This document shows, piece by piece, positions 1 to 64,000 of a stretch of DNA of 64,000 nt (position 1 is its first letter; each line of letters begins with the position of its first letter). The notes beneath the pieces were generated by a model that did no database searches, had not been told where the DNA came from, and worked only from the letters and a program-made list of their open reading frames with translations. A program made the translations under genes and the position numbers. Where the stretch lies: positions 5,828,001-5,892,000 of the forward strand of contig NZ_CP048405.1 of assembly GCF_014084125.1 (NCBI RefSeq), written 5' to 3'. The DNA is from Streptacidiphilus sp. PB12-B1b. Lineage in GTDB: Bacteria > Actinomycetota > Actinomycetes > Streptomycetales > Streptomycetaceae.

Positions 1-295
1 GCAGCGGGCCGATGGCGCGCCACTCCTCGTCGCTGATGCCATCCACGACGAACTGCGCGAAACCGCCGGTGTCGTCGGGGACGCCGAGGGCGGCGTAGCG
101 GGCGCCGATCAGGGTGCGGGCGGAGGTGACGATGCGCTGCAGCACCTCGCGCACCTCCAGGTGCTTGCTCATGGCGAGCACGGCGGCGCTGATCGCCTCG
201 ATGCCGCCCAGGCAGGCGCCGTCCGGCGGCGCGGGGGCGCAGGCGCTCTCGGGCGGGCGGCCCGCGGCGGCGGGCGGTGGTGCGGCTTCGGGCAT
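1..295 (-). CDS. GAF-domain sensor histidine kinase, N-terminal part (partial)
   Basis: The gene starts at 295 on the minus strand and runs off the left edge, so only about 98 residues are visible. After an Ala/Pro-rich N-terminus (about 30 residues) the protein reads into a helix followed by the start of a GAF domain (KHLEVREVLQRIVTSARTL, then GARYAALGV). This opening is typical of DevS/DosT-like two-GAF sensor kinases of actinomycetes. The kinase core lies outside the window, so the kinase call is inferred from the family. A 20-bp palindrome lies 12 bp upstream of the start. Confidence 0.7.
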   Translation of the reverse strand, partial: MPEAAPPPAAAGRPPESACAPAPPDGACLGGIEAISAAVLAMSKHLEVREVLQRIVTSARTLIGARYAALGVPDDTGGFAQFVVDGISDEEWRAIGPL

Positions 296-307
296 GGGGC
301 CACGGTA

Positions 308-327
308 CCGCCGGTGATCACCGGCGG
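308..327. repeat. Perfect 20-bp palindrome between MHYT gene and sensor kinase
   Basis: CCGCCGGTGATCACCGGCGG is fully self-complementary with no spacer. It lies between the stop of the MHYT gene (422) and the start of the kinase gene (295), both minus strand. It could be an operator or a hairpin ending the MHYT transcript. No T-run follows it on the minus strand. The remaining bases 328-421 show only GC-rich sequence. Confidence 0.6.
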
Positions 328-421
328 CATCGGTCGCGGGCCGCTGCTCGGCCGGTCCGGACGGCGTAGGTCGCAGGTCCCCGCCTCCCGCGCCCGGCCG
401 GCGCGGGGGGCGGGGCCTGCC

Positions 422-1210
422 TCAGCGCAGCCTGCCGTCGAAGAGGTTGACCTCGATCCGCTCCTGTTGCGGGGCCTCCACCGGGCGCCGGGTGCGGGTC
501 TCCGGCGACAGCGCCACCACGATGGCGACGACGGTCAGGAACACCACGATGGCGACGGCGAGCGGCAGCACGAACTGGGCGGCCGGGACGCCGCCGGCGG
601 CGTCGTCAGGGTTGAGCCGGACCGAGACCGCCAGCATCGCGGTGTAGTGCATGGCGCACACGGCCACCCCGGCGACCAGCGCGGACAGGGCGCTGGCCCA
701 CAGCCGCCGGATGTTGAGCGTCATCCACAGCGCGGCGGTGGCGGCGAACACCGCGATGCCGACGGAGGCGGCGACGATGCCCGGGTCGTAGCTGACCGTG
801 CCGTTGAGGTCCATCGCGGCCATGCCCAGGTAGTGCATTCCGGCGACGCCCAGGCCGGTGAGGGTGCCGCCGACGAGCAGGGTGAGCACGGAGGGCGGCC
901 GGTAGCCGACGTAGAAGACGCCGAAGCCGACGACCACGATGGCCACCGCCAGGCTGGCCAGGGTGAGCGGGATGTCGTAGACGACGCTGGCGCCGGTGAC
1001 CGAGAAGCCCATCATGGCGATGAAGTGCATGGTCCAGATGCCGCAGCCGATGGTGCTGGCGGCGAGCAGCAGCCAGTTCCGGCGGCGTTCCCGGGGCAGG
1101 GCCAGCGCCCGCACCGTGCAGCGCAGCCCCAGGGCCGCCCCCACGCAGGCGACCAGGTAGGCAAGTAAGGGGTTCACCCAGCCGTAGGTGAAGCCGTCCA
1201 TGTGTGCCAT
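422..1210 (-). CDS. MHYT-domain integral membrane sensor protein
   Basis: A 262-residue membrane protein with about seven hydrophobic segments. It has three MHYT-type motifs (WTMHFIAM, GMHYLGMA and AMHYTAML), the proposed metal-binding signature of this family, which is thought to sense oxygen, CO or NO. It has no GGDEF, EAL or kinase domain, so its output partner is unknown; the downstream GAF kinase in the same direction is a candidate. The start at MAHMDGF was chosen because homologues begin just before the first membrane segment. Codon 15 is TTA (bases 1166-1168), the rare codon read by the bldA tRNA in streptomycetes, which suggests developmental control. Confidence 0.85.
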   Translation of the reverse strand: MAHMDGFTYGWVNPLLAYLVACVGAALGLRCTVRALALPRERRRNWLLLAASTIGCGIWTMHFIAMMGFSVTGASVVYDIPLTLASLAVAIVVVGFGVFYVGYRPPSVLTLLVGGTLTGLGVAGMHYLGMAAMDLNGTVSYDPGIVAASVGIAVFAATAALWMTLNIRRLWASALSALVAGVAVCAMHYTAMLAVSVRLNPDDAAGGVPAAQFVLPLAVAIVVFLTVVAIVVALSPETRTRRPVEAPQQERIEVNLFDGRLR

Positions 1211-1300
1211 GGGGGAGTGTGTCCGTTCGTCGGGTTCTGCTGACGGTTGCCGCCACGCGCATCCGGGCGTGCACGAAATGTTAGAGGCGGTACATGTCAC

Positions 1301-1348
1301 GTTACCGACAGAGAGCGTAACTCCTTTCTACGGATACCGAATTGGTAT
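1301..1348. promoter_or_regulatory. AT-rich promoter region of MHYT gene with two inverted repeats
   Basis: Two short inverted repeats sit about 90-140 bases upstream of the MHYT start: GTTAC (1301-1305) with GTAAC (1317-1321), and ATACC (1334-1338) with GGTAT (1344-1348) around GAATT. The stretch is clearly poorer in GC than its surroundings, as expected for a promoter. No regulator can be named from sequence. The rest of the 1211-1482 gap holds the terminator described separately. Confidence 0.4.
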
Positions 1349-1417
1349 GAACCGACGACTCCAGTACTACCCAGCGTCACCGGGCACGCACCCGGCGGCG
1401 ATCTCAACGACGCTAAA

Positions 1418-1454
1418 GGGCCCGCACTCTGATGAAGCGTCAGAGAGCGGGCCC
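1418..1454 (-). terminator. Hairpin terminator downstream of FHA-ABC transporter
   Basis: Arms 1418-1430 and 1442-1454 pair over 13 bases with one mismatch around an 11-base loop. It lies about 30 bases past the stop of the minus-strand ABC transporter gene at 1483. There is no marked T-run, as is usual in streptomycetes. Confidence 0.7.
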
Positions 1455-1482
1455 CGGGCGGCATCTGGTCCAGGCGGTGCGG

Positions 1483-4134
1483 TCAGCGCGAGCGCATGAC
1501 CTCCGGCTCGTGTCGGCGCAGCAGCCGCAGCACGGTGAAGCCCAGCAGGGCGCTGAGCACCAGCAGGGCGCCGCAGTCGGTGTACCACTGGGCGGCGGTG
1601 TGCTGCCACATCGGGTCGAAGTGCGGCGAGGTCTGGAACGGGCCGAGCAGGTGCCCCAGGTCGGTGGTGGTGGCGATGGCGCCGACGGCCCAGCGCGACG
1701 GCATCAGCCAGGCGACCTGCTCCAGCCCGGGGCTCCCGGCGATGGCGAAGCCGAGGCAGCCGGTGAAGACCACCTGCACGATGGCGAACATCACCAGCAG
1801 CGGCATGGTCTTCTCGGAGGTCTTCACCAGCGAGGAGATGACCAGCCCGAACATCATCGAGGCGAAGCTCAGCAGCACCAGCGCGATGGTCATCTCGACG
1901 ATGGGCGCGCCCTGGACGATCAGGCCGTGGGCCGGGAGCTTGCGCGTCGAGAAGCCGATGCCGCCGATGATGACGCCCTGCACCACGCTGATCGCGCCGA
2001 GCACGATCACCTTGGACATCAGGTACGCGGAGCGGGAGAGACCGACCGCGCGTTCCCGCTCGTAGATCACCCGCTCCTTGATCAACTCGCGGACCGAGTT
2101 GGCGGCACCGGAGAAGCAGGCGCCCACCGCCATGATCAGCAGGATGGTCGGGGCGTCGCCGTTGAGGCCGTTGTGCGCGGCGGTGCCCGGGCCGAGCCCG
2201 GCGGGCGCCGGGATGACCATGCTGACCACCCCGAGCACGGCCGGCATCAGCACCGACAGCACCATGAAGCCCCGGTCCGAGGCGATCACCGCCAGGTAGC
2301 GCCGGATCAGCGTGGACAGCTGCGAGAACCAGCCCTGCTGCTTGGGGGGTTGGCTCTGGTGCTGCTGGATCGGCGAGGACTGCGCCTGCACGGCCTCCAC
2401 GTCCGCCGAGTACATCTGGTAGTGCACCGAGCCGCGGAAGCGCCCGGCCCAGTCGTGGTCCGGGTAGTTCTCGAACGCCTGGAAGACGTCCGCCCAGGTC
2501 TCGTAGCCGAAGAAGTGCAGGGCCTCCTTGGGCGGGCCGAAGTAGGCCACCGAGCCGCCCGGCGCCATCACCAGCAGCCGGTCGCAGAGCGCCAGTTCGG
2601 CCACCGAGTGGGTGACCACCAGCACCGTGCGGCCCTCGTCCGCCAGGTCCCGCAGCATCTTCATGACGTCGCGGTCCATGCCCGGGTCCAGGCCCGAGGT
2701 GGGCTCGTCCAGGAAGATCAGCGACGGCTTGGTGAGCAGTTCCAGGGCCACCGACACGCGCTTGCGCTGGCCGCCGGAGAGCGCGGTGATGCGGTTGTCG
2801 CCGCGCTTCTCCAGGTGCAGCTCGACCAGCACCTCCTCCACCCGGCGGGCGCGCTCGGACGCCTCGGTGTCGCCCGGGAACCGCAGCTCGGCGGCGTAGC
2901 GCAGGGCGTTGCGGACCGTCAACTGCGAGTGCAGGATGTCGTCCTGCGGCACCAGGCCGATGCGCTGCCGCAGCTCGGCGAACTGCTTGTAGAGGTTGCG
3001 GCCGTCGTAGAGGACGTCGCCGTTGTCGGCCGGGCGGTAGCCGGTGAGGGCGCGCAGCAGCGTCGACTTGCCCGAGCCGGACGGGCCGATGACCGCGACC
3101 AGGGACTTCTCCGGCACGCCGAAGCTGACATTGTTCAGCAGGATCTTCTCGGTGCCCTTGTGCTCCACCTTGACCTGCAGGTGGCGGGCGGAGAAGGAGA
3201 CCTCGCCGGTGTCGACGAACTCCTCCAGCTGGTCCCCGACCAGCCGGAAGGTCGAGTGGCCGACGCCCACGATGTCCTGCGGGCCGAGCGGCGCCCGGGA
3301 GACCGGCTGGCCGTTCACATAGGTGCCGTTGTGGCTGTCGAGGTCGACGATCTCGTAGCGGCCGTCGGCGAGTTGACGCAGTTCGGCGTGGTGGCGCGAG
3401 ACCGACAGGTCGGAGACGACCAGCTCGTTGTCCAGCCCGCGGCCGATCCGGATGGTCCGCAGGCCGCCCGCCAGGTTGCGGATCATCGTGGGGTTGCGCG
3501 AGGCGTACACCGGCTCCTGCGGGGAGGCGGCCTGCGGCGGCGGTGCGTACCCGCCGCCCTGGGCTCCGGCCTGCGCCGGGACGCCCTGGCCGTACGCCGG
3601 CCGGGCCTGGCCCTGCTGCGGGTGGGCGCCCTGCTGCGGGTACGGGCTCTGCTGCTGCTGGTAAGGGGGCTGCTGGTACGGCGCCTGCGGCTGCGGCTGC
3701 GGACGGCCCTGGACCGGGTGGCCGCCCTGCGGGGCGCCGGGGGTGTAGCGGCTGGTGCTCGCGCCGTACCAGTCCTCCCCCGCACCGGCCGCCGCGCCCG
3801 CTATCGGCCCGGCCGCCGCGCCCGGCACGCCGGAGAAGGTCAGCCGCGGACCGCTCTCCGCGTTGCCGAGGACGACGACCGCGCCCTCCGCGAGCGGGAC
3901 GGTGGTGGAGCGGCGCCCGTCGGCGTACGTCCCGTTGGTGCTGCCGACGTCGGTGAGCACCCACCCGGCGCCCTGGAACGCGATGGTGGCATGCCGCCAG
4001 GAGACCCGGGAGTCGTCGACCGTCACATCTGACTGGGGGTCGCGTCCCAGGGTGTAGCTCCGCCCCGGGTCCAAGGTCGTCCGTCTTCCGTTGAATTCAA
4101 GTACCAGTTGCGGCACTGTTGCCTGCCCCACCAT
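1483..4134 (-). CDS. Two-FHA-domain ABC transporter (ATPase + ABC-2 permease), Rv1747-like
   Basis: An 883-residue half-transporter fusing two FHA domains to an ABC ATPase and a membrane domain. FHA1 spans about residues 22-98 (GRDP, SWRH, GSTNGTY) and FHA2 about 222-300 (GRGLDN, SRHH, SHNGTY). Between them is a Gln/Pro/Tyr-rich linker (about 130-205) followed by a threonine in RNPTMIR. The ATPase has Walker A GPSGSGKST (350-358), LSGGQRKR and FLDEPTSGLDPG. About six membrane segments follow from residue 610. This layout matches M. tuberculosis Rv1747, an envelope glycolipid exporter controlled by Ser/Thr kinase phosphorylation read by its FHA domains. The substrate here is unknown. A GGGGGA ribosome site precedes the ATG. 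Confidence 0.9.
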   Translation of the reverse strand: MVGQATVPQLVLEFNGRRTTLDPGRSYTLGRDPQSDVTVDDSRVSWRHATIAFQGAGWVLTDVGSTNGTYADGRRSTTVPLAEGAVVVLGNAESGPRLTFSGVPGAAAGPIAGAAAGAGEDWYGASTSRYTPGAPQGGHPVQGRPQPQPQAPYQQPPYQQQQSPYPQQGAHPQQGQARPAYGQGVPAQAGAQGGGYAPPPQAASPQEPVYASRNPTMIRNLAGGLRTIRIGRGLDNELVVSDLSVSRHHAELRQLADGRYEIVDLDSHNGTYVNGQPVSRAPLGPQDIVGVGHSTFRLVGDQLEEFVDTGEVSFSARHLQVKVEHKGTEKILLNNVSFGVPEKSLVAVIGPSGSGKSTLLRALTGYRPADNGDVLYDGRNLYKQFAELRQRIGLVPQDDILHSQLTVRNALRYAAELRFPGDTEASERARRVEEVLVELHLEKRGDNRITALSGGQRKRVSVALELLTKPSLIFLDEPTSGLDPGMDRDVMKMLRDLADEGRTVLVVTHSVAELALCDRLLVMAPGGSVAYFGPPKEALHFFGYETWADVFQAFENYPDHDWAGRFRGSVHYQMYSADVEAVQAQSSPIQQHQSQPPKQQGWFSQLSTLIRRYLAVIASDRGFMVLSVLMPAVLGVVSMVIPAPAGLGPGTAAHNGLNGDAPTILLIMAVGACFSGAANSVRELIKERVIYERERAVGLSRSAYLMSKVIVLGAISVVQGVIIGGIGFSTRKLPAHGLIVQGAPIVEMTIALVLLSFASMMFGLVISSLVKTSEKTMPLLVMFAIVQVVFTGCLGFAIAGSPGLEQVAWLMPSRWAVGAIATTTDLGHLLGPFQTSPHFDPMWQHTAAQWYTDCGALLVLSALLGFTVLRLLRRHEPEVMRSR

Positions 4135-4285
4135 GTAGTCCCCCGAATAGTCCCTTTACCACGAGGGAAGTTTAGAGATGCCGTACGCCGGGGGGAATCA
4201 TTCCAGGTCCCGCCGACTGCGGTGAACCGCAGGCGGAGACCGTGACCGTGTGGCAACCTGACAGCCATTCGACTGGGGGCGAGCG

Positions 4286-5866
4286 ATGACGGTGTACGGG
4301 CACCAGCGTGCGGCCAGGGGCATGGGACGTCCGCGGGGACTGCTGGTGGGGGCGGTGCTGGCGGCGACGACCGCCAGTTGGGCGTTTGCCGCCATGGGCG
4401 CGGTCGCCGCGCTCGGCGTGCACCTGCTGGGCCTCGACCGCTACGCCGCGATCGGACCGGCCACCGCCGCCCTGGTGGCGATGGCGACCGGCGGAACCGT
4501 CAGCCCGTCAGGGGACCTGTCGGTGTTCGGACTCCAGGCCGCGGGCGCGCAGGGCGCGATCGGGGTGGTGCCGCTGGGGGTGTCCTTCGTCGGCGCGGTG
4601 GTCTTCGGCACGCTGTTCGTCCGGCCGCTGCGCCGACTGCCGGTGCTGGACCTCCCGGTCCTGCTGTCCCGGCTGGCCGGGGCCCTGGTCGGGTTCCTGC
4701 TGCTGCTCTGGGTGGTGGCCTGGTCCGGCAACGGCACGGTGGCGATCAACCTGGACTCGGTCACCGGCGGCGGCAGCGGGAGCAGCGGCGGCAGCGGGCC
4801 GCTGGGGTCGCTGGGCGGACTGGGCGGCCTGATCGGCGGCGTGGTCGGCGGCAGCACCAAGCCCACGGTGGGCTTCACCGTGGACCTGCTGCCCACCCTG
4901 GGCCTGGGCCTGCTGTGGGCGCTGGCCGTGCTGGCGCTGGCGCTGATCGCGTCCCGCCGGGTGCCGCTGCCGCACGGCTGGACCGTGCTGCGCCGGGACG
5001 TCCGCCCGGCGGTCTCCGCCGTGGTGACGGTGGTCTGCGGGGCGGTGCTGGCCGGGGCGGTGTCCGGGCTGGTGGTGGGGCTCACCGGCAACGGCGGGGC
5101 GAAGACCGTCGGCGGGGTGCTGCTGGGCACCCCGAACGGGGTGTTCCTGGCGCTGCCGCTGGGCATGGCCGTCCCGCTGAACGGCAAGGCCTCCGGGCCG
5201 CTGGCGCAGTTCCTGCCCGCGCCGGTGAACCAGCTGCTCAAGGGCGGCGGCGGGCAGTCGATCACGCTCTCCCGGCTGGCCGGGATGGACGGCAGGGTCT
5301 GGCTGCTGCCGGTCGCGGTGGCGCTGATGCTGCTGGCCGCCGGGGTGCTGGCCGCGGTGCGGACGCCGCGCCCGGCGGCACCCCGGGGCGCGCTGCGGGA
5401 GGCGGCCGAGGCCGGGCTGCGGCTGGGGGTGGTGCTGGCGGTGACGGTGCCGGTGCTGCTGGGCCTGGCGGAGGTGTCGGTCAACGCGGACGTCTCGGTG
5501 TTCGGCTTCTCGGCGATCGGCGCCGGGCTGAGCATCAGCGGCAACCTGGCGGCCGGGGCCGGGCTCGGGCTGTTGGAGGGGGCGGTCCTGGGATTCCTCG
5601 GCGCACTGCTGGTGCGCCGCTTCGCCGACGCCCAGCGCCGACCGGCCACCCCGGCGGAACCGGCCGCGCCTGCCGGACCCGCCGGACCGGCGGCGGCTCC
5701 CCCGCTCGCGCACCCGTACGACGCGCTGCCGGGCCGTCCGCAGCCACCGCAGCGGCCCGGGCCGTCGGGCAATCCCTACGCGGCCCCGCCCGGGCCCCCG
5801 GTCAACCCGTACTCCGGCGGCCCGGCCCAGCAGCCGCCCCCACCCCCCACCCCACCAGGCCACTGA
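4286..5866 (+). CDS. Streptophobe family polytopic membrane protein
   Basis: A 526-residue protein with about ten strongly hydrophobic segments, a Gly/Ser-rich extracytoplasmic loop (around residues 155-195) and a Pro-rich cytoplasmic C-terminal tail from about residue 455. The N-terminus (RGLLVGAVLAATTASWAFAA) and overall plan match the 'streptophobe' family, seen by annotation pipelines mainly in Streptomyces, with no known function. It is divergent from the FHA-ABC transporter; the 151-bp gap between them probably holds both promoters. Confidence 0.8.
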   Translation: MTVYGHQRAARGMGRPRGLLVGAVLAATTASWAFAAMGAVAALGVHLLGLDRYAAIGPATAALVAMATGGTVSPSGDLSVFGLQAAGAQGAIGVVPLGVSFVGAVVFGTLFVRPLRRLPVLDLPVLLSRLAGALVGFLLLLWVVAWSGNGTVAINLDSVTGGGSGSSGGSGPLGSLGGLGGLIGGVVGGSTKPTVGFTVDLLPTLGLGLLWALAVLALALIASRRVPLPHGWTVLRRDVRPAVSAVVTVVCGAVLAGAVSGLVVGLTGNGGAKTVGGVLLGTPNGVFLALPLGMAVPLNGKASGPLAQFLPAPVNQLLKGGGGQSITLSRLAGMDGRVWLLPVAVALMLLAAGVLAAVRTPRPAAPRGALREAAEAGLRLGVVLAVTVPVLLGLAEVSVNADVSVFGFSAIGAGLSISGNLAAGAGLGLLEGAVLGFLGALLVRRFADAQRRPATPAEPAAPAGPAGPAAAPPLAHPYDALPGRPQPPQRPGPSGNPYAAPPGPPVNPYSGGPAQQPPPPPTPPGH

Positions 5867-5884
5867 CCCCGGGCCGGGAGCCCA

Positions 5885-5991
5885 GGCCGCCGGCCCCGCA
5901 CCGCCGCCCCGCGCGGCCACCGAGCCGTGGCCCTGGAGCCGGGGCCGCCACGCCACGCTGCCGAGCCCCGGCCGCCGGCCCCGCACCGCCG
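5885..5991. repeat. 22-bp exact direct repeat in serB upstream region
   Basis: An identical 22-base GC-rich block (core GGCCGGCCCCGCACCGCC-like) occurs at 5885-5906 and 5970-5991, 85 bases apart. Both copies lie in the 302-bp gap between the streptophobe gene and serB. Apart from this and further Pro-codon-like GC runs I see no gene or clear promoter in the gap. Confidence 0.6.
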
Positions 5992-6168
5992 AGCCGCGCC
6001 GCCCGGCACCCGCCGCCCGCACCCGCCGTCCAGCCTCGGCCGCCGGCCCCTGTCGAAGCCCGCCGGGGCGGCGTCGCGGCCGTCCGGGCGACGGCTGTGG
6101 TGCGACCTGTCCGGGGAGCGGGACGGTCTGCGGAACGGCCTGCCGAGCCCGGTAGCGTGGGGTCCACC

Positions 6169-7473
6169 ATGAGCGATTCGCCCCCGGCCCGCGCGGCCTC
6201 CCCCGCTGAGACCTCCGCCGCTGCGACGGCGCACGTTCCGGCGCCGCCCGCCCCGGAGCACGCTGCCCCGGAGCACGCCCTCCCGGAGCCGAGGACCCTG
6301 CTGGTCAAGGTCTTCGGCAAGGACCGTCCCGGCATCACCACCGGGCTGTTCACCACCCTCGCCGAATACGGGGTCGACGTCGTCGACTTCGAGCAGGTGG
6401 TGACCCGGGGCCGGATAGTGCTGTGCGCGCTGGTCACCGCGCCCAGCCTGGAGGGCGAGCTGCGGGCCCACCTGCACCAGTGGGCGGAGGGGCAGCGGCT
6501 GCAGGCCGAGGTCATCTCCGGCACCGGCGACAACCGTCCGCGCGGCGAGGGCCGCTCCCATGTGACGGTGCTGGGTCACCCGCTGACGGCCGCGGCCGTC
6601 GCCGCGCTGAGCGCCCGGGTGACCGCCTGCGGCGGCAACATCGACCGGGTGTTCCGGCTGGCGAAGTACCCGGTGACCGCGGTGGAGCTGGCCGTCTCCG
6701 GGGTGCCGACGGAGATACTGCGGGCCGCGCTGGCCCAGGAGGCCGCCGCGCAGCGGGTGGACGTGGCGGTGGTCCGCTCCGGGCTGCAGCGCCGCGCCAA
6801 GCGGCTGGTGGTGATGGACGTGGACTCGACCCTGATCCAGGACGAGGTGATCGAGCTGTTCGCCGCGCACGCGGGCTGCGAGCAGCAGGTCGCGGAGGTC
6901 ACGGCGGCGGCGATGCGCGGCGAGCTGGACTTCGCCGAGTCGCTGCGGGCCCGGGTCGCGCTGCTGGCCGGGCTGGACGCGGACGTGGTGGCGAAGGTCC
7001 GGGCGTCGGTCCGGCTGACGCCGGGCGCGCGGACGCTGATCCGCACGCTGAAGCGGCTCGGCTACCAGGTGGCGATCGTCTCCGGCGGCTTCACCCAGGT
7101 CACCGACGACCTGGTGGAGCGGCTGGGGCTGGACTTCGCGGCGGCCAACACCCTGGAGGTGGCCGACGGCAGGTTCACCGGCCGGGTGGTCGGGGAGATC
7201 GTGGACCGGGCCGGAAAGGCCCGGATGCTGGAGCGGTTCGCGGTGGAGGCCGGGGTGCCGCTGGAGCAGACGGTCGCCATCGGCGACGGCGCCAACGATC
7301 TGGACATGCTGAACGCGGCCGGGCTCGGGGTGGCCTTCAACGCCAAGCCGCTGGTGCGCGAGGCCGCGGACACGGCGGTGAACGTGCCGTTCCTGGACAC
7401 CGTGCTCTACCTGCTGGGGATCTCCCGCGAGGAGGTCGAGGACGCCGACGGCGGCGCGCCGGCCTCGACCTGA
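6169..7473 (+). CDS. serB: Phosphoserine phosphatase
   Basis: A 434-residue HAD-superfamily enzyme that releases serine from phosphoserine, the last step of serine synthesis. After an Ala/Pro-rich extension (1-40) come two ACT-like regulatory domains (about 42-120 and 128-200). The phosphatase core follows, with motif I DVDSTLI (217-223, first Asp the nucleophile), a serine motif in VSGGFT, and motif IV GDGANDLDML. ACT domains in actinobacterial SerB bind amino acids and allow feedback control. The ATG at 6169 begins the only reading with the complete ACT region. Confidence 0.95.
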   Translation: MSDSPPARAASPAETSAAATAHVPAPPAPEHAAPEHALPEPRTLLVKVFGKDRPGITTGLFTTLAEYGVDVVDFEQVVTRGRIVLCALVTAPSLEGELRAHLHQWAEGQRLQAEVISGTGDNRPRGEGRSHVTVLGHPLTAAAVAALSARVTACGGNIDRVFRLAKYPVTAVELAVSGVPTEILRAALAQEAAAQRVDVAVVRSGLQRRAKRLVVMDVDSTLIQDEVIELFAAHAGCEQQVAEVTAAAMRGELDFAESLRARVALLAGLDADVVAKVRASVRLTPGARTLIRTLKRLGYQVAIVSGGFTQVTDDLVERLGLDFAAANTLEVADGRFTGRVVGEIVDRAGKARMLERFAVEAGVPLEQTVAIGDGANDLDMLNAAGLGVAFNAKPLVREAADTAVNVPFLDTVLYLLGISREEVEDADGGAPAST

Positions 7474-7517
7474 AGCAGCTCCGGGCGGCGGCCGCGTCGG
7501 CTCCGGCGGCGGCCGTA

Positions 7518-7553
7518 CCGTGGGGCGCGCGAGATCCTTCGCGCGCCCCACGG
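7518..7553. terminator. Bidirectional hairpin terminator between serB and SixA-type gene
   Basis: A perfect 15-bp stem (7518-7532 with 7539-7553) closes a 6-base loop. It lies 45 bases after the serB stop and 60 bases after the stop of the convergent minus-strand gene, so it can end both transcripts. Confidence 0.85.
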
Positions 7554-7591
7554 CCGTTGCGCCCGGGGGGCCGCTCGGCCCGGCCGTCCTG

Positions 7592-7625
7592 CGGACTCAG
7601 TCGCCGGGCGGACTCAGTCGCCGGG
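7592..7625. repeat. 17-bp exact tandem duplication across a stop codon
   Basis: CGGACTCAGTCGCCGGG occurs twice in direct succession (7592-7608 and 7609-7625). The right-hand copy contains the last codons and the TGA stop of the SixA-type phosphatase gene. The left copy repeats them just after the stop. It looks like a recent slippage duplication that left the protein end unchanged. Confidence 0.7.
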
Positions 7626-8132
7626 CGCGTGGAAGGTGGTGAGGTGGGCGGCGCCCGGCTCCAGCGCCTTCCAGGGGACCTCCACCGCGAGTACGGCGAC
7701 GGCGGCGGTCGGGAAGCCGGTGGCGCGCAGCCGGGGCAGCGTGTCGTCCTCGTGCCCGCCCGCGAGGACCTCGGTGAGGCCTTGAACGGCGGGGTTGTGG
7801 CCGACCAGCAGCACCGTGCCGACCTCCTCCGGGACCTCCTGGAGGACTTCGATCAGCCGACCGGGGACGGCCTCGTAGAGGCGCTCCTCGTAGACCGTGC
7901 GCGGGCGGGTGGGCAGCTCGTGGGCGACGAGCTTCCAGGTCTCCCGGGTGCGCTCGGCGGTGGAGCACAGAGCCAGGTCGGGGACGAGCCCCTGACCGGC
8001 GAGCCAGTGCCCGACGGCCGGGGCGTCCCTCCTGCCCCGGTCGGCCAGCGGCCGCTCGTGGTCGGGCACGTCGGGCCAGTCGGCCTTGGCGTGTCGGAGG
8101 ACGATGATCCTGCGGGACGTATCGACGCTCAT
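7614..8132 (-). CDS. SixA-type phosphohistidine phosphatase (histidine phosphatase family)
   Basis: A 172-residue member of the phosphoglycerate-mutase-like histidine phosphatase superfamily. The catalytic RHG-type motif is LRHAKADWP (residues 11-19, with RHA as in SixA), and the second catalytic histidine is in LLVGHNPAV. The length fits SixA, which removes phosphate from histidine of phosphotransfer proteins in E. coli; the actinomycete substrate is not established. The gene is the last of three minus-strand genes with the 40-residue peptide and the MFS transporter. Confidence 0.85.
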   Translation of the reverse strand: MSVDTSRRIIVLRHAKADWPDVPDHERPLADRGRRDAPAVGHWLAGQGLVPDLALCSTAERTRETWKLVAHELPTRPRTVYEERLYEAVPGRLIEVLQEVPEEVGTVLLVGHNPAVQGLTEVLAGGHEDDTLPRLRATGFPTAAVAVLAVEVPWKALEPGAAHLTTFHAPGD

Positions 8133-8170
8133 ACAGCCAGCTTCGCAGAAAACGGAGCAGTGGGTACTGC

Positions 8171-8293
8171 TCAGCCCATGTTGGCGGCGATGGTGGCGAC
8201 GATGGCGATGACCACCAGGATGCCCCCGATCACGCCGAACATCTGCAGCAGCTTCTTCTGGCCCCCGGTGGGGTTCTCATCGAGATAAGGCAT
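8171..8293 (-). CDS. 40-residue single-TM peptide, SGM_5486 family transporter-associated protein
   Basis: The small gene encodes a short polar N-terminus (MPYLDENPTGGQKKLL) followed by one membrane segment (FGVIGGILVVIAIVATIAA). The GQKKLL sequence and single helix match the SGM_5486 family, found in Streptomyces next to CynX/NimT-type transporters, as here (43 bp downstream of the MFS gene). It may be an accessory subunit or regulator of that transporter; this is inference from constant neighbourhood. Confidence 0.75.
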   Translation of the reverse strand: MPYLDENPTGGQKKLLQMFGVIGGILVVIAIVATIAANMG

Positions 8294-8336
8294 GGGCTGA
8301 GTGTGCCATCCCCTGATGAGCGCCCGGCGCAGGGGT

Positions 8337-9608
8337 TCACACCTCGTCCTCGATCTGCCGCGGCCGGGCGGCGCGCAGGCCGACCACCGCCTGCGCCACC
8401 AGCAGCACGGCCAGCAGCGCCAGCGGCCCGTACCAGCCGTGCTCGCGCTGGTAGAGGACGCCGATCAGGATCGGCCCGGGGACCGAGATCAGGTAGCCGA
8501 GGCCCTGGCAGAAGGCCGACAGCCGGGCCACGCCCTCGGCCGAGCGGGCGCGCAGGCCGATCATGGTGAGCAGCAGCGGGAAGGCGGAGCCGGAGAATCC
8601 GGCCAGTACCGCCCAGAGCCAGGGCGCGGCGGCCGGGGCGAAGGCCAGGCCCGCGTAGGAGGCCATTCCGCAGCCGGCCAGCACCAGCACGATCCGGCCC
8701 TGGTCGGGGCGGCGGGCCGCGAGGCTGGGGATGACGAAGCTGAGCGGCGCGCTGACCAGCATGGTGACCGCCAGCAGCACCCCGGACTCGGTGGCGGAGA
8801 TGCCGGAGTCCTGGAACATCTGCGGCATCCAGCCCATGATCGCGTAGGCCGCGGTGGACTGGAGCCCGAAGAAGAGGGTGAGCGCCCAGGCGGTGCGGCT
8901 GCGGGAGATCCGGAAGGCCGCGCGCCGCTCGGCGGCCGGGACGGCGGTCTCGCCGAGTCCGCTGCGGCGGGCCAGCGCCAGCTGCGCCAGCCACAGCAGC
9001 AGGGCGGCGACGGCGGCGAGCGACCAGACGGCCAGGCCGACCCGCCAGCTGCCGCCCAGCGCGCTGGTGAGCGGCACGGCGAAGGCGGCGGAGACGGAGG
9101 TGCCGAGCGCCAGCGACATCGAGTACAGGCCGGTCACCGGGCCGACCCGGTCCGGGAAGTAGCGCTTGACCAGCACCGGCATCAGCACGTTGGTCACCGC
9201 GATCCCGGCCAGCGCGACCGCGCTGAGCAGCAGGAACAGCGCGCTGCCGGGGGCCAGGGCGCGCGCGGCCAGGCCCAGCGCCACCGCGCCCATCCCGGCG
9301 CAGACGGTCGCGGCCGGGCCGATCCGCCGGGCCAGGGCCGGGGCGAGCAGGCCGACGACGGCGAAGCAGAGCGAGGGCAGCGCGGTGAGGACGCCGGCCA
9401 CGGCGGCGCTCATGTGCAGGCTGTCCCAGATCCGGTCGAGCATCGGCCCGAGGGCGGCGACGGCCGGTCGCAGGTTGAAGGCGGCGGCGGCGATGGCGAG
9501 CAGCAGCAGTGTCCGGGCGCGCCCGACGGCGGGGGCGGGCACCGCCGGCTGTACGGCTGGCGCGGCAGGGGGCGTGACGGTGTCGGGACCGGTCTCCGTG
9601 GCAGACAT
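8337..9608 (-). CDS. MFS transporter, CynX/NimT family
   Basis: A 423-residue protein with about twelve membrane segments after a 30-residue Ala/Pro-rich cytoplasmic leader. The opening FNLRPAVAALGPML and the length are typical of the CynX/NimT (cyanate/2-nitroimidazole) branch of MFS. Family members export or import small anions and drugs; the substrate here is unknown. It is divergent from a GntR regulator with an operator-like palindrome 4 bases upstream of its start, which suggests direct repression by that protein. Confidence 0.88.
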   Translation of the reverse strand: MSATETGPDTVTPPAAPAVQPAVPAPAVGRARTLLLLAIAAAAFNLRPAVAALGPMLDRIWDSLHMSAAVAGVLTALPSLCFAVVGLLAPALARRIGPAATVCAGMGAVALGLAARALAPGSALFLLLSAVALAGIAVTNVLMPVLVKRYFPDRVGPVTGLYSMSLALGTSVSAAFAVPLTSALGGSWRVGLAVWSLAAVAALLLWLAQLALARRSGLGETAVPAAERRAAFRISRSRTAWALTLFFGLQSTAAYAIMGWMPQMFQDSGISATESGVLLAVTMLVSAPLSFVIPSLAARRPDQGRIVLVLAGCGMASYAGLAFAPAAAPWLWAVLAGFSGSAFPLLLTMIGLRARSAEGVARLSAFCQGLGYLISVPGPILIGVLYQREHGWYGPLALLAVLLVAQAVVGLRAARPRQIEDEV

Positions 9609-9612
9609 GGCA

Positions 9613-9629
9613 CCATCATAGAATGATGG
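9613..9629. promoter_or_regulatory. Probable operator for the GntR regulator
   Basis: CCATCAT-AGA-ATGATGG is a perfect 7-bp inverted repeat with a 3-base spacer, directly upstream of the MFS start (9608) in the divergent gap. A further half-site, ATGATGG, lies at 9667-9673 close to the regulator's own start. This arrangement suggests autoregulation plus control of the transporter. Assignment to the neighbouring GntR protein is inference. Confidence 0.6.
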
Positions 9630-9711
9630 GATGACTCGGCCACGCTGCCCGGGTCACCGGCGCGGGATGATGGAATCCAGACCGTTCCCCGACCGCAGTT
9701 GTAGGAGTGTC

Positions 9712-10377
9712 ATGACGCTGACCTCGCCCCGGCGCGAGCCCCTGGCAGACCAGGTGATCGCGCAGCTGCGGGCGCAGATCACCTCGGGCGAGTGGCCGGT
9801 GGGATCGCGCATCCCGACCGAGGTGGAGCTGGTCGAACAGCTGGGCGTGGCCCGGAACACCGTCCGCGAGGCGGTCCGGGCGCTCGCGCACAACGGCCTG
9901 CTGGACATCCGGCAGGGCTCGGGGACGTACGTGCTGGCCACCAGCGAACTGGCCGGGGTGATGCACCGGCGCTTCGCCGGCGCGCCGTGGGAGCAGGTCA
10001 CCGAACTGCGCGGGGCGCTGGAGGCGGCGGCGGCCCGGCTCGCCGCCTCCCGCCGCACCGCCCGGGACCTCAAGCTGCTCGATACCGCGCTGGCCCGGCG
10101 CGAGGACGCCTGGCGCTCGGGCGACGTGGAGCACTTCATCCAGACCGACACCGCCTTCCACCAGGCGGTGATCGCCGCCGCGCACAACGACGTGCTGTCC
10201 GCGCTGTACGCGGACCTCGGCGAGGTGATGCGCAGCGAGCTGCGGCAGACCGTCGGGCCGGTGCTCGCGGAGCACCGCTACGTGGCCCACGACGGCATCC
10301 TGGCGGGCATCCGCGAGGGCGACGGCGAGAAGGCCTCCCAGCAGGCCGTGGCCGTCCTCACCACCTGCCGCGCCTGA
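9712..10377 (+). CDS. GntR-family transcriptional regulator, FadR subfamily
   Basis: A 221-residue regulator. The N-terminal winged HTH includes LADQVIAQLRAQITSGEWPVG, IPTEVELVEQLGVARNTVREAVRAL and GLLDIRQGSGTYV, hallmarks of GntR proteins. The helical C-terminal FCD domain (about 85-215) carries metal/ligand-binding Asp/His candidates (DTAFHQAV, AEHRYVAHDGI). The ATG at 9712 is preferred over an upstream one because AGGAG lies 4 bases before it. It is divergent from the CynX-type MFS gene, its likely target. Confidence 0.88.
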   Translation: MTLTSPRREPLADQVIAQLRAQITSGEWPVGSRIPTEVELVEQLGVARNTVREAVRALAHNGLLDIRQGSGTYVLATSELAGVMHRRFAGAPWEQVTELRGALEAAAARLAASRRTARDLKLLDTALARREDAWRSGDVEHFIQTDTAFHQAVIAAAHNDVLSALYADLGEVMRSELRQTVGPVLAEHRYVAHDGILAGIREGDGEKASQQAVAVLTTCRA

Positions 10378-10417
10378 CCCGCTCCCGCACGGCGCAGCAC
10401 AGCGCCCGGACGCGGAC

Positions 10418-10455
10418 GGGGCCCGCGCCGCTCCCCGGGGGAGGGCGCGGGCCCC
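10418..10455. terminator. Bidirectional terminator between gntR and fabI
   Basis: A perfect 12-bp stem (10418-10429 with 10444-10455) continues inward through CTCCCC/GGGGAG pairing. It lies 40 bases after the GntR stop and about 24 bases after the fabI stop on the other strand. Confidence 0.8.
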
Positions 10456-10478
10456 GCGCGGGCCGGTGGCGGTGGGGG

Positions 10479-11246
10479 TCAGGCGCCGATGGCGTGCAGC
10501 CCGCCGTCGACGTGGACGATCTCGCCGGTGGTCTTCGGGAACCAGTCGGAGAGCAGCGCCACCACACCGCGCCCGGCGGGCTCGGGGTCGGTGACGTCCC
10601 AGCTCAGCGGCGAGCGGACGTTCCAGGTGTCGGCCAGGGTGTCGAAGCCGGGGATGGACTTGGCGGCCATGGACTTGATCGGACCGGCCGAGACCAGGTT
10701 GCAGCGGACGTCCTGCTTGCCCAGGTCACGGGCCAGGTAGCGGGAGGTGGCCTCCAGCGCGGCCTTGGCCGGGCCCATCCAGTCGTACTGCGGCCAGGCG
10801 ATGGTCGCGTCGAAGGTCAGGCCAACCACCGAGCCGCCCTCGGTCATCAGCGGCAGGCAGGCCATGGTGAGCGACTTCAGCGAGAACGCCGAGACGTGCA
10901 CCGCGGTCGCCACCGACTCCCACGGGGTGTTCAGGAAGTTGCCGCCCAGGGCGTCCTGCGGGGCGAAGCCGATGGAGTGCACCACGCCGTCCAGGCCGCC
11001 GAGGTGCTCGCGCACCTGCTCGGCCAGGCCGTCCAGGTGCTCCTGGTTGGTGACGTCCAGCTCCAGCACCTTGGCGGGCTTCGGCAGCTTCTTGGCGATG
11101 CGCTCGGTCAGGCTGGGCCGCGGAAAGGCGGTCAGGATGATCTCCGCGCCCTGCTCCTGCGCCAGCTTGGCGACCTGGAACGCGATGGAGGACTCCATCA
11201 GCACCCCGGTCACCAGGATGCGCTTGCCTTCGAGGATTCCACTCAT
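10479..11246 (-). CDS. fabI: Enoyl-[acyl-carrier-protein] reductase (NADH), InhA/FabI
   Basis: A 255-residue short-chain reductase performing the last step of each fatty-acid elongation round. It has the FabI-type cofactor loop ILVTGVLMESSIAFQVA instead of the usual GxxxGxG, HSIGFAP in the middle, and the catalytic Tyr and Lys in YDWMGPAK (Y-x6-K as in InhA). The C-terminus (GEIVHVDGGLHAIG) is typical. It follows fabG by 5 bases, so the two form an operon. Confidence 0.95.
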   Translation of the reverse strand: MSGILEGKRILVTGVLMESSIAFQVAKLAQEQGAEIILTAFPRPSLTERIAKKLPKPAKVLELDVTNQEHLDGLAEQVREHLGGLDGVVHSIGFAPQDALGGNFLNTPWESVATAVHVSAFSLKSLTMACLPLMTEGGSVVGLTFDATIAWPQYDWMGPAKAALEATSRYLARDLGKQDVRCNLVSAGPIKSMAAKSIPGFDTLADTWNVRSPLSWDVTDPEPAGRGVVALLSDWFPKTTGEIVHVDGGLHAIGA

Positions 11247-11251
11247 GATGG

Positions 11252-11956
11252 TCAGTGACCCATGCCCAATCCGCCGTCGACGGGAATGACGGCTCCGGTG
11301 ATGTATGCGGCCTCGTCGGAGGCGAGGAAGCGCACGGTGGACGCGATCTCGTCCGGCGAGGCGTAGCGGCCGAGGGGCACGCCCGCGACGATCTCGGCGC
11401 GGCGCTCGTCGCTGAGCACCGCGGTCATGTCGGTGTCCACGAAGCCGGGGGCGACCACGTTGACGGTGATGTTGCGCGCGCCCAGCTCACGGGCGAGCGA
11501 GCGGGCGAAGCCCACCAGCCCGGCCTTGGACGCGGCGTAGTTGGCCTGGCCCGGGGAGCCGGTGAGGCCGACCACCGAGGAGATCAGCACGACCCGGCCC
11601 TTGCGGGCCCGCATCATCTGCCGCGACGCCCGCTTCACCACGCGGAACGCGCCGGTCAGGTTGGTGTCCAGGACGGAGGTGAAGTCGTCCTCGGTCATCC
11701 GCAGCAGCAGCGTGTCCCGGGTGACCCCGGCGTTGGCGACCAGGATGTCCACCGGGCCGTGCTGCGCCTCGACCTCGGTGAAGGCGCGGTCGACCTGCTC
11801 GGCGTCGGTGATGTCGCACTTGACGCCGAACAGCCCCTCCGGCGGCTCCCCCGAGCGGTAGGTGACGGCGACCTTGTCGCCGGTCTCAGCGAAGGCCCGG
11901 GCGATGGCGAGGCCGATGCCCCGGTTGCCTCCGGTGACGAGAACCGAGCGGCTCAA
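11252..11956 (-). CDS. fabG: 3-oxoacyl-[acyl-carrier-protein] reductase
   Basis: A 234-residue SDR enzyme reducing beta-ketoacyl-ACP in fatty-acid synthesis. Visible features are the Rossmann motif TGGNRGIG, NAG (NAGVTRD), the catalytic Ser in ISSVVG and Tyr/Lys in YAASK, and the end GAVIPVDGGLGMGH. A TTG start (MSRSVLVTGG) preceded by GAGAGG gives the usual length; the longer open frame upstream lacks family sequence. It is first gene of the fabG-fabI pair. Confidence 0.93.
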   Translation of the reverse strand: MSRSVLVTGGNRGIGLAIARAFAETGDKVAVTYRSGEPPEGLFGVKCDITDAEQVDRAFTEVEAQHGPVDILVANAGVTRDTLLLRMTEDDFTSVLDTNLTGAFRVVKRASRQMMRARKGRVVLISSVVGLTGSPGQANYAASKAGLVGFARSLARELGARNITVNVVAPGFVDTDMTAVLSDERRAEIVAGVPLGRYASPDEIASTVRFLASDEAAYITGAVIPVDGGLGMGH

Positions 11957-12091
11957 CAGTGCACCTCTCTCTGCTGGGTGACGTCCGAATGGGAGCAGCG
12001 CCGCAATGGCTGCGACATGCGCACACACGGGCGACGCTATCCGGATTCGCTCGGAACCGGCCAATCCGCTGGCGACAGCGAGACCGCCGCC

Positions 12092-12114
12092 GGACTGTGG
12101 GTTTCCCACAGTCC
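12092..12114. repeat. 10-bp perfect inverted repeat upstream of fabG
   Basis: GGACTGTGGG-TTT-CCCACAGTCC (12092-12101 with 12105-12114). It lies between the tRNA terminator and the fabG start, about 140 bases upstream of fabG. It may be a regulator site for the fab genes or a second hairpin behind the tRNA. Confidence 0.5.
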
Positions 12115-12137
12115 CCGGGCGGACGGCCGGGAACGCA

Positions 12138-12174
12138 CGTAGGGCCCGGTGCAGTGACTGCACCGGGCCCTACG
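12138..12174 (-). terminator. Strong hairpin terminator of the tRNA-fMet gene
   Basis: A perfect 17-bp stem (12138-12154 with 12158-12174) closed by TGA. It begins 9 bases past the 3' end of the minus-strand tRNA, the expected place for its terminator. Confidence 0.85.
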
Positions 12175-12182
12175 ACAAGGAG

Positions 12183-12256
12183 TAGCGGGGACAGGATTTG
12201 AACCTGCGACCTCTGGGTTATGAGCCCAGCGAGCTACCGAGCTGCTCCACCCCGCG
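12183..12256 (-). tRNA. Initiator tRNA-fMet (anticodon CAU)
   Basis: The 74-base minus-strand sequence folds as a cloverleaf: acceptor starting CGCGGGG, D arm with AGCTCGGTA, anticodon stem CTGGG/CCCAG with loop CTCATAA, variable loop AGGTC, T arm GCAGG-TTCAAAT-CCTGT and acceptor CCCCGCT plus discriminator A. The 1-72 position is unpaired (C and U) and the anticodon stem carries three G-C pairs; both mark an initiator rather than elongator tRNA. CCA is not encoded. Confidence 0.95.
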
Positions 12257-12415
12257 TCGTTGTGTCCCCACCGTACCCCGGCGGCCGCGCGGAAAGCGAA
12301 TCGCGCCAGGTGCGTCCGGCGCGGGGCAAACATCGTGCGCGGGGGCTCGGCACAGGGCAGGATGCGAAGCGGTGCCCGTACCCGGGCGCCTGCATCCGTC
12401 CCACGGAGGAGTTCG

Positions 12416-13963
12416 ATGCCGGACACACCCTCGTCCCCGTCAAGCGCAGCCATCGATCCCGCGTTCCTGGCGCTGCCGCTGCGCGGCCTGGCCGACGCCG
12501 CGCTGGCCCGCGCCCGAGCGCTGGGCGCGAGCCACGCCGACTTCCGCCTGGAGCGCATCCGCAGCGCCTCCTGGCGGCTGCGCGACGCCCGACCGTCCGG
12601 GTCCTCGGACACGCTGCAGCTCGGCTACGCCGTGCGCGTCGTCCGGGACGGCGCCTGGGGCTTCGCGGCCGGGGTGGACCTCACCCCCGAGGCCGCCGCC
12701 CGGGTCGCCGAGCAGGCCGTGGCCGTGGCCCGGATCAGCGCCGGGATCAGCGCCTCCTCGGGCACCGAGGACGTCGTGGAGCTGGCGGACGAGCCGGTGT
12801 ACGGGGACGTCAGCTGGGTCTCCGCGTACGAGGTCAACCCGTTCGAGGTGTCCGACGCGGAGAAGTCGGCGCTGCTGGCGGAGTGGAGCGGGCGGCTGCT
12901 GGCGGCCGAGGGGGTGTCCCACGTCACGGCCACCCTGCTGACCGTGCAGGAGAACAAGTTCTACGCGGACACCGCGGGCACGGTCACCACCCAGCAGCGC
13001 ATCCGGCTCAACCCGGAGCTGGAGGCCGTCTCGGTGGACGAGCGCACCGGCGCCTTCGACTCCATGCGCACCCTGGCCGCTCCGGCCGCGCGCGGCTGGG
13101 AGTACCTGACCGGGACCGGCTGGGACTGGGACGCGGAGCTGGCCGAGCTGCCGACGCTGCTGGCCGAGAAGATGAAGGCGCCCAGCGTCGAGGCGGGCCG
13201 CTACGACCTGGTGGTGGACCCCACCAACCTGTGGCTGACCATCCACGAGTCCATCGGCCACGCCACTGAGCTGGACCGGGCGCTGGGCTACGAGGCCGCG
13301 TACGCCGGGACCTCCTTCGCCACCTTCGACCGGCTCGGCAGCCTGCGCTACGGCTCGGACGTCATGCACGTCACCGGGGACCGCACGGTCGAGCACGGCC
13401 TGTCCACCATCGGCTACGACGACGAGGGCGTGCGCACCCAGTCCTGGGACCTGATCAAGGACGGCACCCTGGTCGGCTACCAGCTGGACCGCAGGATGGC
13501 CCGACTGAAGGGCCTGGGCCGCTCCAACGGCTGCGCCCACGCGGACTCCCCCGCGCACGTCCCGGTGCAGCGGATGGCCAACGTCTCGCTGCAGCCCGCC
13601 GCGGACGGCCCGGACACCGCCGGGCTGATCGCCGGGGTCGAGAACGGCATCTACATCCTCGGGGACCGCTCCTGGTCCATCGACATGCAGCGCTACAACT
13701 TCCAGTTCACCGGGCAGCGGTTCTTCGCCATCAGGAACGGCCGGCTGGCCGGGCAGCTCAAGGACGTCGCCTACCAGGCCACCACCACCGACTTCTGGGG
13801 CTCGATGGAGGCCGTCGGCGGCCCGCAGACGTACCACCTGGGCGGGGCCTTCAACTGCGGCAAGGCCCAGCCGGGCCAGGTCGCGGCGGTCTCCCACGGC
13901 TGCCCCTCGGCGCTGTTCCGTTCCGTCAACGTGCTCAACACCCAGCAGGAGGCGGGTCACTGA
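12416..13963 (+). CDS. tldD: TldD-family metalloprotease subunit
   Basis: A 515-residue protein, the catalytic half of the TldD-TldE protease that cleaves unfolded peptides and matures some ribosomal peptides. The zinc motif HESIGHATELD (HExxxH) lies near residue 278, and Cys-containing loops (SNGCAHAD, SHGCPSALF) near the end fit the distal cysteine ligand. The start at 12416 has a GGAGGAG ribosome site; the reading frame extends further upstream but across the tRNA promoter area. The stop overlaps the tldE start by one base. Confidence 0.93.
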   Translation: MPDTPSSPSSAAIDPAFLALPLRGLADAALARARALGASHADFRLERIRSASWRLRDARPSGSSDTLQLGYAVRVVRDGAWGFAAGVDLTPEAAARVAEQAVAVARISAGISASSGTEDVVELADEPVYGDVSWVSAYEVNPFEVSDAEKSALLAEWSGRLLAAEGVSHVTATLLTVQENKFYADTAGTVTTQQRIRLNPELEAVSVDERTGAFDSMRTLAAPAARGWEYLTGTGWDWDAELAELPTLLAEKMKAPSVEAGRYDLVVDPTNLWLTIHESIGHATELDRALGYEAAYAGTSFATFDRLGSLRYGSDVMHVTGDRTVEHGLSTIGYDDEGVRTQSWDLIKDGTLVGYQLDRRMARLKGLGRSNGCAHADSPAHVPVQRMANVSLQPAADGPDTAGLIAGVENGIYILGDRSWSIDMQRYNFQFTGQRFFAIRNGRLAGQLKDVAYQATTTDFWGSMEAVGGPQTYHLGGAFNCGKAQPGQVAAVSHGCPSALFRSVNVLNTQQEAGH

Positions 13964-15369
13964 TGTCCGACCAGACCCTTCGGGCGGCAGCCCCCCACGA
14001 GATCGTCGAGCGCGCGCTGGAGCTCTCGCGCACCGACGGCTGCGTCGTCATCGCCGACGAGGAGTCCAGCGCCAACCTGCGCTGGGCCGGCAACGCGCTC
14101 ACCACCAACGGCGTCACGCGCGGGCGCACGCTGACCGTCATCGCCACCGTGGACGGCGCCGAGGGCACCGCCGCCGGGGTGGTCTCCCGCGAGGCGGTGA
14201 CCGTGGGCGAGCTGGAGTCGCTGGTCCGGGCCGCCGAGGCGGCCGCCCGCGAGGCCGGTCCGGCCGAGGACGCCCAGCCGCTGGTGCAGCCCTCCGGCGG
14301 CCCCTCGGCGGACTTCACGGCCGGCCCCGACGAGACCGACATCGGCGTCTTCGCGGACTTCGCCCCCGCTCTGGGCGAGGCCTTCGCCCGGTCCGGCAAG
14401 AGCGGGCGGCTGCTCTACGGCTTCGCCAACCACATGGTCACCTCCACCTACCTGGGCAGCTCCACCGGGCTGCGGCTGCGGCACGACCAGCCCACCGGCA
14501 CCCTGGAGCTGAACGCCAAGACCGCCGACCTCACCGGCTCGGCCTGGGCGGGCGCGGCCACCCGGGACTTCCGCGACGTCGACCCGGGCGCGATGGAGGA
14601 GCAGCTGGCGCAGCGGCTGGCCTGGGCCGAGCGGCGGATCGAGCTGCCCGCGGGCCGGTACGAGACGCTGCTGCCGCCCTCGGCCCTGGCCGACCTGATG
14701 ATCTACCTGACCTGGTCGGCGGGCGCCCGGGACGCGGCCGAGGGCAGCACCGTCTTCTCCAAGCCCGGCGGGGGCACCCGGATCGGCGACCGGCTGGCCC
14801 GGCTGCCGCTGCGGATGTACGGCGACCCGGCCCACGCCGGGCTGGAGGCCGCGCCGTTCGCGCTGACGCACTCCTCCGGCGGCGACTCCTCGGTCTTCGA
14901 CAACGGCCTCCCGCTGGAGCGCACCGACTGGATCCGGGACGGCGAGCTGGCCAACCTGGTCAGCACCCGGCACTCGGCCGGCCTCACCGGGCTGCCGGTC
15001 CGCCCCGCCGTCGACAACCTCGTCCTGGACGGCGGCGGCACCGCCACCCTGGACGAGATGGTCGCCCGCACCGAGCGCGGGCTGCTGCTGACCTGCCTGT
15101 GGTACATCCGCGAGGTGGACCCGGCGACACTGCTGCTGACCGGGCTCACCCGGGACGGCGTCTACCTGGTCGAGGACGGCGAGGTGAAGGGGGCGGTGAA
15201 CAACTTCCGCTTCAACGAGTCGCCGGTCGACATGCTCGGCCGGATCACCGAGGCCGGGCGCACCGAGCGGTGCCTGCCGCGCGAGTGGGGCGACTACTTC
15301 ACCCGCGCGGCCATGCCGCCGGTCCGGATCTCCGACTTCAACATGAGTTCGGTGAGCCAGGCGTCCTGA
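13963..15369 (+). CDS. pmbA: TldE/PmbA-family metalloprotease partner
   Basis: A 468-residue TldE (PmbA) homologue that partners TldD and lacks the HExxxH motif. Family sequence is visible in RWAGNALTTNGVTRGR, TSTYLGSSTGLRLRHDQPTG and the C-terminal GEVKGAVNNFRFNESPVDML. It is translationally coupled to tldD (TGATG overlap), which supports a stoichiometric complex. Confidence 0.93.
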   Translation: MSDQTLRAAAPHEIVERALELSRTDGCVVIADEESSANLRWAGNALTTNGVTRGRTLTVIATVDGAEGTAAGVVSREAVTVGELESLVRAAEAAAREAGPAEDAQPLVQPSGGPSADFTAGPDETDIGVFADFAPALGEAFARSGKSGRLLYGFANHMVTSTYLGSSTGLRLRHDQPTGTLELNAKTADLTGSAWAGAATRDFRDVDPGAMEEQLAQRLAWAERRIELPAGRYETLLPPSALADLMIYLTWSAGARDAAEGSTVFSKPGGGTRIGDRLARLPLRMYGDPAHAGLEAAPFALTHSSGGDSSVFDNGLPLERTDWIRDGELANLVSTRHSAGLTGLPVRPAVDNLVLDGGGTATLDEMVARTERGLLLTCLWYIREVDPATLLLTGLTRDGVYLVEDGEVKGAVNNFRFNESPVDMLGRITEAGRTERCLPREWGDYFTRAAMPPVRISDFNMSSVSQAS

Positions 15370-15485
15370 CTCCGGCGGGGCGGCTGAGCGGTGGCGGGGC
15401 GCCCGGTGCGCGCCGGGGGAGAATTCCCTCGAAACCGGGTGCCCCACCCTCGAGCCGCCGGATCCGGCGGCGTACGGTGAAGCGC

Positions 15486-15854
15486 ATGGGGAAGTTCACA
15501 GGCAGGCGCAGGCCCGGTCGTCCGGGCACGGTCGTACGCATCACCGGCGCACGGGCCGGTCTCACCGAGGACGTCCGCGGCCGCCAGCGCCGCTACATGC
15601 TCTCCATGGCCGTGCGCACGCTGTGCGTGATCCTGGCGATCGTGCTCTGGAAGGAGTCGCGGGTCATCGCCGTGATCGCGCTGGTCGGCGGGACGCTGAT
15701 CCCCTACCTGGCGGTGGTGTACGCCAACGCCGGGCGGGAGACCGTGCCGGGCCTGCCGGACACCTTCATCGGCTACCAGCCGCCGCCGATGCTGGAGCCG
15801 GGCCCGGGCATCCCGGCGCAGGGGGCCGCCCCCGAGCCGGGCCCGCAACCTTAA
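15486..15854 (+). CDS. DUF3099 family membrane protein
   Basis: A 122-residue protein with a basic N-terminus (GKFTGRRRPGRPG), ITGARAGLTEDVRGRQRRYMLSMA-type DUF3099 sequence, two adjacent membrane segments (about 45-62 and 66-84) and a Pro-rich tail. The family is widespread in actinobacteria without a known function. A GTG nine bases upstream could be the true start; I chose the ATG. Confidence 0.75.
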   Translation: MGKFTGRRRPGRPGTVVRITGARAGLTEDVRGRQRRYMLSMAVRTLCVILAIVLWKESRVIAVIALVGGTLIPYLAVVYANAGRETVPGLPDTFIGYQPPPMLEPGPGIPAQGAAPEPGPQP

Positions 15855-15952
15855 GAGAACCTGAAGAAGTTTCCGCCCGATCTCTGGTCGCCGGGGCCTG
15901 CACGCGTGCCATACTGCCTACGCGCTCCGCATCCCCCGTCGGAGCGACGGAC

Positions 15953-15990
15953 CGACGCCGGGCAGCTCCCCCCGTGGCTGCCCGGCGTCG
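15953..15990 (+). terminator. 14-bp perfect hairpin 100 bp after DUF3099 gene
   Basis: Arms 15953-15966 and 15977-15990 pair perfectly around a 10-base C-rich loop. A smaller hairpin (CCGTC/GACGG, about 15937-15951) lies just before. It could end the DUF3099 transcript or be the 3' end of a small RNA made from the 15855-15990 gap. Confidence 0.6.
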
Positions 15991-16077
15991 CCATGTCCCG
16001 GGGCCGCCCCCGAGCGGCCTGTACCGGCGGCCTTGGCGCCCGCTCCGCCGGGCCCCGGCAGCAGCGATACTTCACCC

Positions 16078-16314
16078 ATGAGCACCGAGATCCCGCCCTG
16101 TTCGGCCAAGGGCTGCCGCGCGCCCGCCCTGTGGGTCCTGGCCTGGAACAACCCCAAGCTGCACACCCCCGAGCGCCGCAAGACCTGGCTGGCCTGCGAG
16201 GAGCACCGCACCCACCTGGCGGACTTCCTCAGCCTGCGCGGCTTCCTCAAGGACGTGGTGCCGCTGGCGCAGTGGGAGTCCGAGCACGGGTCGCAGCAGG
16301 CGGCCGGGGGCTGA
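16078..16314 (+). CDS. Small conserved Cys-rich protein ('acetone carboxylase'-labelled family)
   Basis: A 78-residue soluble protein with CSAKGC near the N-terminus and CEEH around residue 41, a C-x4-C...C-x2-H pattern that could bind zinc. Close relatives occur in most Streptomyces and are often labelled acetone carboxylase, which I regard as unsupported. It ends 9 bases from the convergent moaA stop. The function is unknown. Confidence 0.7.
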   Translation: MSTEIPPCSAKGCRAPALWVLAWNNPKLHTPERRKTWLACEEHRTHLADFLSLRGFLKDVVPLAQWESEHGSQQAAGG

Positions 16315-16323
16315 CCGGACGTC

Positions 16324-17331
16324 TCAGCCGCCGATGGCCGACATCGGCCGCTCGGGCTGGGCGAAGTCCGGGGCGTCTATGCCGCCGCCGGCCTTCTTGC
16401 CCCACATCGCGGCCCGCCACAGCCCGGCCAGCTGCTCGTCGTCCGCGCCCGCGCGCAGGGCGCTCCGCAGGTCGGTCTCGCCGGTGGCGAAGAGGCAGTT
16501 GCGGACCTGCCCGTCGGCGGTGAGCCGGGTGCGGTCGCAGGCCCGGCAGAAGGGCCGGGTGACGCTGGCGATCACGCCGACCCGGGCGGGCTGCCCGTCC
16601 GGGGCGGTGTGCCCGGCGACGGTCCAGCGCTCGGCGGGGGCGGCGCCGCGTCCGGCGGCGGGCTCGGGGACCAGCTCGAAGCGGGCGGCCAGCCGGTCGA
16701 GTATCTCCTCGGCGGTGACCATGGAGTCGCGCCGCCAGCCGTGCTGGGCGTCCAGCGGCATCTGCTCGATGAACCGCAGCTCGTAGCCCCGGGCCAGGCA
16801 CCAGTCGAGCAGGTCGGCGGCCTCGTGGTCGTTGACGCCGCGCATCAGCACGGTGTTGATCTTCACCGGGCGCAGTCCGGCGGCGTCGGCGGCGGCCAGT
16901 CCGGCGATGACGTCGGGCAGCCGGTCGCGCCGGGTGAGGGTGTGGAAGGCCTCCCGGTCGAGGGTGTCCAGCGAGACGTTCACCCGGTCCAGCCCGGCCG
17001 CGCGCAGGGCCTCGGCGGTGCGGGCCAGCCCGACGGCGTTGGTGGTCACCGACAGTTCGGGGCGCGGCTCCAGCGCGGCGCAGGCGGTGACGATGCCGAC
17101 CAGGCCCGGGCGCAGCAGCGGCTCGCCGCCGGTGAAGCGGACCTCGGTGACGCCGAGCAGGCCGACCGCGACCCGCACCAGCCGGACCACCTCGTCGTCG
17201 GTGAGCAGGCTGGACTTGGCCAGCCACTGCAGCCCCTCCTCGGGCATGCAGTAGCTGCAGCGCAGGTTGCAGCGGTCTGTCAGTGACACCCGCAGATCGA
17301 CCGCGCGGCGTCCGAACGTGTCCATCAGCAC
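16324..17331 (-). CDS. moaA: GTP 3',8-cyclase (molybdenum cofactor biosynthesis)
   Basis: A radical-SAM enzyme catalysing the first step of molybdenum cofactor synthesis. It has the SAM cluster CNLRCSYC, the SAM-binding FTGGEPLL, a second cluster in [19 protein letters not shown] (C-x2-C-x13-C), and the conserved C-terminal Gly-Gly (SAIGG). I placed the start at a GTG (V-L-M-D-T-F) with GGGGAA upstream because homologues begin there; the open frame extends to 17394. Confidence 0.92.
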
Positions 17332-17487
17332 GGCGTCCACTTCCCCTGGTTCGATCTCCAGCTTAGACCGGGCGGCGCGGGGCCCCGACCGCACCTGGGA
17401 CCGCTACCCGGGAGGGGTGCGCGTCGTTCTCAGCGTGAAGCCCTTCGCACCCAGGACGCCGACGACCGAGCACCGCAGAGGCATGAC

Positions 17488-17664
17488 ATGACCACACCAC
17501 GTGACGACCGGCCGGTACGCCGGCCCTTCGGGTCCGTGCGGCTGCCGCAGCCGGTGCCGCCCGCGCCCAGACCGGCGCACGCCCGGCGGCTCCCGGCCAG
17601 CCACCCCGGCCCTTCGGTCCCGCTGCCGGTGCTCAGCATCGAGGGGCTGCGCCCGCCGCGCTAG
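17488..17664 (+). CDS. Putative 58-residue Pro/Arg-rich protein
   Basis: A short open frame with strong G/C bias at third codon positions, starting MTTPRDDRPVRRPFGSV and ending VLSIEGLRPPR. A weak GAGG lies upstream. It is divergent from moaA and precedes the acyl-CoA dehydrogenase gene. I recognise no family, so it may not be real. Confidence 0.35.
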   Translation: MTTPRDDRPVRRPFGSVRLPQPVPPAPRPAHARRLPASHPGPSVPLPVLSIEGLRPPR

Positions 17665-17793
17665 CTGCGGCGCTGCCGGCCCCGGCCGCCGGATGACGCA
17701 TCTCACCGGCGGGGCCTATTCCGCCGCCCCCGTGATCTTGGAAGTATGGGCAGCCCGACGAAGCAGCAGCGAGCCGACAGTGAGGTCCCCCGC

Positions 17794-18972
17794 ATGAGCC
17801 GCCCCACCCTCGACCCCCGTGACCCGCTCGGCCTCGACGACCTGTTCGACGCCGAGGAGCTGGCCGTCCGCGACACCGTCCGCGCCTGGTGCCAGGACCG
17901 GGTGCTGCCGCACATCGCCGACTGGTACGAGCGCGGCGAGCTGCCCGGGGTCCGCGAGCTGGCCCGGGAGCTGGGCGCGCTCGGCGCGCTCGGCATGCAC
18001 CTGGAGGGCTACGGCTGCGCCGGGGCCAGTGCCGTCCAGTACGGCCTGGCCTGCGTCGAGCTGGAGGCCGCCGACTCCGGCCTGCGCTCGCTGGTCTCGG
18101 TCCAGGGCTCGCTCGCCATGTACGCGATCCACCAGTGGGGCTCGGAGGAGCAGCGGCAGCAGTGGCTGCCGGGCATGGCCGCCGGGGAGGTCATCGGCTG
18201 CTTCGGCCTGACCGAGCCGGACCACGGCTCCGACCCGGCCTCCATGCGCACCCGCGCCAGGCGCGAGGGCTCGGACTGGGTGCTGGACGGCCGCAAGATG
18301 TGGATCACCAACGGCTCGGTGGCCGGTGTCGCCGTGGTGTGGGCCCAGACCGACGACGGCATCCGCGGCTTCGTCGTCCCCACCGACGCCCCCGGCTTCT
18401 CGGCGCCCGAGATCAAGCACAAGGCGTCGCTGCGCGCCTCGGTCACCAGCGAGCTGGTGCTGGACGGCGTACGGCTGCCCGCCGACGCCGTGCTGCCCGG
18501 GGTGCGCGGCCTCAAGGGGCCGCTGAGCTGCCTGAACCAGGCCCGGTACGGCATCGCCTGGGGCGCGCTGGGGGCGGCCCGCAGCTGCCTGGAGGCCGCC
18601 CGGGAGTACAGCATCGGCCGCGAGCAGTTCGGCCGGCCCATCGGCGCCTTCCAGCTCACCCAGGCCAAGCTGGCCGACATGTCGCTGGAGCTGAACAAAG
18701 GCCTGCTGCTGGCGCTGCACCTGGGCCGCCGGATGGACGCCGGGACGCTCCGCCCGGAGCAGGTCAGCTACGGCAAGCTGAACAGCGTCCGGGAGGCGCT
18801 CTCGATCGCCCGCACCGCGCGGACCATCATGGGCGCCAACGGCATCAGCTACGAGTACCCGGTGATGCGGCACGCCGCCAACCTGGAGAGCGTGCTCACC
18901 TACGAGGGCACGGTGGAGATGCACCAGCTGGTCATCGGCCAGCTGCTGACCGGCCAGAGCGCCTTCCGCTGA
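17794..18972 (+). CDS. Acyl-CoA dehydrogenase, glutaryl-CoA dehydrogenase-like
   Basis: A 392-residue flavoprotein of the acyl-CoA dehydrogenase family. FAD/substrate motifs FGLTEPDHGSDPASM and WITNGSVA are present, and the catalytic base lies in TYEGTVEMH, the position of the Glu used by glutaryl-CoA dehydrogenases. The Arg in QARYGIAWG matches a typical GCDH helix. The likely role is lysine/tryptophan or aromatic degradation (glutaryl-CoA to crotonyl-CoA). The ATG at 17794 has GAGG nearby; an earlier in-frame ATG adds residues that do not look like this family. Confidence 0.85.
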   Translation: MSRPTLDPRDPLGLDDLFDAEELAVRDTVRAWCQDRVLPHIADWYERGELPGVRELARELGALGALGMHLEGYGCAGASAVQYGLACVELEAADSGLRSLVSVQGSLAMYAIHQWGSEEQRQQWLPGMAAGEVIGCFGLTEPDHGSDPASMRTRARREGSDWVLDGRKMWITNGSVAGVAVVWAQTDDGIRGFVVPTDAPGFSAPEIKHKASLRASVTSELVLDGVRLPADAVLPGVRGLKGPLSCLNQARYGIAWGALGAARSCLEAAREYSIGREQFGRPIGAFQLTQAKLADMSLELNKGLLLALHLGRRMDAGTLRPEQVSYGKLNSVREALSIARTARTIMGANGISYEYPVMRHAANLESVLTYEGTVEMHQLVIGQLLTGQSAFR

Positions 18973-18976
18973 CGAC

Positions 18977-19037
18977 GCCGCCGCCTGCCGGGGCGTCAGG
19001 CGCTCCGGCAGGCAGGGGTGCTCCGGCAGGCGGCGGC
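18977..19037. terminator. Bidirectional terminator with repeated right arm
   Basis: GCCGCCGCCTGCCGG (18977-18991) is perfectly complementary to 19023-19037. A second partial right arm (CTCCGGCAGGC at 19003-19013, repeated at 19021-19031) allows two alternative folds. It sits between the convergent acyl-CoA dehydrogenase and alcohol dehydrogenase genes. Confidence 0.65.
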
Positions 19038-19054
19038 GCTGCGGCGCTGCGGCG

Positions 19055-20098
19055 TCAGAAAGCGATCTTGACCTTGAGCGCGGTGCGCTCGTCCATGGCC
19101 CGGTAGCCGCCGGGCACGCCGTCCAGGTCCACCGCCGCGTCGAACACCGGCGAGGGGTCGATCCGGCCGGACAGCACGTCGGCCAGCAGCTCCGGGATGT
19201 ACGCGCGGGCCGGGGCCACGCCGCCGCGCAGCGAGACGTTGCGGTCGAACATCTCCTGGATGTCCACCCCGGCGCTGCCGCCGTGCGGCACCCCGACGTA
19301 GCCCACGCCGCCGCCGTCCCGGGCGATGCGGACGGCGGTGCGCATGGACTCCTCGGTGCCGACCGCCTCCAGCACGGCGTGCGCGCCCACCCCCGCGGTC
19401 AGCTCGCGGACGGCGGCCACCGCCTCCTCGCCGCGGGCCGCGACGACGTCGGTGGCGCCGAAGGTGCGGGCGATGGCGGTCCGGTCCTCGTGCCGGCCCA
19501 GGGCGATGATCCGCTCCGCGCCCAGCCGCCGCGCGGCCAGCACGCCGCACAGGCCGACCGCGCCGTCGCCGACCACGGCGACCGTCGCGCCGGGGCGCAC
19601 GCCCGCGGCGAGCGCCGCGTGGTGGCCGGTGGACATCACGTCGGACAGCGCCAGCAGCGCGGTCAGGAGCCGGCTGTCGGAGGCGGCGTCCTTCGGGAGC
19701 TGCACCAGGGTGCCGTCGGCGAAGGGCACCCGGACCGCCTCGCCCTGGCCGCCGTCGGAGCCGACGCTGCCCCAGAAGCCGCCGTGCGGACAGGAGGTGT
19801 GCAGCCCCTCGCGGCAGAACGCGCAGACGCCGTCGGACCACACGAAGGGCGCCACCACCAGGTCGCCGGGCCGGAACCCGCGCACCTCGGAGCCGACCGC
19901 CTCGACCACCCCGAGGAACTCGTGGCCGATCCGCTGCCCCGGCTCCCGCGCGGCGACGCCCCGGTAGGCCCACAGGTCGCTGCCGCAGATGCAGGCCAGC
20001 ACGGTGCGGACGACCGCGTCGGTGGGGTTGCGGACGACCGGGTCGGGGACCTCCTCGATCCGGATGTCGTTGGGGGCGTGGATGACGGTGGCGCGCAT
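19055..20098 (-). CDS. Zinc-dependent alcohol dehydrogenase family protein
   Basis: A 347-residue MDR-type oxidoreductase. Catalytic zinc ligands are in CICGSDLW and GHEFLGVVE, the cofactor site is VAVVGDGAVGL, and the Cys-rich lobe (CAFCREGLHTSC) keeps three cysteines, so the structural zinc site may be incomplete. The substrate is not predictable. A GGTGC-7-GCACC inverted repeat lies just upstream of its start. Confidence 0.85.
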   Translation of the reverse strand: MRATVIHAPNDIRIEEVPDPVVRNPTDAVVRTVLACICGSDLWAYRGVAAREPGQRIGHEFLGVVEAVGSEVRGFRPGDLVVAPFVWSDGVCAFCREGLHTSCPHGGFWGSVGSDGGQGEAVRVPFADGTLVQLPKDAASDSRLLTALLALSDVMSTGHHAALAAGVRPGATVAVVGDGAVGLCGVLAARRLGAERIIALGRHEDRTAIARTFGATDVVAARGEEAVAAVRELTAGVGAHAVLEAVGTEESMRTAVRIARDGGGVGYVGVPHGGSAGVDIQEMFDRNVSLRGGVAPARAYIPELLADVLSGRIDPSPVFDAAVDLDGVPGGYRAMDERTALKVKIAF

Positions 20099-20113
20099 GG
20101 ACTCTCATCTCTC

Positions 20114-20130
20114 GGTGCAAAGGTCGCACC
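20114..20130. promoter_or_regulatory. Inverted repeat between alcohol dehydrogenase and exonuclease genes
   Basis: GGTGC (20114-20118) and GCACC (20126-20130) flank a 7-base spacer, 16 bases upstream of the alcohol dehydrogenase start and within the 101-bp divergent gap. Its position fits a repressor site. No regulator gene is adjacent. Confidence 0.35.
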
Positions 20131-20199
20131 ATATGACGATTCCCCGTCCGGTGATATTCCGGCCGGGGCTGTCAGGGGCACACCGTATTCTGAGCCGCT

Positions 20200-21189
20200 A
20201 TGGAAACGAGCACGGACGCGTACCGCGGCACCCACCCCTACCCCGCGGGCGGTTGGGCCGTCGTCGACGTCGAGACCACGGGCCTCGGCCGGACCGACCG
20301 GGTGGTGTCGGTGGGCGTGTACCGGCTCGACCCCCGGGGCGAGGTGCTCGACCACTGGTACACCCCGGTCAACCCCGGCCGCGACCCCGGCCCGGTCTGG
20401 ATCCACGGCCTGACCAGCGAGGTGCTCTCGGCCGCGCCGACCTTCGCGGAGATCGCCGACGAGCTGTCCGGGCGGCTGGCCGGGCGGGTGCTGGTGGCCC
20501 ACAACGCCCTGTTCGACTGGTCGATGATCTCCCGTGAGTACGCCCGGATGGGCGCCCGGGTGCCGGTGGAGCAGCGGCTGTGCACCATAGTGCTGGCCCG
20601 GGACCTGCGGCTGCCGCTGCCCAACCACAAGCTCGGCACCCTGGCCGGGCACTTCGGGGTGATCCCGCGCCAGGCCCACCACGCGCTGGACGACGCCCGG
20701 GTGCTGGCCGAGGTGTTCCAGCCCAGCCTGCGGCTGGCGGTGGAGGCGGGCCTGCCGCTGCCGCTCACCCCGTGCGTGCCGCCGACCGACCTGGGCGAGG
20801 ACGAGCCCGTGCCGGCGCGCGGCGGTGCGGGCGCGCCCCCGCGCACCGGCGGCTGGAGCCCGTACCGCCCGGCCCGGCGCAGACCCGCCTGCCCGTACCC
20901 CAACCCGGGCCGCTGGCAGCCGGAGTCGCCGCTGGTCCAGGGCATGCGGGTGGCGATCAGCGGGGACACCGCGACCGACCGCGAGGTCCTGGAGGACCGG
21001 CTGACCGAGGCCGGGCTGCACGTGGCCACCTCGGTCAGCAGCCGCACCAGCCTGCTGGTCACCAACCAGCCCGACGGCTGGACCACCAAGGCCCGGCGGG
21101 CCCGGGAGGTCGGCACGCCGGTCGTGGACGAGGCCGCGTTCCTGCAGCTGCTCCGGGACGTCGCGCCGCACCGGTCCGAGCAGGGCTGA
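20200..21189 (+). CDS. DEDDh-family 3'-5' exonuclease with C-terminal BRCT domain
   Basis: A 329-residue protein. The N-terminal exonuclease carries the DEDDh motifs VVDVETTGL, AHNALFDWSMI and HHALDDARV (H-x4-D). An Arg/Pro-rich linker (about 215-245) leads to a BRCT domain (about 250-322: GMRVAISGDT, LLVTNQPDGWTTKARRAREVGTPVV). This resembles actinobacterial DNA polymerase III epsilon-like repair exonucleases; the BRCT domain points to a DNA-damage role. Confidence 0.88.
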   Translation: METSTDAYRGTHPYPAGGWAVVDVETTGLGRTDRVVSVGVYRLDPRGEVLDHWYTPVNPGRDPGPVWIHGLTSEVLSAAPTFAEIADELSGRLAGRVLVAHNALFDWSMISREYARMGARVPVEQRLCTIVLARDLRLPLPNHKLGTLAGHFGVIPRQAHHALDDARVLAEVFQPSLRLAVEAGLPLPLTPCVPPTDLGEDEPVPARGGAGAPPRTGGWSPYRPARRRPACPYPNPGRWQPESPLVQGMRVAISGDTATDREVLEDRLTEAGLHVATSVSSRTSLLVTNQPDGWTTKARRAREVGTPVVDEAAFLQLLRDVAPHRSEQG

Positions 21190-21247
21190 CACGCCGCGGG
21201 GAGACCCGCCGAAAGGGAGCAAACAGTGCGGAGGTACCGTCAGTGGC

Positions 21248-22237
21248 GTGCTTCGCATCCTAATGACCCGGCGCTGGGTGGTCCTGACCCTGGTCTTCTT
21301 CGCGCTGGTCCCGGTCATGTACTTCCTGGGCGTCTGGCAGTTCCACCGCTACCAGCAGACCAACAGCAGCAACCGGCTGGTCTCGGCCAACCTGGACGCG
21401 ACGCCCGTCCCCATGGACGAGATCTCGCACCCGGGCGGGACCGTCCCGAACACCCTGATGTACCGGCACGTCACCGCGAGCGGCACCTTCGACACCGCCG
21501 ACCAGTTCGTGGTCCGCAACCGCACCGACTCCTCCGGTGACATCGAGGGCTACTTCCTGGTCACCCCGCTGGTCATGGCCGACGGCGACGTGGTGCTGGT
21601 GAACCGGGGCTGGGTCAGCCCCAACAGCGTCAACGCGGCGGCGTACCCGCCGGTGCCGCGCACCCCGACCGGCACGGTCACCGTCTTCGGGCGGCTGCGC
21701 CCGGACGAGACCACGGCGCTGACCGGCATCCACACCGTCGTCGGGCTGCCGCCGCACCAGTTCATGATGATCAACAGCGGGCAGCAGGCGAAGCTGATGC
21801 ACCGCCCGGTGGTGGCCGGGTACATGGAGCTCGTCTCCAGCGTCCCGGCGATGAGCGCGGCCGACTCGGCCCAGGTGGTGCCCGGGCCGAACGCCGACGC
21901 GCAGTCCACCGACGACATGGCGGTGGTCGGCAAGGGCGTGCACCTGCCGTACGCCATCCAGTGGTGGCTGTTCGCGCTGATGGTGCCGGTGGGCTGGTTC
22001 TTCCTGCTCCGACGGGACGTCAGGGACCAGCAGGCCAAGGCGGCCTCGGTGGACGAGCCGGTCCCGGTGCGGACGGTGGCCGAGTACATGGCCGAGCGCC
22101 GCGCGGCCCAGGAGGCGGCCGCTGCCGCCGCCGAGCAGCAGGACGCCGAGGAGTCCGAGGGGTCAGAGCGGTCCGAGGGGCAGACGCAGGCCGACACAGG
22201 GGCCCCGACCGCCTCGGTCGGTGGCGGCAGGGAGTAG
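21248..22237 (+). CDS. SURF1 family cytochrome oxidase biogenesis protein
   Basis: A 329-residue protein with SURF1 features: an N-terminal membrane helix after MLRILMTRRW, the core VVRNRTDSSGDIEGYFLVTPL and VLVNRGWV, and the C-terminal helix HLPYAIQWWLFALMVPVGWFF. SURF1 helps insert heme a into cytochrome c oxidase subunit I. The acidic, Ser-rich tail (about 285-329) is an extension. A GTG start matches the usual N-terminus. Confidence 0.9.
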   Translation: MLRILMTRRWVVLTLVFFALVPVMYFLGVWQFHRYQQTNSSNRLVSANLDATPVPMDEISHPGGTVPNTLMYRHVTASGTFDTADQFVVRNRTDSSGDIEGYFLVTPLVMADGDVVLVNRGWVSPNSVNAAAYPPVPRTPTGTVTVFGRLRPDETTALTGIHTVVGLPPHQFMMINSGQQAKLMHRPVVAGYMELVSSVPAMSAADSAQVVPGPNADAQSTDDMAVVGKGVHLPYAIQWWLFALMVPVGWFFLLRRDVRDQQAKAASVDEPVPVRTVAEYMAERRAAQEAAAAAAEQQDAEESEGSERSEGQTQADTGAPTASVGGGRE

Positions 22238-22285
22238 CGTCGGGGCGATCTGCCCTGTCGCCCACCCTGGAAAGGGATCCGCTCC

Positions 22286-24067
22286 GTGCCCGGACGTATC
22301 GAGGACTACGCGCTCATCGGAGACCTGCAGACCGCGGCGCTGGTGGGCCGGGACGGCTCGGTGGACTGGCTGTGCCTGCCCCGGTTCGACTCCCCCAGCT
22401 GCTTCGGCGCGCTGCTGGGCGGTGACGAACAGGGCAACTGGCGGTTGGCCCCGCAGGGCGCGGAGCTGTGCAGCAGCCGCGGCTACCAGGGCGACAGCCT
22501 GGTCCTGGAGACCCTGTGGGAGACCCCCACCGGGACGGTCCGGGTGATCGACTTCATGCCGCAGCGGGACCGGACGCCGGACGTGGTCCGGATCGTCGAG
22601 GGCGTCTCCGGCAGCGTCCCGATGCGCGGCGAGCTGCGGCTGCGCTTCGACTACGCCCGGGTCGTGCCGTGGGTGCGGCGCACCGACCACCACCGGGTGG
22701 CGGTCGCCGGACCGGACTCGGTCTGGCTGCGCTCGGACCCCGGCGTGCACACCTTCGGCGAGAAGCTGGCCACGGTCTCCGAGTTCACCGTGAACGCGGG
22801 CGACCGGGTGCGCTTCGTGCTCAGCTGGCTGCCCTCGCACCACACCCACCCGCCCCGGCAGGACGCCGAGCGGTCGCTGCGGGAGACCCTGGAGCAGTGG
22901 CAGGAGTGGGCGTCCACGCTCCGCTACCAGGGCCCGTACCGGGAGGCGGTGCTGCGCTCGCTGGTGATCCTCAAGGGCCTGACCTACGAGCCCACCGGCG
23001 GCATGGTCGCCGCTGCCACCGCCGCGCTGCCCGAGCAGATCGGCGGGGAACGCAACTGGGACTACCGCTTCTGCTGGCTGCGGGACTCCACCATGACCCT
23101 GTCGGCGCTGCTCGGCGGCGGCTTCCTGAGCGAGGCCGCGGCCTGGCGCGGCTGGCTGCTGCGGGCCATCGCCGGGGATCCGGCCGACCTGCAGACCATG
23201 TACGGGGTGGCCGGGGAGCGCCGGCTGCCGGAGGTGGTCGCCGACTGGCTGCCCGGCTACGAGGGCTCGGTCCCGGTGCGCTTCGGCAACGCCGCCGTAG
23301 ACCAGCTGCAGCTGGACGTCTACGGCGAGGTCGTGGACACGCTCTACCTGGCGATGGAGTCCGGCATCCCGATGGAGCGGCACGTCTGGGGGATAGTGCG
23401 CGCCCTGATGGACTTCCTGGAGCGGAACTGGTCCGAGCCGGACGAGGGCCTGTGGGAGGTGCGCGGCGGTCGGCGCCACTTCGTCCACTCCAAGGTGATG
23501 TGCTGGGTGGCCTTCGACCGGGCGGTGAGGATGGCCGAGGCCAGCGGGCTGCCCGCGCCGGTCGAGCGCTGGCGCACGGTGCGCGACACCATCCACGCCG
23601 AGGTCTGCGAGAAGGGCTACAACCCGGAGATCGGCGCGTTCACCCAGTACTACGGCGGCACCGAGCTGGACGCGGCGACGCTGTTCGTGGTGAAGACCGG
23701 CTTCCTGCCGCCCGACGACCCGCGGGCGGTGGGCACGGTCGAGGCCGTCCGCACCCGGCTCGACCAAGGCGGCTTCATCCTCCGCTACACCACCGGGCAG
23801 GCCGAGGACTCGATGGTGGACGGCCTCCAGGGGGAGGAGGGCGCGTTCCTGGCGTGCTCCTTCTGGCTGGCGGACGCGCTGGTGGCGATCGGCCGCCGGG
23901 AGGAGGGCAGACAGCTGTTCGAGCGGGTGGCGGCGATCGCCAACGACCTCGGGATGATCTCCGAGGAGTGGGATCCGCACGAGGGCCGGCAGCTGGGCAA
24001 CACCCCGCAGGCGTTCACCCATGTGGCCCTGGTGAACACCGCGTTCCGGCTGGCCGAGGGCGGCTGA
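22286..24067 (+). CDS. Glycoside hydrolase family 15 protein (glucoamylase/trehalase-like)
   Basis: A 593-residue GH15 enzyme without signal peptide, so cytoplasmic. It has the N-terminal beta-sandwich domain (YALIGDLQTAALVGRDGSVDWLCLPRFD) and the (alpha/alpha)6 catalytic domain with RNWDYRFCWLRDS and EEWDPHEGRQLGNTPQAFTH, where catalytic glutamates are expected. Mycobacterial homologues hydrolyse trehalose; other relatives act on maltooligosaccharides. Either is possible here. It ends 6 bases from the convergent amaP gene. Confidence 0.88.
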   Translation: MPGRIEDYALIGDLQTAALVGRDGSVDWLCLPRFDSPSCFGALLGGDEQGNWRLAPQGAELCSSRGYQGDSLVLETLWETPTGTVRVIDFMPQRDRTPDVVRIVEGVSGSVPMRGELRLRFDYARVVPWVRRTDHHRVAVAGPDSVWLRSDPGVHTFGEKLATVSEFTVNAGDRVRFVLSWLPSHHTHPPRQDAERSLRETLEQWQEWASTLRYQGPYREAVLRSLVILKGLTYEPTGGMVAAATAALPEQIGGERNWDYRFCWLRDSTMTLSALLGGGFLSEAAAWRGWLLRAIAGDPADLQTMYGVAGERRLPEVVADWLPGYEGSVPVRFGNAAVDQLQLDVYGEVVDTLYLAMESGIPMERHVWGIVRALMDFLERNWSEPDEGLWEVRGGRRHFVHSKVMCWVAFDRAVRMAEASGLPAPVERWRTVRDTIHAEVCEKGYNPEIGAFTQYYGGTELDAATLFVVKTGFLPPDDPRAVGTVEAVRTRLDQGGFILRYTTGQAEDSMVDGLQGEEGAFLACSFWLADALVAIGRREEGRQLFERVAAIANDLGMISEEWDPHEGRQLGNTPQAFTHVALVNTAFRLAEGG

Positions 24068-24073
24068 CGCCGG

Positions 24074-24700
24074 TCAGCGCACCCGGCTGCGCCGACCGCC
24101 CTCGGCCCGGATCCGGACCTCGGCCGGCATGTCGGCCAGCCCGGCGGCGGCGCGGACCCGGGCCACCGGCCCGGTGCCCAGCGAGCGCACCGCCTCGCCG
24201 GGGGCGGCGCCCGGCTCCAGCGTCATGGCCAGCCGCAGCTGCGGCTTGCGCGGATGGCCCAGCAGCCGGGCCCGGGCCCGGGCGACCCCGGGCAGCTCCT
24301 CGGCGTCGGCCCCGACCGCCTCGGCCAGCGCGGTGCCGCGCACCAGGGTCGCGGACCGCTGCTTCTTCTTCCTGGCCGGAGCCCGCTCCGGCGCGGCGAT
24401 CGGCAGGTCGCCGGCCCGGCCCCGGCCGAGCTGGGCCAGCAACCACCACAGGCAGACCAGCGCGACCACCGCCAGCGCGGCGAACAGCGCCGGCCACCAC
24501 CAGGACCGGCCGCGCCAGCGGGTGCGCTCTGCGGCGTTCAGCACCGCCTGGTGCGGATCGGTCCACGGCCAGCCCCGGGGCAGCCCCAGGTTCCAGTGCG
24601 CGTTCAGGTCCAGGCCGCCGATCAGCGCCAGCACCCCGCCGCCCAGCAGCACGATCCCGGCGAGGCCCAGCAGGATGCGGTTCACCGCGGTACGCGTCAT
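24074..24700 (-). CDS. amaP: Alkaline shock response membrane anchor protein AmaP
   Basis: A 208-residue protein with two membrane segments (about 9-31 and 71-92) and a basic cytoplasmic C-terminal domain beginning after KKKQRS. AmaP anchors Asp23-type proteins to the membrane in Gram-positives. It is the last gene of a five-gene minus-strand operon with 4-base or 1-base overlaps throughout. Confidence 0.8.
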   Translation of the reverse strand: MTRTAVNRILLGLAGIVLLGGGVLALIGGLDLNAHWNLGLPRGWPWTDPHQAVLNAAERTRWRGRSWWWPALFAALAVVALVCLWWLLAQLGRGRAGDLPIAAPERAPARKKKQRSATLVRGTALAEAVGADAEELPGVARARARLLGHPRKPQLRLAMTLEPGAAPGEAVRSLGTGPVARVRAAAGLADMPAEVRIRAEGGRRSRVR

Positions 24701-25308
24701 CGACTGCCCCTGACCCTCACCTTGATCGTCGGCGGTCGCACCAGGCCGAGCCGGTCGCGTTCCGCCGAGAGGACGCTGACCAGGGCGTCCCTGGCCTGCT
24801 CGTGCTCGCCGAAGCGCACCCCGGCGCGGATCACCGCCTTGCGCCGCCCGGCCCGAACGGCGGCCGAGCTGACGCCGGGCACCTCCAGCGTCGCCCGGTG
24901 CAGCACCGAGGCGACCGCGCCCCGGTCCAGGGCGGCCCGCATCCCGGTGGTCCCGGCCGCGTCCATCGGCAGCAGCGCCCGCAGGCCCGGGGTGGCGGCC
25001 AGGACCAGCAGCCACAGCCCCAGCACGCAGGCCACGGCCGCGCCGGCGATCACCCAGGAGTCGTTCAGGGTGTGCTCCGCCAGGTAGTTGGTGACGGCCT
25101 TGCGCCAGCTGTGCGCGGCGTGCCCGGTGTGGACGTAGATCTCCTCGTAGAGCACCGCTCCGGCGAGGAACAGCCCGACCAGGGCGACCACCGCCGAGGC
25201 GTTGCGCCGCACCGACCAGTACCGCCGGGGCCGGGCCGGGGCCGCGCCCCGGCCGTCGGCCGGCGGCGCGTCGGCCGCCGGGGGCGCCGGGGTGACCGGG
25301 GTGCTCAC
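24697..25308 (-). CDS. DUF6286 domain protein (Asp23/AmaP operon)
   Basis: A 203-residue protein with a Pro/Ala-rich N-terminus, two membrane segments (about 36-55 and 85-107) separated by an extracytoplasmic loop, and a cytoplasmic domain resembling the AmaP/Asp23 fold (residues 125-200, ending IKVRVRGSR). It overlaps amaP by 4 bases. It probably forms part of the membrane complex holding Asp23-like proteins. Confidence 0.75.
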   Translation of the reverse strand: MSTPVTPAPPAADAPPADGRGAAPARPRRYWSVRRNASAVVALVGLFLAGAVLYEEIYVHTGHAAHSWRKAVTNYLAEHTLNDSWVIAGAAVACVLGLWLLVLAATPGLRALLPMDAAGTTGMRAALDRGAVASVLHRATLEVPGVSSAAVRAGRRKAVIRAGVRFGEHEQARDALVSVLSAERDRLGLVRPPTIKVRVRGSR

Positions 25309-25679
25309 TGCAGCTCGGGGGGCTCGGGGCGGACCAGCCGCTCGACGACCAGCGCCACCGAGGGCTCCTCGGCCCCGGCCAGCTGCGCCAGCCGGTGCAC
25401 CACCCGCCGGTGCACCGCGCCGGTGGCCTCGGCGATGTCCACCGGGTAGGGCAGGTCCAGGCCGAGCCGCAGCCGCACGCCGCGCCCGCGCCGACCGCGC
25501 GCGGCCGAGGCCCGGGGGTAGGCCAGCCGGTCCGGCTCGGGGGCGTGCTCGGCCAGCGCCTCGTTCGCGGCCTGGGCGGCGATCCGGGCCAGCACCCGGT
25601 CGGCGATGTGCAGTGCGCCGCGGTCGGCCGCCGGGTACTCGGCGGCCGTCAGCGGCAGGGCGGGAGAGGCCGCCGTCAC
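25305..25679 (-). CDS. Asp23/Gls24-like cytoplasmic protein
   Basis: A 124-residue soluble protein. The order of elements (a helix with IADRVLARIAAQAANEAL, then RLRLGLDLPYPVDIAEATGAVHRRVVHRL) mirrors Asp23/Gls24 proteins, in which a conserved beta strand precedes the 'P-(V/I)-x-(E/A)' helix. It is highly diverged. Four-base overlaps with both neighbours show translational coupling. Confidence 0.65.
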   Translation of the reverse strand: MTAASPALPLTAAEYPAADRGALHIADRVLARIAAQAANEALAEHAPEPDRLAYPRASAARGRRGRGVRLRLGLDLPYPVDIAEATGAVHRRVVHRLAQLAGAEEPSVALVVERLVRPEPPELQ

Positions 25680-25855
25680 CGCTTCCGGTCCCTGGTCCGG
25701 ATGAAGTCGCCGAACTCCAGGTCGCCCTCCAGCAGCCGGCCGACCACGAAGCCGACCGCGCCCAGCGCGGCGACCAGCAGGAAGGCGCCGAAGCCGCCGA
25801 AGTAGCCGGCGAAGGCGAGCGCCATGCCGACGGCGGTTCCGAACGCGGGCAGCAT
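25676..25855 (-). CDS. Small membrane protein, DUF2273-like
   Basis: A 59-residue peptide with two hydrophobic stretches (AVGMALAFAGYFGGFGAFLLV and AALGAVGFVVGRLLEG) and a basic end (RTRDRKR). Small DUF2273-type membrane proteins sit next to asp23 and amaP in many Gram-positives. Its start overlaps the asp23 stop by one base. Confidence 0.7.
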   Translation of the reverse strand: MLPAFGTAVGMALAFAGYFGGFGAFLLVAALGAVGFVVGRLLEGDLEFGDFIRTRDRKR

Positions 25856-26310
25856 CACTGGACCCTGCTCTCGGAGGACTCGTCCTCGTCCTGCTCGTCG
25901 GGCAGGTGCACGTCGTTGACCGAGATGTTGCACTCGACCACCTGGAGGCCGGTGCTCCGCTCGACCGCCTCGATCACATGGCTGCGGACGGACCGGGCCA
26001 CCGTGTGGATCGGCACGTCGTACTCGACGATCAGGTCGATGTCGAGCGCCGCCTGCTTCTCGCCGACCTCGGCCTTGACGCCCTTGGAGACGTTGGGCCG
26101 GGTGCCGGGCACGCGTTCGCGGACGGCGCCGAAGCCGCGCGAGCCGCTGCCGAGCGCATGGATCCCCTCGACCTCGCGGGCCGCCATCCCGGCGATCTTC
26201 TCGACCACGCCCACCGCGATGGTGGTGCGGCCGCGGTCACCGGGCGGCGTGGACGGGGCGGAGTCCCCGGTACCGGGGCTGTGGGGGGTCGGCTTGGCGA
26301 TGTCGGTCAT
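25855..26310 (-). CDS. Asp23/Gls24 family envelope stress response protein
   Basis: A 151-residue protein with a disordered Pro/Thr-rich start and an Asp23 domain from about residue 27 (TTIAVGVVEKIAGMAAREVEG, GVKAEVGEKQAALDIDLIVEYD, SHVIEAVERSTGLQVVECNI). It is first of the operon, with GAGGGAG before the ATG. Asp23 proteins gather at the membrane through AmaP and respond to envelope stress. Confidence 0.88.
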   Translation of the reverse strand: MTDIAKPTPHSPGTGDSAPSTPPGDRGRTTIAVGVVEKIAGMAAREVEGIHALGSGSRGFGAVRERVPGTRPNVSKGVKAEVGEKQAALDIDLIVEYDVPIHTVARSVRSHVIEAVERSTGLQVVECNISVNDVHLPDEQDEDESSESRVQ

Positions 26311-26467
26311 CAGGGCTCCCTCGTCGGGCGGTCCGCCCGGCCAGCGCCGCCCGGCGCGCGGCGGCGCGACGGCACTGACCAGGCAAGTCACGGCAACCCT
26401 AGGAGCGCCGCGGAAGGCCGGCCAAGCGGACGGTCCGAACGGGTGAACCCGGCCGGAGCCCTCAGCG

Positions 26468-26488
26468 GTGACCCCCGCGCGGGGTCAC
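26468..26488 (-). terminator. Hairpin overlapping the enoyl-CoA hydratase stop
   Basis: GTGACCCC (26468-26475) pairs perfectly with GGGGTCAC (26481-26488) around CGCGC. The stem includes the stop codon of the minus-strand enoyl-CoA hydratase gene. It probably separates this gene from the Asp23 operon. Confidence 0.55.
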
Positions 26489-27300
26489 TCCCCCACGCCC
26501 GCCAGGTCGCGCAGCCGGCGGACCTGCGCGGCCCGCTCGGCGGCCTGCTGCTCCTCGTGGCTGCGCCCGCCCGCGCCCTGGAGCAGCGCCTTGGTCTCCA
26601 CCAGCGCGTCGCGCGGGGCGGCCAGCAGCGCGGCCGAGAGGTCGGCGACGGCGGCGTCCAGCTCGGCGGCCGGGACGGCCACATTGGCCAGGCCGATCCG
26701 GACCGCCTCCTCGGCCTGGACCCAGCGGCCGGTGCCGCAGATCTCCAGGGCGCGGGCGGGGCCGACCAGGTCCACCAGGGGCTTGGTCCCGGCCAGGTCG
26801 GGGACCAGGCCGAGCACGGTCTCGCGCATGGCGAACTGTACGTCGTCAGCGACCACCCGCAGGTCGCAGGCGAGCGCCAGCTGGAAGCCGGCCCCCACCG
26901 CGTGGCCCTGGACGGCGGCGACGCTGACGATGTCGGGACGGCGCCACCAGGTGAACGCCTGCTGGAAGCCGGCGATGGCCGCGTCGCCGTCGCCGGTGGC
27001 GAGGTCGAGCAGGCTGGACTCGCCGGGGATGCCCTCGGGCGTGAACATCGCCCGGTCCAGGCCGGCCGAGAAGGAGATGCCCTCGGCGCGCAGCACCACC
27101 AGCCGGACGCTGCCGGGCAGAGCCCGGCCGATGGCGGCCAGGGCCCGCCACAGCGCGGGCGACTGGGCGTTGCGGCGCTCGGGCCGACACAGCGTCACCG
27201 TGGCGACGGCGTCGGCGACCTCCAGCCGTACGCCGGTCTGCTCCCACTCGGCGGGGTCGGCACCGGGGCCGGGCTGCGTGGTGCGGGCGGGACTGGACAC
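26485..27300 (-). CDS. Enoyl-CoA hydratase/isomerase family protein
   Basis: A 271-residue crotonase-fold protein. The oxyanion-hole regions are AEGISFSAGLD and VQGHAVGAGFQLALACDLRV; the position usually holding the first catalytic Glu reads GAGFQLA, and the second region is METVLGLVPDLAGTKPL-like, where an Asp may act. The exact reaction (hydratase, isomerase or other) is uncertain. A GTG start with GGAGGT upstream was chosen. An operator-like repeat precedes it. Confidence 0.85.
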   Translation of the reverse strand: MSSPARTTQPGPGADPAEWEQTGVRLEVADAVATVTLCRPERRNAQSPALWRALAAIGRALPGSVRLVVLRAEGISFSAGLDRAMFTPEGIPGESSLLDLATGDGDAAIAGFQQAFTWWRRPDIVSVAAVQGHAVGAGFQLALACDLRVVADDVQFAMRETVLGLVPDLAGTKPLVDLVGPARALEICGTGRWVQAEEAVRIGLANVAVPAAELDAAVADLSAALLAAPRDALVETKALLQGAGGRSHEEQQAAERAAQVRRLRDLAGVGE

Positions 27301-27317
27301 GGGTACCTCCAGCAGCA

Positions 27318-27347
27318 GGGTATGTAAGCTACTGAAGAGTAATACCC
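27318..27347. promoter_or_regulatory. Operator-like AT-rich inverted repeats upstream of enoyl-CoA hydratase
   Basis: GGGTAT (27318-27323) and ATACCC (27342-27347) enclose TACT-GAAG-AGTA (27330-27341). The stretch is AT-rich against its surroundings and lies 18-47 bases upstream of the GTG start, the expected place for promoter and repressor. A TetR- or FadR-type lipid regulator is plausible but unproven. Confidence 0.45.
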
Positions 27348-27443
27348 GTGACACGACGTTCGGCGGCCGGGTGGGAGGCCGCAGAACCGGTCACTCCCCC
27401 AACCGCCGAGCGCCGGGGTCGATCGTTCGGACCGTGACCTGGG

Positions 27444-27677
27444 TCAGGATCCGGCTGCCGTGACAGCCTTGGACTTACCGCGCGTGGCGCCGCCGCGACC
27501 GCGAAGGGAAACCCCGGACTCGCTGAGCATGCGGTGGACGAATCCGTAGGAACGGCCCGTCTCCTCCGCCAGTGCCCTGATGCTCGCACCGGAGTCGTAC
27601 TTCCGCTTCAGCTCGGTTGCGAGCTTGTCCCGTGCGGCACCAGTCACCCGGCTGCCCTTTTTCAGAGTCTCGGCCAC
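27444..27677 (-). CDS. Small helix-turn-helix protein
   Basis: A 77-residue basic protein with an HTH (KLATELKRKYDSGASIRALA, then GRSYGFVHRMLSESG) and a Gly/Arg/Lys-rich tail (RGRGGATRGKSK). Nearly identical small proteins occur across Streptomyces. The fold resembles resolvase-type HTH_23/38 domains, and it may bind DNA structurally or as a regulator. A GTG start with GGAGG five bases upstream was chosen; the frame runs much further upstream without family sequence. Confidence 0.8.
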   Translation of the reverse strand: MAETLKKGSRVTGAARDKLATELKRKYDSGASIRALAEETGRSYGFVHRMLSESGVSLRGRGGATRGKSKAVTAAGS

Positions 27678-28040
27678 CCGTGCCTCCTCGTAGCAAGTGC
27701 TCTGTCGGAATCCCATGATCACCCATGGGGGGCGTCCTGGCCACCCATTCCGCAAGGTCAATACCGGGAAATTCCGATCGAAGGGGCGTTCCCGCGTGCA
27801 GGCTGAGCGCCCGTCGTCCGCCTTCGCGCCCCCTGTGAGAACTGTGGGGGGCAAGTGAAAATGCTGATCAGCAGCGGTAAATGGCGAATGCACTTGATTG
27901 TCGGACGGCACGGAAAACGGGCCCGTAGGCCGATCCGGCGAAGTGCCGGGCGATATGAACTCTTCTGGTCCAGATGCATGATCCCCCGACTACGGAGCAG
28001 TCGGGGGACCACGGCGGCCGGGTAGGGCCGCCGCCGGGCG
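27678..28040. other. 363-bp intergenic region between HTH gene and ABC-F gene
   Basis: It is unusually AT-rich for this genome between about 27840 and 27980, so it probably holds the HTH gene promoter. Its right end holds the two hairpins of the ABC-F terminator. I see no convincing gene; frames across it have poor codon bias. Confidence 0.5.
27982..28033 (-). terminator. Tandem hairpins downstream of ABC-F gene
   Basis: Hairpin 1: 28012-28019 with 28026-28033 (8 bp). Hairpin 2: 27982-27991 with 27999-28008 (10 bp, 7-base loop). Both follow directly after the stop at 28041 of the minus-strand ABC-F gene. Confidence 0.75.
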
Positions 28041-29639
28041 TCAGGCCAGCGAGACCAGGTCGCCGTAGCTCTCGTTCCACAGGTCCTCGACGCCGTCCGG
28101 CAGCAGGATGATCCGCTCCGGCTCCAGCGCGCGCACCGCGCCCTCGTCGTGGGTGACCAGCACCACCGCGCCGGTGAAGGAGCGCAGCGCCCCCAGGATC
28201 TCCTCCCGGCTGGCCGGGTCGAGGTTGTTGGTGGGCTCGTCCAGCAGCAGCACATTGGCGCTGGAGACCACCAACGTGGCCAGGGCGAGCCGGGTCTTCT
28301 CGCCGCCGGAGAGCACCCCGGCCGGCTTCTCCACGTCGTCCCCGGTGAACAGGAAGGAGCCGAGGATCTTGCGCACCTCGACCAGGTCCATGTCGGGCGC
28401 GGCGGAGCGCATGTTCTCCAGGATGGTCCGGTCGTTGTCCAGGGTCTCGTGCTCCTGGGCGTAGTACCCGATCTTCAGGCCGTGACCGGGGATGACCTCG
28501 CCGGTGTCGGGCTGCTCCACGCCCGCGAGCATCCGCAGCAGCGTGGTCTTGCCCGCGCCGTTCAGGCCCAGCACGACAACCTTGGAGCCCTTGTCGATGG
28601 CCAGGTCGACGTCGGTGAAGATCTCCAGCGAGCCGTAGGACTTGGACAGGCCGGAGGCGGTCAGCGGGGTCTTTCCGCAGGGCGCCGGGTCGGGGAAGCG
28701 GAGCTTGGCGACCCGGTCGCTCTGGCGCACGGCCTCCAGCCCGGAGAGCAATTTCTCGGCGCGCCGGGCCATGTTCTGCGCGGCGACGGTCTTGGTCGCC
28801 TTCGCGCGCATCTTGTCAGCTTGGGAGTTAAGCTGCGAAGCCTTCTTCTCGGCGTTGGCGCGCTCGCGCTTGCGCCGCTTCTCGTCCGCCTCGCGCTGCT
28901 GCTGGTAAAGCTTCCAGCCCATGTTGTAGATGTCGATGCAGGTGCGGTTGGCGTCCAGATAGAACACCTTGTTCACGACCGTCTCGACCAGCTCGATGTC
29001 GTGCGAGATGACGATGAAGCCGCCGCGGTACGTCTTCAGGTAGTCCCGCAGCCACACGATGGAATCGGCGTCCAGGTGGTTGGTGGGCTCATCCAGCAGC
29101 AGCGTGTCGGAGTCGGAGAAGAGGATGCGGGCCAGCTCCACCCGGCGGCGCTGGCCGCCGGAGAGGGTGTGCAGCGGCTGGGCCAGGATGCGGTCCGGCA
29201 GGCCCAGGCTGGCCGCGATGGTCGCCGCCTCGGCCTCGGCGGCGTAGCCGCCCTTGGTGAGGAACTCGGTCTCCAGCCGCGAGTACTTCTTCATCGCGTC
29301 GTCGCGGGTCGCGCCCTTGCCGGTGGCCATCTTCTCCTCGGCGATGCGCATCTTGCGCAGCACCGAGTCCAGCTCGCGGGCGGACAGGATGCGGTCGCTG
29401 GCCAGGACGTCCAGGTCACCGGTGCGCGGGTCCTGCGGCAGGTAGCCGACCTCGCCGCTGATGGTGACCGTGCCCCCGGCCGGGGAGCCCTCGCCCGCGA
29501 GGACCTTGGTCAGCGTGGTCTTCCCGGCGCCGTTGCGCCCGACGAGGCCGATGCGGTCCCCGGGCGCGACCCGGAAGGTCGCCGACTCGATCAGGATGCG
29601 GGCGCCGGCGCGCAGTTCGATGGCGTTGGCGGCGATCAT
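28041..29639 (-). CDS. ABC-F family ATPase (ribosome-associated type)
   Basis: A 532-residue protein with two ABC domains and no membrane part. Walker A motifs are GRNGAGKTT (about 35-43) and GLNGAGKTT (about 347-355); signatures are LSGGQRRRVELAR and LSGGEKTRLALA; Walker B regions end LLLDEPTNHLD and LLLDEPTNNLD. The charged linker between them (about 255-310, KRRKRERANAEKKASQ) is the P-site tRNA interaction motif seen in translation factors. It is a housekeeping-type ABC-F; antibiotic resistance is not indicated. Confidence 0.92.
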   Translation of the reverse strand: MIAANAIELRAGARILIESATFRVAPGDRIGLVGRNGAGKTTLTKVLAGEGSPAGGTVTISGEVGYLPQDPRTGDLDVLASDRILSARELDSVLRKMRIAEEKMATGKGATRDDAMKKYSRLETEFLTKGGYAAEAEAATIAASLGLPDRILAQPLHTLSGGQRRRVELARILFSDSDTLLLDEPTNHLDADSIVWLRDYLKTYRGGFIVISHDIELVETVVNKVFYLDANRTCIDIYNMGWKLYQQQREADEKRRKRERANAEKKASQLNSQADKMRAKATKTVAAQNMARRAEKLLSGLEAVRQSDRVAKLRFPDPAPCGKTPLTASGLSKSYGSLEIFTDVDLAIDKGSKVVVLGLNGAGKTTLLRMLAGVEQPDTGEVIPGHGLKIGYYAQEHETLDNDRTILENMRSAAPDMDLVEVRKILGSFLFTGDDVEKPAGVLSGGEKTRLALATLVVSSANVLLLDEPTNNLDPASREEILGALRSFTGAVVLVTHDEGAVRALEPERIILLPDGVEDLWNESYGDLVSLA

Positions 29640-29693
29640 GGTGAGGTCACTCCCGGGACGGCACTGGCGCGGGCCGTCGACACCGGGCCCAGC

Positions 29694-30452
29694 TCAAGGG
29701 GCCCAGTCTACCGGGGGCGGGCCGCTGTCACCGCCCTGCGGGCGCGGGTGCGGCGGCGGGAGCCCGGGCGCCGCGCCCGCCGCCCCGGGCGCGGACGGCG
29801 GCCCGGCGGGCCGGTCCGCCACGATCTGCCAGCGGCGGCCGTCGCGGCCGAAGCCCTCGACCGTGCCGTGGGCAGCGCAGGGACGGGACACCACCACCGT
29901 CTGCCCGATCAGCCGGGCCCGGCCGGGGTCGTACCCGCAGCCCGGCGGCGGCAGGGTGTCGGTGCGGATCGCCCCGTCCGATGTGGTGTACGTCACCACC
30001 AGGCCGGGGGTGAGCACCAGGAACTCCCGTCCGGCGTCGAACGGCGCCAGCAGCACCCCCGGCCCGCCGGCGCGGCTGCGGCGCAGCTCCGCCAGCCACC
30101 CGGCCAGGCCCGGCACGAACCGGTGCCAGCGCACGGCGGGCTCGTCCGGGCTCATCCCGGTGAGCATGCCGTCGTCCCAGACCGCCACCGTCGTCCCGGC
30201 CATGCCGACCAGCCGCAGCGGGGTGCGGCCCGGCCGGCGGTAGGACCAGGCGGAGCGGCCGCTGCGGCGGTCGTACGCCTGGACCGAGCCGTAGCGCCCC
30301 GGCCGCAGGGCGTCGGCGGAGGCGGCGTCGGCGGAGCGAGCGACCAGGTCGTCGCCGAACGGCGCCGGGCGGTGGTCCCGGACGGCGCTGCCGAGCAGCG
30401 CGGTCGCCAGGAGCGCCAGCGGGGCGAGGAAGCCGAGGAGGGCGGTGCGCAT
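29694..30452 (-). CDS. Secreted or membrane-anchored protein of unknown function (beta-propeller-like)
   Basis: A 252-residue protein with an N-terminal signal/anchor (TALLGFLAPLALLATALLGS) and a Pro-rich end. The body contains repeats such as GSVQAYDRRSGRSAWSYR and GTVEGFGRDGRRWQIV that recall PQQ-like propeller blades (G-x-V-x-A-x-D-x2-G). With only about three blades visible it is short for a full propeller. I recognise no named family. Confidence 0.65.
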   Translation of the reverse strand: MRTALLGFLAPLALLATALLGSAVRDHRPAPFGDDLVARSADAASADALRPGRYGSVQAYDRRSGRSAWSYRRPGRTPLRLVGMAGTTVAVWDDGMLTGMSPDEPAVRWHRFVPGLAGWLAELRRSRAGGPGVLLAPFDAGREFLVLTPGLVVTYTTSDGAIRTDTLPPPGCGYDPGRARLIGQTVVVSRPCAAHGTVEGFGRDGRRWQIVADRPAGPPSAPGAAGAAPGLPPPHPRPQGGDSGPPPVDWAP

Positions 30453-30502
30453 GGATCGACGTTAGGCGGTGTCAGGGCATATGAACCGCTTTGCCCACAT
30501 AA

Positions 30503-30544
30503 GCCGGTCGGGTGCGGCGCGCGGCGCGGGCCGGTCGGGTGCGG
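30503..30544. repeat. 15-bp direct repeat between lone secreted protein gene and ynfA
   Basis: GCCGGTCGGGTGCGG occurs at 30503-30517 and 30530-30544, 27 bases apart start to start. It lies downstream of the ynfA-like gene and upstream of the secreted-protein gene. The role is unknown. Confidence 0.45.
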
Positions 30545-30567
30545 TCCTCGGGAGCGGACGGGAGCGG

Positions 30568-30900
30568 TCAGGCGCGGGGCTGACAGATGATCACAGCGGC
30601 CCCGGCCAGGCAGACGCAGGCGCCGGTCAGGTCCCAGGCGGTGGGCCGGAAGCCGTCCAGGACCATGCCCCAGGCCAGCGAACCGGCCACGAACACCCCG
30701 CCGTAGGCGGCCAGCACCCGGCCGAAGGCGGCCTCCGGCTGGAGCGCGGCGACGAACCCGTACGCGCCGAGGGCCAGCACCCCGACGAGGGCGTACTGCC
30801 AGCCGCGGTGCTCCCTGACGGACTGCCAGACCAGCCAGCAGCCGCCGATCTCGGCCAGGGCGGCGAGGACGAACAGCAGGATCGAACGTACGAGGGTCAC
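30568..30900 (-). CDS. YnfA/UPF0060 family small membrane protein
   Basis: A 110-residue protein with four membrane segments. The opening [44 protein letters not shown] and the end [14 protein letters not shown] are typical of UPF0060/YnfA, a group related to small multidrug resistance transporters. Confidence 0.92.
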
Positions 30901-31033
30901 CCCGCCAGCCTAGGCGCAGCGCCCGGCGCGGGCTCCGCCGCCCGGCGGTCACGGGAGTGTCCTGCGAGGTGGCGGCGGTGACGCCGCCTACGGTGGGAGG
31001 CCGGGCCAGGGGCGAGCGAGCGATGGAGGGCCG

Positions 31034-32314
31034 ATGCGGCGGTGGCGGGTGCTGCTGACGTTGCTGACCGTACTGTGCACCGGGCTCGGACTGGTGGCGC
31101 TGACCACCGGGGCCCCCAAGGCGCCGCCGGGCATCGCCGAGGACAGCTCGGACGGGCCCGACGAGACCGCGCTGCCGCCGCACGCCGTGCCGTTCGGGCT
31201 GTTCCTCGGCTCGGACGAGTCGGACTCGGCCGAGGCCATGGTCAGCCAGTGGCTGGGCGGCGCGCCGATCCGGGTCGGCCACACCTACCTGCCCGGCAAC
31301 TACTGGAACGACATCGAGGGCAGCCCGTCCCTGCTGGGCGCCTGGGCCGTGTGGAAGGCGCAGACGCCGGACCGGCTGCTGGTGATCGGTACGCCGATGC
31401 TCCCCGACAACGAGGGCGGCCTGGACGACGACCAGGTCCGGCGGCTGCTGCGGCAGGGCGCGGAGGGCGACAACGACGCGCACTTCACCACCCTCTCCCG
31501 GCGGCTGGTGGCCCTGGGCCTGTCCGACGCGGTGCTGACGCTCGGCTGGGAGATGAACGGCACCACCTACACCAGCCGCTGCGGCCCCGACCCCGACGCC
31601 TGGAAGAGCTACTGGCGCAGGATCGTCACCGCGATGCGCTCCGTCCCCGGACAGCACCTGAGGTTCGACTTCACCCCCACCCGGGGCGCCGACGCCCACC
31701 CCTGGCCGGACTGCTACCCCGGCGACGACGTCACCGACGTCATCGGCATGGACAGCTACGACATGGCCGCCGACGACCCGGACGCCACCGCGGACTTCGA
31801 CTCCTACATCCACGAGCCGTACGGCCTGCTGGCGCAGGTGCGCTTCGCCCGGCAGCACGGCAAGCCGGTGTCGTACCCGGAGTGGGGCATGTACAACCGG
31901 GGCGACGACCCGGCCTACGTCCAGCGGATGCTGGACTGGATCGGCACCCACGACACGCTGTACCAGACCGTGACCGACTACTGCCCGCACGGCGTGTGGC
32001 GCTGCCCGAGCAACCCGCAGGCCAGCGGGGTGTTCCGGAGGATGCTCAGCGCCACCCCGACGCCTTCCGCCGCCGGATCGGCACCGGCCTCGGGATCGGC
32101 GTCGGCGTCGGGATCGGGATCGGCGTCGGGATCGGCTTCCGCGTCGGCGTCGGCATCGGCTTCCGCGTCCGGATCGGGCACGGCGGCTCCCGCTCCGGCC
32201 CGGACGCAGACGCCGACTCCCTCGCCCGCGTCGGCGGCCTCGGCCCCCGCCGGGGGCCCGGGCGCGTCGGGCACGCCCGGCGGGGCGGGCCCGACGCGGT
32301 CGTCAGCCGCGTAG
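31034..32314 (+). CDS. GH26-like secreted glycanase with low-complexity tail
   Basis: A 426-residue protein. A signal/anchor (residues 4-26) precedes a TIM-barrel-like domain (about 50-340) with GWEMNG (Glu173, acid/base candidate) and YPEWGM (Glu283, nucleophile candidate), the spacing and context of GH26 mannanase-type enzymes. A tail (343-426) of Ser/Ala/Gly/Pro repeats follows; it may cross the wall or be glycosylated. The gene is convergent with, and overlaps by 12 bases, the exopolysaccharide operon, so a role in trimming that polymer is likely. Confidence 0.78.
   Translation: MRRWRVLLTLLTVLCTGLGLVALTTGAPKAPPGIAEDSSDGPDETALPPHAVPFGLFLGSDESDSAEAMVSQWLGGAPIRVGHTYLPGNYWNDIEGSPSLLGAWAVWKAQTPDRLLVIGTPMLPDNEGGLDDDQVRRLLRQGAEGDNDAHFTTLSRRLVALGLSDAVLTLGWEMNGTTYTSRCGPDPDAWKSYWRRIVTAMRSVPGQHLRFDFTPTRGADAHPWPDCYPGDDVTDVIGMDSYDMAADDPDATADFDSYIHEPYGLLAQVRFARQHGKPVSYPEWGMYNRGDDPAYVQRMLDWIGTHDTLYQTVTDYCPHGVWRCPSNPQASGVFRRMLSATPTPSAAGSAPASGSASASGSGSASGSASASASASASASGSGTAAPAPARTQTPTPSPASAASAPAGGPGASGTPGGAGPTRSSAA
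32079..32182. repeat. Microsatellite-like repeat coding Ser/Ala/Gly tail
   Basis: A run of imperfect 6-base units (TCGGCG, GGATCG and TCGGGA types) within the GH26-like gene encodes alternating Ser-Ala/Ser-Gly. Such runs expand and contract easily, so tail length probably varies between strains. Confidence 0.7.
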
Positions 32315-33436
32315 CGTGCGCAGCCGGGCGCGGACGGCGGCGAGCCAGGGCGCCCGGGCCCGCAGCGACCGCAGGACCGTGCGGCGCAGCCGGGCACCGG
32401 CCGCGTACAGGGCCACGGCCGGGCCGCCGCCGAGCAGCAGCCGCTGGTTCCCGGCCCGGTCCGGACGCCAGCGCTGCTTGTAGGGCTCGTCCCCGCGCAG
32501 CAGGCTGACCTCGCTGCGGCCGGCCTCGGCGGCGTCGGCGAGGCTCTCGCGGAACAGCATCCCGGCGATGTCGATCCGGTCGCGGGCCTCGGGGTGCACC
32601 CCGTAGAAGTAGAGCGCGGCCAGGTCGGGCCCGTGCAGTTGCAGGTCGCTGGCGATGAGCCGGCCGTCCAGCCGGTACTGCCGGATCAGCGCCCGGTCGG
32701 TCGCGGTCATCCGTCCGGCTGCCCGGCGCAGGTGCTCGGCGAAGCGGTCGCGCAGGTGCTCCGGGGTGGCCCCGCGTCCGCGCCACTGGAGTTCGTGCAG
32801 CGTCAGCAGTTCGCCGACGGCCGCGGGGACCTCCTCCGGCGGCACCTGCCGGGTCTCGACCCCGGCCTCCACCAGCCGGCGCAGCTTGACCCGGGTGCGC
32901 TGGGCGGTGCGTCCGGGCAGCCGACCGAGCAACTCCTCGACCGGGACGCCGGGCAGGTGCTGGCACATGGAGTCGGGCAGGGTGCGGGCCGCGCCCGGCC
33001 AGTGGGCGACCAGGTGCTGCGCGGCGGCGTCCGGGCGCAGCTCGCGCAGGTCCACCACCGCCCAGGGCCGGGTCAGGCCCAACTCCCGCCCCAGCGTGCG
33101 GACCAGGAACGCCGCCGCCTGGTCGGCGTGCTCGTCGTCGACCAGGACGTCGAGGAAGTCGGTGAGCCCGAAGCCGATCGGCACCAGCCGGGGCAGCAGT
33201 CGGTGACGGACCATCAGCGGGGCTGCTGCGACCAGCAGTTCACCCCGACGGACCGTCACCAGCCGCAGCGTGCCGGGCCTTCCGTACGACTGCCACCAGG
33301 AGCAGAGCCAGGCGTGGCTCTGGAACGGGGTGGCCGGGGCGCAGCGGTCGAGCAGGTCGTCCCACTCCTCGGCCAGCGCCTCGAAGGCGGCGGTGTCGCG
33401 GTGGACCTCGGTGGTCCACTGGACCGGGGCGGTCAC
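32303..33436 (-). CDS. CelD/FemAB-like GNAT acyltransferase of exopolysaccharide cluster
   Basis: A 377-residue protein of the BioF2-like double-GNAT type (Acetyltransf_6), once called CelD for its link to cellulose synthesis. Visible are FQSHAWLCSWWQSYG and LRLVTVRRGELLVAAAPLM in the first half and LIASDLQLHGPDLAALYFYGVHPEARD and SLLRGDEPYKQRW in the second, the typical family signatures. It may acylate the sugar polymer or its precursor. A GTG start overlaps the Wzz-type gene by 4 bases, so it closes the operon. Confidence 0.82.
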   Translation of the reverse strand: MTAPVQWTTEVHRDTAAFEALAEEWDDLLDRCAPATPFQSHAWLCSWWQSYGRPGTLRLVTVRRGELLVAAAPLMVRHRLLPRLVPIGFGLTDFLDVLVDDEHADQAAAFLVRTLGRELGLTRPWAVVDLRELRPDAAAQHLVAHWPGAARTLPDSMCQHLPGVPVEELLGRLPGRTAQRTRVKLRRLVEAGVETRQVPPEEVPAAVGELLTLHELQWRGRGATPEHLRDRFAEHLRRAAGRMTATDRALIRQYRLDGRLIASDLQLHGPDLAALYFYGVHPEARDRIDIAGMLFRESLADAAEAGRSEVSLLRGDEPYKQRWRPDRAGNQRLLLGGGPAVALYAAGARLRRTVLRSLRARAPWLAAVRARLRTLRG

Positions 33437-34173
33437 CGGCGGGCCTTGGCAGTGGGGCGTTCGCGCGCGGCCCCCCGCTCCGGCTCGTCCTCCCGATCGG
33501 CCAGCGGCCGGGGCTGCGGCAGCTCGGCCCCGCCCCCGCCCTCGGACCCGGCCCCGCCCCCGGCCGCGACTGCGGCGTCCGCCGCGTCGGTGCCGACGGC
33601 GTTCTCGACGTCCGACTCCGCTGCCGGGCCGCCTCGCTGACGGGCCATCAGGGCGAGGCCGCCGAGCAGCACTCCGGCCGCCGTGCCGACCGCCAGGTCG
33701 ATCGAGCGGGAGGGCGAGCTCGGCCCGGCCGGGGCCGCGGCGGTGGCGAAGGGCAGCAGCTTCACGCCGGTCTGGGCGGTGGTGGCGTTGCCGAAGGCCA
33801 CCAGCGAGCGGGCCACCGCGTTGGCCTCCTGGGCCGCCAGGCGGGCGCGTCCGGCGGTGCCGGTGATCTGGATCATCGGCGCGTCCGGCGAGGTGACCGC
33901 CTCGACCCGGCCGGTCAGCTCGGACAGCGGGACGCCGGTCCGCGCGGCGGCGGCCAGCAGGATCTCCGGCTGGGCGATGATCCGCCCGTACGCCTGGGCG
34001 AAGTCCACCGCGGCGGCGCTGTCGGCGCCGCTCTGCGGCACGGCCATCACATAGGCGCTGGACTGGTACGAGGCCGGGGCGACCAGGGCGTAGCCGCCGC
34101 CGCACAGCGCCCCCAGCGGCACCGCTGCCAGCATCGGCCACCAGTGGCGCAGGCTGCGGTCAGTGTTGAACAT
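33433..34173 (-). CDS. Wzz-type chain-length/polysaccharide co-polymerase protein
   Basis: A 246-residue protein with the co-polymerase layout: an N-terminal membrane helix (about 12-32), an extracytoplasmic domain (35-155) and a second helix (about 160-178), then an acidic, Gly/Ala-rich tail. It has no C-terminal tyrosine kinase, unlike many Gram-positive versions. It should set polymer length with the Wzy protein. The start at MFNTDRS has GGAG and overlaps the glycosyltransferase end by 14 bases. Confidence 0.75.
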   Translation of the reverse strand: MFNTDRSLRHWWPMLAAVPLGALCGGGYALVAPASYQSSAYVMAVPQSGADSAAAVDFAQAYGRIIAQPEILLAAAARTGVPLSELTGRVEAVTSPDAPMIQITGTAGRARLAAQEANAVARSLVAFGNATTAQTGVKLLPFATAAAPAGPSSPSRSIDLAVGTAAGVLLGGLALMARQRGGPAAESDVENAVGTDAADAAVAAGGGAGSEGGGGAELPQPRPLADREDEPERGAARERPTAKARR

Positions 34174-35404
34174 GGGACTCCTCCGGAACGGGCACGGTCG
34201 GGTGGGCGGCACGGGGCCGGGGTGCGGCGGCGTGCGGGGCGGGAACGGCCGGCGCGGACGGCGTCCGGTCGGCGACCTGCCGGTAGAGCCCGGCGACCTC
34301 GAGGGCCAGCCGGGCCATGTCGTAGTGCCGGACCGCGTCCGGCTGGGCCAGGGCGCGGCCCGGGGAGCGTCGGCGGCCGGTGCGCAGCGCCTGCAGCTCG
34401 GCCGCGTACGCGGCGGGGTCGGCCAGGGTGCGCCGGGCGCCGGGGGCGGCGGCGGCCGGGAGCTCGGCCAGGGCCGGTCCGGACGACCAGCGCACCGGCA
34501 GCCCGGCCGCCAGCGCCTCCAGCAGGGCCAGCCCGAAGGTCTCCACCGTGGACGGCGCGGCCAGCGCGTCCATCGCGGTGAGCAGTTCGGGGACGTCGTC
34601 GCGCTCGCCCGCGAACACCACCCGGTCGGCGACCCCGACCGTCCGGGCCTGCCGCTCCAGCGCGGCGCGCTCGGTGCCGTCGCCGACCAGCAGCAGCCGG
34701 GCGGCGGGCGCGTCCGGCGTCTGCGGCAGCAGCCTGAGCGCGTCCACCAGGATGTCGAAGCGCTTGCCCGGCACCAGCCGGCCCACCCCGCCGAAGACGA
34801 ACGCGTCCTGCGGCAGGCCGAGTTCGGCGCGGACCGCCTGCCGGGTCGCGGCCCGGACCGGCGCGGGCTGCCGGTAGCGGGCGGCCTCCACCCCGTTGGG
34901 GATGACCCGGACCCGGCGCTCGGGCACGCCCCAGTCGGCCAGCCGGTCGGCGACCGCGTCGGAGACCGCGACCGTGGCGCTGCCCAGCAGCTCCGTGGCC
35001 TGGTAGAGGGCGCGGACGCCGAGGGTGATCCGGCGGCCCTCCAGGGTGTGCGCCAGCAGCGAGTGCTCGGTGGTGACGACGGCCCGCACCCCGGCCAGCC
35101 GGGCGGCGATCCTGCCGTACACGCAGGCCCGGTACAGGTGGCAGTGGACCAGGTCGTAGCGCTCCCGGCGGATCAGCCGGACCAGCCGGGGCAGGGCGCT
35201 CAGGTCGCGGTTGCCGCGCATGGCCAGGTTGCCGACCCGGACGCCGTCCGAGCGCAGCCCGGCGGCGACGATGCCGGGGTTGGTCAGCGCGACCACGTCG
35301 CAGTGGTACTCGGGGGGCAGGTGCCGCAGCAGCAGCCGCAGCTGCTGCTCGGCTCCCCCGGCGCCGAGCCCGGTGATGAGGTGCAGGACCTTCACGTGCG
35401 TCAT
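34160..35404 (-). CDS. GT4-type glycosyltransferase
   Basis: A 414-residue GT-B enzyme. The donor-binding half carries GVGRLVPGKRFDILVDAL and the E-x7-E motif in VETFGLALLEALAAG; the N-half has LITGLGAGGAEQQ and VHCHLYRACVYGRIAARL. Family 4 enzymes retain anomeric configuration and add nucleotide-activated sugars. Donor and acceptor are unknown. A four-base overlap with the deacetylase gene couples them. Confidence 0.88.
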   Translation of the reverse strand: MTHVKVLHLITGLGAGGAEQQLRLLLRHLPPEYHCDVVALTNPGIVAAGLRSDGVRVGNLAMRGNRDLSALPRLVRLIRRERYDLVHCHLYRACVYGRIAARLAGVRAVVTTEHSLLAHTLEGRRITLGVRALYQATELLGSATVAVSDAVADRLADWGVPERRVRVIPNGVEAARYRQPAPVRAATRQAVRAELGLPQDAFVFGGVGRLVPGKRFDILVDALRLLPQTPDAPAARLLLVGDGTERAALERQARTVGVADRVVFAGERDDVPELLTAMDALAAPSTVETFGLALLEALAAGLPVRWSSGPALAELPAAAAPGARRTLADPAAYAAELQALRTGRRRSPGRALAQPDAVRHYDMARLALEVAGLYRQVADRTPSAPAVPAPHAAAPRPRAAHPTVPVPEESHVQH

Positions 35405-36156
35405 GCGGTGCCCCTTCGATCGTTGCGGCGCATCGCCCGGGCCCGGTGCCGGGCGCGTTTGGCGCGCAGCCGCCAGGCCCCGTCGCGGTCGCCGACGTAG
35501 CTGCGGGGCAGGGCCCAGCGGCCGGTGAGGGCGGAGTGGTCGATGGCGACGGCGTGGCTGTAGCCGCTGTCGCGCACCGCCGCGACGGCCTGCGCGTCCA
35601 GCGCGCCGTACGGGTAGCAGAAACCGGCCACCGGGCGCTCCAGCAGGTCCTCCAGGACCTCCCGGCTGCGCCCGGCCTCCAGCGCCAGCTGCTGCGGGTC
35701 GAGGCCGCGCAGCGGGCGGTGGTTCAGGCCGTGCGAGCCGATCTCGACGCCGCGCCGGGCGACCGCGCGCACCTGCTCGGGGCTCATCAGCGGCTTGCGG
35801 GGGGCGTCGGCGTCCCAGGTGTTGTGGCTGCCGAGGCGTCCGGCGACGACGTAGGCGGTGGCGGTGAAGCCGTAGCCCTCCAGCACCGGCAGCACCTGGT
35901 GGGCGAAGTCGGCGTAGCCGTCGTCGAAGGTCAGGCCGACCAGTCCGCGCGCCCGGCCGAGGGCGTGGGCGGCCAGCAGCTCGGCCATGGCGACGCCGCG
36001 CAGGCCGGTCCGGTGCAGCCAGGCCATCTGCCGGGCGAACCGGGCCGGGGTGACCGTCAGCTGGTAGGGGTCCTCGCGGCTGTCGTCCACGGAGTGGTAC
36101 ATCAGCGTCCACGGAGCCCGGCGCGGGTGGACCTCGTGGTGCAGTTCAGCGGTCAT
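35401..36156 (-). CDS. Polysaccharide deacetylase (NodB/CE4 family)
   Basis: A 251-residue CE4 esterase with the metal-binding motifs LTFDDGYAD (TFDDG) and SHGLNHRPL (SHxxNH), and a later YPYGALD. No signal peptide is visible, so it may act on lipid-linked sugars at the cytoplasmic face or be exported another way. It suggests N-acetylated sugars in the polymer. The start overlaps the flippase stop by 4 bases. Confidence 0.88.
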   Translation of the reverse strand: MTAELHHEVHPRRAPWTLMYHSVDDSREDPYQLTVTPARFARQMAWLHRTGLRGVAMAELLAAHALGRARGLVGLTFDDGYADFAHQVLPVLEGYGFTATAYVVAGRLGSHNTWDADAPRKPLMSPEQVRAVARRGVEIGSHGLNHRPLRGLDPQQLALEAGRSREVLEDLLERPVAGFCYPYGALDAQAVAAVRDSGYSHAVAIDHSALTGRWALPRSYVGDRDGAWRLRAKRARHRARAMRRNDRRGTA

Positions 36157-37841
36157 GCCCCGATCTCTCCTTTGCTCTGCGGTGCCGCGGCTGTGCTCTG
36201 CGGTGCCGCGGCGGTGCCCCGCAGCCGGCCGGCCAACGGCGCCAGGACCGCGGCGAAGGCGCCGAGCCCGGCGGCGGTGCCCAGCACCACCGCGAGCAGC
36301 GGGTCGGCCCCGGCGAGGCCGGACGCGGCGGCGGCCGCCCCGGTGGCGACGGCGGCGGCGAGCAGCAGCCGGCCCTGGGCCAGCAGGACGGCCGGGACCC
36401 GGACCGGGACGCCGCGGGCCCGGAGCGCGCCGAGCAGCAGCGCGGCGGTGAGGGTGATCCCGGCGGCGTTGGCGGCCGCCAGCCCGAGCGCCCCGAAGCG
36501 GGGCGCGGTGGCGGCCCCGACGACGGCGGTGACCACCAGGCCGAGGCCCATGGCGGCGATCGGGTACCAGTCGCTGCGCTCGCGGCGCAGCACCGGGCCG
36601 TCCAGGGTCACCGCCGGGCGGACCGAGAAGAACGGCCGCACCAGCGTCCCGACCATGGCCTGGCCCAGCAGTCCGAGGCTGTAGACCCGCATCACCGCAG
36701 CAGTGGCGGCGGTGTCGGCGGGGGTGAACGCGCCGCGCTGGAACAGCAGTTGGACGATCCTGGGGGCGCAGGCGACGAGCAGGGCGGTCCCGGCCAGCAC
36801 GACCGCGCCGACCAGCTCCAGGTCCTTCTCCACCCGGCGCCGGGCGGCCTCGGTGTCGCCGTCCGCCAGGGCCCGGGCGACCAGCGGGAAGGTGACCGTG
36901 CACACCATCATCCCCAGCGTCATCGCCATCTGGGCGACCTTCTCGGCGTAGTTCAGGTGCGAGATGGTGCCCGGGGCCAGCGAGGAGGCCAGGAAGCGCT
37001 CGACGAAGACCTGCGCCTGCCGGGTGAGGGTGAACAACGCCACCGGCAGCAGCGCCAGCGGGCTGATGGCGAGCGCCGGGCCCGCGCCGCCGCGCCGACC
37101 AGGCGTGAGCCGCCCGCAGTGGCGGGAGAACAGCGGCAGCAGCAGCGCCGTCATCAGCACGCTGCCGAAGGCGACCCCGGCGGCGGCGGCGCGCACCCCG
37201 AGGCTGCCGTGCAGCAGCACCATCACCGTCAGGATGCCGGTGTTGTAGACGATGTAGACGGCGCCGGGGCCGGTGAAGCGGTGGTGTGCCCGCAGCCCGG
37301 CGCTGAGGTAGCCGGTGAGGCCGAAGGGCAGCACGGTGAGCGCGGTGAGCCGGGTGCAGACCACCGCCAGCGAGCGGTCGGGCAGGCCCGGCGCGAGCAG
37401 TTCCACCAGCAGCGGCGCGCCCAGGGCGGTGGCGGCGGAGAGCGCGGCCAGCAGCAGCGCCAGCGGCGGCAGGGTGGCGGCGACCAGCTCGCGGACCGGG
37501 TCGCGCCGCTGCTGCGGGCCTCGGACCGGGACGAGCCGGTCGGGGCGGTCCTCCTGCCGGGCGGTGCGGGCGGAGAGGGCGAGGCTGAACGCGGGCACCA
37601 TCAGGAACGCCATGGCGTCCTCGATCAGCAGCGGCGCGGCGGTCTCCGGGACGGTCCAGGAGACCAGGAAGGCGTCCGTGCCCTGGTCGGCGCCGTAGAA
37701 GCGGGCCAGCAACAGGTCCCGGACCAGGCCGAGCAGTGAGCCGCCGGCGCTGAGCAGGGCGGTGATGCCGAAGGCCCGGGCCAGGAAGCTGCTCGCGGCG
37801 CGCGGGGCCTCCTCGGTGGGGCGGGGTGCGGTGAGCGTCAC
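36153..37841 (-). CDS. MurJ/MviN-like lipid-linked oligosaccharide flippase
   Basis: A 562-residue protein with about fourteen membrane segments. MurJ-type sequence is visible in LLARFYGADQGTDAFLVSWTVPE, LAPGTISHLNYAEKVAQM and ALADGDTEAARRRVEKDLELV. A second MurJ homologue inside an exopolysaccharide operon is best explained as the flippase (Wzx role). A GTG start overlaps the polymerase gene by 4 bases. The tail AAAPQSTAAAPQS comes from a tandem DNA duplication. Confidence 0.85.
   Translation of the reverse strand: MTLTAPRPTEEAPRAASSFLARAFGITALLSAGGSLLGLVRDLLLARFYGADQGTDAFLVSWTVPETAAPLLIEDAMAFLMVPAFSLALSARTARQEDRPDRLVPVRGPQQRRDPVRELVAATLPPLALLLAALSAATALGAPLLVELLAPGLPDRSLAVVCTRLTALTVLPFGLTGYLSAGLRAHHRFTGPGAVYIVYNTGILTVMVLLHGSLGVRAAAAGVAFGSVLMTALLLPLFSRHCGRLTPGRRGGAGPALAISPLALLPVALFTLTRQAQVFVERFLASSLAPGTISHLNYAEKVAQMAMTLGMMVCTVTFPLVARALADGDTEAARRRVEKDLELVGAVVLAGTALLVACAPRIVQLLFQRGAFTPADTAATAAVMRVYSLGLLGQAMVGTLVRPFFSVRPAVTLDGPVLRRERSDWYPIAAMGLGLVVTAVVGAATAPRFGALGLAAANAAGITLTAALLLGALRARGVPVRVPAVLLAQGRLLLAAAVATGAAAAASGLAGADPLLAVVLGTAAGLGAFAAVLAPLAGRLRGTAAAPQSTAAAPQSKGEIGA
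36174..36215. repeat. 21-bp tandem repeat in flippase 3' end
   Basis: Two copies of a 21-base unit (36174-36194 and 36195-36215) differ by one base near the end. They add seven residues (TAAAPQS) to the C-terminal tail in frame. Confidence 0.7.
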
Positions 37842-39220
37842 GGCGCGGCGGCCCCGCCGTCCGCGCCCGGGCCGCGCAGCGCGCCGTGGGCGGCCAGGCC
37901 GAGGACGAACGAGACCAGGACGGTGGTGGGGCCGCCGATGTCGGCGTACAGGAAGTCGACGAGCTGCCAGACCAGCAGCCCGAGCAGGGCCGCGCCGAGG
38001 CCGGTGCGGCGGCTCCAGGCGGCCCGGGCGGCGCCGGAGAGCAGGCCGAGGACGAGCGCCCCGAAGGCGGTCAGCCCGATCAGCCCCTGCTCGCTGAGGA
38101 CCAGCAGGTACATGTTGTGCGGGGAGAGCAGCGGTTCGCGGCTGAAGCCGGCGCCCGCCCCGGCGGTGTCGCTGCCGGAGGAGAGCCGCAGTGGCGCGTG
38201 GGCGTCCCGGAACTGCGGGAACTCCTTGGGGCCGACGCCGGTGGCCGGGTGCTGCCGCCAGATGGCGGCGGCGGTGGCCCACAGGTCGTAGCGGTCGCTG
38301 ACGGAGTGGTCGGGCGCGCCGGTCACCGAGGCGATGCTGCCGAGCCGGTTCAGCACGCTGCCGCCGCCCAGGCCGAGGCCGCCGACCAGCAGCACGGCGG
38401 CGGCCAGCCCGTACAGCGCGCCGCGCAGCAGCAGGCGGACGTCGGTGAGCAGCAGCGCGACGCCGACGGCGCAGCCGGTGGCGATCCAGCTGCCGCGGCT
38501 GAAGGAGAGCGCCAGCGGCGGCGCCAGCGCCAGTGCGGCCAGGCCGTACAGCGCGGCGGCGCGGCGGCGGCCGGCGGCGCGGGCGTCCAGGGCCAGGCCG
38601 AGGGCGGCGATCAGGCCGTAGCTGACGACGGCGGACATCGCCATGACGTCCTGCGCGCCGAAGGTGCCGACGGCGCGGACGGTGCCGCCGTCGTAGGAGG
38701 CGCCGGTGCCGGTGAGGTACTGCTCGACCCCGACCGCGCCCTCCACCAGGGCGGCGCCGACCAGCGCGGCCAGCAGCAGCCGCAGGTCGCGGCGGTCGCG
38801 CAGGCAGAGCATTACGGCCAGCGGCACCAGTACGAACACCTGGACCATCCGCACGAAGCCGGACAGGCTCTGCGCCGGGTCCTGGGAGGCGGCGGTGGCG
38901 GCGGCCACGGCCAGCAGCACCCCGGAGAACAGCACGGCGGCGCGCACCGGCAGCGGTCCGGGGCCGCCGCGGCGCAGTCCGGCGGCGGCGCGCAGCGCGC
39001 ACAGGCAGACCAGGGCGACGGAGGCGACGTCGGCGGGGGTGACGTGGACGGCGGCGGTGACGTCCTGGTCGCCGCCGGTGGGCAGGCACACCAGCAGCAC
39101 GGTGGCGGCGGCCAGGGCGGCCGGGACGCGCTCCTCGGGCAGCACCCGGCGCAGCCGGGCGGCCGCGGGCGGCAGCGCCCTCGGGACGGCGGCCGGGCGT
39201 GGGGTGGTGAGCAGGGTCAT
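37838..39220 (-). CDS. O-antigen ligase/Wzy-type polymerase family protein
   Basis: A 460-residue protein with about eleven membrane segments. The large extracytoplasmic loop ends in LSPHNMYLLVLSEQGLIGL, the Wzy_C signature, and ATGVGPKEFPQF is also typical. In this context it should polymerise lipid-linked repeat units. It lies 4 bases after the sugar transferase gene. Confidence 0.85.
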   Translation of the reverse strand: MTLLTTPRPAAVPRALPPAAARLRRVLPEERVPAALAAATVLLVCLPTGGDQDVTAAVHVTPADVASVALVCLCALRAAAGLRRGGPGPLPVRAAVLFSGVLLAVAAATAASQDPAQSLSGFVRMVQVFVLVPLAVMLCLRDRRDLRLLLAALVGAALVEGAVGVEQYLTGTGASYDGGTVRAVGTFGAQDVMAMSAVVSYGLIAALGLALDARAAGRRRAAALYGLAALALAPPLALSFSRGSWIATGCAVGVALLLTDVRLLLRGALYGLAAAVLLVGGLGLGGGSVLNRLGSIASVTGAPDHSVSDRYDLWATAAAIWRQHPATGVGPKEFPQFRDAHAPLRLSSGSDTAGAGAGFSREPLLSPHNMYLLVLSEQGLIGLTAFGALVLGLLSGAARAAWSRRTGLGAALLGLLVWQLVDFLYADIGGPTTVLVSFVLGLAAHGALRGPGADGGAAAP

Positions 39221-39224
39221 CGGG

Positions 39225-40778
39225 TCAGCTCCCGCCGGGGCGAAGGACCGAGGCGAGCGTGCGCAGCAGGATCTTGACGTCCTGCCACAGGCTCCAGCTC
39301 TCGATGTAGTAGTTGTCGAAACGGGTCCGGTCCTCGATCGAGGTGTCCCCGCGCAGCCCGTGGACCTGCGCGAAGCCGGTGATGCCGACCGGCACCCGGT
39401 GCCGGTCGCCGTACTGCTGGTAGGCGTGGCTGAACCGGGCCACGAAGTAGGGGCGTTCGGGGCGCGGCCCGACCAGGCTCATCTCGCCGCGCAGCACGTT
39501 CCACAGCTGCGGCAGCTCGTCCAGGGAGGTGCGCCGCAGGAAGCGCCCGGTGGGGCCGAGCCGGTGGTCGTGGGCGATGTTCCAGCGGGTGGCCGACTCG
39601 TGGTCGTCGTCGGGGCGCAGGGTACGGAACTTGAGCACGGTGAAGGTCCGGCCGTCCAGTCCGACCCGCTCCTGGCGGAAGATCACGCCGGGGCCGCCGT
39701 CGATCCGCACGGCCACCGCGCAGGCCGCCAGCACCGGCGCGACCAGCAGCAGGCCGCAGCCGGCCAGCAGCGCGTCCACGCAGCGCTTGACCGCCCAGGT
39801 GGGGCGGTGCATCGCGGACTGGCCGAGGCGCAGGCAGGGGAAGCCCCAGAGGTGGTCGCCGGTCGCGGCGCGCCGGTTGCCGAACTCGAAGGCGCCGAAG
39901 TCGGGCACGCCGGGGACGAACCACACCTCGCAGCCGTGCCGGGTGGCGGTGCGCAGGGTGCGGGCCGCCTCGGCGTCGTCCCCGCCGCCGCTGGTGATGA
40001 TGACGTCGGTGACGTCCTGTCCGGCGATCTCCAGGTCGAGCGCGTCGGGGCCGCCGAGGACCGGGACGACGGCCGGGAGCGAGGCCCCGGTCGGGGCGGG
40101 GGCCTCGGCCGGGCGGAACGAGGGCTCGGAGTCGATGTAGCCGACCGGCCGCAGCCCGTACTCGGGGTGCGCCAGCAGGGCCGCGCCGACGCTGCGGCCG
40201 ATCTGCCCGGCCCCGGCGATCAGCGTGGGCCGGGGCCGGCGGCGGCGGGCGCGGCGGAGCAGGGCGTAGACGGCGGCGCGGCCGGGGAGGTCGAGCGAGA
40301 GCTGGCAGAGCAGCAGCCCGAGCAGCAGCCGGCCGTCGGCGGGGACGGCCGACGGCCACAGGCCGTGCAGGCAGCGGTCCAGGGTGAGCGCGAAGGCGGC
40401 CGCGGCGGCGGCCCGCCCGGCGAGCCCGGGGATCTCGTCCAGGACGGAGGGGGCGAGCCGGAGCCGGTACAGTCCGCCGGCCGAGTTGGCCAGGACCAGC
40501 AGCGGGAACAGGCCGCTGGCCGCCCAGACCGCGCCGAGCAGGTCGCACCGGCCGACGGCGGCGACTCCGGCGAGCACGGCCAGCCCGTCGACGGCCAGCA
40601 GGGCGGCGGGGACGGAGGCGCCGGGCGGCTCGCGGCGCGGTCCGGCGGGGACGCCGACCGGCGCGGGGAGCCCCGGCACGGCCTCCGGGGGCTTGCGGGC
40701 GAGGGCGAGCAGTCCCTGGCCGGAGGTGGTGGCGGCGATGCCGGCGCGCGGCAGTTCGTCGTTGTCGATGGTGGTCAT
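39225..40778 (-). CDS. Polyprenyl-phosphate sugar-1-phosphate transferase
   Basis: A 517-residue initiating enzyme, first of the operon. The N-half has about four membrane segments and a Rossmann-like CoA-binding domain (LIAGAGQIGRSVGAALLAHPEYGLRPVGYID). The C-half is a bacterial sugar transferase domain (FRQERVGLDGRTFTVLKFRTL, TSLDELPQLWNVLRGEMSLVGPRPERP). It transfers sugar-phosphate from a nucleotide sugar to undecaprenyl phosphate. WbaP/WcaJ-type; the sugar is unknown. Confidence 0.92.
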   Translation of the reverse strand: MTTIDNDELPRAGIAATTSGQGLLALARKPPEAVPGLPAPVGVPAGPRREPPGASVPAALLAVDGLAVLAGVAAVGRCDLLGAVWAASGLFPLLVLANSAGGLYRLRLAPSVLDEIPGLAGRAAAAAAFALTLDRCLHGLWPSAVPADGRLLLGLLLCQLSLDLPGRAAVYALLRRARRRRPRPTLIAGAGQIGRSVGAALLAHPEYGLRPVGYIDSEPSFRPAEAPAPTGASLPAVVPVLGGPDALDLEIAGQDVTDVIITSGGGDDAEAARTLRTATRHGCEVWFVPGVPDFGAFEFGNRRAATGDHLWGFPCLRLGQSAMHRPTWAVKRCVDALLAGCGLLLVAPVLAACAVAVRIDGGPGVIFRQERVGLDGRTFTVLKFRTLRPDDDHESATRWNIAHDHRLGPTGRFLRRTSLDELPQLWNVLRGEMSLVGPRPERPYFVARFSHAYQQYGDRHRVPVGITGFAQVHGLRGDTSIEDRTRFDNYYIESWSLWQDVKILLRTLASVLRPGGS

Positions 40779-40932
40779 CCGCGCACGTACTCCCCTGCTC
40801 TATGTCCGTGGCTTCGGAAGGCCGCCTGCTGCCGCGGGCGGGGTCGAGGTGGCACCTGCCGCCGCGCCCGGCACCCGGCTCGGCTCACCAAGGGAAATAA
40901 GCAGGTAAATTGGACATTACAGACACAGAGCT

Positions 40933-40983
40933 GGTGAATTCCCGCGAGCAGCCCGAATATTCACCCTAATGACTAATAGTCAT
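40933..40983. promoter_or_regulatory. AT-rich region with two inverted repeats between the polysaccharide operons
   Basis: GGTGAAT (40933-40939) pairs with ATTCACC (40959-40965), and ATGACTA-A-TAGTCAT (40969-40983) is a perfect 7-bp inverted repeat around one base. The second overlaps the last codons and stop of the upstream glycosyltransferase gene. The 40779-40965 gap is the most AT-rich part of the locus and should hold the promoter of the sugar transferase operon. Confidence 0.55.
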
Positions 40984-42162
40984 ATCTTTATGTCCATCTA
41001 CGTGCTGATGGGCGTTCGGCGAGGCTTGCCGCGAAGCGTCCCGCGCCTCGCCCAGCACCTCGTCGTACACCCGGGCCACCCGCTGCCGGGTGAGCCGCAC
41101 ATCCCGCCGGTCGAAGACGTCCAGCCAGGCCCGCAACCCCTCCCGGCGGCACGCCTCGCGGTCGGACAGCCGCTGCACCAGGGCCTCGCGCAGCGCGTCC
41201 GGGTCCTCCACCGGCAGCGGCGCGGGCGAGCCCTGCGGCAGGCACTCGCGCGCGCCGGAGACGTCCGTCAGCAGCACCGGGCGGGAACAGGCCATCGCCT
41301 CCAGCGGGGCCAGCGCCATCCCCTCCCAGCGGGAGGGCAGCACCATCAGATCGGCCGCCGCGTACCAGTCGCGCGGATCCTCGGCGTGGCCCGCGAAGAG
41401 CACGCTGCCGGGATCGGGCAGCGCCCCGGCCAGCGCCTCCAGCGCCGCCCGGTCCGGCCCGTCGCCCACCAGCGCCAGCCGCGCCCCGGGCACCCGGCCG
41501 GGCACCCCGGCCCAGGCGCGCAGCAGCACGTCCTGGCCCTTCTGCCGGCACAGCCGGCCCACGCAGACCGCCAGCGGGCCCTGCGGCTCCAACCGCAGCG
41601 CGGTCCGGGCCTGCGCCTGCACGGGCAGCCGGGCGGAGTCGTAGCGGTCCAGGTCCAGGCCGTTGGGCGCGAGCGCCCACCGGCCGCGCAGACCGGCCGC
41701 CTCGCCCTCGCGCCGCTCCTGCTCGCTGACGCACAGCAGCCGGTCGGTCCAGCGGGTCGCCCAGCGCTCCCAGGCCCGGGCCGCGCGGGCGGTCGGGCCG
41801 CCCACCGCCGCGAACGACCAGGCGTGCGGCTGGAACACGGTCGGCCGGGCGCCGCGGACCGCCAGCCGGCCCGCCAACCCGGCCTTGGCGCTGTGCAGGT
41901 GCACCAGCTGCGGATCGGTGTCGGCGACGATCCGGCGCAGCGCCGCCACCTCGCCCGGCAGGCCCGGGCCCGGCGCCCGGCGCGCCGACCACCCGCGCAG
42001 CTGCGCCCCGGCGGCGCGGGCCACCGGGGCCAGCCGCCCCTCGGCGGGGCAGGCCAGCACCACCCGGTGGCCGTCCGCGACCTGGCCGCGCACCAGGTCG
42101 GCCACGACCTGGGCGACGCCGCCGTCGGCGGGCTGGGACACATGAAGGATCGTCAGGGGCAC
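40966..42162 (-). CDS. GT4-type glycosyltransferase
   Basis: A 398-residue GT-B enzyme with ILHVSQPADGGVAQVVADLV at the N-terminus, VGRLCRQKGQDVLLRAW for the donor site and E-x7-E in WEGMALAPLEAMACSRP. It lies in the same direction upstream of the sugar transferase operon and probably adds another sugar to the repeat unit. The start is a GTG at 42162; no strong ribosome site is seen. The last 28 residues are polar and outside the family fold. Confidence 0.88.
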   Translation of the reverse strand: MPLTILHVSQPADGGVAQVVADLVRGQVADGHRVVLACPAEGRLAPVARAAGAQLRGWSARRAPGPGLPGEVAALRRIVADTDPQLVHLHSAKAGLAGRLAVRGARPTVFQPHAWSFAAVGGPTARAARAWERWATRWTDRLLCVSEQERREGEAAGLRGRWALAPNGLDLDRYDSARLPVQAQARTALRLEPQGPLAVCVGRLCRQKGQDVLLRAWAGVPGRVPGARLALVGDGPDRAALEALAGALPDPGSVLFAGHAEDPRDWYAAADLMVLPSRWEGMALAPLEAMACSRPVLLTDVSGARECLPQGSPAPLPVEDPDALREALVQRLSDREACRREGLRAWLDVFDRRDVRLTRQRVARVYDEVLGEARDASRQASPNAHQHVDGHKDMTISH

Positions 42163-42308
42163 GGCGATCAACCTAGGCCGCCCGGATCGAACACCGGGGA
42201 CGCGCTCACTCGGGTGGCCGACAAGGTCCACTCGTGCGAGCGACCGGCCGTGACCGCCGCCGTTCGGCCGTCCGGCGCTGCCAGTCGTCCGGCGCCAGTC
42301 GTCCGGCG

Positions 42309-44852
42309 CTAGTCGTCCAGGCGGTGCGAGAGGTGCAGGTCGCGCTCGGTGTGGCCGTCCTCGATCCGCAGGGCGGTGGCGACCGGCGGGTAGCCGCTGG
42401 CCATCACCGTGTACTCGCCCGGCTCCAGGTCGGTGAAGCGGAAGTGCCCGTCGGCGCCGGTGGTGACCGCGGCGACGACCGTCCCGGCCGAATCCAGCAG
42501 GGTCACCCGGGCCTCGGCGACGGCGTGGCCGCCGACGGTGCGGACGGTGCCGCGCAGCGTGCCGCTGCCCGCCATCGCCACGTCCTGGCGGGTCTCGCCG
42601 CTGGCCGCCACCTCCACCGCGATCGCCGCCGGGCGGTAGGCCCGGGCACTGACGGCCAGGGTGTAGCGGCCGCAGACCAGGTCGCGGAAGTGGTACGCGC
42701 CGTCCGTGTCGGCGTGCGCGGTGGCGACCACCTCGCCCCGGGCGTCGGTCAGGGTCACCGCGGCCCCGGCGACCGGGGCGCCCTCGGCGCTGCGGACCGC
42801 GCCGCTGAGCCGGCCGGTGCCGCCGAGCACCACGTCCAGGTCGACCGGCCGGCCGCCGACGGTGACCGTCACCGCGTGCGGCTGGTGGCCGGGGGCCGCC
42901 GCGATCAGCACGTAGTTGCCGCTCCTGGGCGCGGCCAGGGCCCAGCGCCCGTCGGAGCCGCTGCCGGTGCGGGCGACCTGGCGGCCGTCCATGTCGATCA
43001 GGGTGAGCACGGCCCGGGGCACCGGTGCGCGGTCGGGCTCCAGCACCGCCCCGGCGACCGGCACCCCGGCCGACGGCTGGGCGTGCGGCGCGGCGTGCCC
43101 GGAGGTGTGCGGCGCGGCGTGCGGCTGGGCCGGGGACGTCGCGGCCGGGGCGGGGACCGGCGCGTCGGAGATCTCGACGGTCAGCAGGCCGGCGGCTGCT
43201 TCGGCGCCGGGCTCGGGGGCCGCGTGGGTGACCAAGGGTGTCTCCTTGAGCAGGAAGGCGAACAGGAAGCCCAGCGCCAGGACCGGCGCCAGGTAGAGGA
43301 ACACGCGCGGCAGCGCGGCAGCGAAGGAGTCGACGTACGCCGCCCGGATCGGCGCGGGCAGGGCGCGGACCAGCTGCGGGGTGAGCGAGTCGACCGCCGG
43401 AAGGGCGCCGGTGTGCGGCAGCCGGTGCGCCAGCTGGTGCGCGAGCCGGGAGTTGAACAGCGTGCCGACGACCGCCGCGCCGACCGAACCGCCGATCTGC
43501 CGCAGGTAGTTGTTGGCGGAGGTGGCCGCGCCCAGGTCGCGCCGGTCCACCGAGTTCTGCACCACCAGCACCAGCACCGGCAGCACCAGGCCGATGCCCA
43601 GCCCGAGCACCGCCATGGCCACGCTCTGCCACAGGTACGAGGTGTGCGCGGTCAGCCGGCCGAGCAGCACCATGCCGACCGTCGACAGCGCGCCGCCCAG
43701 CAGCGGGTACAGCCGGTACCGGCCGGTGCGGCTGATCAGCTGGCCGGAGGCGACCGAGGCCAGCACCACCCCGCCCATCATCGGCAGCATCCGCAGCCCG
43801 GAGCCCATGGCGCTGGCCCCGTCCACCATCTGCAGGAAGCTGGGCAGGTAGCTGGCCGCGCCGAACAGCGCCACCCCGACCACCAGGCTGATCGCGCCGG
43901 AGACGGTGAACACGCTGTCGCGGAACAGGTGCAGCGGGATCACCGGCTCGGCGGCGCGCCACTCGGCGAGCACGAACAGCAGCAGCGCGGCGACCGTGCC
44001 GCCGAGCAGGCCGAGGATCACCGGCGAGCCCCAGGCGTACTGGCTGCCGCCCCAACTGGTGGCCAGCACCAGGCAGACGCCGACCACCGCCAGCAGCAGC
44101 GCGCCCAGGACGTCCAGCCGGGGGCGGGCCCCGCCCTCGCCGCGGGCCCGCCGCGGCGACCTCAGCACCAGGCCGATGACCACGAAGGCGGCCAGCCCCA
44201 GCGGCAGGTTGACGTAGAAGCACCAGCGCCAGCCGGGGCCGTCGGTGAGCCAGCCGCCCAGCAGCGGCCCGGCCACCGAGGCCAGCCCGAAGACCGCGCT
44301 GATCAGGCCCATGAACCGGCCGCGCTGCCGGGGCGGGACCAGGTCGCCGATGATGGCCTGGACGCCGATCATCAACCCGCCGCCGCCGATGCCCTGCACG
44401 GCCCGGAAGGCGATCAACTCGTCCATGCTGTGCGCCCATCCGGAGAGCGCGGAGCCCACCAGGAAGACGCCGATGGCGAACTGGAACACCGACTTGCGGC
44501 CGAGCAGGTCGCCGAGCTTGCCGTAGACCGGCAGGCCCACGGTGGCCGCCAGCAGGTAGGCGGTGACCACCCAGGACATGTGCTCGAGTCCGTTGAGGTC
44601 GCCGACGATCCGCGGCAGGGCGGTGGCCACGATGGTCTGGTCCAGGGCGGCGAGCAGCAGCGCCATCATCAACCCGGCGAAGACCAGCCGGGTCTGACGG
44701 GTGCTCAGTTCCGATCGGTCACCGCCGCCGGCCGGACCGGCCTCCGGGCCCCGGGGGGCGTGGCTGTGGCCGGCGGGGGTATCGCTCTGCTGTACCGGGG
44801 CCGTTCGGGCCGCCTCGATCACGGACATGGACCGGATCATTGCAGCGGGCAC
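42309..44852 (-). CDS. DHA2-type MFS transporter fused to three carboxypeptidase-regulatory-like repeats
   Basis: An 847-residue fusion. Residues about 55-560 form a 14-segment EmrB/QacA-type transporter (LDQTIVATALPRIVGDL, GKLGDLLGRK, AVQGIGGGGLMIGVQAIIGD). After an Ala/Pro/His-rich linker come three CarboxypepD_reg-like beta-sandwich repeats (about 610-690, 692-770 and 772-845), each with V-x-A-V-x-T-L and G-x-Y/G-x-F followed by G-x-Y-T/V. The repeats probably face outward or bind a partner. The GTG start has GAGG upstream. The position suggests export linked to the polysaccharide locus, but drug export is as likely. Confidence 0.85.
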   Translation of the reverse strand: MPAAMIRSMSVIEAARTAPVQQSDTPAGHSHAPRGPEAGPAGGGDRSELSTRQTRLVFAGLMMALLLAALDQTIVATALPRIVGDLNGLEHMSWVVTAYLLAATVGLPVYGKLGDLLGRKSVFQFAIGVFLVGSALSGWAHSMDELIAFRAVQGIGGGGLMIGVQAIIGDLVPPRQRGRFMGLISAVFGLASVAGPLLGGWLTDGPGWRWCFYVNLPLGLAAFVVIGLVLRSPRRARGEGGARPRLDVLGALLLAVVGVCLVLATSWGGSQYAWGSPVILGLLGGTVAALLLFVLAEWRAAEPVIPLHLFRDSVFTVSGAISLVVGVALFGAASYLPSFLQMVDGASAMGSGLRMLPMMGGVVLASVASGQLISRTGRYRLYPLLGGALSTVGMVLLGRLTAHTSYLWQSVAMAVLGLGIGLVLPVLVLVVQNSVDRRDLGAATSANNYLRQIGGSVGAAVVGTLFNSRLAHQLAHRLPHTGALPAVDSLTPQLVRALPAPIRAAYVDSFAAALPRVFLYLAPVLALGFLFAFLLKETPLVTHAAPEPGAEAAAGLLTVEISDAPVPAPAATSPAQPHAAPHTSGHAAPHAQPSAGVPVAGAVLEPDRAPVPRAVLTLIDMDGRQVARTGSGSDGRWALAAPRSGNYVLIAAAPGHQPHAVTVTVGGRPVDLDVVLGGTGRLSGAVRSAEGAPVAGAAVTLTDARGEVVATAHADTDGAYHFRDLVCGRYTLAVSARAYRPAAIAVEVAASGETRQDVAMAGSGTLRGTVRTVGGHAVAEARVTLLDSAGTVVAAVTTGADGHFRFTDLEPGEYTVMASGYPPVATALRIEDGHTERDLHLSHRLDD

Positions 44853-44963
44853 GCATCAGCCTCGAACCGGTCATATCGTCGTCCGGGCACGCCTGTTGAC
44901 CGGTCGGCAGGTCGGTCACCAGCGGCGTTGTGGCGGTATGTCGACATGCGGGGAAAATGACCG

Positions 44964-45007
44964 CGGGCCGCCCACCGGGAAGTTTCACCCGTCCGGGAGG
45001 CGGCCCG
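44964..45007 (-). terminator. Hairpin terminator downstream of SRPBCC gene
   Basis: CGGGCCGCC (44964-44972) pairs with GGCGGCCCG (44999-45007); an inner CGGG/CCCG stem reduces the loop. It follows the SRPBCC stop at 45038 on the minus strand. Confidence 0.65.
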
Positions 45008-45037
45008 TACACACGTTCGTTCGCTCGGACGGCCGGA

Positions 45038-45493
45038 TCAGCCGGCGGTGTTCCCGGTGACGGCCGTGGCCAGCCGCTCCAGCACCTCGTCGTTGATCCG
45101 CTTCAGGCCCTTGGGGGCGAACGTCCGCTCGAAGAAGCCGCCGATGCCGGAGGCGCCGGTCCAGGTGGTCTCCACCACGGCCTTGGAGCGGCCCTCGCCG
45201 GCCGGGGTGACCGTCCAGGTGATCACCATGGTGGAGTTGGCGTCGGTCTCCACCAGCCGGCCGGGCGAGGGCTCGGTGACGGTCAGCAGGCAGTCCCGGA
45301 CCCGCTTCTCGGTCGCCTGCAGCCGCCAGTGCACGACCGTCCCGGCGCCCTGACCGCCCGCGCGGACCTCGTAGTCGCTGTACTGCGAGGGCAGCAGGCC
45401 CGGGCGGGTCTTCTCGTAGTCGGCCAAGGCCGCGAAGACCTGCTCCGGCGAGGCGTCCACCACTCGCTCGCTGACCGCGTAAACCTGGCCCAT
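45038..45493 (-). CDS. SRPBCC family protein
   Basis: A 151-residue START-like fold protein (VSERVVDASPEQVFAALADYEKTRP, then DANSTMVITWTVTPAGEGRSKAVVETTW). Such proteins bind hydrophobic ligands or act as cyclase/hydrolase-like units; the ligand is unknown. GAGGAG precedes the ATG at 45493, so the longer upstream frame was dropped. Confidence 0.85.
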   Translation of the reverse strand: MGQVYAVSERVVDASPEQVFAALADYEKTRPGLLPSQYSDYEVRAGGQGAGTVVHWRLQATEKRVRDCLLTVTEPSPGRLVETDANSTMVITWTVTPAGEGRSKAVVETTWTGASGIGGFFERTFAPKGLKRINDEVLERLATAVTGNTAG

Positions 45494-45685
45494 GGCCGTA
45501 CTCCTCAACATCCTGGCGCCGCACCCGCGGGCGGGGTCCGCACGCGTACGGCCAAGCCAACCACCGCCCGCCCCGGCGGCCAAACCCGGGGCCGGACGAA
45601 CGGTCGGGGTACGCCGCCGGGTCCACCGCGGTGCGCCGCGTCCGGCGGCCTGACACCGACAGCGGCGCGTGCTTGGATGGACGCC

Positions 45686-46228
45686 ATGAGCGCACCGGGG
45701 ACCTCCCAGCCGCTGAACGCGGATGAACTGCTCGACATCGTCGACGCCCAGGACCGCGTCGTCGGCCAGGCGTCCCGGGGCGAGGCCACCGCCCGCCGGC
45801 TCCGGCACCGCTGCGTCTTCGTCCTCGCCCGCGACGCCGACGACCGGATCTTCGTCCACCGCCGGACGCCGGAGAAGCTGGTCTTCCCCTCGCTGTACGA
45901 CATGTTCGTGGGCGGGGTGGTCGGCGCGGGCGAGTCCTACGACGACGCCGCCAGGCGCGAGGCCGAGGAGGAGCTGGGCGTCCACGGCCTCTCCCCCGCG
46001 CCGCTGTTCCGCTTCCTGTACGAGTCGGCCGAGCACACCTGGTGGTCCGCGGTGTACGAGGCCCGCACCCCGGCCGCGGTCGAGCCGCAGGCCGAGGAGG
46101 TGGCCTGGCACTCCTTCCTGACCGAGGCGGAGCTGGCCGACCGGCTCGACGCGTGGCCCTGGGTGCCGGACGGCCTGGCCGCCTGGCAGCGGCTCACCCT
46201 GTGGCGGTCCGCCCCCGGCCGGGCCTGA
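45686..46228 (+). CDS. Nudix hydrolase, YfcD/Idi-like
   Basis: A 180-residue protein with the Nudix box (GGVVGAGESYDDAARREAEEELGV in outline: G-x5-E-x7-REVEEELG-like) at about residues 75-98. The start LLDIVDAQDRVVGQASRGEATARRLRHRC resembles YfcD and isopentenyl-diphosphate isomerase relatives, but the isomerase-specific Cys/Glu residues are not evident. The substrate is unknown. An ATG nine bases upstream is an alternative start. Confidence 0.85.
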   Translation: MSAPGTSQPLNADELLDIVDAQDRVVGQASRGEATARRLRHRCVFVLARDADDRIFVHRRTPEKLVFPSLYDMFVGGVVGAGESYDDAARREAEEELGVHGLSPAPLFRFLYESAEHTWWSAVYEARTPAAVEPQAEEVAWHSFLTEAELADRLDAWPWVPDGLAAWQRLTLWRSAPGRA

Positions 46229-46543
46229 CCCGGCAGCGCACCCGGCCCGGGCAGTACCCGGCCCGAACAGCGCACCGGCCCGGCAGTCCCCCGGCCCGGG
46301 CCGCTCCTCTTCCCGTCGGCCCCCGGGCCGGGTAGTGTGTGACGACCACCCCCGTTGGCGTCGGGAGCCGCAGCAACGGGCGGGTCGGTTCAGCACGTGG
46401 CACGCCGCGCATCAGCGAGCACCCGGTCACGCAGGTTCACCCCTCTTCACACGGCGACCTCAGTCGCGCCGTGCTCCCCCGCATCTCTTGCCGCGCGACG
46501 CCGGAGCGGACCGGTAGCGCGGCGCTCCCCGAGGAGTCATGTC
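46229..46543 (+). promoter_or_regulatory. 315-bp leader region of the hydroxyacyl-CoA dehydrogenase gene
   Basis: Its first part (46228-46304) is a run of degenerate CCGGCCCGG-type repeats. It is followed by an inverted repeat, CCCGTTG (46351-46357) with CAACGGG (46374-46380), about 170 bases upstream of the ATG. I see no known riboswitch class and no convincing gene. GAGGAG (46531-46536) is the ribosome site of the next gene. Confidence 0.4.
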
Positions 46544-48331
46544 ATGACTGAGCACACCCCTCTGCCCTTCCCGGTCGTCGCCGTCGTCGGCCTGGGCACC
46601 ATGGGCGCCGGGATCGCCGAGATCACCGCGCGCAGCGGCCGCCGGGTGATCGGCGTCGAGCTGGACCGGGCCGCCGCCGAGGCCGCGCGGTCGCGGATCG
46701 AGGAGTCCACCGCGCACTCCGTGGAGCGCGGCCGGATCACCCCGGACGAGCGCGCCGACCTGCTCGGGCGGCTCACCTTCACGCACGAGCTGGCCGCGGC
46801 CGCCGAGGCGCAGCTGGTGATCGAGGAGGTCCCGGAGGTGCTGGAGCTGAAGCGCGAGCTGTTCGCCGAGCTGGACCGGCTGTGCCCGGCGGAGACCGTG
46901 CTGGCGACCGGGACGACCGCGCTGTCGGTGACCCGGATCGCGGCTGCCACCCAGCGCCCGGAGCGCGTGATCGGGCTGCACTTCTTCAACCCGGCGCCGG
47001 TGATGCAGCTGGTGGAGGTGGTGCGGACGGTGCTGACCAGCGCCGGGGCGGCCGAGGAGGCGGCGGAGTTCGCCCGCAGCCTGGGCAAGTCGCCGGTGGC
47101 GGCGGGTGACCGTCCGGGCTTCATCGTGAACGGGCTGCTGTTCGCCTACCTGAACCAGGCGGCGGCCATGTTCGAGTCCCGGTACGCCACCCGGGAGGAC
47201 ATCGACGCGGCCATGCGGCTGGGCTGCGGCCTGCCGATGGGCCCGCTGGCGCTGCTGGACCTGATCGGCATCGACACCGCGCGGACGGTGCTGGAGGCCA
47301 TGTACGCGCAGTCGCACGACCGGCTGCACGCGCCCGCGCCGATCCTGGGCCAGCTGGCGGCGGCCGGGCTGCTGGGGCGCAAGACCGGGCGCGGCTTCTA
47401 CAGCTACGCCGCCCCCGGCTCCGCCCAGGTGGTGGCCGAACCGGAGCACGCGGGCGCGGGCCGTCCGGCCGGGCGCGAGGTGCGCAGCGTGGGCGTGTGC
47501 GGCTCGGGGACGATGGCCACCGGCATCGCCGAGGTGTTCGCCAAGGCCGGCTACCCGGTGCTGCTGGTGGCCCGCAGCCAGGAGAAGGCGGACCGGGCCA
47601 GGGCCGCCCTGGCGGCGTCGCTGGACCGGATGGTGGCCAAGGGCCGGCTGGACGCGGCGGACCGGGACGCGGCGCTGGCGCGGGTCACCGCCTCCGGCTC
47701 GCTGGAGGACCTGGCCCCGGCCGACCTGGTGCTGGAGGCGGTCGCCGAGGACCTGGCGGTCAAGCGGGAGCTGTTCGCGGCGCTGGACAAGATCTGCCGG
47801 CCGGGCGCGGTGCTGGCGACGACCACCTCCAGCCTGCCGGTGGTCCAGTGCGCCATGGCGACCTCCCGCCCGCAGGACGTGGTCGGCATGCACTTCTTCA
47901 ACCCGGCCCCGGCGATGCGGCTGGTCGAGGTGGTCAGCACGGTGCTGACCGCCGAGGACGTCACCGCGACCGTGCTGGAGCTGTGCGCGCGGGTGCGCAA
48001 GCACCCGGTGGAGTGCGGCGACCGGGCCGGCTTCATCGTGAACGCCCTGCTGTTCCCGTACCTGAACGACGCGGTGCGCATGATCGAGGAGCACTACGCC
48101 TCGGTGGACGACGTGGACACCGCCATGCGGCTGGGCTGCGGCTACCCCATGGGCCCGTTCGCGCTGCTGGACGTGGTCGGCCTGGACGTCTCGCTGACCA
48201 TCGAGAAGGTGCTGCACGCCGAGTTCCGCGAGCCCGGCCTGGCCCCGGCGCCGCTGCTGGAGCACCTGGTGGCCGCCGGGTGCCTCGGGCGCAAGTCCGG
48301 CCGGGGCTTCCGCGACCACGCACGCAAGTGA
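46544..48331 (+). CDS. Two-module 3-hydroxyacyl-CoA dehydrogenase
   Basis: A 595-residue protein made of two tandem 3-hydroxybutyryl-CoA dehydrogenase units. Each has an NAD-binding start (VVGLGTMGAGIAEI; VCGSGTMATGIAEV), HFFNPAP, and a C-terminal helical domain with RPGFIVNGLLF or RAGFIVNALLFPYLN and GCG-PMGPxALLDxxG. It should make acetoacetyl-CoA or (S)-3-hydroxybutyryl-CoA interconvert, feeding crotonyl-CoA into the neighbouring pathway. The first ATG with GAGGAG upstream was chosen. Confidence 0.9.
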   Translation: MTEHTPLPFPVVAVVGLGTMGAGIAEITARSGRRVIGVELDRAAAEAARSRIEESTAHSVERGRITPDERADLLGRLTFTHELAAAAEAQLVIEEVPEVLELKRELFAELDRLCPAETVLATGTTALSVTRIAAATQRPERVIGLHFFNPAPVMQLVEVVRTVLTSAGAAEEAAEFARSLGKSPVAAGDRPGFIVNGLLFAYLNQAAAMFESRYATREDIDAAMRLGCGLPMGPLALLDLIGIDTARTVLEAMYAQSHDRLHAPAPILGQLAAAGLLGRKTGRGFYSYAAPGSAQVVAEPEHAGAGRPAGREVRSVGVCGSGTMATGIAEVFAKAGYPVLLVARSQEKADRARAALAASLDRMVAKGRLDAADRDAALARVTASGSLEDLAPADLVLEAVAEDLAVKRELFAALDKICRPGAVLATTTSSLPVVQCAMATSRPQDVVGMHFFNPAPAMRLVEVVSTVLTAEDVTATVLELCARVRKHPVECGDRAGFIVNALLFPYLNDAVRMIEEHYASVDDVDTAMRLGCGYPMGPFALLDVVGLDVSLTIEKVLHAEFREPGLAPAPLLEHLVAAGCLGRKSGRGFRDHARK

Positions 48332-48384
48332 CCGGGCGGGTGAGCGCACCGGGCAGACCGCGTCCGGCGTGTAGCGTTCGCGCC

Positions 48385-49266
48385 ATGGATGGGGAAGAAC
48401 CGCAGCAGCCGGGCACCGCCGCCGCGGGCGCCGGTCGCCGGGTGACAGCGCAGCGCCAGCAGATGCGCCAGGACCTGGCGGCGGCGGCGATGGAGCTGTT
48501 TGCGAACCAGGGGTACGAGGAGACCACGGTCGACCAGATCGCGGCGGCGGCGGGCGTCGCCCGGCGCACCTTCTTCCGGTACTTCCGGTCCAAGGAGGAG
48601 GCGATCTTCCCGGACCACGACGACACCCTGGTCCGGGTGGCCGACCTGCTGGCCGGGGCGGATCCGGCCGAGCACCCGCTGGACGTGGTGTGCCGGGGCA
48701 TCAAGGAGGTGCTGCGGATGTACGCGGCCACTCCCGGGGTCTCGGTGGCGCGCTACCGGCTGATCCGGCAGGTGCCGACGCTGCGCGAGCGGGAGATCGC
48801 GGTGGTGGCCCGCTACGAGCGGCTGTTCACCCGCTACCTGCTGGGCCGCTTCGACACCGCCGGGCAGGCGTCCGGCGGCTGGGAGCGGGGCGTCGGCGAC
48901 GACGCGATGCTGGCGGAGGTGTCGGCGGCGGCGGTGGTCGCGGCCCACAACCACGTGCTGCGGCGCTGGCTGCGCTCGGGCGGCAACGGCGAGGTGGAGC
49001 CGCAGCTGGACCACGCCTTCGAGGTCATCAAGCGGACCTTCTGGGGCAATGCCCCGGCCAGACCGGAGGACCGGGCCGGGGCACGCGTGGTGGCACCCAG
49101 TGCCATGAGCGGCTCGGCAGAGACCCTGGGCAGCGCGGTGGAGAGCGCAGTCAGTGCGACACCGGCGGGCGAGGTGCTGATCACCGTCGCCCGAACGGAC
49201 GCACCTCTGGACGAGGTGCTGCAGAGCATCCGCACCGCCCTGGGCGTCCCCAGCGGGGCTCCGTAG
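48385..49266 (+). CDS. TetR-family transcriptional regulator of the ethylmalonyl-CoA operon (probable)
   Basis: A 293-residue regulator. The HTH lies at about 30-75 (MELFANQGYEETTVDQIAAAAGVARRTFFRYFRSKEE in outline: the TFFRYFRSKE end is diagnostic of TetR). The C-terminal ligand domain is followed by an unusual extension (about 230-293) rich in Ser/Ala. It is directly upstream of ccr with a large operator-rich gap, so it is the likely regulator; this rests on position. Confidence 0.87.
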   Translation: MDGEEPQQPGTAAAGAGRRVTAQRQQMRQDLAAAAMELFANQGYEETTVDQIAAAAGVARRTFFRYFRSKEEAIFPDHDDTLVRVADLLAGADPAEHPLDVVCRGIKEVLRMYAATPGVSVARYRLIRQVPTLREREIAVVARYERLFTRYLLGRFDTAGQASGGWERGVGDDAMLAEVSAAAVVAAHNHVLRRWLRSGGNGEVEPQLDHAFEVIKRTFWGNAPARPEDRAGARVVAPSAMSGSAETLGSAVESAVSATPAGEVLITVARTDAPLDEVLQSIRTALGVPSGAP

Positions 49267-49284
49267 CAGGTCACAGCGGTTCAG

Positions 49285-49318
49285 GTGGGCCCACCCCGGC
49301 AGTTCGGGGCGGGCCCAC
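49285..49318 (+). terminator. Hairpin terminator after the TetR gene
   Basis: Arms 49285-49297 and 49306-49318 pair over 13 bases with one mismatch around an 8-base loop, 19 bases after the TetR stop. Confidence 0.75.
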
Positions 49319-49351
49319 GGGCGTTCTGGGGCAGGTGTGCGCGGAGGTTTC

Positions 49352-49428
49352 CACGTGACAACGCTCACGTGTCGCGGGTGATAATTACTGGCACGCAGTG
49401 TCTTTACGAGTGGCACAGGGTGCCAGTA
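49352..49428 (+). promoter_or_regulatory. Promoter and operator region of the ethylmalonyl-CoA operon
   Basis: Two CACGTG hexamers (49352-49357, 49366-49371) precede GATAAT (49380-49385), a possible -10 with GTGACA (49355-49360) as -35 at a long 19-base spacing. Beyond it TACTGGCAC (49386-49394) is the exact reverse complement of GTGCCAGTA (49420-49428), and a third half-site TGGCAC lies at 49411-49416, giving TGGCAC-AGG-GTGCCA. This repeated half-site suggests cooperative binding of the adjacent TetR protein. The rest of the 49429-49629 leader shows no clear feature except GGAGG before ccr. Confidence 0.55.
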
Positions 49429-49629
49429 CGTTGTTACCCACCGGTCGTGGCGCCGCGGCTCCCCACCTGGCGCGCCCTGCCCGGATTCCGTACGCCACCC
49501 CTGTGCGGAGAGCGACAAACAGCCTCATCCTGACGACTGAAGCCCCCCATCCCCAACCGGTGTCCGCTCCCGGTTACCCCCATCTCGACGCACCCTGTTC
49601 CCTCGACAGGTCCGCCGCCGGAGGCAGCC

Positions 49630-50967
49630 ATGAAGGAAATCCTCGACGCGATCCTCAACGAGGACACCAGCCCGGCCGACTATGCCGCGCTGAAGGTCCC
49701 CGACTCCTACCGGGCGGTCACGCTCCACAAGGACGAGGAGCAGATGTTCGCCGGCCTGGACAGCCGCGACAAGGACCCGCGCCAGTCCCTGCACCTCGAC
49801 GAGGTCGCCGTGCCCGAGCTGGGCCCCGGCGAGGCCCTGGTCGCGGTCATGGCCAGTGCCGTGAACTACAACACCGTGTGGAGCTCGATCTACGAGCCGG
49901 TCTCCACCTTCGGCTTCCTGGAGCGCTACGGGCGGCTGTCGCCGGAGAGCGCGCGGCACAACCTGCCGTACCACGTGCTCGGCTCGGACCTGGCCGGCGT
50001 GGTGCTGCGCACCGGCCCCGGCGTGCACGCCTGGAAGCCCGGCGACGAGGTCGTCGCGCACTGCCTGAGCGTGGAGCTGGAGAGCGCGGACGGCCACAAC
50101 GACACCATGCTCGACCCGGAGCAGCGGATCTGGGGCTTCGAGACCAACTTCGGCGGCCTGGCCGAGCTGGCCCTGGTCAAGTCCAACCAGCTGATGCCCA
50201 AGCCGGCCCACCTGACCTGGGAGGAGGCCGCGTCGCCGGGCCTGGTCAACTCCACCGCCTACCGGCAGCTGGTCAGCCGCAACGGCGCGGGCATGAAGCA
50301 GGGCGACAACGTGCTGATCTGGGGCGCCAGCGGCGGCCTGGGCTCGTACGCCACCCAGTACGCGCTGGCCGGCGGCGCCACGCCGATCTGCGTGGTCTCC
50401 AACGACGCCAAGGCCGACATCTGCCGGGCCATGGGCGCCGAGGCGATCATCGACCGCAGCGCCGAGGGGTACAAGTTCTGGAAGGACGAGAACAACCAGG
50501 ACCCGCGCGAGTGGAAGCGCCTGGGCGCGAAGATCCGCGAGCTGACCGGAGGCGAGGACGTGGACATCGTCTTCGAGCACCCGGGCCGGGAGACCTTCGG
50601 CGCCAGCGTCTACGTGACGCGCAAGGGCGGCACCATCGTCACCTGCGCCTCCACCAGCGGGTACATGCACCAGTACGACAACCGCTACCTGTGGATGTCG
50701 CTGAAGCGGATCGTCGGCTCGCACTTCGCCAACTACCGCGAGGCGTGGGAGGCCAACCGCCTGATCGCCAAGGGCAAGATCCACCCGACGCTGTCGCGGA
50801 CGTACAGCCTGGAGCAGACCGGGCAGGCGGCGCTGGACGTCCACCACAACAAGCACCAGGGCAAGGTCGGCGTGCTCTGCCTCTCCCCGCAGGAGGGCCT
50901 CGGGGTCCGCGACCCGGAGCTGCGCGCCAAGCACCTGCCTGCCATCAATCGATTCCGAGGCGAGTGA
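49630..50967 (+). CDS. ccr: Crotonyl-CoA carboxylase/reductase
   Basis: A 445-residue MDR enzyme that reductively carboxylates crotonyl-CoA to ethylmalonyl-CoA with NADPH and CO2. Residues reported for CO2 binding in the Kitasatospora setae enzyme (Asn81, Phe170, Glu171, His365) occur at exactly those positions here. The NADPH loop is WGASGGLGSYA. It opens the operon continuing with ethylmalonyl-CoA mutase 4 bases later. Products supply ethylmalonyl-CoA for polyketides and the acetyl-CoA assimilation pathway. Confidence 0.96.
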   Translation: MKEILDAILNEDTSPADYAALKVPDSYRAVTLHKDEEQMFAGLDSRDKDPRQSLHLDEVAVPELGPGEALVAVMASAVNYNTVWSSIYEPVSTFGFLERYGRLSPESARHNLPYHVLGSDLAGVVLRTGPGVHAWKPGDEVVAHCLSVELESADGHNDTMLDPEQRIWGFETNFGGLAELALVKSNQLMPKPAHLTWEEAASPGLVNSTAYRQLVSRNGAGMKQGDNVLIWGASGGLGSYATQYALAGGATPICVVSNDAKADICRAMGAEAIIDRSAEGYKFWKDENNQDPREWKRLGAKIRELTGGEDVDIVFEHPGRETFGASVYVTRKGGTIVTCASTSGYMHQYDNRYLWMSLKRIVGSHFANYREAWEANRLIAKGKIHPTLSRTYSLEQTGQAALDVHHNKHQGKVGVLCLSPQEGLGVRDPELRAKHLPAINRFRGE

Positions 50968-50971
50968 CGAC

Positions 50972-52996
50972 ATGGCTGAGCGAGACCGCCCCTGGCTGAT
51001 GCGGACCTACGCCGGACACTCGTCGGCGACCGCGTCCAACGCGCTCTACCGGAAGAACCTGGCCAAGGGCCAGACCGGTCTCTCCGTCGCCTTCGACCTG
51101 CCGACGCAGACCGGCTACGACCCCGACCACGTCCTGGCCAAGGGCGAGGTCGGCCGGGTCGGCGTCCCGGTGAGCCACCTGGGCGACATGCGGGCGCTGT
51201 TCGACGGCATCCCGCTGGAGCGCACCAACACCTCCATGACGATCAACGCCACGGCCATGTGGCTGCTGGCGATGTACCAGGTCGTCGCGGAGGAGCAGGG
51301 GGCGGACATCGCCAAGCTCACCGGCACCACCCAGAACGACATCGTCAAGGAGTACCTGTCGCGCGGGACGCACGTCTTCCCGCCCGGCCCCAGCATCCGG
51401 CTGACCACCGACATGATCGCCTACACGGTGGCGAACATCCCCAAGTGGAACCCGATCAACATCTGCAGCTACCACCTGCAGGAGGCCGGGGCCACCCCGG
51501 TGCAGGAGCTGGCCTACGCCATGTGCACCGCGATCGCGGTGCTGGACGCGGTCCGCGACAGCGGCCAGGTGGCCCCGGAGCGGATGGGCGAGGTGGTCGC
51601 CCGGATCTCCTTCTTCGTCAACGCCGGGGTGCGCTTCGTCGAGGAGATGTGCAAGCTCCGTGCCTTCGGCCGGATCTGGGAGCAGGTCACCCGCGAGCGC
51701 TACGGCATCGCCGACCCCAAGCAGCGCCGGTTCCGCTACGGCGTGCAGGTCAACTCGCTCGGCCTGACCGAGGCGCAGCCGGAGAACAACGTCCAGCGGA
51801 TCGTGCTGGAGATGCTGGCAGTGACCCTCTCCAAGGACGCCCGGGCCCGCGCCGTGCAGCTGCCCGCCTGGAACGAGGCGCTGGGCCTGCCCCGGCCCTG
51901 GGACCAGCAGTGGTCGCTGCGCATCCAGCAGGTGCTGGCGTACGAGTCGGACCTGCTGGAGTACGGGGACCTGTTCGACGGCAGCCATGTGGTCGAGGCC
52001 AAGGTCGCCGAGCTGGTGGCCGGGGCCGGGGCGGAGATCGAGAAGGTGCTGGGCATGGGCGGGGTGGTCCCGGCCGTCGAGACCGGCTACCTGAAGGCCG
52101 CGCTGGTCGGCTCGCACGCCGAGCGCCGGGCCCGGATCGAGTCCGGCGAGGACAAGGTGGTCGGCGTCAACTGCTTCGAGACCACCGAGCCCAGCCCGCT
52201 CACCGCCGATTTGGACACCGCCATCATGCAGGTCGACCCGGACTCGGAGCGGGCCGTCGCCGAGGCGTTCGCGCAGTGGACCGCCGGGCGCGACGAGGCG
52301 GCCGCGCAGGCCGCCCTGGCCGAGCTGAAGCGGCAGGCCGCCACCGACGCCAACCTGGTCCCGGTGACGCTGGAGTGCGTCCGGGCCGGGGTCACCACCG
52401 GCGAGTGGTCCTTCGCGCTGCGCGAGGTCTTCGGCGAGTACCGCGCCCCCACCGGCGTCGGCGGCGCGCCGATCACCGGCGCCGTGGGCGGCGACAGCGG
52501 CTCGGAGCTGCTGGCCGTCCGCGAGGCCGTGGCCGCCACCGCCGAGGAGCTGGGCGCCGGCAAGCTGCGGCTGCTGGTCGGCAAGCCCGGTCTGGACGGG
52601 CACTCCAACGGCGCCGAGCAGATCGCGGTGCGCGCCCGCGACGCCGGCTTCGAGGTGGTCTACCAGGGCATCCGGCTGACCCCGGAGCAGATCACGGCGG
52701 CGGCCGTGGCCGAGGACGTCCACTGCGTGGGCCTGTCGATCCTCTCCGGCGCGCACGCCGAGCTGGTCCCGGACGTGCTGCGGCGGCTGCGCCGGGCCGG
52801 GGTGGAGGACGTCCCGGTGATCGTCGGCGGGATCATCCCGGCCGCCGACGAGCAGGCGCTGCTGGCCGGGGGCGTCGCGGCGGTGTTCACGCCCAAGGAC
52901 TTCGGGATCACCACCATCATCGGCCGGATCGTCGACGAGATCCGGCTCGCCAACAAGCTGGAGCCCTGGAAGGGCCGCGTGCCGGTCGCCCCCTAG
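50972..52996 (+). CDS. ecm: Ethylmalonyl-CoA mutase (B12-dependent; MeaA)
   Basis: A 674-residue mutase converting ethylmalonyl-CoA to methylsuccinyl-CoA. The N-terminal barrel carries YAGHSSATASNALYRKN, FDLPTQTGYDPDH and the ethylmalonyl-type NTSMTINATAMWLLAMYQ. The C-terminal cobalamin domain has KPGLDGHSNGAEQIA (DxHxxG, His axial ligand) and LSILSGAH. The end of ccr is four bases away. Methylmalonyl-CoA mutase is the close alternative, but context favours Ecm. Confidence 0.93.
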   Translation: MAERDRPWLMRTYAGHSSATASNALYRKNLAKGQTGLSVAFDLPTQTGYDPDHVLAKGEVGRVGVPVSHLGDMRALFDGIPLERTNTSMTINATAMWLLAMYQVVAEEQGADIAKLTGTTQNDIVKEYLSRGTHVFPPGPSIRLTTDMIAYTVANIPKWNPINICSYHLQEAGATPVQELAYAMCTAIAVLDAVRDSGQVAPERMGEVVARISFFVNAGVRFVEEMCKLRAFGRIWEQVTRERYGIADPKQRRFRYGVQVNSLGLTEAQPENNVQRIVLEMLAVTLSKDARARAVQLPAWNEALGLPRPWDQQWSLRIQQVLAYESDLLEYGDLFDGSHVVEAKVAELVAGAGAEIEKVLGMGGVVPAVETGYLKAALVGSHAERRARIESGEDKVVGVNCFETTEPSPLTADLDTAIMQVDPDSERAVAEAFAQWTAGRDEAAAQAALAELKRQAATDANLVPVTLECVRAGVTTGEWSFALREVFGEYRAPTGVGGAPITGAVGGDSGSELLAVREAVAATAEELGAGKLRLLVGKPGLDGHSNGAEQIAVRARDAGFEVVYQGIRLTPEQITAAAVAEDVHCVGLSILSGAHAELVPDVLRRLRRAGVEDVPVIVGGIIPAADEQALLAGGVAAVFTPKDFGITTIIGRIVDEIRLANKLEPWKGRVPVAP

Positions 52997-53045
52997 AGTC
53001 GGAGCACCGCCCGCACCACCCACCCTCACCACTGAAGAGGACCGA

Positions 53046-54005
53046 ATGACTGTCAATCGCCTGCGCCCCCGCCGCTCGTGCCTGGCCGTCCCCGGAAGCA
53101 ATCCGCGCTTCCTGGAGAAGGCCCAGGGGCTGGCCGCCGACCAGGTCTTCCTGGACCTGGAGGACGCCTGCGCGCCGCTCGCCAAGGAGGGCGCCCGCCA
53201 CACCGTCGTGGACGCGCTCAACACCGGCGACTGGACCGGCAAGACCCGTGTGGTGCGGGTCAACGACTGGACCACGCACTGGACCTACCGCGACGTGGTG
53301 ACCGTGGTGGAGGGCGCCGGGCAGAACCTGGACTGCATCATGCTGCCCAAGGTCCAGGACGCGCAGCAGGTCGTCGCGCTGGACCTGCTGCTCACCCAGA
53401 TCGAGAAGACCATGGGCTTCGAGGTCGGCCGGATCGGCATCGAGGCGCAGATCGAGAACGCCAGGGGCCTGGTCAACGTGGACGCCATCGCCGGGGCCTC
53501 GCCGCGGATGGAGACCATCGTCTTCGGCCCGGCCGACTTCATGGCCTCCATCAACATGAAGTCCCTGGTGGTCGGCGAGCAGCCGCCGGGCTACGGCGCC
53601 GACGCCTACCACTACATCCTGATGCGCATCCTGATGGCCGCCCGCATGCACGACCTGCAGGCCATCGACGGCCCCTACCTGCAGATCCGCAACGTCGACG
53701 GCTACCGCGAGGTCGCCCGGCGCTCGGCGGCGCTGGGCTTCGACGGCAAGTGGGTGCTGCACCCCGGCCAGGTGGAGGCGGCCAACGAGGTCTACTCCCC
53801 CACCCAGGAGGACTACGACCACGCCGAGCTGATCCTGGACGCCTACGACTGGTGCACCTCGGAGGCCGGCGGCAAGAAGGGCTCGGCGATGCTCGGCGAC
53901 GAGATGATCGACGAGGCCAGCCGCAAGATGGCGCTGGTGGTCGCGGGCAAGGGCCGCAACGCGGGCATGCAGCGCACCACCAAGTTCGAGATCCCGGAGG
54001 CCTGA
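53046..54005 (+). CDS. mcl1: L-malyl-CoA/beta-methylmalyl-CoA lyase (HpcH/HpaI family)
   Basis: A 319-residue CitE-like aldolase splitting beta-methylmalyl-CoA to propionyl-CoA and glyoxylate (and possibly malyl-CoA). Motifs are RRSCLAVPGSNPRFLEKA, FLDLEDACAP (metal Asp/Glu) and EAQIENARGLVNVDAI with FGPADFM. It ends 2 bases before the next gene. A 49-base gap after ecm contains its ribosome site. Confidence 0.92.
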   Translation: MTVNRLRPRRSCLAVPGSNPRFLEKAQGLAADQVFLDLEDACAPLAKEGARHTVVDALNTGDWTGKTRVVRVNDWTTHWTYRDVVTVVEGAGQNLDCIMLPKVQDAQQVVALDLLLTQIEKTMGFEVGRIGIEAQIENARGLVNVDAIAGASPRMETIVFGPADFMASINMKSLVVGEQPPGYGADAYHYILMRILMAARMHDLQAIDGPYLQIRNVDGYREVARRSAALGFDGKWVLHPGQVEAANEVYSPTQEDYDHAELILDAYDWCTSEAGGKKGSAMLGDEMIDEASRKMALVVAGKGRNAGMQRTTKFEIPEA

Positions 54006-54007
54006 CC

Positions 54008-54511
54008 ATGCAGTTCGGACGCACCTACGAGGAGTTCGAGGTCGGCGCGGTCTACAAGCACTGGCCCGGGAAGACCGTCACCGAGTACGACGACCACCTC
54101 TTCTGCCTGCTGACCATGAACCACCACCCGCTGCACCTGGACAGCAACTACGCCGAGAGGACGACGGACTTCGGCAGGAACGTGGTGGTCGGCAACTACG
54201 TCTACTCGCTGCTGCTCGGCATGTCGGTGCCGGACGTCTCCGGCAAGGCCATCGCCAACCTGGAGGTCGAGTCGCTGCGGCACATCGCGCCGACCTTCCA
54301 CGGCGACACCATCTACGGCGAGACCGTGGTGCTGGACAAGACCCCGTCGAAGTCCAAGTCGGACCGCGGCATCGTCCACGTCGAGACCAAGGGCTACAAG
54401 CAGGACGGCACGGTCGTCTGCGTGTTCCGCCGCAAGGTGATGGTGCCGACCGAGACGTACATCAAGGAGCGGGGCGGGGAGCAGCCGGGGCGGCCCGAGC
54501 CGCTGAGCTGA
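54008..54511 (+). CDS. MaoC-family dehydratase (mesaconyl-CoA hydratase candidate)
   Basis: A 167-residue single hotdog-fold protein with the hydratase-2-like motif YDDHLFCLLTMNHHPLHLD (Asp and His of the catalytic pair). In this operon it should hydrate mesaconyl-C1-CoA to beta-methylmalyl-CoA. Proteobacterial mesaconyl-CoA hydratases are about twice as long (double hotdog), so a homodimer or different detail is implied. A hairpin follows within the operon. Confidence 0.85.
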   Translation: MQFGRTYEEFEVGAVYKHWPGKTVTEYDDHLFCLLTMNHHPLHLDSNYAERTTDFGRNVVVGNYVYSLLLGMSVPDVSGKAIANLEVESLRHIAPTFHGDTIYGETVVLDKTPSKSKSDRGIVHVETKGYKQDGTVVCVFRRKVMVPTETYIKERGGEQPGRPEPLS

Positions 54512-54552
54512 CGGCGCCCGACGACCGTTCGTTGTCCAGTCCCCTTTGACGG

Positions 54553-54588
54553 GGTGCCCCGTGGCTACTGCCACAGCCGCGGGGCACC
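54553..54588 (+). promoter_or_regulatory. Intra-operon hairpin between the MaoC and methylsuccinyl-CoA dehydrogenase genes
   Basis: GGTGCCCCG (54553-54561) pairs with CGGGGCACC (54580-54588), with a nested GTGGC-TACT-GCCAC hairpin (54561-54574). It lies in the only sizable gap (109 bp) of the operon, 32 bases before the last gene's start. It may act as a partial terminator, attenuator or RNA-processing site. The gap also has CCGTTCGTTGTCC about 20 bases upstream. Confidence 0.55.
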
Positions 54589-54620
54589 TTCCACCCCCAC
54601 TCACCTCCCAGGAGCCAGCC

Positions 54621-55832
<1,212 letters not shown>

Positions 55833-55859
55833 GACCGCCACTGCCCGATTCGGGCGGTC
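55833..55859 (+). terminator. Hairpin directly after the methylsuccinyl-CoA dehydrogenase stop
   Basis: GACCGCC (55833-55839) pairs with GGCGGTC (55853-55859), with an alternative inner CCCGA/TCGGG fold. It begins at the stop codon and probably helps the stronger terminator 40 bases downstream. Confidence 0.5.
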
Positions 55860-55897
55860 AAGCGGCCGATCAAGTGGCGGTCAGGTACGCCGAAATT

Positions 55898-55927
55898 CGG
55901 CCGGATCCGATAAGATCCGGCCGTTTT
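55898..55927 (+). terminator. Classical rho-independent terminator of the ethylmalonyl-CoA operon
   Basis: CGGCCGGATC (55898-55907), loop CGATAA, GATCCGGCCG (55914-55923), then TTTT. A perfect 10-bp stem followed by a T-run is rare in this GC-rich genome. Confidence 0.9.
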
Positions 55928-56264
55928 CGTCATTCCGCCCACAGCATGCGATCGGTACGGGATACTCAGGCCCTCCCCCTGACGTGTCCCTGTAAGATCC
56001 CAGGTCATCCCTGAGAGAGTTGTCACCGTTCCGGCGAAACCCTTGGCCGGGGCGGGCTGACGCGTCTACGTTCGATAGCAGGGGTACGACCGAGGGCAGT
56101 ACTCCGGGCACCCGAGGGTTGCCTGAGCACCGTCCGCTGCCGATAGCATCCCCGAGGACAGTCATGTCCCCGAACCCCTCGATCACGCGGCCCCATCGCG
56201 CGGTCGCCGCGCCGGAACCCTCCGGCGTCAGCCACGCTCCGGGCCCCCGCGACAAAGGTCTTCG
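55928..56264 (+). other. 337-bp region upstream of psd
   Basis: No gene is convincing here. It is less GC-rich than its surroundings between about 55920 and 56010, so the psd-pssA promoter probably lies there. Codon bias of the short open frames is poor. Confidence 0.4.
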
Positions 56265-56918
56265 ATGCCCCTCAGTCCGTCCCAACGATCCGCGACCCGT
56301 CCCCGTGTCACGCTGGCACGCGGCGCTTCGCCCTGGCTCGTACCCACCGTGCTCACCGCAGCCGCCTGCACCGCCCTCACCCGGCGCAGCCGCACGTGGG
56401 CCGTGGCGGCAGTCCCCGCCTCCGCGCTCGGCGCGGGGATGCTGTGGTTCTTCCGCGACCCTGAGCGCGCCATCGGCGAGGGTCGGGTGATCTCCCCCGC
56501 CGACGGCGTGGTGCAGAGCATCGACGCCTGGCCGGACGGGCGCACCAGAGTGGCGGTCTTCATGAGCCCGCTGAACGTCCACGTCAACCGGGCCCCGCTG
56601 GCCGGCACCGTGACCTCGGTCGAGCACGTCCCCGGTGGGTTCGTCCCGGCGTTCAACAAGGACAGCGACCGCAACGAGCGGGTCGTGTGGCACTTCGACA
56701 CCGAGCTGGGCGACCTGGAGGTCGTGCAGATCGCCGGTGCCGTGGCCCGGCGCATCATCCCCTACGTCCCCGCGGGCACCAAGGTCGAGCAGGGCGAGCG
56801 GGTCGGGCTGATCCGCTTCGGCTCGCGCGTCGACACCTACCTCCCGCAGGGCGTCGAGCCCGGCGTGGTGGTCGGCCAGCGGACCACGGCAGGGGTGACT
56901 CGCCTTGACCGTGACTGA
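56265..56918 (+). CDS. psd: Phosphatidylserine decarboxylase proenzyme
   Basis: A 217-residue enzyme making phosphatidylethanolamine from phosphatidylserine. Two N-terminal hydrophobic stretches (about 20-40 and 46-62) are followed by WFFRDPERAIGEGRVISPADG and FMSPLNVHVNRAP. The self-cleavage site that forms the pyruvoyl cofactor is the Gly-Ser of RFGSRVDTYLP (short Psd class, in place of the LGST of E. coli). Overlaps pssA by 14 bases. Confidence 0.93.
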   Translation: MPLSPSQRSATRPRVTLARGASPWLVPTVLTAAACTALTRRSRTWAVAAVPASALGAGMLWFFRDPERAIGEGRVISPADGVVQSIDAWPDGRTRVAVFMSPLNVHVNRAPLAGTVTSVEHVPGGFVPAFNKDSDRNERVVWHFDTELGDLEVVQIAGAVARRIIPYVPAGTKVEQGERVGLIRFGSRVDTYLPQGVEPGVVVGQRTTAGVTRLDRD

Positions 56919-57777
56919 TCCGGAGACCGTGCAGGAGTCCGACACCGACGGCGAGCACGCCGCCCGCAGGCTGCGCTGGGCCCGGGACCGCGAACTGCGC
57001 GCCCCCCGCTCCCCGCAGCACCTTTCCACCGCCGACGTTTTCACACTCGGCAACGCGGTGTGCGGCTTCCTGGCGATCTACTGCACCACCACCGGGGTGC
57101 TGATCCCGCACCTGACCGGTGAGGCCAGCGGCGGCGACCGGCGCAGCGCCGCCGCCGCGGTGACGCTGCTGCTGATCGGCTCCATGTGCGACCTGTTCGA
57201 CGGACTGGTCGCCCGCAAGCTGCGCAGCTCCGCCCTGGGCGCCGAGCTGGACAACCTCGCGGACCTGATCAGCTTCGGCATCGCCCCGGCCTACTTCGTG
57301 GTGGTCTGGGGCATGGTCACCAACGGCGCCAGCCAGCGGCTGTCGGCCGGCATCGCCATCGTGGTGCTGCTCGCGGTCGTACTGCGGCTGGCGCGCTTCT
57401 CCTGCACCACCATGCGGCCGGGCGTGTTCCAGGGCATGCCGTGCCCGATGGGCGCGATGACGGTCATCTCGATCGTGCTGCTGAACCCGCCGTTCATTCC
57501 CGCCGTGCTGGGCATCGTGGCGGTGGCGGCGCTGATGGTCAGCAAGGTCGAGTACCCCAAGCCGCACGGGGTGCTGGCCACCGCGACGCTGAGCTGGATC
57601 GTGGTCAGCATGGGCTGCCTGGCCGCCTGGGCGACCGGTGTGCCCGGCGGGCACACCCTGCTGCAGATCGGCGCCAGCCTGCAGGTGTCGCTGGCGCTGA
57701 TGGCGCCGCTGATGGTGATCCGCCGCAAGGTCGGCGACGTCCGCGCCCGGCGCGCCGAGTCGCGGATCACCCACTAG
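56905..57777 (+). CDS. pssA: CDP-diacylglycerol-serine O-phosphatidyltransferase
   Basis: A 290-residue membrane enzyme joining serine to CDP-diacylglycerol. The CDP-alcohol motif D-x2-DG-x2-AR-x8-G-x3-D-x3-D is seen as CDLFDGLVARKLRSSALGAE and the following LDNLAD. About eight membrane segments. A TTG start (AGGGGTGA upstream) gives overlap with psd; a GTG two codons later is also possible. Psd next door uses its product. Confidence 0.92.
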   Translation: MTVTDPETVQESDTDGEHAARRLRWARDRELRAPRSPQHLSTADVFTLGNAVCGFLAIYCTTTGVLIPHLTGEASGGDRRSAAAAVTLLLIGSMCDLFDGLVARKLRSSALGAELDNLADLISFGIAPAYFVVVWGMVTNGASQRLSAGIAIVVLLAVVLRLARFSCTTMRPGVFQGMPCPMGAMTVISIVLLNPPFIPAVLGIVAVAALMVSKVEYPKPHGVLATATLSWIVVSMGCLAAWATGVPGGHTLLQIGASLQVSLALMAPLMVIRRKVGDVRARRAESRITH

Positions 57778-57816
57778 CCCCTCGCGCCAGGGCCTGGCAC
57801 CAGGCACCTGGCCCGC

Positions 57817-57853
57817 ACAGCGCCCGTGACCGGAGACCGGTCACGGGCGCTGT
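57817..57853. terminator. Bidirectional terminator between pssA and the DHA2 exporter
   Basis: A perfect 17-bp stem (57817-57833 with 57837-57853) closed by AGA. It lies 40 bases after pssA and 32 bases after the convergent MFS stop. Confidence 0.85.
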
Positions 57854-57884
57854 CGTCTGTCCGCACACCGTCGGGCGCGCACGG

Positions 57885-59423
57885 TCAGTGCGCGGACGCG
57901 GCCCCGGCGGTGGGCTTCCCGGCGTTCTGGGCCTCCCACGGCGCCGGCGCGTTCGAGCGCCGGACCAGCAGCAGCACCAGCACCCCGGCCACCAGGCCGA
58001 CGATGCCCGCGGTCAGGTAGACCCGGTCCAGGCCGACCGCGAAGGCGGCGTGCACCAGCTGCTCAGCGGCGGCCCGGTGGTCGGCCGGGGTCTGCGCCAG
58101 CACCGCTCCGGCCCGGCCGCCGCTCAGCGCCGAGGAGGCCGCCTGCGGATCGGGGACCTTGCCGCTGGCGGTGACATAACTGGTGATCCGCCGGGCGAAG
58201 ACGGTGCCCAGCACCGCGATGCCCAGGGCGTAGCCGAGCTGGCGCCCGGTGTTGATGGCGCCGCTGGCCATACCGGCCCGCTGCCGCGGCACGCTGGCCA
58301 TGGCCGAGGACATCATGATCGGCGTGGCCAGGCCGACCCCGAGGCCGGTGACGATCATGCCGGGCAGGACCACCGTCCACGAGGAGCCGGCGGACACCAG
58401 GGTGAGCAGCAGCGCGCCCGCGCCGATCAGCATCAGCCCGATGCCGATGGGCCACTGCGGCGCCAACTTGTGGAAGAAGCGTCCGCTGAGCGAGGCCACC
58501 ACGAAAGCGGAGACGGCCAGCGGGCAGACCACCAGGCCGGCCTGGATCGGGCTGAGGTTCAGCACCGACTGGAGCCAGATCGAGGTGTAGGTGAGGTGGG
58601 CGAAGGCGGCCGCGTTGAGCATCAGCGCGGCCAGGCTGAGCCCGACGAAGCTGCGGTTGCGCATCAGCGACAGGTCGAGCAGCGGGTTGGCGCTGCGGCT
58701 CTCGACGGCGACGAAGGCGATCAGCGCGACCAGTGCCACGCCGAGCGAGACCAGCACCGTGGCGCTGCCCCAGCCGTCGCCGGCGCTCTCGATCAGGCCG
58801 TAGGTGAGGCCGCCCGCGAAGACGGTGAAGCAGACCGCGCCCGGGTAGTCCAGCCGGCCGGAGATCCGGCCCTCGTCGTTGGCCAGGTAGCGCAGGGTCA
58901 TCACCACGGCGGCGGCCGCGATCGGCAGGTTGACGAAGAAGATCGCCCGCCAGTCGATCGAGTCGGTGAGCAGCCCGCCGAGGACCGGGCCGACGGCGGC
59001 GGCGGCCCCGCTGACCGCGCCCCAGACACCGAAGGCGGTGCCCCGGTCCCGGCCGTGGTACGAGCCGTTCAGCAGCGAGGTGGTGGACGTCAGCATGGCC
59101 GCGCCGCCGATGCCCTGCACCGCGCGCGAGGCGATCAGCACCCCGGCGTTGGGGGCGAGGCCGCAGGCCAGGGAGGCCAGGGCGAAGACGACCAGGCCGA
59201 TCAGATAGAGCCGGCGGTGGCCGAGGCGGTCGCCCAGGGTGCCTACGACCATCAGCAGGGCGGCCAGGACCAGGGCGTACATGTCCACGACCCACTGCAG
59301 GGAGGTGAACGAGGAGTGCAGGTCGGTCGACATCTGCGGCAGGGCGACGTTCACGATGCTGACGTCGACCAGCAGCATGAAGGTGCCGAGGCAGATGGCC
59401 ACCAGGGGTATCCATTTGCGCAT
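57885..59423 (-). CDS. DHA2-family MFS exporter (EmrB/QacA type)
   Basis: A 512-residue protein with about fourteen membrane segments; signature LLVDVSIVNVALPQM, GDRLGHRRLYLIGL and QGIGGAAMLTSTTSLL. Members export drugs and toxic metabolites. The ATG at 59423 with GGAG was preferred over a GTG 11 codons earlier. Divergent from the Lrp/AsnC regulator, which probably controls it. Confidence 0.88.
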   Translation of the reverse strand: MRKWIPLVAICLGTFMLLVDVSIVNVALPQMSTDLHSSFTSLQWVVDMYALVLAALLMVVGTLGDRLGHRRLYLIGLVVFALASLACGLAPNAGVLIASRAVQGIGGAAMLTSTTSLLNGSYHGRDRGTAFGVWGAVSGAAAAVGPVLGGLLTDSIDWRAIFFVNLPIAAAAVVMTLRYLANDEGRISGRLDYPGAVCFTVFAGGLTYGLIESAGDGWGSATVLVSLGVALVALIAFVAVESRSANPLLDLSLMRNRSFVGLSLAALMLNAAAFAHLTYTSIWLQSVLNLSPIQAGLVVCPLAVSAFVVASLSGRFFHKLAPQWPIGIGLMLIGAGALLLTLVSAGSSWTVVLPGMIVTGLGVGLATPIMMSSAMASVPRQRAGMASGAINTGRQLGYALGIAVLGTVFARRITSYVTASGKVPDPQAASSALSGGRAGAVLAQTPADHRAAAEQLVHAAFAVGLDRVYLTAGIVGLVAGVLVLLLVRRSNAPAPWEAQNAGKPTAGAASAH

Positions 59424-59614
59424 GGCGTTCTCCGGGGTGGAGGCGGGCGGATTCACAGTGCGGGGCTTCCTTCGTACGGTTCGGCGGCGACCGGAGGACC
59501 TGCTCCACGGTGAGCGTCCAGCTGCGGCCTACCCTCGGCATACTGCCCGCCCGGGCGGCTCCGGCCCCAGCCGGGAACCTGGATGCGGCGGATTCCGACA
59601 TGGCCTAGCCTTGG

Positions 59615-60640
59615 ATGATGCGATCCGACAGTTTCGACGAGTTGGACCGCCAACTGGTGAACGCCCTGCAGCTCGACCCGCGCATCCCCTTCAGCCGGCT
59701 GGCGTCGGTGCTCGGCGTCTCCGACCAGACGGTGGCCCGCCGCTACTCCCGGTTGCGGACCGAGGGGCTGATCAGGGTCCTCGGGCTGACCGATCCGGAG
59801 GTGCTGGGCGAGGACCGCTGGATGGTGCGGGTGCAGTGCACCCCGGACGCCGCCTCCGCCATCGCCGAGGCGCTGGCCCGGCGCGACGACACCACCTGGG
59901 TCAGCCTCAACTCGGGCGGCACCGAGATCAGCTGTGTGGCCCGGGCCGGAGTGGACCAGGAGGAGCACGCGCTGCTGCTGCAGCGGCTGCCGCGCACGCC
60001 CAGCGTGGTCGGGGTGACCGCGCACTGCGTGATGCACACCTTCTTCGGCGGTGCGATGAGCCTGGTCACCAAGTGGGACACGCTCGCCCCGGAGCAGGTC
60101 GCGCTGCTGACGCCGCCCCCGCCGAGCCGCGGCGCCGAGCGCCCGGTCCGACTGGACGAGGGCGACAAGCGGCTGCTGGCGGTGCTGGCCCAGGACGGCC
60201 GGGCGAGCCTCGGCGAGCTGGCGGCGGCCACCGGCTGGTCGCAGAGCACGGTGCGGCGGCGGATGGCCGAGCTGCACGACAGCGGGGCGCTCTACTTCGA
60301 CATGGAGTTCGAACGCCGGATCTTCGACCTGACCGCCCGGGCGCTGCTCTGGCTGTCGGTCGCCCCGGCCGAGCTGGCCGCCACCGGTGAGGCGCTGGCC
60401 GAGCACCCGGAGGTGGCGTACGCCTGCGCGACCACCGGCGCCACCAATGTGCACGCGGTGGTGTTCGCGCCGGACACCACCTCCCTGTACACCTACCTGA
60501 CCACCCGGATCGCCTCGCTTCCGGCGATCCGGCAGGTGGAGACCACGCCGATCATGCGCCAGGTGAAGGGCGCCAGCCCGCTCCCGGCCCGCCCGCTGCG
60601 GGCCGCGCGGCTCAGCCCAGCGGCGGCAGCACGTCGCTGA
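59615..60640 (+). CDS. Double-module Lrp/AsnC family regulator
   Basis: A 341-residue protein containing two AsnC units. HTHs are at about 8-55 (LDRQLVNALQLDPRIPFSRLA, VSDQTVARRYSRL) and 180-225 (LLAVLAQDGRASLGELAAATG, SQSTVRRRMAEL), each followed by an effector-binding RAM-like region. Single-module AsnC proteins are about 150 residues, so this is a tandem form. ATG-ATG start. Its 3' end overlaps the convergent MarR gene by 29 bases. Confidence 0.87.
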   Translation: MMRSDSFDELDRQLVNALQLDPRIPFSRLASVLGVSDQTVARRYSRLRTEGLIRVLGLTDPEVLGEDRWMVRVQCTPDAASAIAEALARRDDTTWVSLNSGGTEISCVARAGVDQEEHALLLQRLPRTPSVVGVTAHCVMHTFFGGAMSLVTKWDTLAPEQVALLTPPPPSRGAERPVRLDEGDKRLLAVLAQDGRASLGELAAATGWSQSTVRRRMAELHDSGALYFDMEFERRIFDLTARALLWLSVAPAELAATGEALAEHPEVAYACATTGATNVHAVVFAPDTTSLYTYLTTRIASLPAIRQVETTPIMRQVKGASPLPARPLRAARLSPAAAARR

Positions 60641-61103
60641 CGTGCCGGCCCAGCTCGTCCAGGCCCTCCACCACGGCCGCCAGCCGCTCCGGCGCGAGGA
60701 TGCCGAGGACGTGCCGGTCCAGCTCGTCCGCGTGCCGCCGGGCGGCCTCGACCAGCCGGGCCTCCCCGGCCGGGGTCAGCGTCACCACCTGCACCCGCTT
60801 GTCGCCGCTGGAGCGTTCGCGGGCGACCAGCCCGGCCTCGACCATCCGGTCGACCAGCCGGGTCGCGCCGCCGCTGGTCAGCACCAGCTGCCGGGACAGC
60901 TCGCCCATGGGGACGCCCCCGGGCCTGGCGCCGACCAGCAGCAGCACCTCGAACATGGGGTGGGACAGGCCGCTGGCACGCTCCATGGCGGCCCCCAGCA
61001 GCCGCTCCAGCCGGCTGGCGGTGGTCAGCACCACGCCCAGGGCCTGGATCCGGTCGTCGGCGACCGCGTCGGCGGCGCTGTCGATGCGCTGACGCTCTGC
61101 CAT
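60612..61103 (-). CDS. MarR-family transcriptional regulator
   Basis: A 163-residue winged-HTH protein (SHPMFEVLLLVGARPGGVPMGEL, SGGATRLVDRMVEAGLV, wing SSGDKRVQVVTLTPAGEARL). It lies downstream of, and in the same direction as, the NAD(P)-binding reductase gene (70-bp gap) and may control it through the CTGACGCGTCAG site. The internal ATG MAERQR was chosen as start. Confidence 0.87.
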   Translation of the reverse strand: MAERQRIDSAADAVADDRIQALGVVLTTASRLERLLGAAMERASGLSHPMFEVLLLVGARPGGVPMGELSRQLVLTSGGATRLVDRMVEAGLVARERSSGDKRVQVVTLTPAGEARLVEAARRHADELDRHVLGILAPERLAAVVEGLDELGRHVSDVLPPLG

Positions 61104-61173
61104 CCCCGCCCCCGGCCCTGCTTGCATGTCGGCCTCGCTACCCGCCGGTTGCCACGGTAGCCCAGCGCGGCCC

Positions 61174-61824
61174 TCAGTGGGCGACGGTGAAGCGGCGTCC
61201 GATGTGCCGGGGCGTCTCGATCTCGTCCACCAGCGCCACCGCGTAGTCCTCGACGCTGATGCGGCTGCGGCCCTCGTCGTCGGTGACCAGCTGCTCGGTC
61301 CCGGTGCGGTAGCTGCCGGTGCGGTCGCCGGGCTCGATGGTCGCGGCCGGGCTGAGCACGGTCCAGCGGACGTCCTCGACGCCGTTGTAGTAGTCCTGGG
61401 CGTCGCCGTGGGCGTGCATGATCTGCAGCAGCCCCTCGGGCAGGCCCGGGCTGTCCCAGACCCTGACGCCGGGGGCGGCCTCCAGGCTGCCCGCGCCGCC
61501 GACGGCGATCAGCCGGGGTGCGGCCGCGCCGAGCGTGCGCACCCCCTCGACCAGGGCCCGGGCGGCGGGCTCGATCAGCGCGGCGTGGCCCGGCCCGTCG
61601 CCCCCGCCGACGGCGCTGACCAGGACGTCCTGCCCCTGGGCGACCCGGGCGACGGCCGCCGGGTCGAGCGCGTCCCCGGCGGCGACGGTCAGGCCCTCGG
61701 CCCGCAGGGTGTAGCCGGACGGATCCCGGACGACGGCGGTGACCCGGTGGCCGCGCGACAGCGCCTCGCTGACGATGCCCCGGCCGATGGTTCCGCCTGC
61801 TCCGATGACGGCGATGCTGGCCAT
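61174..61824 (-). CDS. NAD(P)-binding oxidoreductase, atypical SDR (YwnB/NmrA-like)
   Basis: A 216-residue Rossmann protein with IAVIGAGGTIGRGIVSEALSRGH and LVSAVGGGD, and a C-terminal RISVEDYAVALVDEIE typical of flavin-reductase-like atypical SDRs. It lacks the Tyr-x3-Lys pair. It may be a quinone or flavin reductase or regulator. Terminal HIGRRFTVAH is usual for the family. Confidence 0.82.
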   Translation of the reverse strand: MASIAVIGAGGTIGRGIVSEALSRGHRVTAVVRDPSGYTLRAEGLTVAAGDALDPAAVARVAQGQDVLVSAVGGGDGPGHAALIEPAARALVEGVRTLGAAAPRLIAVGGAGSLEAAPGVRVWDSPGLPEGLLQIMHAHGDAQDYYNGVEDVRWTVLSPAATIEPGDRTGSYRTGTEQLVTDDEGRSRISVEDYAVALVDEIETPRHIGRRFTVAH

Positions 61825-61871
61825 GACGGCTGCCCTTCTGTGGATGGTGGTGGCTGTACCGGTGATAATCC

Positions 61872-61883
61872 CTGACGCGTCAG
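61872..61883. promoter_or_regulatory. 12-bp palindrome upstream of the reductase gene
   Basis: CTGACGCGTCAG is a perfect palindrome in an AT-rich stretch 48-59 bases upstream of the reductase start. Its position and size fit a MarR operator. It also lies upstream of a nearby region ending the amidohydrolase gene. Confidence 0.5.
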
Positions 61884-61927
61884 ATTTATTTCCGGGGCGC
61901 GCCGGGCCGCGCCGCAGCTTTGCGGAG

Positions 61928-61975
61928 CCGGGTCGGAGGGCGGGTCGGAGGCCGGGTCAGAAACCGGGTCAGAGG
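61928..61975. repeat. Four 12-bp tandem repeats across the amidohydrolase stop
   Basis: Four imperfect copies of a 12-base unit (CCGGGTCGGAGG, GCGGGTCGGAGG, CCGGGTCAGAAA, CCGGGTCAGAGG) run 61928-61975. The minus-strand stop (61969-61971) lies in the last copy. Multiples of 3 keep the frame, so the repeat duplicates the stop-codon context. Confidence 0.6.
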
Positions 61976-63147
61976 CCGTAGAGGCGGCGGGCGTTGCCCG
62001 AGGCCAGCATCGCGGCCAGCCGGTGCGCGTCGGCCGGGCCGCAGGCCCCCTCCCGGATCCAGTCGGCCAGCAGCGCGCCCAGGGCGTGCCGGAAGGCGGC
62101 GGCGCCGGTCAGGAACAGCTCGGGCAGGCCGAAGGCGTCGGTGGAGAACAGCACCTTGCCGAACGGCGCCAGCTCCAGGAACTCCCCCAGCACCCGGACC
62201 GCGCCCGGCCCGGTGTACGACAGGGTCAGCCCCAGGTCGCAGTGGACGTGCGGGAACGCCTGGGCCAGCCAGGCGGCCTGCCGGTGGTAGGGGTGGCCGT
62301 GCAGCAGCACCAGCGGGACGCCGCTCGGCTCGACCGCGCGGACGAACGGGGTGAGCAGCGAGGGATCGGCCCGGTGCAGGGTCAGGTCCGGGTCGCCGAA
62401 GCCGGTGTGCAGCTGGATCGGCAGGCCCAGGTCCACCGCCGTCCACAGCAGGTGCCGCAGCAGCACCGGGTGGTCCAGCCGGGCGGCCGGGGCGGCCAGC
62501 CACTCCCCGGCCGCCCGGGCCGTCTCGGCGGCGGACGGGCGGGCCGGGTCCAGCTCCAGACCGTGGCGGTAGGCGGCGACGGACTTGACCGCGATCGCGT
62601 CCCGCTCCCGGACGGTCGCGGCCAGGGCCTCGGCGACGTCCGCGCCGAAGCGGGCGGCGGTGGTGCCGCTGCCCCCGGCCGGGCCGCCGTCCGGGCCGCC
62701 GTCCGAGCCGCCGTCCGAGCTGCTGTGCAGCCGTTCGGCCACCTGCTCCAGCCGCACCACCTCGCGGACCCGGGCGCCGCCGGCCCGGGCCAACGCCGGG
62801 AGGTCCAGCAGCGGGGCCCCGGCCGCCTCGGTGAGTCCGGTGTCGACCAGGCAGGCGTCCAGCGCGGCGGCCCGCAGCAGCGCCCCGGTGGCCCGCTGCG
62901 GGCCCAGCTCGCGGCGGCGGGCCAGGTAGTCCGCCGCGGGGGCGTGCGGCTCCAGGCCGAGCGCCGGGGGGCACCAGCGGCGTACCGCCAGGCCCAGCGC
63001 GCTGTCCCAGGCGCTGGTGCCGGGCGGCTGCGGGCGGTCGGACTCGGTCAGCAGCGAGCCGAAGGCGTCGTCGGACAGGTCGGCGGCGGTGACGCTGTGG
63101 CAGTGGTGGTCCAGCAGCAGCAGCCCCGGCGGCAGCCGGAAGGCCAT
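61969..63147 (-). CDS. FluG-like amidohydrolase (TIM-barrel metal-dependent hydrolase)
   Basis: A 392-residue protein with a metal-binding HxH at the start (LLLDHHCHSVTAADL) and typical amidohydrolase later motifs (IQLHTGFGDPD, LLHGHPYHRQAAWLA, FSTDAFGLPELF). An inserted SDGG/PDGG repeat stretch lies around residues 140-155. It overlaps the glutamine-synthetase-like gene by one base, so the two are translated together. This pair corresponds to the two halves of fungal FluG. Substrate unknown. Confidence 0.83.
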   Translation of the reverse strand: MAFRLPPGLLLLDHHCHSVTAADLSDDAFGSLLTESDRPQPPGTSAWDSALGLAVRRWCPPALGLEPHAPAADYLARRRELGPQRATGALLRAAALDACLVDTGLTEAAGAPLLDLPALARAGGARVREVVRLEQVAERLHSSSDGGSDGGPDGGPAGGSGTTAARFGADVAEALAATVRERDAIAVKSVAAYRHGLELDPARPSAAETARAAGEWLAAPAARLDHPVLLRHLLWTAVDLGLPIQLHTGFGDPDLTLHRADPSLLTPFVRAVEPSGVPLVLLHGHPYHRQAAWLAQAFPHVHCDLGLTLSYTGPGAVRVLGEFLELAPFGKVLFSTDAFGLPELFLTGAAAFRHALGALLADWIREGACGPADAHRLAAMLASGNARRLYGL

Positions 63148-64000
63148 CAGTAGCGCCAGCGGGTGGCGGCGATCACGGCCTCGGGCGGCTGCCCGGCGAA
63201 GGCCGCGGCCTCCGCCCGGCGGACCGCCGCGACGGTGTCGTGCAGCACCTCGCCCAGGGCCTCCCGCAGCACCGCCGACGCCTCGAACGCCGCCAGCGCC
63301 TGCTCGGGGCCGGTCGGCAGCCGGGGGACGCCGTCGGCCGAGGCCGGATCGCCGCGCACCTCCGGCGGCAGCACCGCTCCGGCGTCCATCCCGGCCAGAC
63401 CGGCCGCGATCACCCCGCCCACCGCCAGGTACGGATTGGCCGCCCCGTCGAAGCACTTGACCTCGGCGTTGGCGCTCTCCGGCCGGTCCGGCAGCCCCGG
63501 CACCAGCCGCAGCGCGGCCTCGCGGTTCTCCGGGCCCCAGCACTGGAAGGCCCCGGCCCAGTGCGAGGGCACCAGCCGCAGATGGCTGGACGGGCCGGGC
63601 GCGCCCAGCGCCAGCAGCGCGGGCAGCTCCGCCAGCACCCCGGCCAGGAACGCCTCGCCCTGCGCGGTCAGCCCGTGCCGTCCGGGGCCGCCGGTCAGCA
63701 GGTTCTGCGGCGCCGCGTCCGGCCCCGTGCGCCAGACGCTCAGGTGCAGGTGGGCGCCGCTGCCGACGCCGCCGGGGGCGAACGCCGGGGCGAACGAGGC
63801 GCGCAGGCCGTGCGCGGCGGAGACCGCCCGCAGGGTGTGCCGGACCAGGACGGCGGTGTCGGCCGCGCCGACCGGCCCCTCCGGCGCCACCGAGACCTCG
63901 AACTGGCCCTCGGCGTACTCCGGATGGATCTGCTGCACCGTCAGGCCCTGCTCCGCCAGGGCGGAGAGGATGTCCCGCAGGTAGTCGGAGAGGTCGGTCA
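63147..64000 (-). CDS. Glutamine-synthetase-like protein, C-terminal part (partial)
   Basis: At least 284 residues of a GS family I/III-type protein; its start lies to the right of the window. Visible GS motifs are EGQFEVSVAP, APGGVGSGAHLHLSVW (ATP/ammonium site region), ENREAALRLVPG and EVKCFDGAANPYLAVGGVIAAGLAGMD. It differs from canonical GlnA (no NGSGMH, no adenylylation Tyr context seen), so gamma-glutamylation of an amine other than ammonia is likely, as in GlnA2-4 paralogues or the FluG-like type. Confidence 0.85.
   Translation of the reverse strand, partial: TDLSDYLRDILSALAEQGLTVQQIHPEYAEGQFEVSVAPEGPVGAADTAVLVRHTLRAVSAAHGLRASFAPAFAPGGVGSGAHLHLSVWRTGPDAAPQNLLTGGPGRHGLTAQGEAFLAGVLAELPALLALGAPGPSSHLRLVPSHWAGAFQCWGPENREAALRLVPGLPDRPESANAEVKCFDGAANPYLAVGGVIAAGLAGMDAGAVLPPEVRGDPASADGVPRLPTGPEQALAAFEASAVLREALGEVLHDTVAAVRRAEAAAFAGQPPEAVIAATRWRY

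Follow-up and report, generated by a model that had tools for sequence, protein, structure and literature searches.

Crotonyl-CoA carboxylase/reductase, the product of ccr, opens a main route of acetyl-CoA use in Streptomyces-like bacteria and is the step at which carbon is committed to the ethylmalonyl-CoA pathway and to the extender units of polyketides. In Methylobacterium extorquens, ccr is reportedly activated by CcrR, a TetR-family protein said to have been described by Hu and Lidstrom in 2012. CcrR resembles the regulator considered here in that both are TetR proteins tied to a gene of the ethylmalonyl-CoA pathway, and differs from it in being a reported activator; the likeness is one of description rather than of compared sequences or sites. 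MftR of Mycolicibacterium smegmatis, also of the TetR family, binds long-chain acyl-CoAs and has a single footprinted operator ahead of the mycofactocin genes; the footprint contains TGGCACTCGATGCCA, and single-base changes in the operator did not abolish binding according to its authors (PMC8728441, accessible text). RamB of Paracoccus denitrificans connects the ethylmalonyl-CoA pathway with the glyoxylate cycle via a CoA ester, but is another regulator, reported both to repress and to activate the glyoxylate-cycle promoter (PMC10370305, available portion). AccR of Streptomyces avermitilis, a TetR repressor of short-chain acyl-CoA genes, differs in its other named targets and in its motif, GTTAA-N6-TTAAC (PMC10933834, excerpt). 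This motif has no match with up to two mismatches between tetR and ccr, and two 2-mismatch matches elsewhere within the window; the reading of the site as an AccR operator was rejected because the motif is missing near ccr. The accessible portions of the open-access literature searched describe no target of the ccr-adjacent TetR, and SCO6474, its counterpart in S. coelicolor M145, is mentioned there only as a TetR gene near sco6475 (PMC7324645).

The window, by which we mean the whole stretch of 64,000 nucleotides analysed, contains ccr together with tetR, which encodes an MftR-like regulator (Table 1). The 3-hydroxybutyryl-CoA dehydrogenase-type gene lies upstream of tetR on the same strand. 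The mutase gene matches the models of the N- and C-terminal domains of methylmalonyl-CoA mutase but falls short of the methylmalonyl-CoA mutase equivalog.

Table 1. Features of the ccr locus, in window coordinates.
Feature	Coordinates	Strand	Remarks
Two-domain 3-hydroxybutyryl-CoA dehydrogenase-type gene	46544..48331	+	PRK07819 650 bits against a cut-off of 319; putative start
tetR, MftR-like TetR regulator	48385..49266	+	293 aa; putative start codon ATG 48385
Operator O3, TGGCACCCAGTGCCA	49091..49105	+	inside the 3' part of the tetR coding sequence
Crp-type palindrome, CACGTGA-N6-TCACGTG	49352..49371	.	core GTGA-N6-TCAC at 49355-49368
Operator O1, TGGCACGCAGTGTCT	49389..49403	+	imperfect 15-bp palindrome; 20.8 bits
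Likely -35, TTTACG	49403..49408	+	putative; position conserved
Operator O2, TGGCACAGGGTGCCA	49411..49425	+	15-bp palindrome in the -35/-10 spacer; 20.9 bits
Likely -10, TACGTT	49427..49432	+	putative; position conserved
ccr, crotonyl-CoA carboxylase/reductase	49630..50967	+	TIGR01751 612 bits against a cut-off of 378.6
Mutase gene	50972..52996	+	putative ethylmalonyl-CoA mutase, by position
CitE-like lyase	53046..54005	+	putative malyl-CoA lyase, by position; citE 175.7 bits, below the cut-off of 443.4

The promoter of ccr carries O1 and O2 as tandem 15-bp palindromes of the form TGRCAC-N3-GTGYCW with a start-to-start distance of 22 bp, O1 lying upstream of the likely -35 and sharing one base with it. 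The first-pass annotation had proposed a multi-site operator ahead of the ethylmalonyl-CoA operon, built of three TGGCAC-type half-sites, and the conserved tandem palindromes support such an operator. The half-sites were found as described, with TACTGGCAC at 49386-49394, its reverse complement at 49420-49428 and a further TGGCAC at 49411, and the two 9-mers are the sole exact copies of this sequence within 64 kb. The 9-bp outer pair with its N25 spacer, taken as a unit, mixes one arm of O1 with one arm of O2. Its conservation had been suggested as a check, and the exact pattern TACTGGCAC-N25-GTGCCAGTA occurs in 2/14 genomes of the genus and is rejected as a conserved unit; among these 14 genomes the outer pair with any spacer of 15-32 is exact only in the window's own genome and in G013. 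The operator exists, and its parts had been wrongly grouped; a third full site, O3 (49091), falls outside the range 49352-49428 that had been given to it. The 7.67-Mb genome contains 6 instances of the pattern TGRCACNNNGTGYCW, 3 of them inside 335 bp at the ccr locus, and the reversed control contains 2. On a position matrix derived from the ccr loci, O1, O2 and O3 score 20.8-22.1 bits, and no other 15-mer of the window exceeds 4.6. The matrix was built on 79 loci, namely the window and L005-L084 minus L057 and L060, in which the tandem is present but farther from the aligned gene; L085 and L086 were excluded as whole-genome copies.

The named loci are the best 80 of 542 confirmed TetR relatives, and are thus picked by TetR similarity; their titles are Streptacidiphilus, Kitasatospora and Streptomyces. 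O1 and O2 stand 22 bp apart in 80/80 of them, with a weaker O2 in some Streptomyces (a TGTCAC, CGTCAC or TGTCAT arm; as low as 9.3 bits). The window comes from a Streptacidiphilus-like genome; L005 and L014 are the nearest of these best 80 of 542, with a TetR 92% identical to that of the window. Within the same set ccr is present in 79 of the 80, the exception, L057, stopping short of it, and tetR adjoins ccr in most loci read. A class sample of 296 evenly drawn genomes, 28 of them Streptomycetaceae, revealed the exact tandem in 23, at a single place each and all within the family, with 0 in the reversed control; the pair is found in 26/28 Streptomycetaceae once the variants of G102, G204 and G221 are counted. 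In a separate tandem scan of the 14 genomes of the genus, allowing two mismatches proved too loose, the control giving about as many matches as the real search among the matches listed. The TetR is found in 28/28 Streptomycetaceae of the sample (E up to 3.6e-81), and of the 268 sampled genomes from other families 54 encode a related TetR (E up to 1e-20), of which 0 have the exact tandem. In all 26 pair-bearing Streptomycetaceae ccr starts 189-310 bp downstream of O1, including G102, where an amino-acid-permease-like gene separates tetR from ccr and the operators remain with ccr. The genomes G247 and G298 (loci L117 and L120) keep the TetR near a CitE-like gene, which in G247 comes after tetR, and have no ccr match at E up to 1e-40, no exact tandem, and nothing scoring more than 3 bits in the surroundings of tetR. 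The operators therefore track ccr, being ahead of it in 26/26 and gone in these two ccr-less genomes, and the retention of tetR without ccr in the latter implies that the two genes are not strictly needed by each other.

Candidate promoter elements flank O2. In relatives, a -10 of the form TAC[GC]TT and kin follows O2, and the -35 stands 17-18 bp upstream of it; the Streptomyces loci have TTG (TTGNNN) in place of the window's TTTACG, and the window -10 is preceded by one more base than the Streptomyces -10. GATAAT (49380-49385), a -10 that had looked plausible from the window alone, is present in only 1/12 distinct Streptacidiphilus promoters and was rejected in favour of TACGTT, the candidate conserved in position. 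An E. coli-style promoter scan found nothing in this DNA, a result of little weight in an actinomycete of high GC content. The placement of O2 between the -35 and the -10 argues for repression. Two TetR dimers may be accommodated side by side on the same DNA face, as 22 bp correspond to about two turns, and RNA polymerase would be kept off the ccr operon because occupancy of O2 would cover the -35/-10 spacer and O1 would touch the -35.

The two CACGTG boxes noticed earlier at 49352 and 49366 are present, yet as arms of a single Crp-type palindrome, CACGTGA-CAACGC-TCACGTG, and not as two boxes. The Crp consensus core is GTGA-N6-TCAC. Among the ccr promoters fetched, 12 distinct ones from Streptacidiphilus keep both arms, GTGA and TCAC, unchanged, with 8 different N6 sequences between them; O1 begins 34 bp after the start of the core in 11 of these promoters and 33 bp after it in 1. 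The palindrome is absent from L006, a locus titled Streptacidiphilus, and was not found less than 400 bp from ccr in the Kitasatospora and Streptomyces loci; a relaxed GTG-N8-CAC, which appears at varying places in several of these, was not scored as a Crp site. The pattern by itself is ordinary (0.59 occurrences expected in the window and 1 observed; 13 genome places for the 16-mer form against 7 in the reversed control), and the weight carried by this putative Crp site comes from its fixed position in relatives. A candidate Crp protein, named as such by eye, is encoded at G000:C1:329315, where HTH_Crp_2 scores above its cut-off. The ccr transcript of S. cinnamonensis goes up with crp overexpression and down with crp silencing, the accessible text reporting a change in expression and not Crp binding (PMC7074812); that strain belongs to Streptomyces, whose sampled ccr promoters are without the Crp-type palindrome.

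The third operator overlies the tetR codons V-A-P-S-A in a region where the TetR protein sequence is variable. The strict O3 pattern is found in 27/28 loci of the Streptacidiphilus/Kitasatospora clade (the window and L005-L031, some of which carry Streptomyces titles; among the best 80 of 542), and L030 has a weaker copy of 18.6 bits. At O3, alanines are encoded by GCA in 26/26 cases, glycines by GGT in 22/22 and serines by AGT in 5/5, counts that are not independent events because the clade loci are related; in tetR and ccr of the clade loci, sites included, GCA makes up 4.3% of alanine codons, GGT 8.0% of glycine codons and AGT 4.7% of serine codons. This synonymous constraint probably reflects selection at the DNA level. 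The distance from O3 to O1 is 298 bp in the window, 226-326 bp in the named loci (best 80 of 542) and 373 bp in G310, and because of this variation a loop of strict phase is unsupported; in Streptacidiphilus and Kitasatospora, O3 may provide either a higher local repressor concentration or a loop. In 16/53 Streptomyces loci among the best 80 of 542, a site lies instead 23-38 bp ahead of the point where the aligned tetR begins, and L047 and L076 have one 165 bp upstream of O1.

The regulator is assigned to the TetR family by PF00440 (60 bits against a cut-off of 24) and by the helical core of its structure model, which drew on 28 of the 81 TetR sequences and has a mean pLDDT of 72 and a pTM of 0.60. 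Its best NCBIfam model is that of MftR, TIGR03968, at 97.5 bits; as this is far below the cut-off of 224.9, the protein is MftR-like and not MftR. A Foldseek search ranks MftR (8x0a) first, narrowly ahead of other TetR structures, and in phmmer five TetR structures outrank 8x0a, which is sixth. In the recognition helix, R58-R63 do not vary among the 28 aligned TetR sequences, which also share a conserved C-terminal tail after a variable linker. What had been described as an extra C-terminal domain proved to be a linker of low confidence at residues 221-261 (pLDDT below 50) and, after it, a conserved tail of one short strand and a helix (pLDDT about 52-67). The operators compare well with that of MftR, the cores being TGGCAC-N3-ATGCCA for MftR and TGRCAC-N3-GTGYCW at ccr, and TGGCACTCGATGCCA scores 15.7 bits on a matrix of ccr sites only. 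The MftR operator core GGCA-N5-TGCC is found at O2 and O3, and O1 has TGTC in one arm; the outer T-N2 / N2-A of the published palindrome is found at none of the three. This resemblance of the footprinted site, with its TGGCAC...TGCCA core, supports the earlier proposal that the operator probably belongs to the adjoining TetR, and the proposed response to CoA esters is plausible by analogy with acyl-CoA binding by MftR (PMC8728441, accessible text). The ccr system differs from that of MftR in its tandem operators within the promoter, the third one inside a gene, the C-terminal tail, and its candidate targets in the ethylmalonyl-CoA and glyoxylate pathways. The ccr operator is therefore ordinary in kind, as a TetR operator, and unusual in layout and possible reach.

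Further strict sites in the window's genome stand ahead of citA and of the second etfBA copy. Away from the ccr promoter the partners at 22 bp score low, with 10-11 bits for citA (11.0 in the window's genome), 4.7 for etfBA and 3.1 for the genome's own tetR paralogue. A scan of citA in 29 other genomes of the family gave a site above 20 bits in 10, 6 of them with a 22-bp partner, weaker sites only in 3, and nothing above 4 bits in 16; at etfB, 25 of the 28 other loci scanned have nothing above 4 bits. The etfB copies of the window's genome at G000:C1:4441134 and G000:C1:4880448 match the query equally, at 100%, and G331 likewise has two copies of equal score; in the former genome a site exceeding 4 bits is limited to the copy at G000:C1:4880448, where its 22-bp partner is weak. 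Among the tandem matches with 0-1 mismatch listed, through G007, for the 14 genomes of the genus, those at ccr, citA, an etfBA-type locus and beside the paralogue recur, etfBA itself having been identified in G000 and G001. Among the matches listed with two mismatches, hbd appears in G001 and G006 only. The site at G000:C1:3710666 sits in a small predicted gene, may be due to chance, and was set aside. An element of the form TGGCACTC-N9-GAGTGCCA, which resembles the CIRCE elements found at heat-shock genes, also lies elsewhere in this genome (L004, G000:C1:1624239).

Four genomes of genus g2, presumed to be Streptomyces, and G310 together contain the pattern TGRCACNNNGTGYCA at 25 places, against 3 in the reversed control; 18 of the 25 are at genes matched in at least two of the five genomes. 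Counted by genome, these are ccr (5), ppdk (4), a fabG-type SDR (3), aceA (2), aceB (2) and either a CoA-transferase-like gene or the peptidase-like gene next to it (2); citA, the paralogue and O3 within tetR add 1 each, and the 4 remaining sites, which are unassigned, lie, by eye, near thrB/rho, near bioB/bioF, near a subtilisin-like gene and downstream of a mutase gene. NCBIfam names were checked for two sets of 10 representative genes, the remaining names being given by eye; the SDR matches the FabG subfamily model only, L266 is below the CoA-transferase model cut-offs, and L269 matched no model.

The paralogue (L272; G000:C1:3657538-3658152) is 52% identical to TetR over the aligned part; downstream of it come a pair of sites at a 22-bp spacing (3.1 and 14.4 bits) and a gene that by eye encodes a DUF35-like Zn-ribbon protein; in three other Streptacidiphilus genomes read it also lies beside an acyl-CoA dehydrogenase gene. 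The possibility that it is the main protein on ccr-type sites, or that both regulators compete for them, deserves attention since its recognition helix is nearly that of TetR (RRSFFRYF against RRTFFRYF), it has a site of its own with a 22-bp partner, and its copy in G004 also matches TIGR03968, at 101.5 bits. We nevertheless regard it as unlikely, because most loci read have tetR beside ccr and because O3 lies inside tetR. In the window's genome, moreover, the site centres at etfBA and at the paralogue are TGA or TCA and differ from those at ccr and citA, a difference of pattern only.

Activation of ccr by TetR from O1, in the way reported for CcrR in Methylobacterium, would suit the centre of O1, which would lie about 43 bp upstream of the putative transcript start and so near the usual position of an activator. 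The centre of O2, by contrast, would lie near -21, between the promoter elements, where a bound protein would block the polymerase; the conservation of this site renders activation quite improbable. Very little credence is given to the view that the palindromes serve some other regulator and that the neighbouring TetR is incidental. In its favour, the S. venezuelae ccr promoter (Sven_6307) is enriched in GlnR ChIP, with no box named in the available text (PMC3087709), against which stand the same core in the MftR footprint (PMC8728441, accessible text) and the same 15-mer inside tetR.

O1 and O2 are best read as putative tandem operators of the adjoining MftR-like TetR, and we consider it likely that they belong to a repressor system of MftR-like type that responds to acyl-CoA and governs acetyl-CoA assimilation, Crp adding an input at ccr in Streptacidiphilus. 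Acyl-CoA arising from the use of acetate or fatty acids would release the repressor, and in Streptacidiphilus cAMP-Crp bound upstream would add activation. The candidate regulon for acetyl-CoA assimilation would comprise citA, the second etfBA, aceA, aceB, ppdk and the fabG-type SDR, and more weakly hbd, and may be common to the paralogous TetR with its near-identical recognition helix. Because similar sites precede other genes of acetate use, one switch for a whole metabolic programme is possible. More tentatively, and with somewhat less than even confidence, the MftR-like TetR pair could be a master switch of acetyl-CoA assimilation, with the Streptacidiphilus-type Crp input, O3 and a layer of leader RNA; such a switch, answering to an acyl-CoA signal through operators spaced by 22 bp, could jointly cover, across Streptomycetaceae, the ethylmalonyl-CoA pathway, the glyoxylate shunt, citrate synthase, pyruvate phosphate dikinase and ETF. 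Knowing the operator and its likely regulator would allow the supply of polyketide precursors to be manipulated directly, and the wider set of sites suggests how Streptomycetaceae may coordinate two acetate routes.

Downstream of the -10, the Streptomyces ccr leader can form four helices, P1-P4 (for example L033:3938-4045), with P1 formed by GUCCGGGC/GCCCGGAC and P4 by GCCUG-CGUCA-CAGGC. The leader alignment, A2, holds 39/53 Streptomyces loci among the best 80 of 542; L038, L040, L049, L060, L061, L070 and L082, which have no P2 hairpin, and L032, L055, L068, L071, L073, L079 and L083, mostly near-copies, were left out. In these 39 selected sequences 93.2% of the cells pair, and the exclusion of the other loci biases this outcome towards the structure. 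Doubly changed cells number 56, compared with 20.5 +/- 3.3 in shuffled and 5-17 in slid controls, and doubly changed pairs are less striking (8 against 5.8; 28/500 shuffles). RNAalifold (-38.4 kcal/mol) predicts P1, most of P2 and P4, and not P3 as drawn, which pairs in 77.7% of the cells. Rfam gave no match for window positions 49300-49700 (E up to 1) or for six loci (gathering scores), and a known RNA family in the leader was accordingly rejected. The alignment indicates that the Streptomyces ccr mRNA has a conserved, covarying leader of predicted structure. The leader of the window (49433-49629) is unlike it and contains the hairpin ACCGGTGTCCGCTCCCGGT; a hairpin of this type, xCCGG..CCGGy, is found in 29/29 loci compared, its outer pair being G-C in 25 and A-T in 4, and GTCGCGGCGCCGCGGCTCCCCACC is conserved in 28/29.
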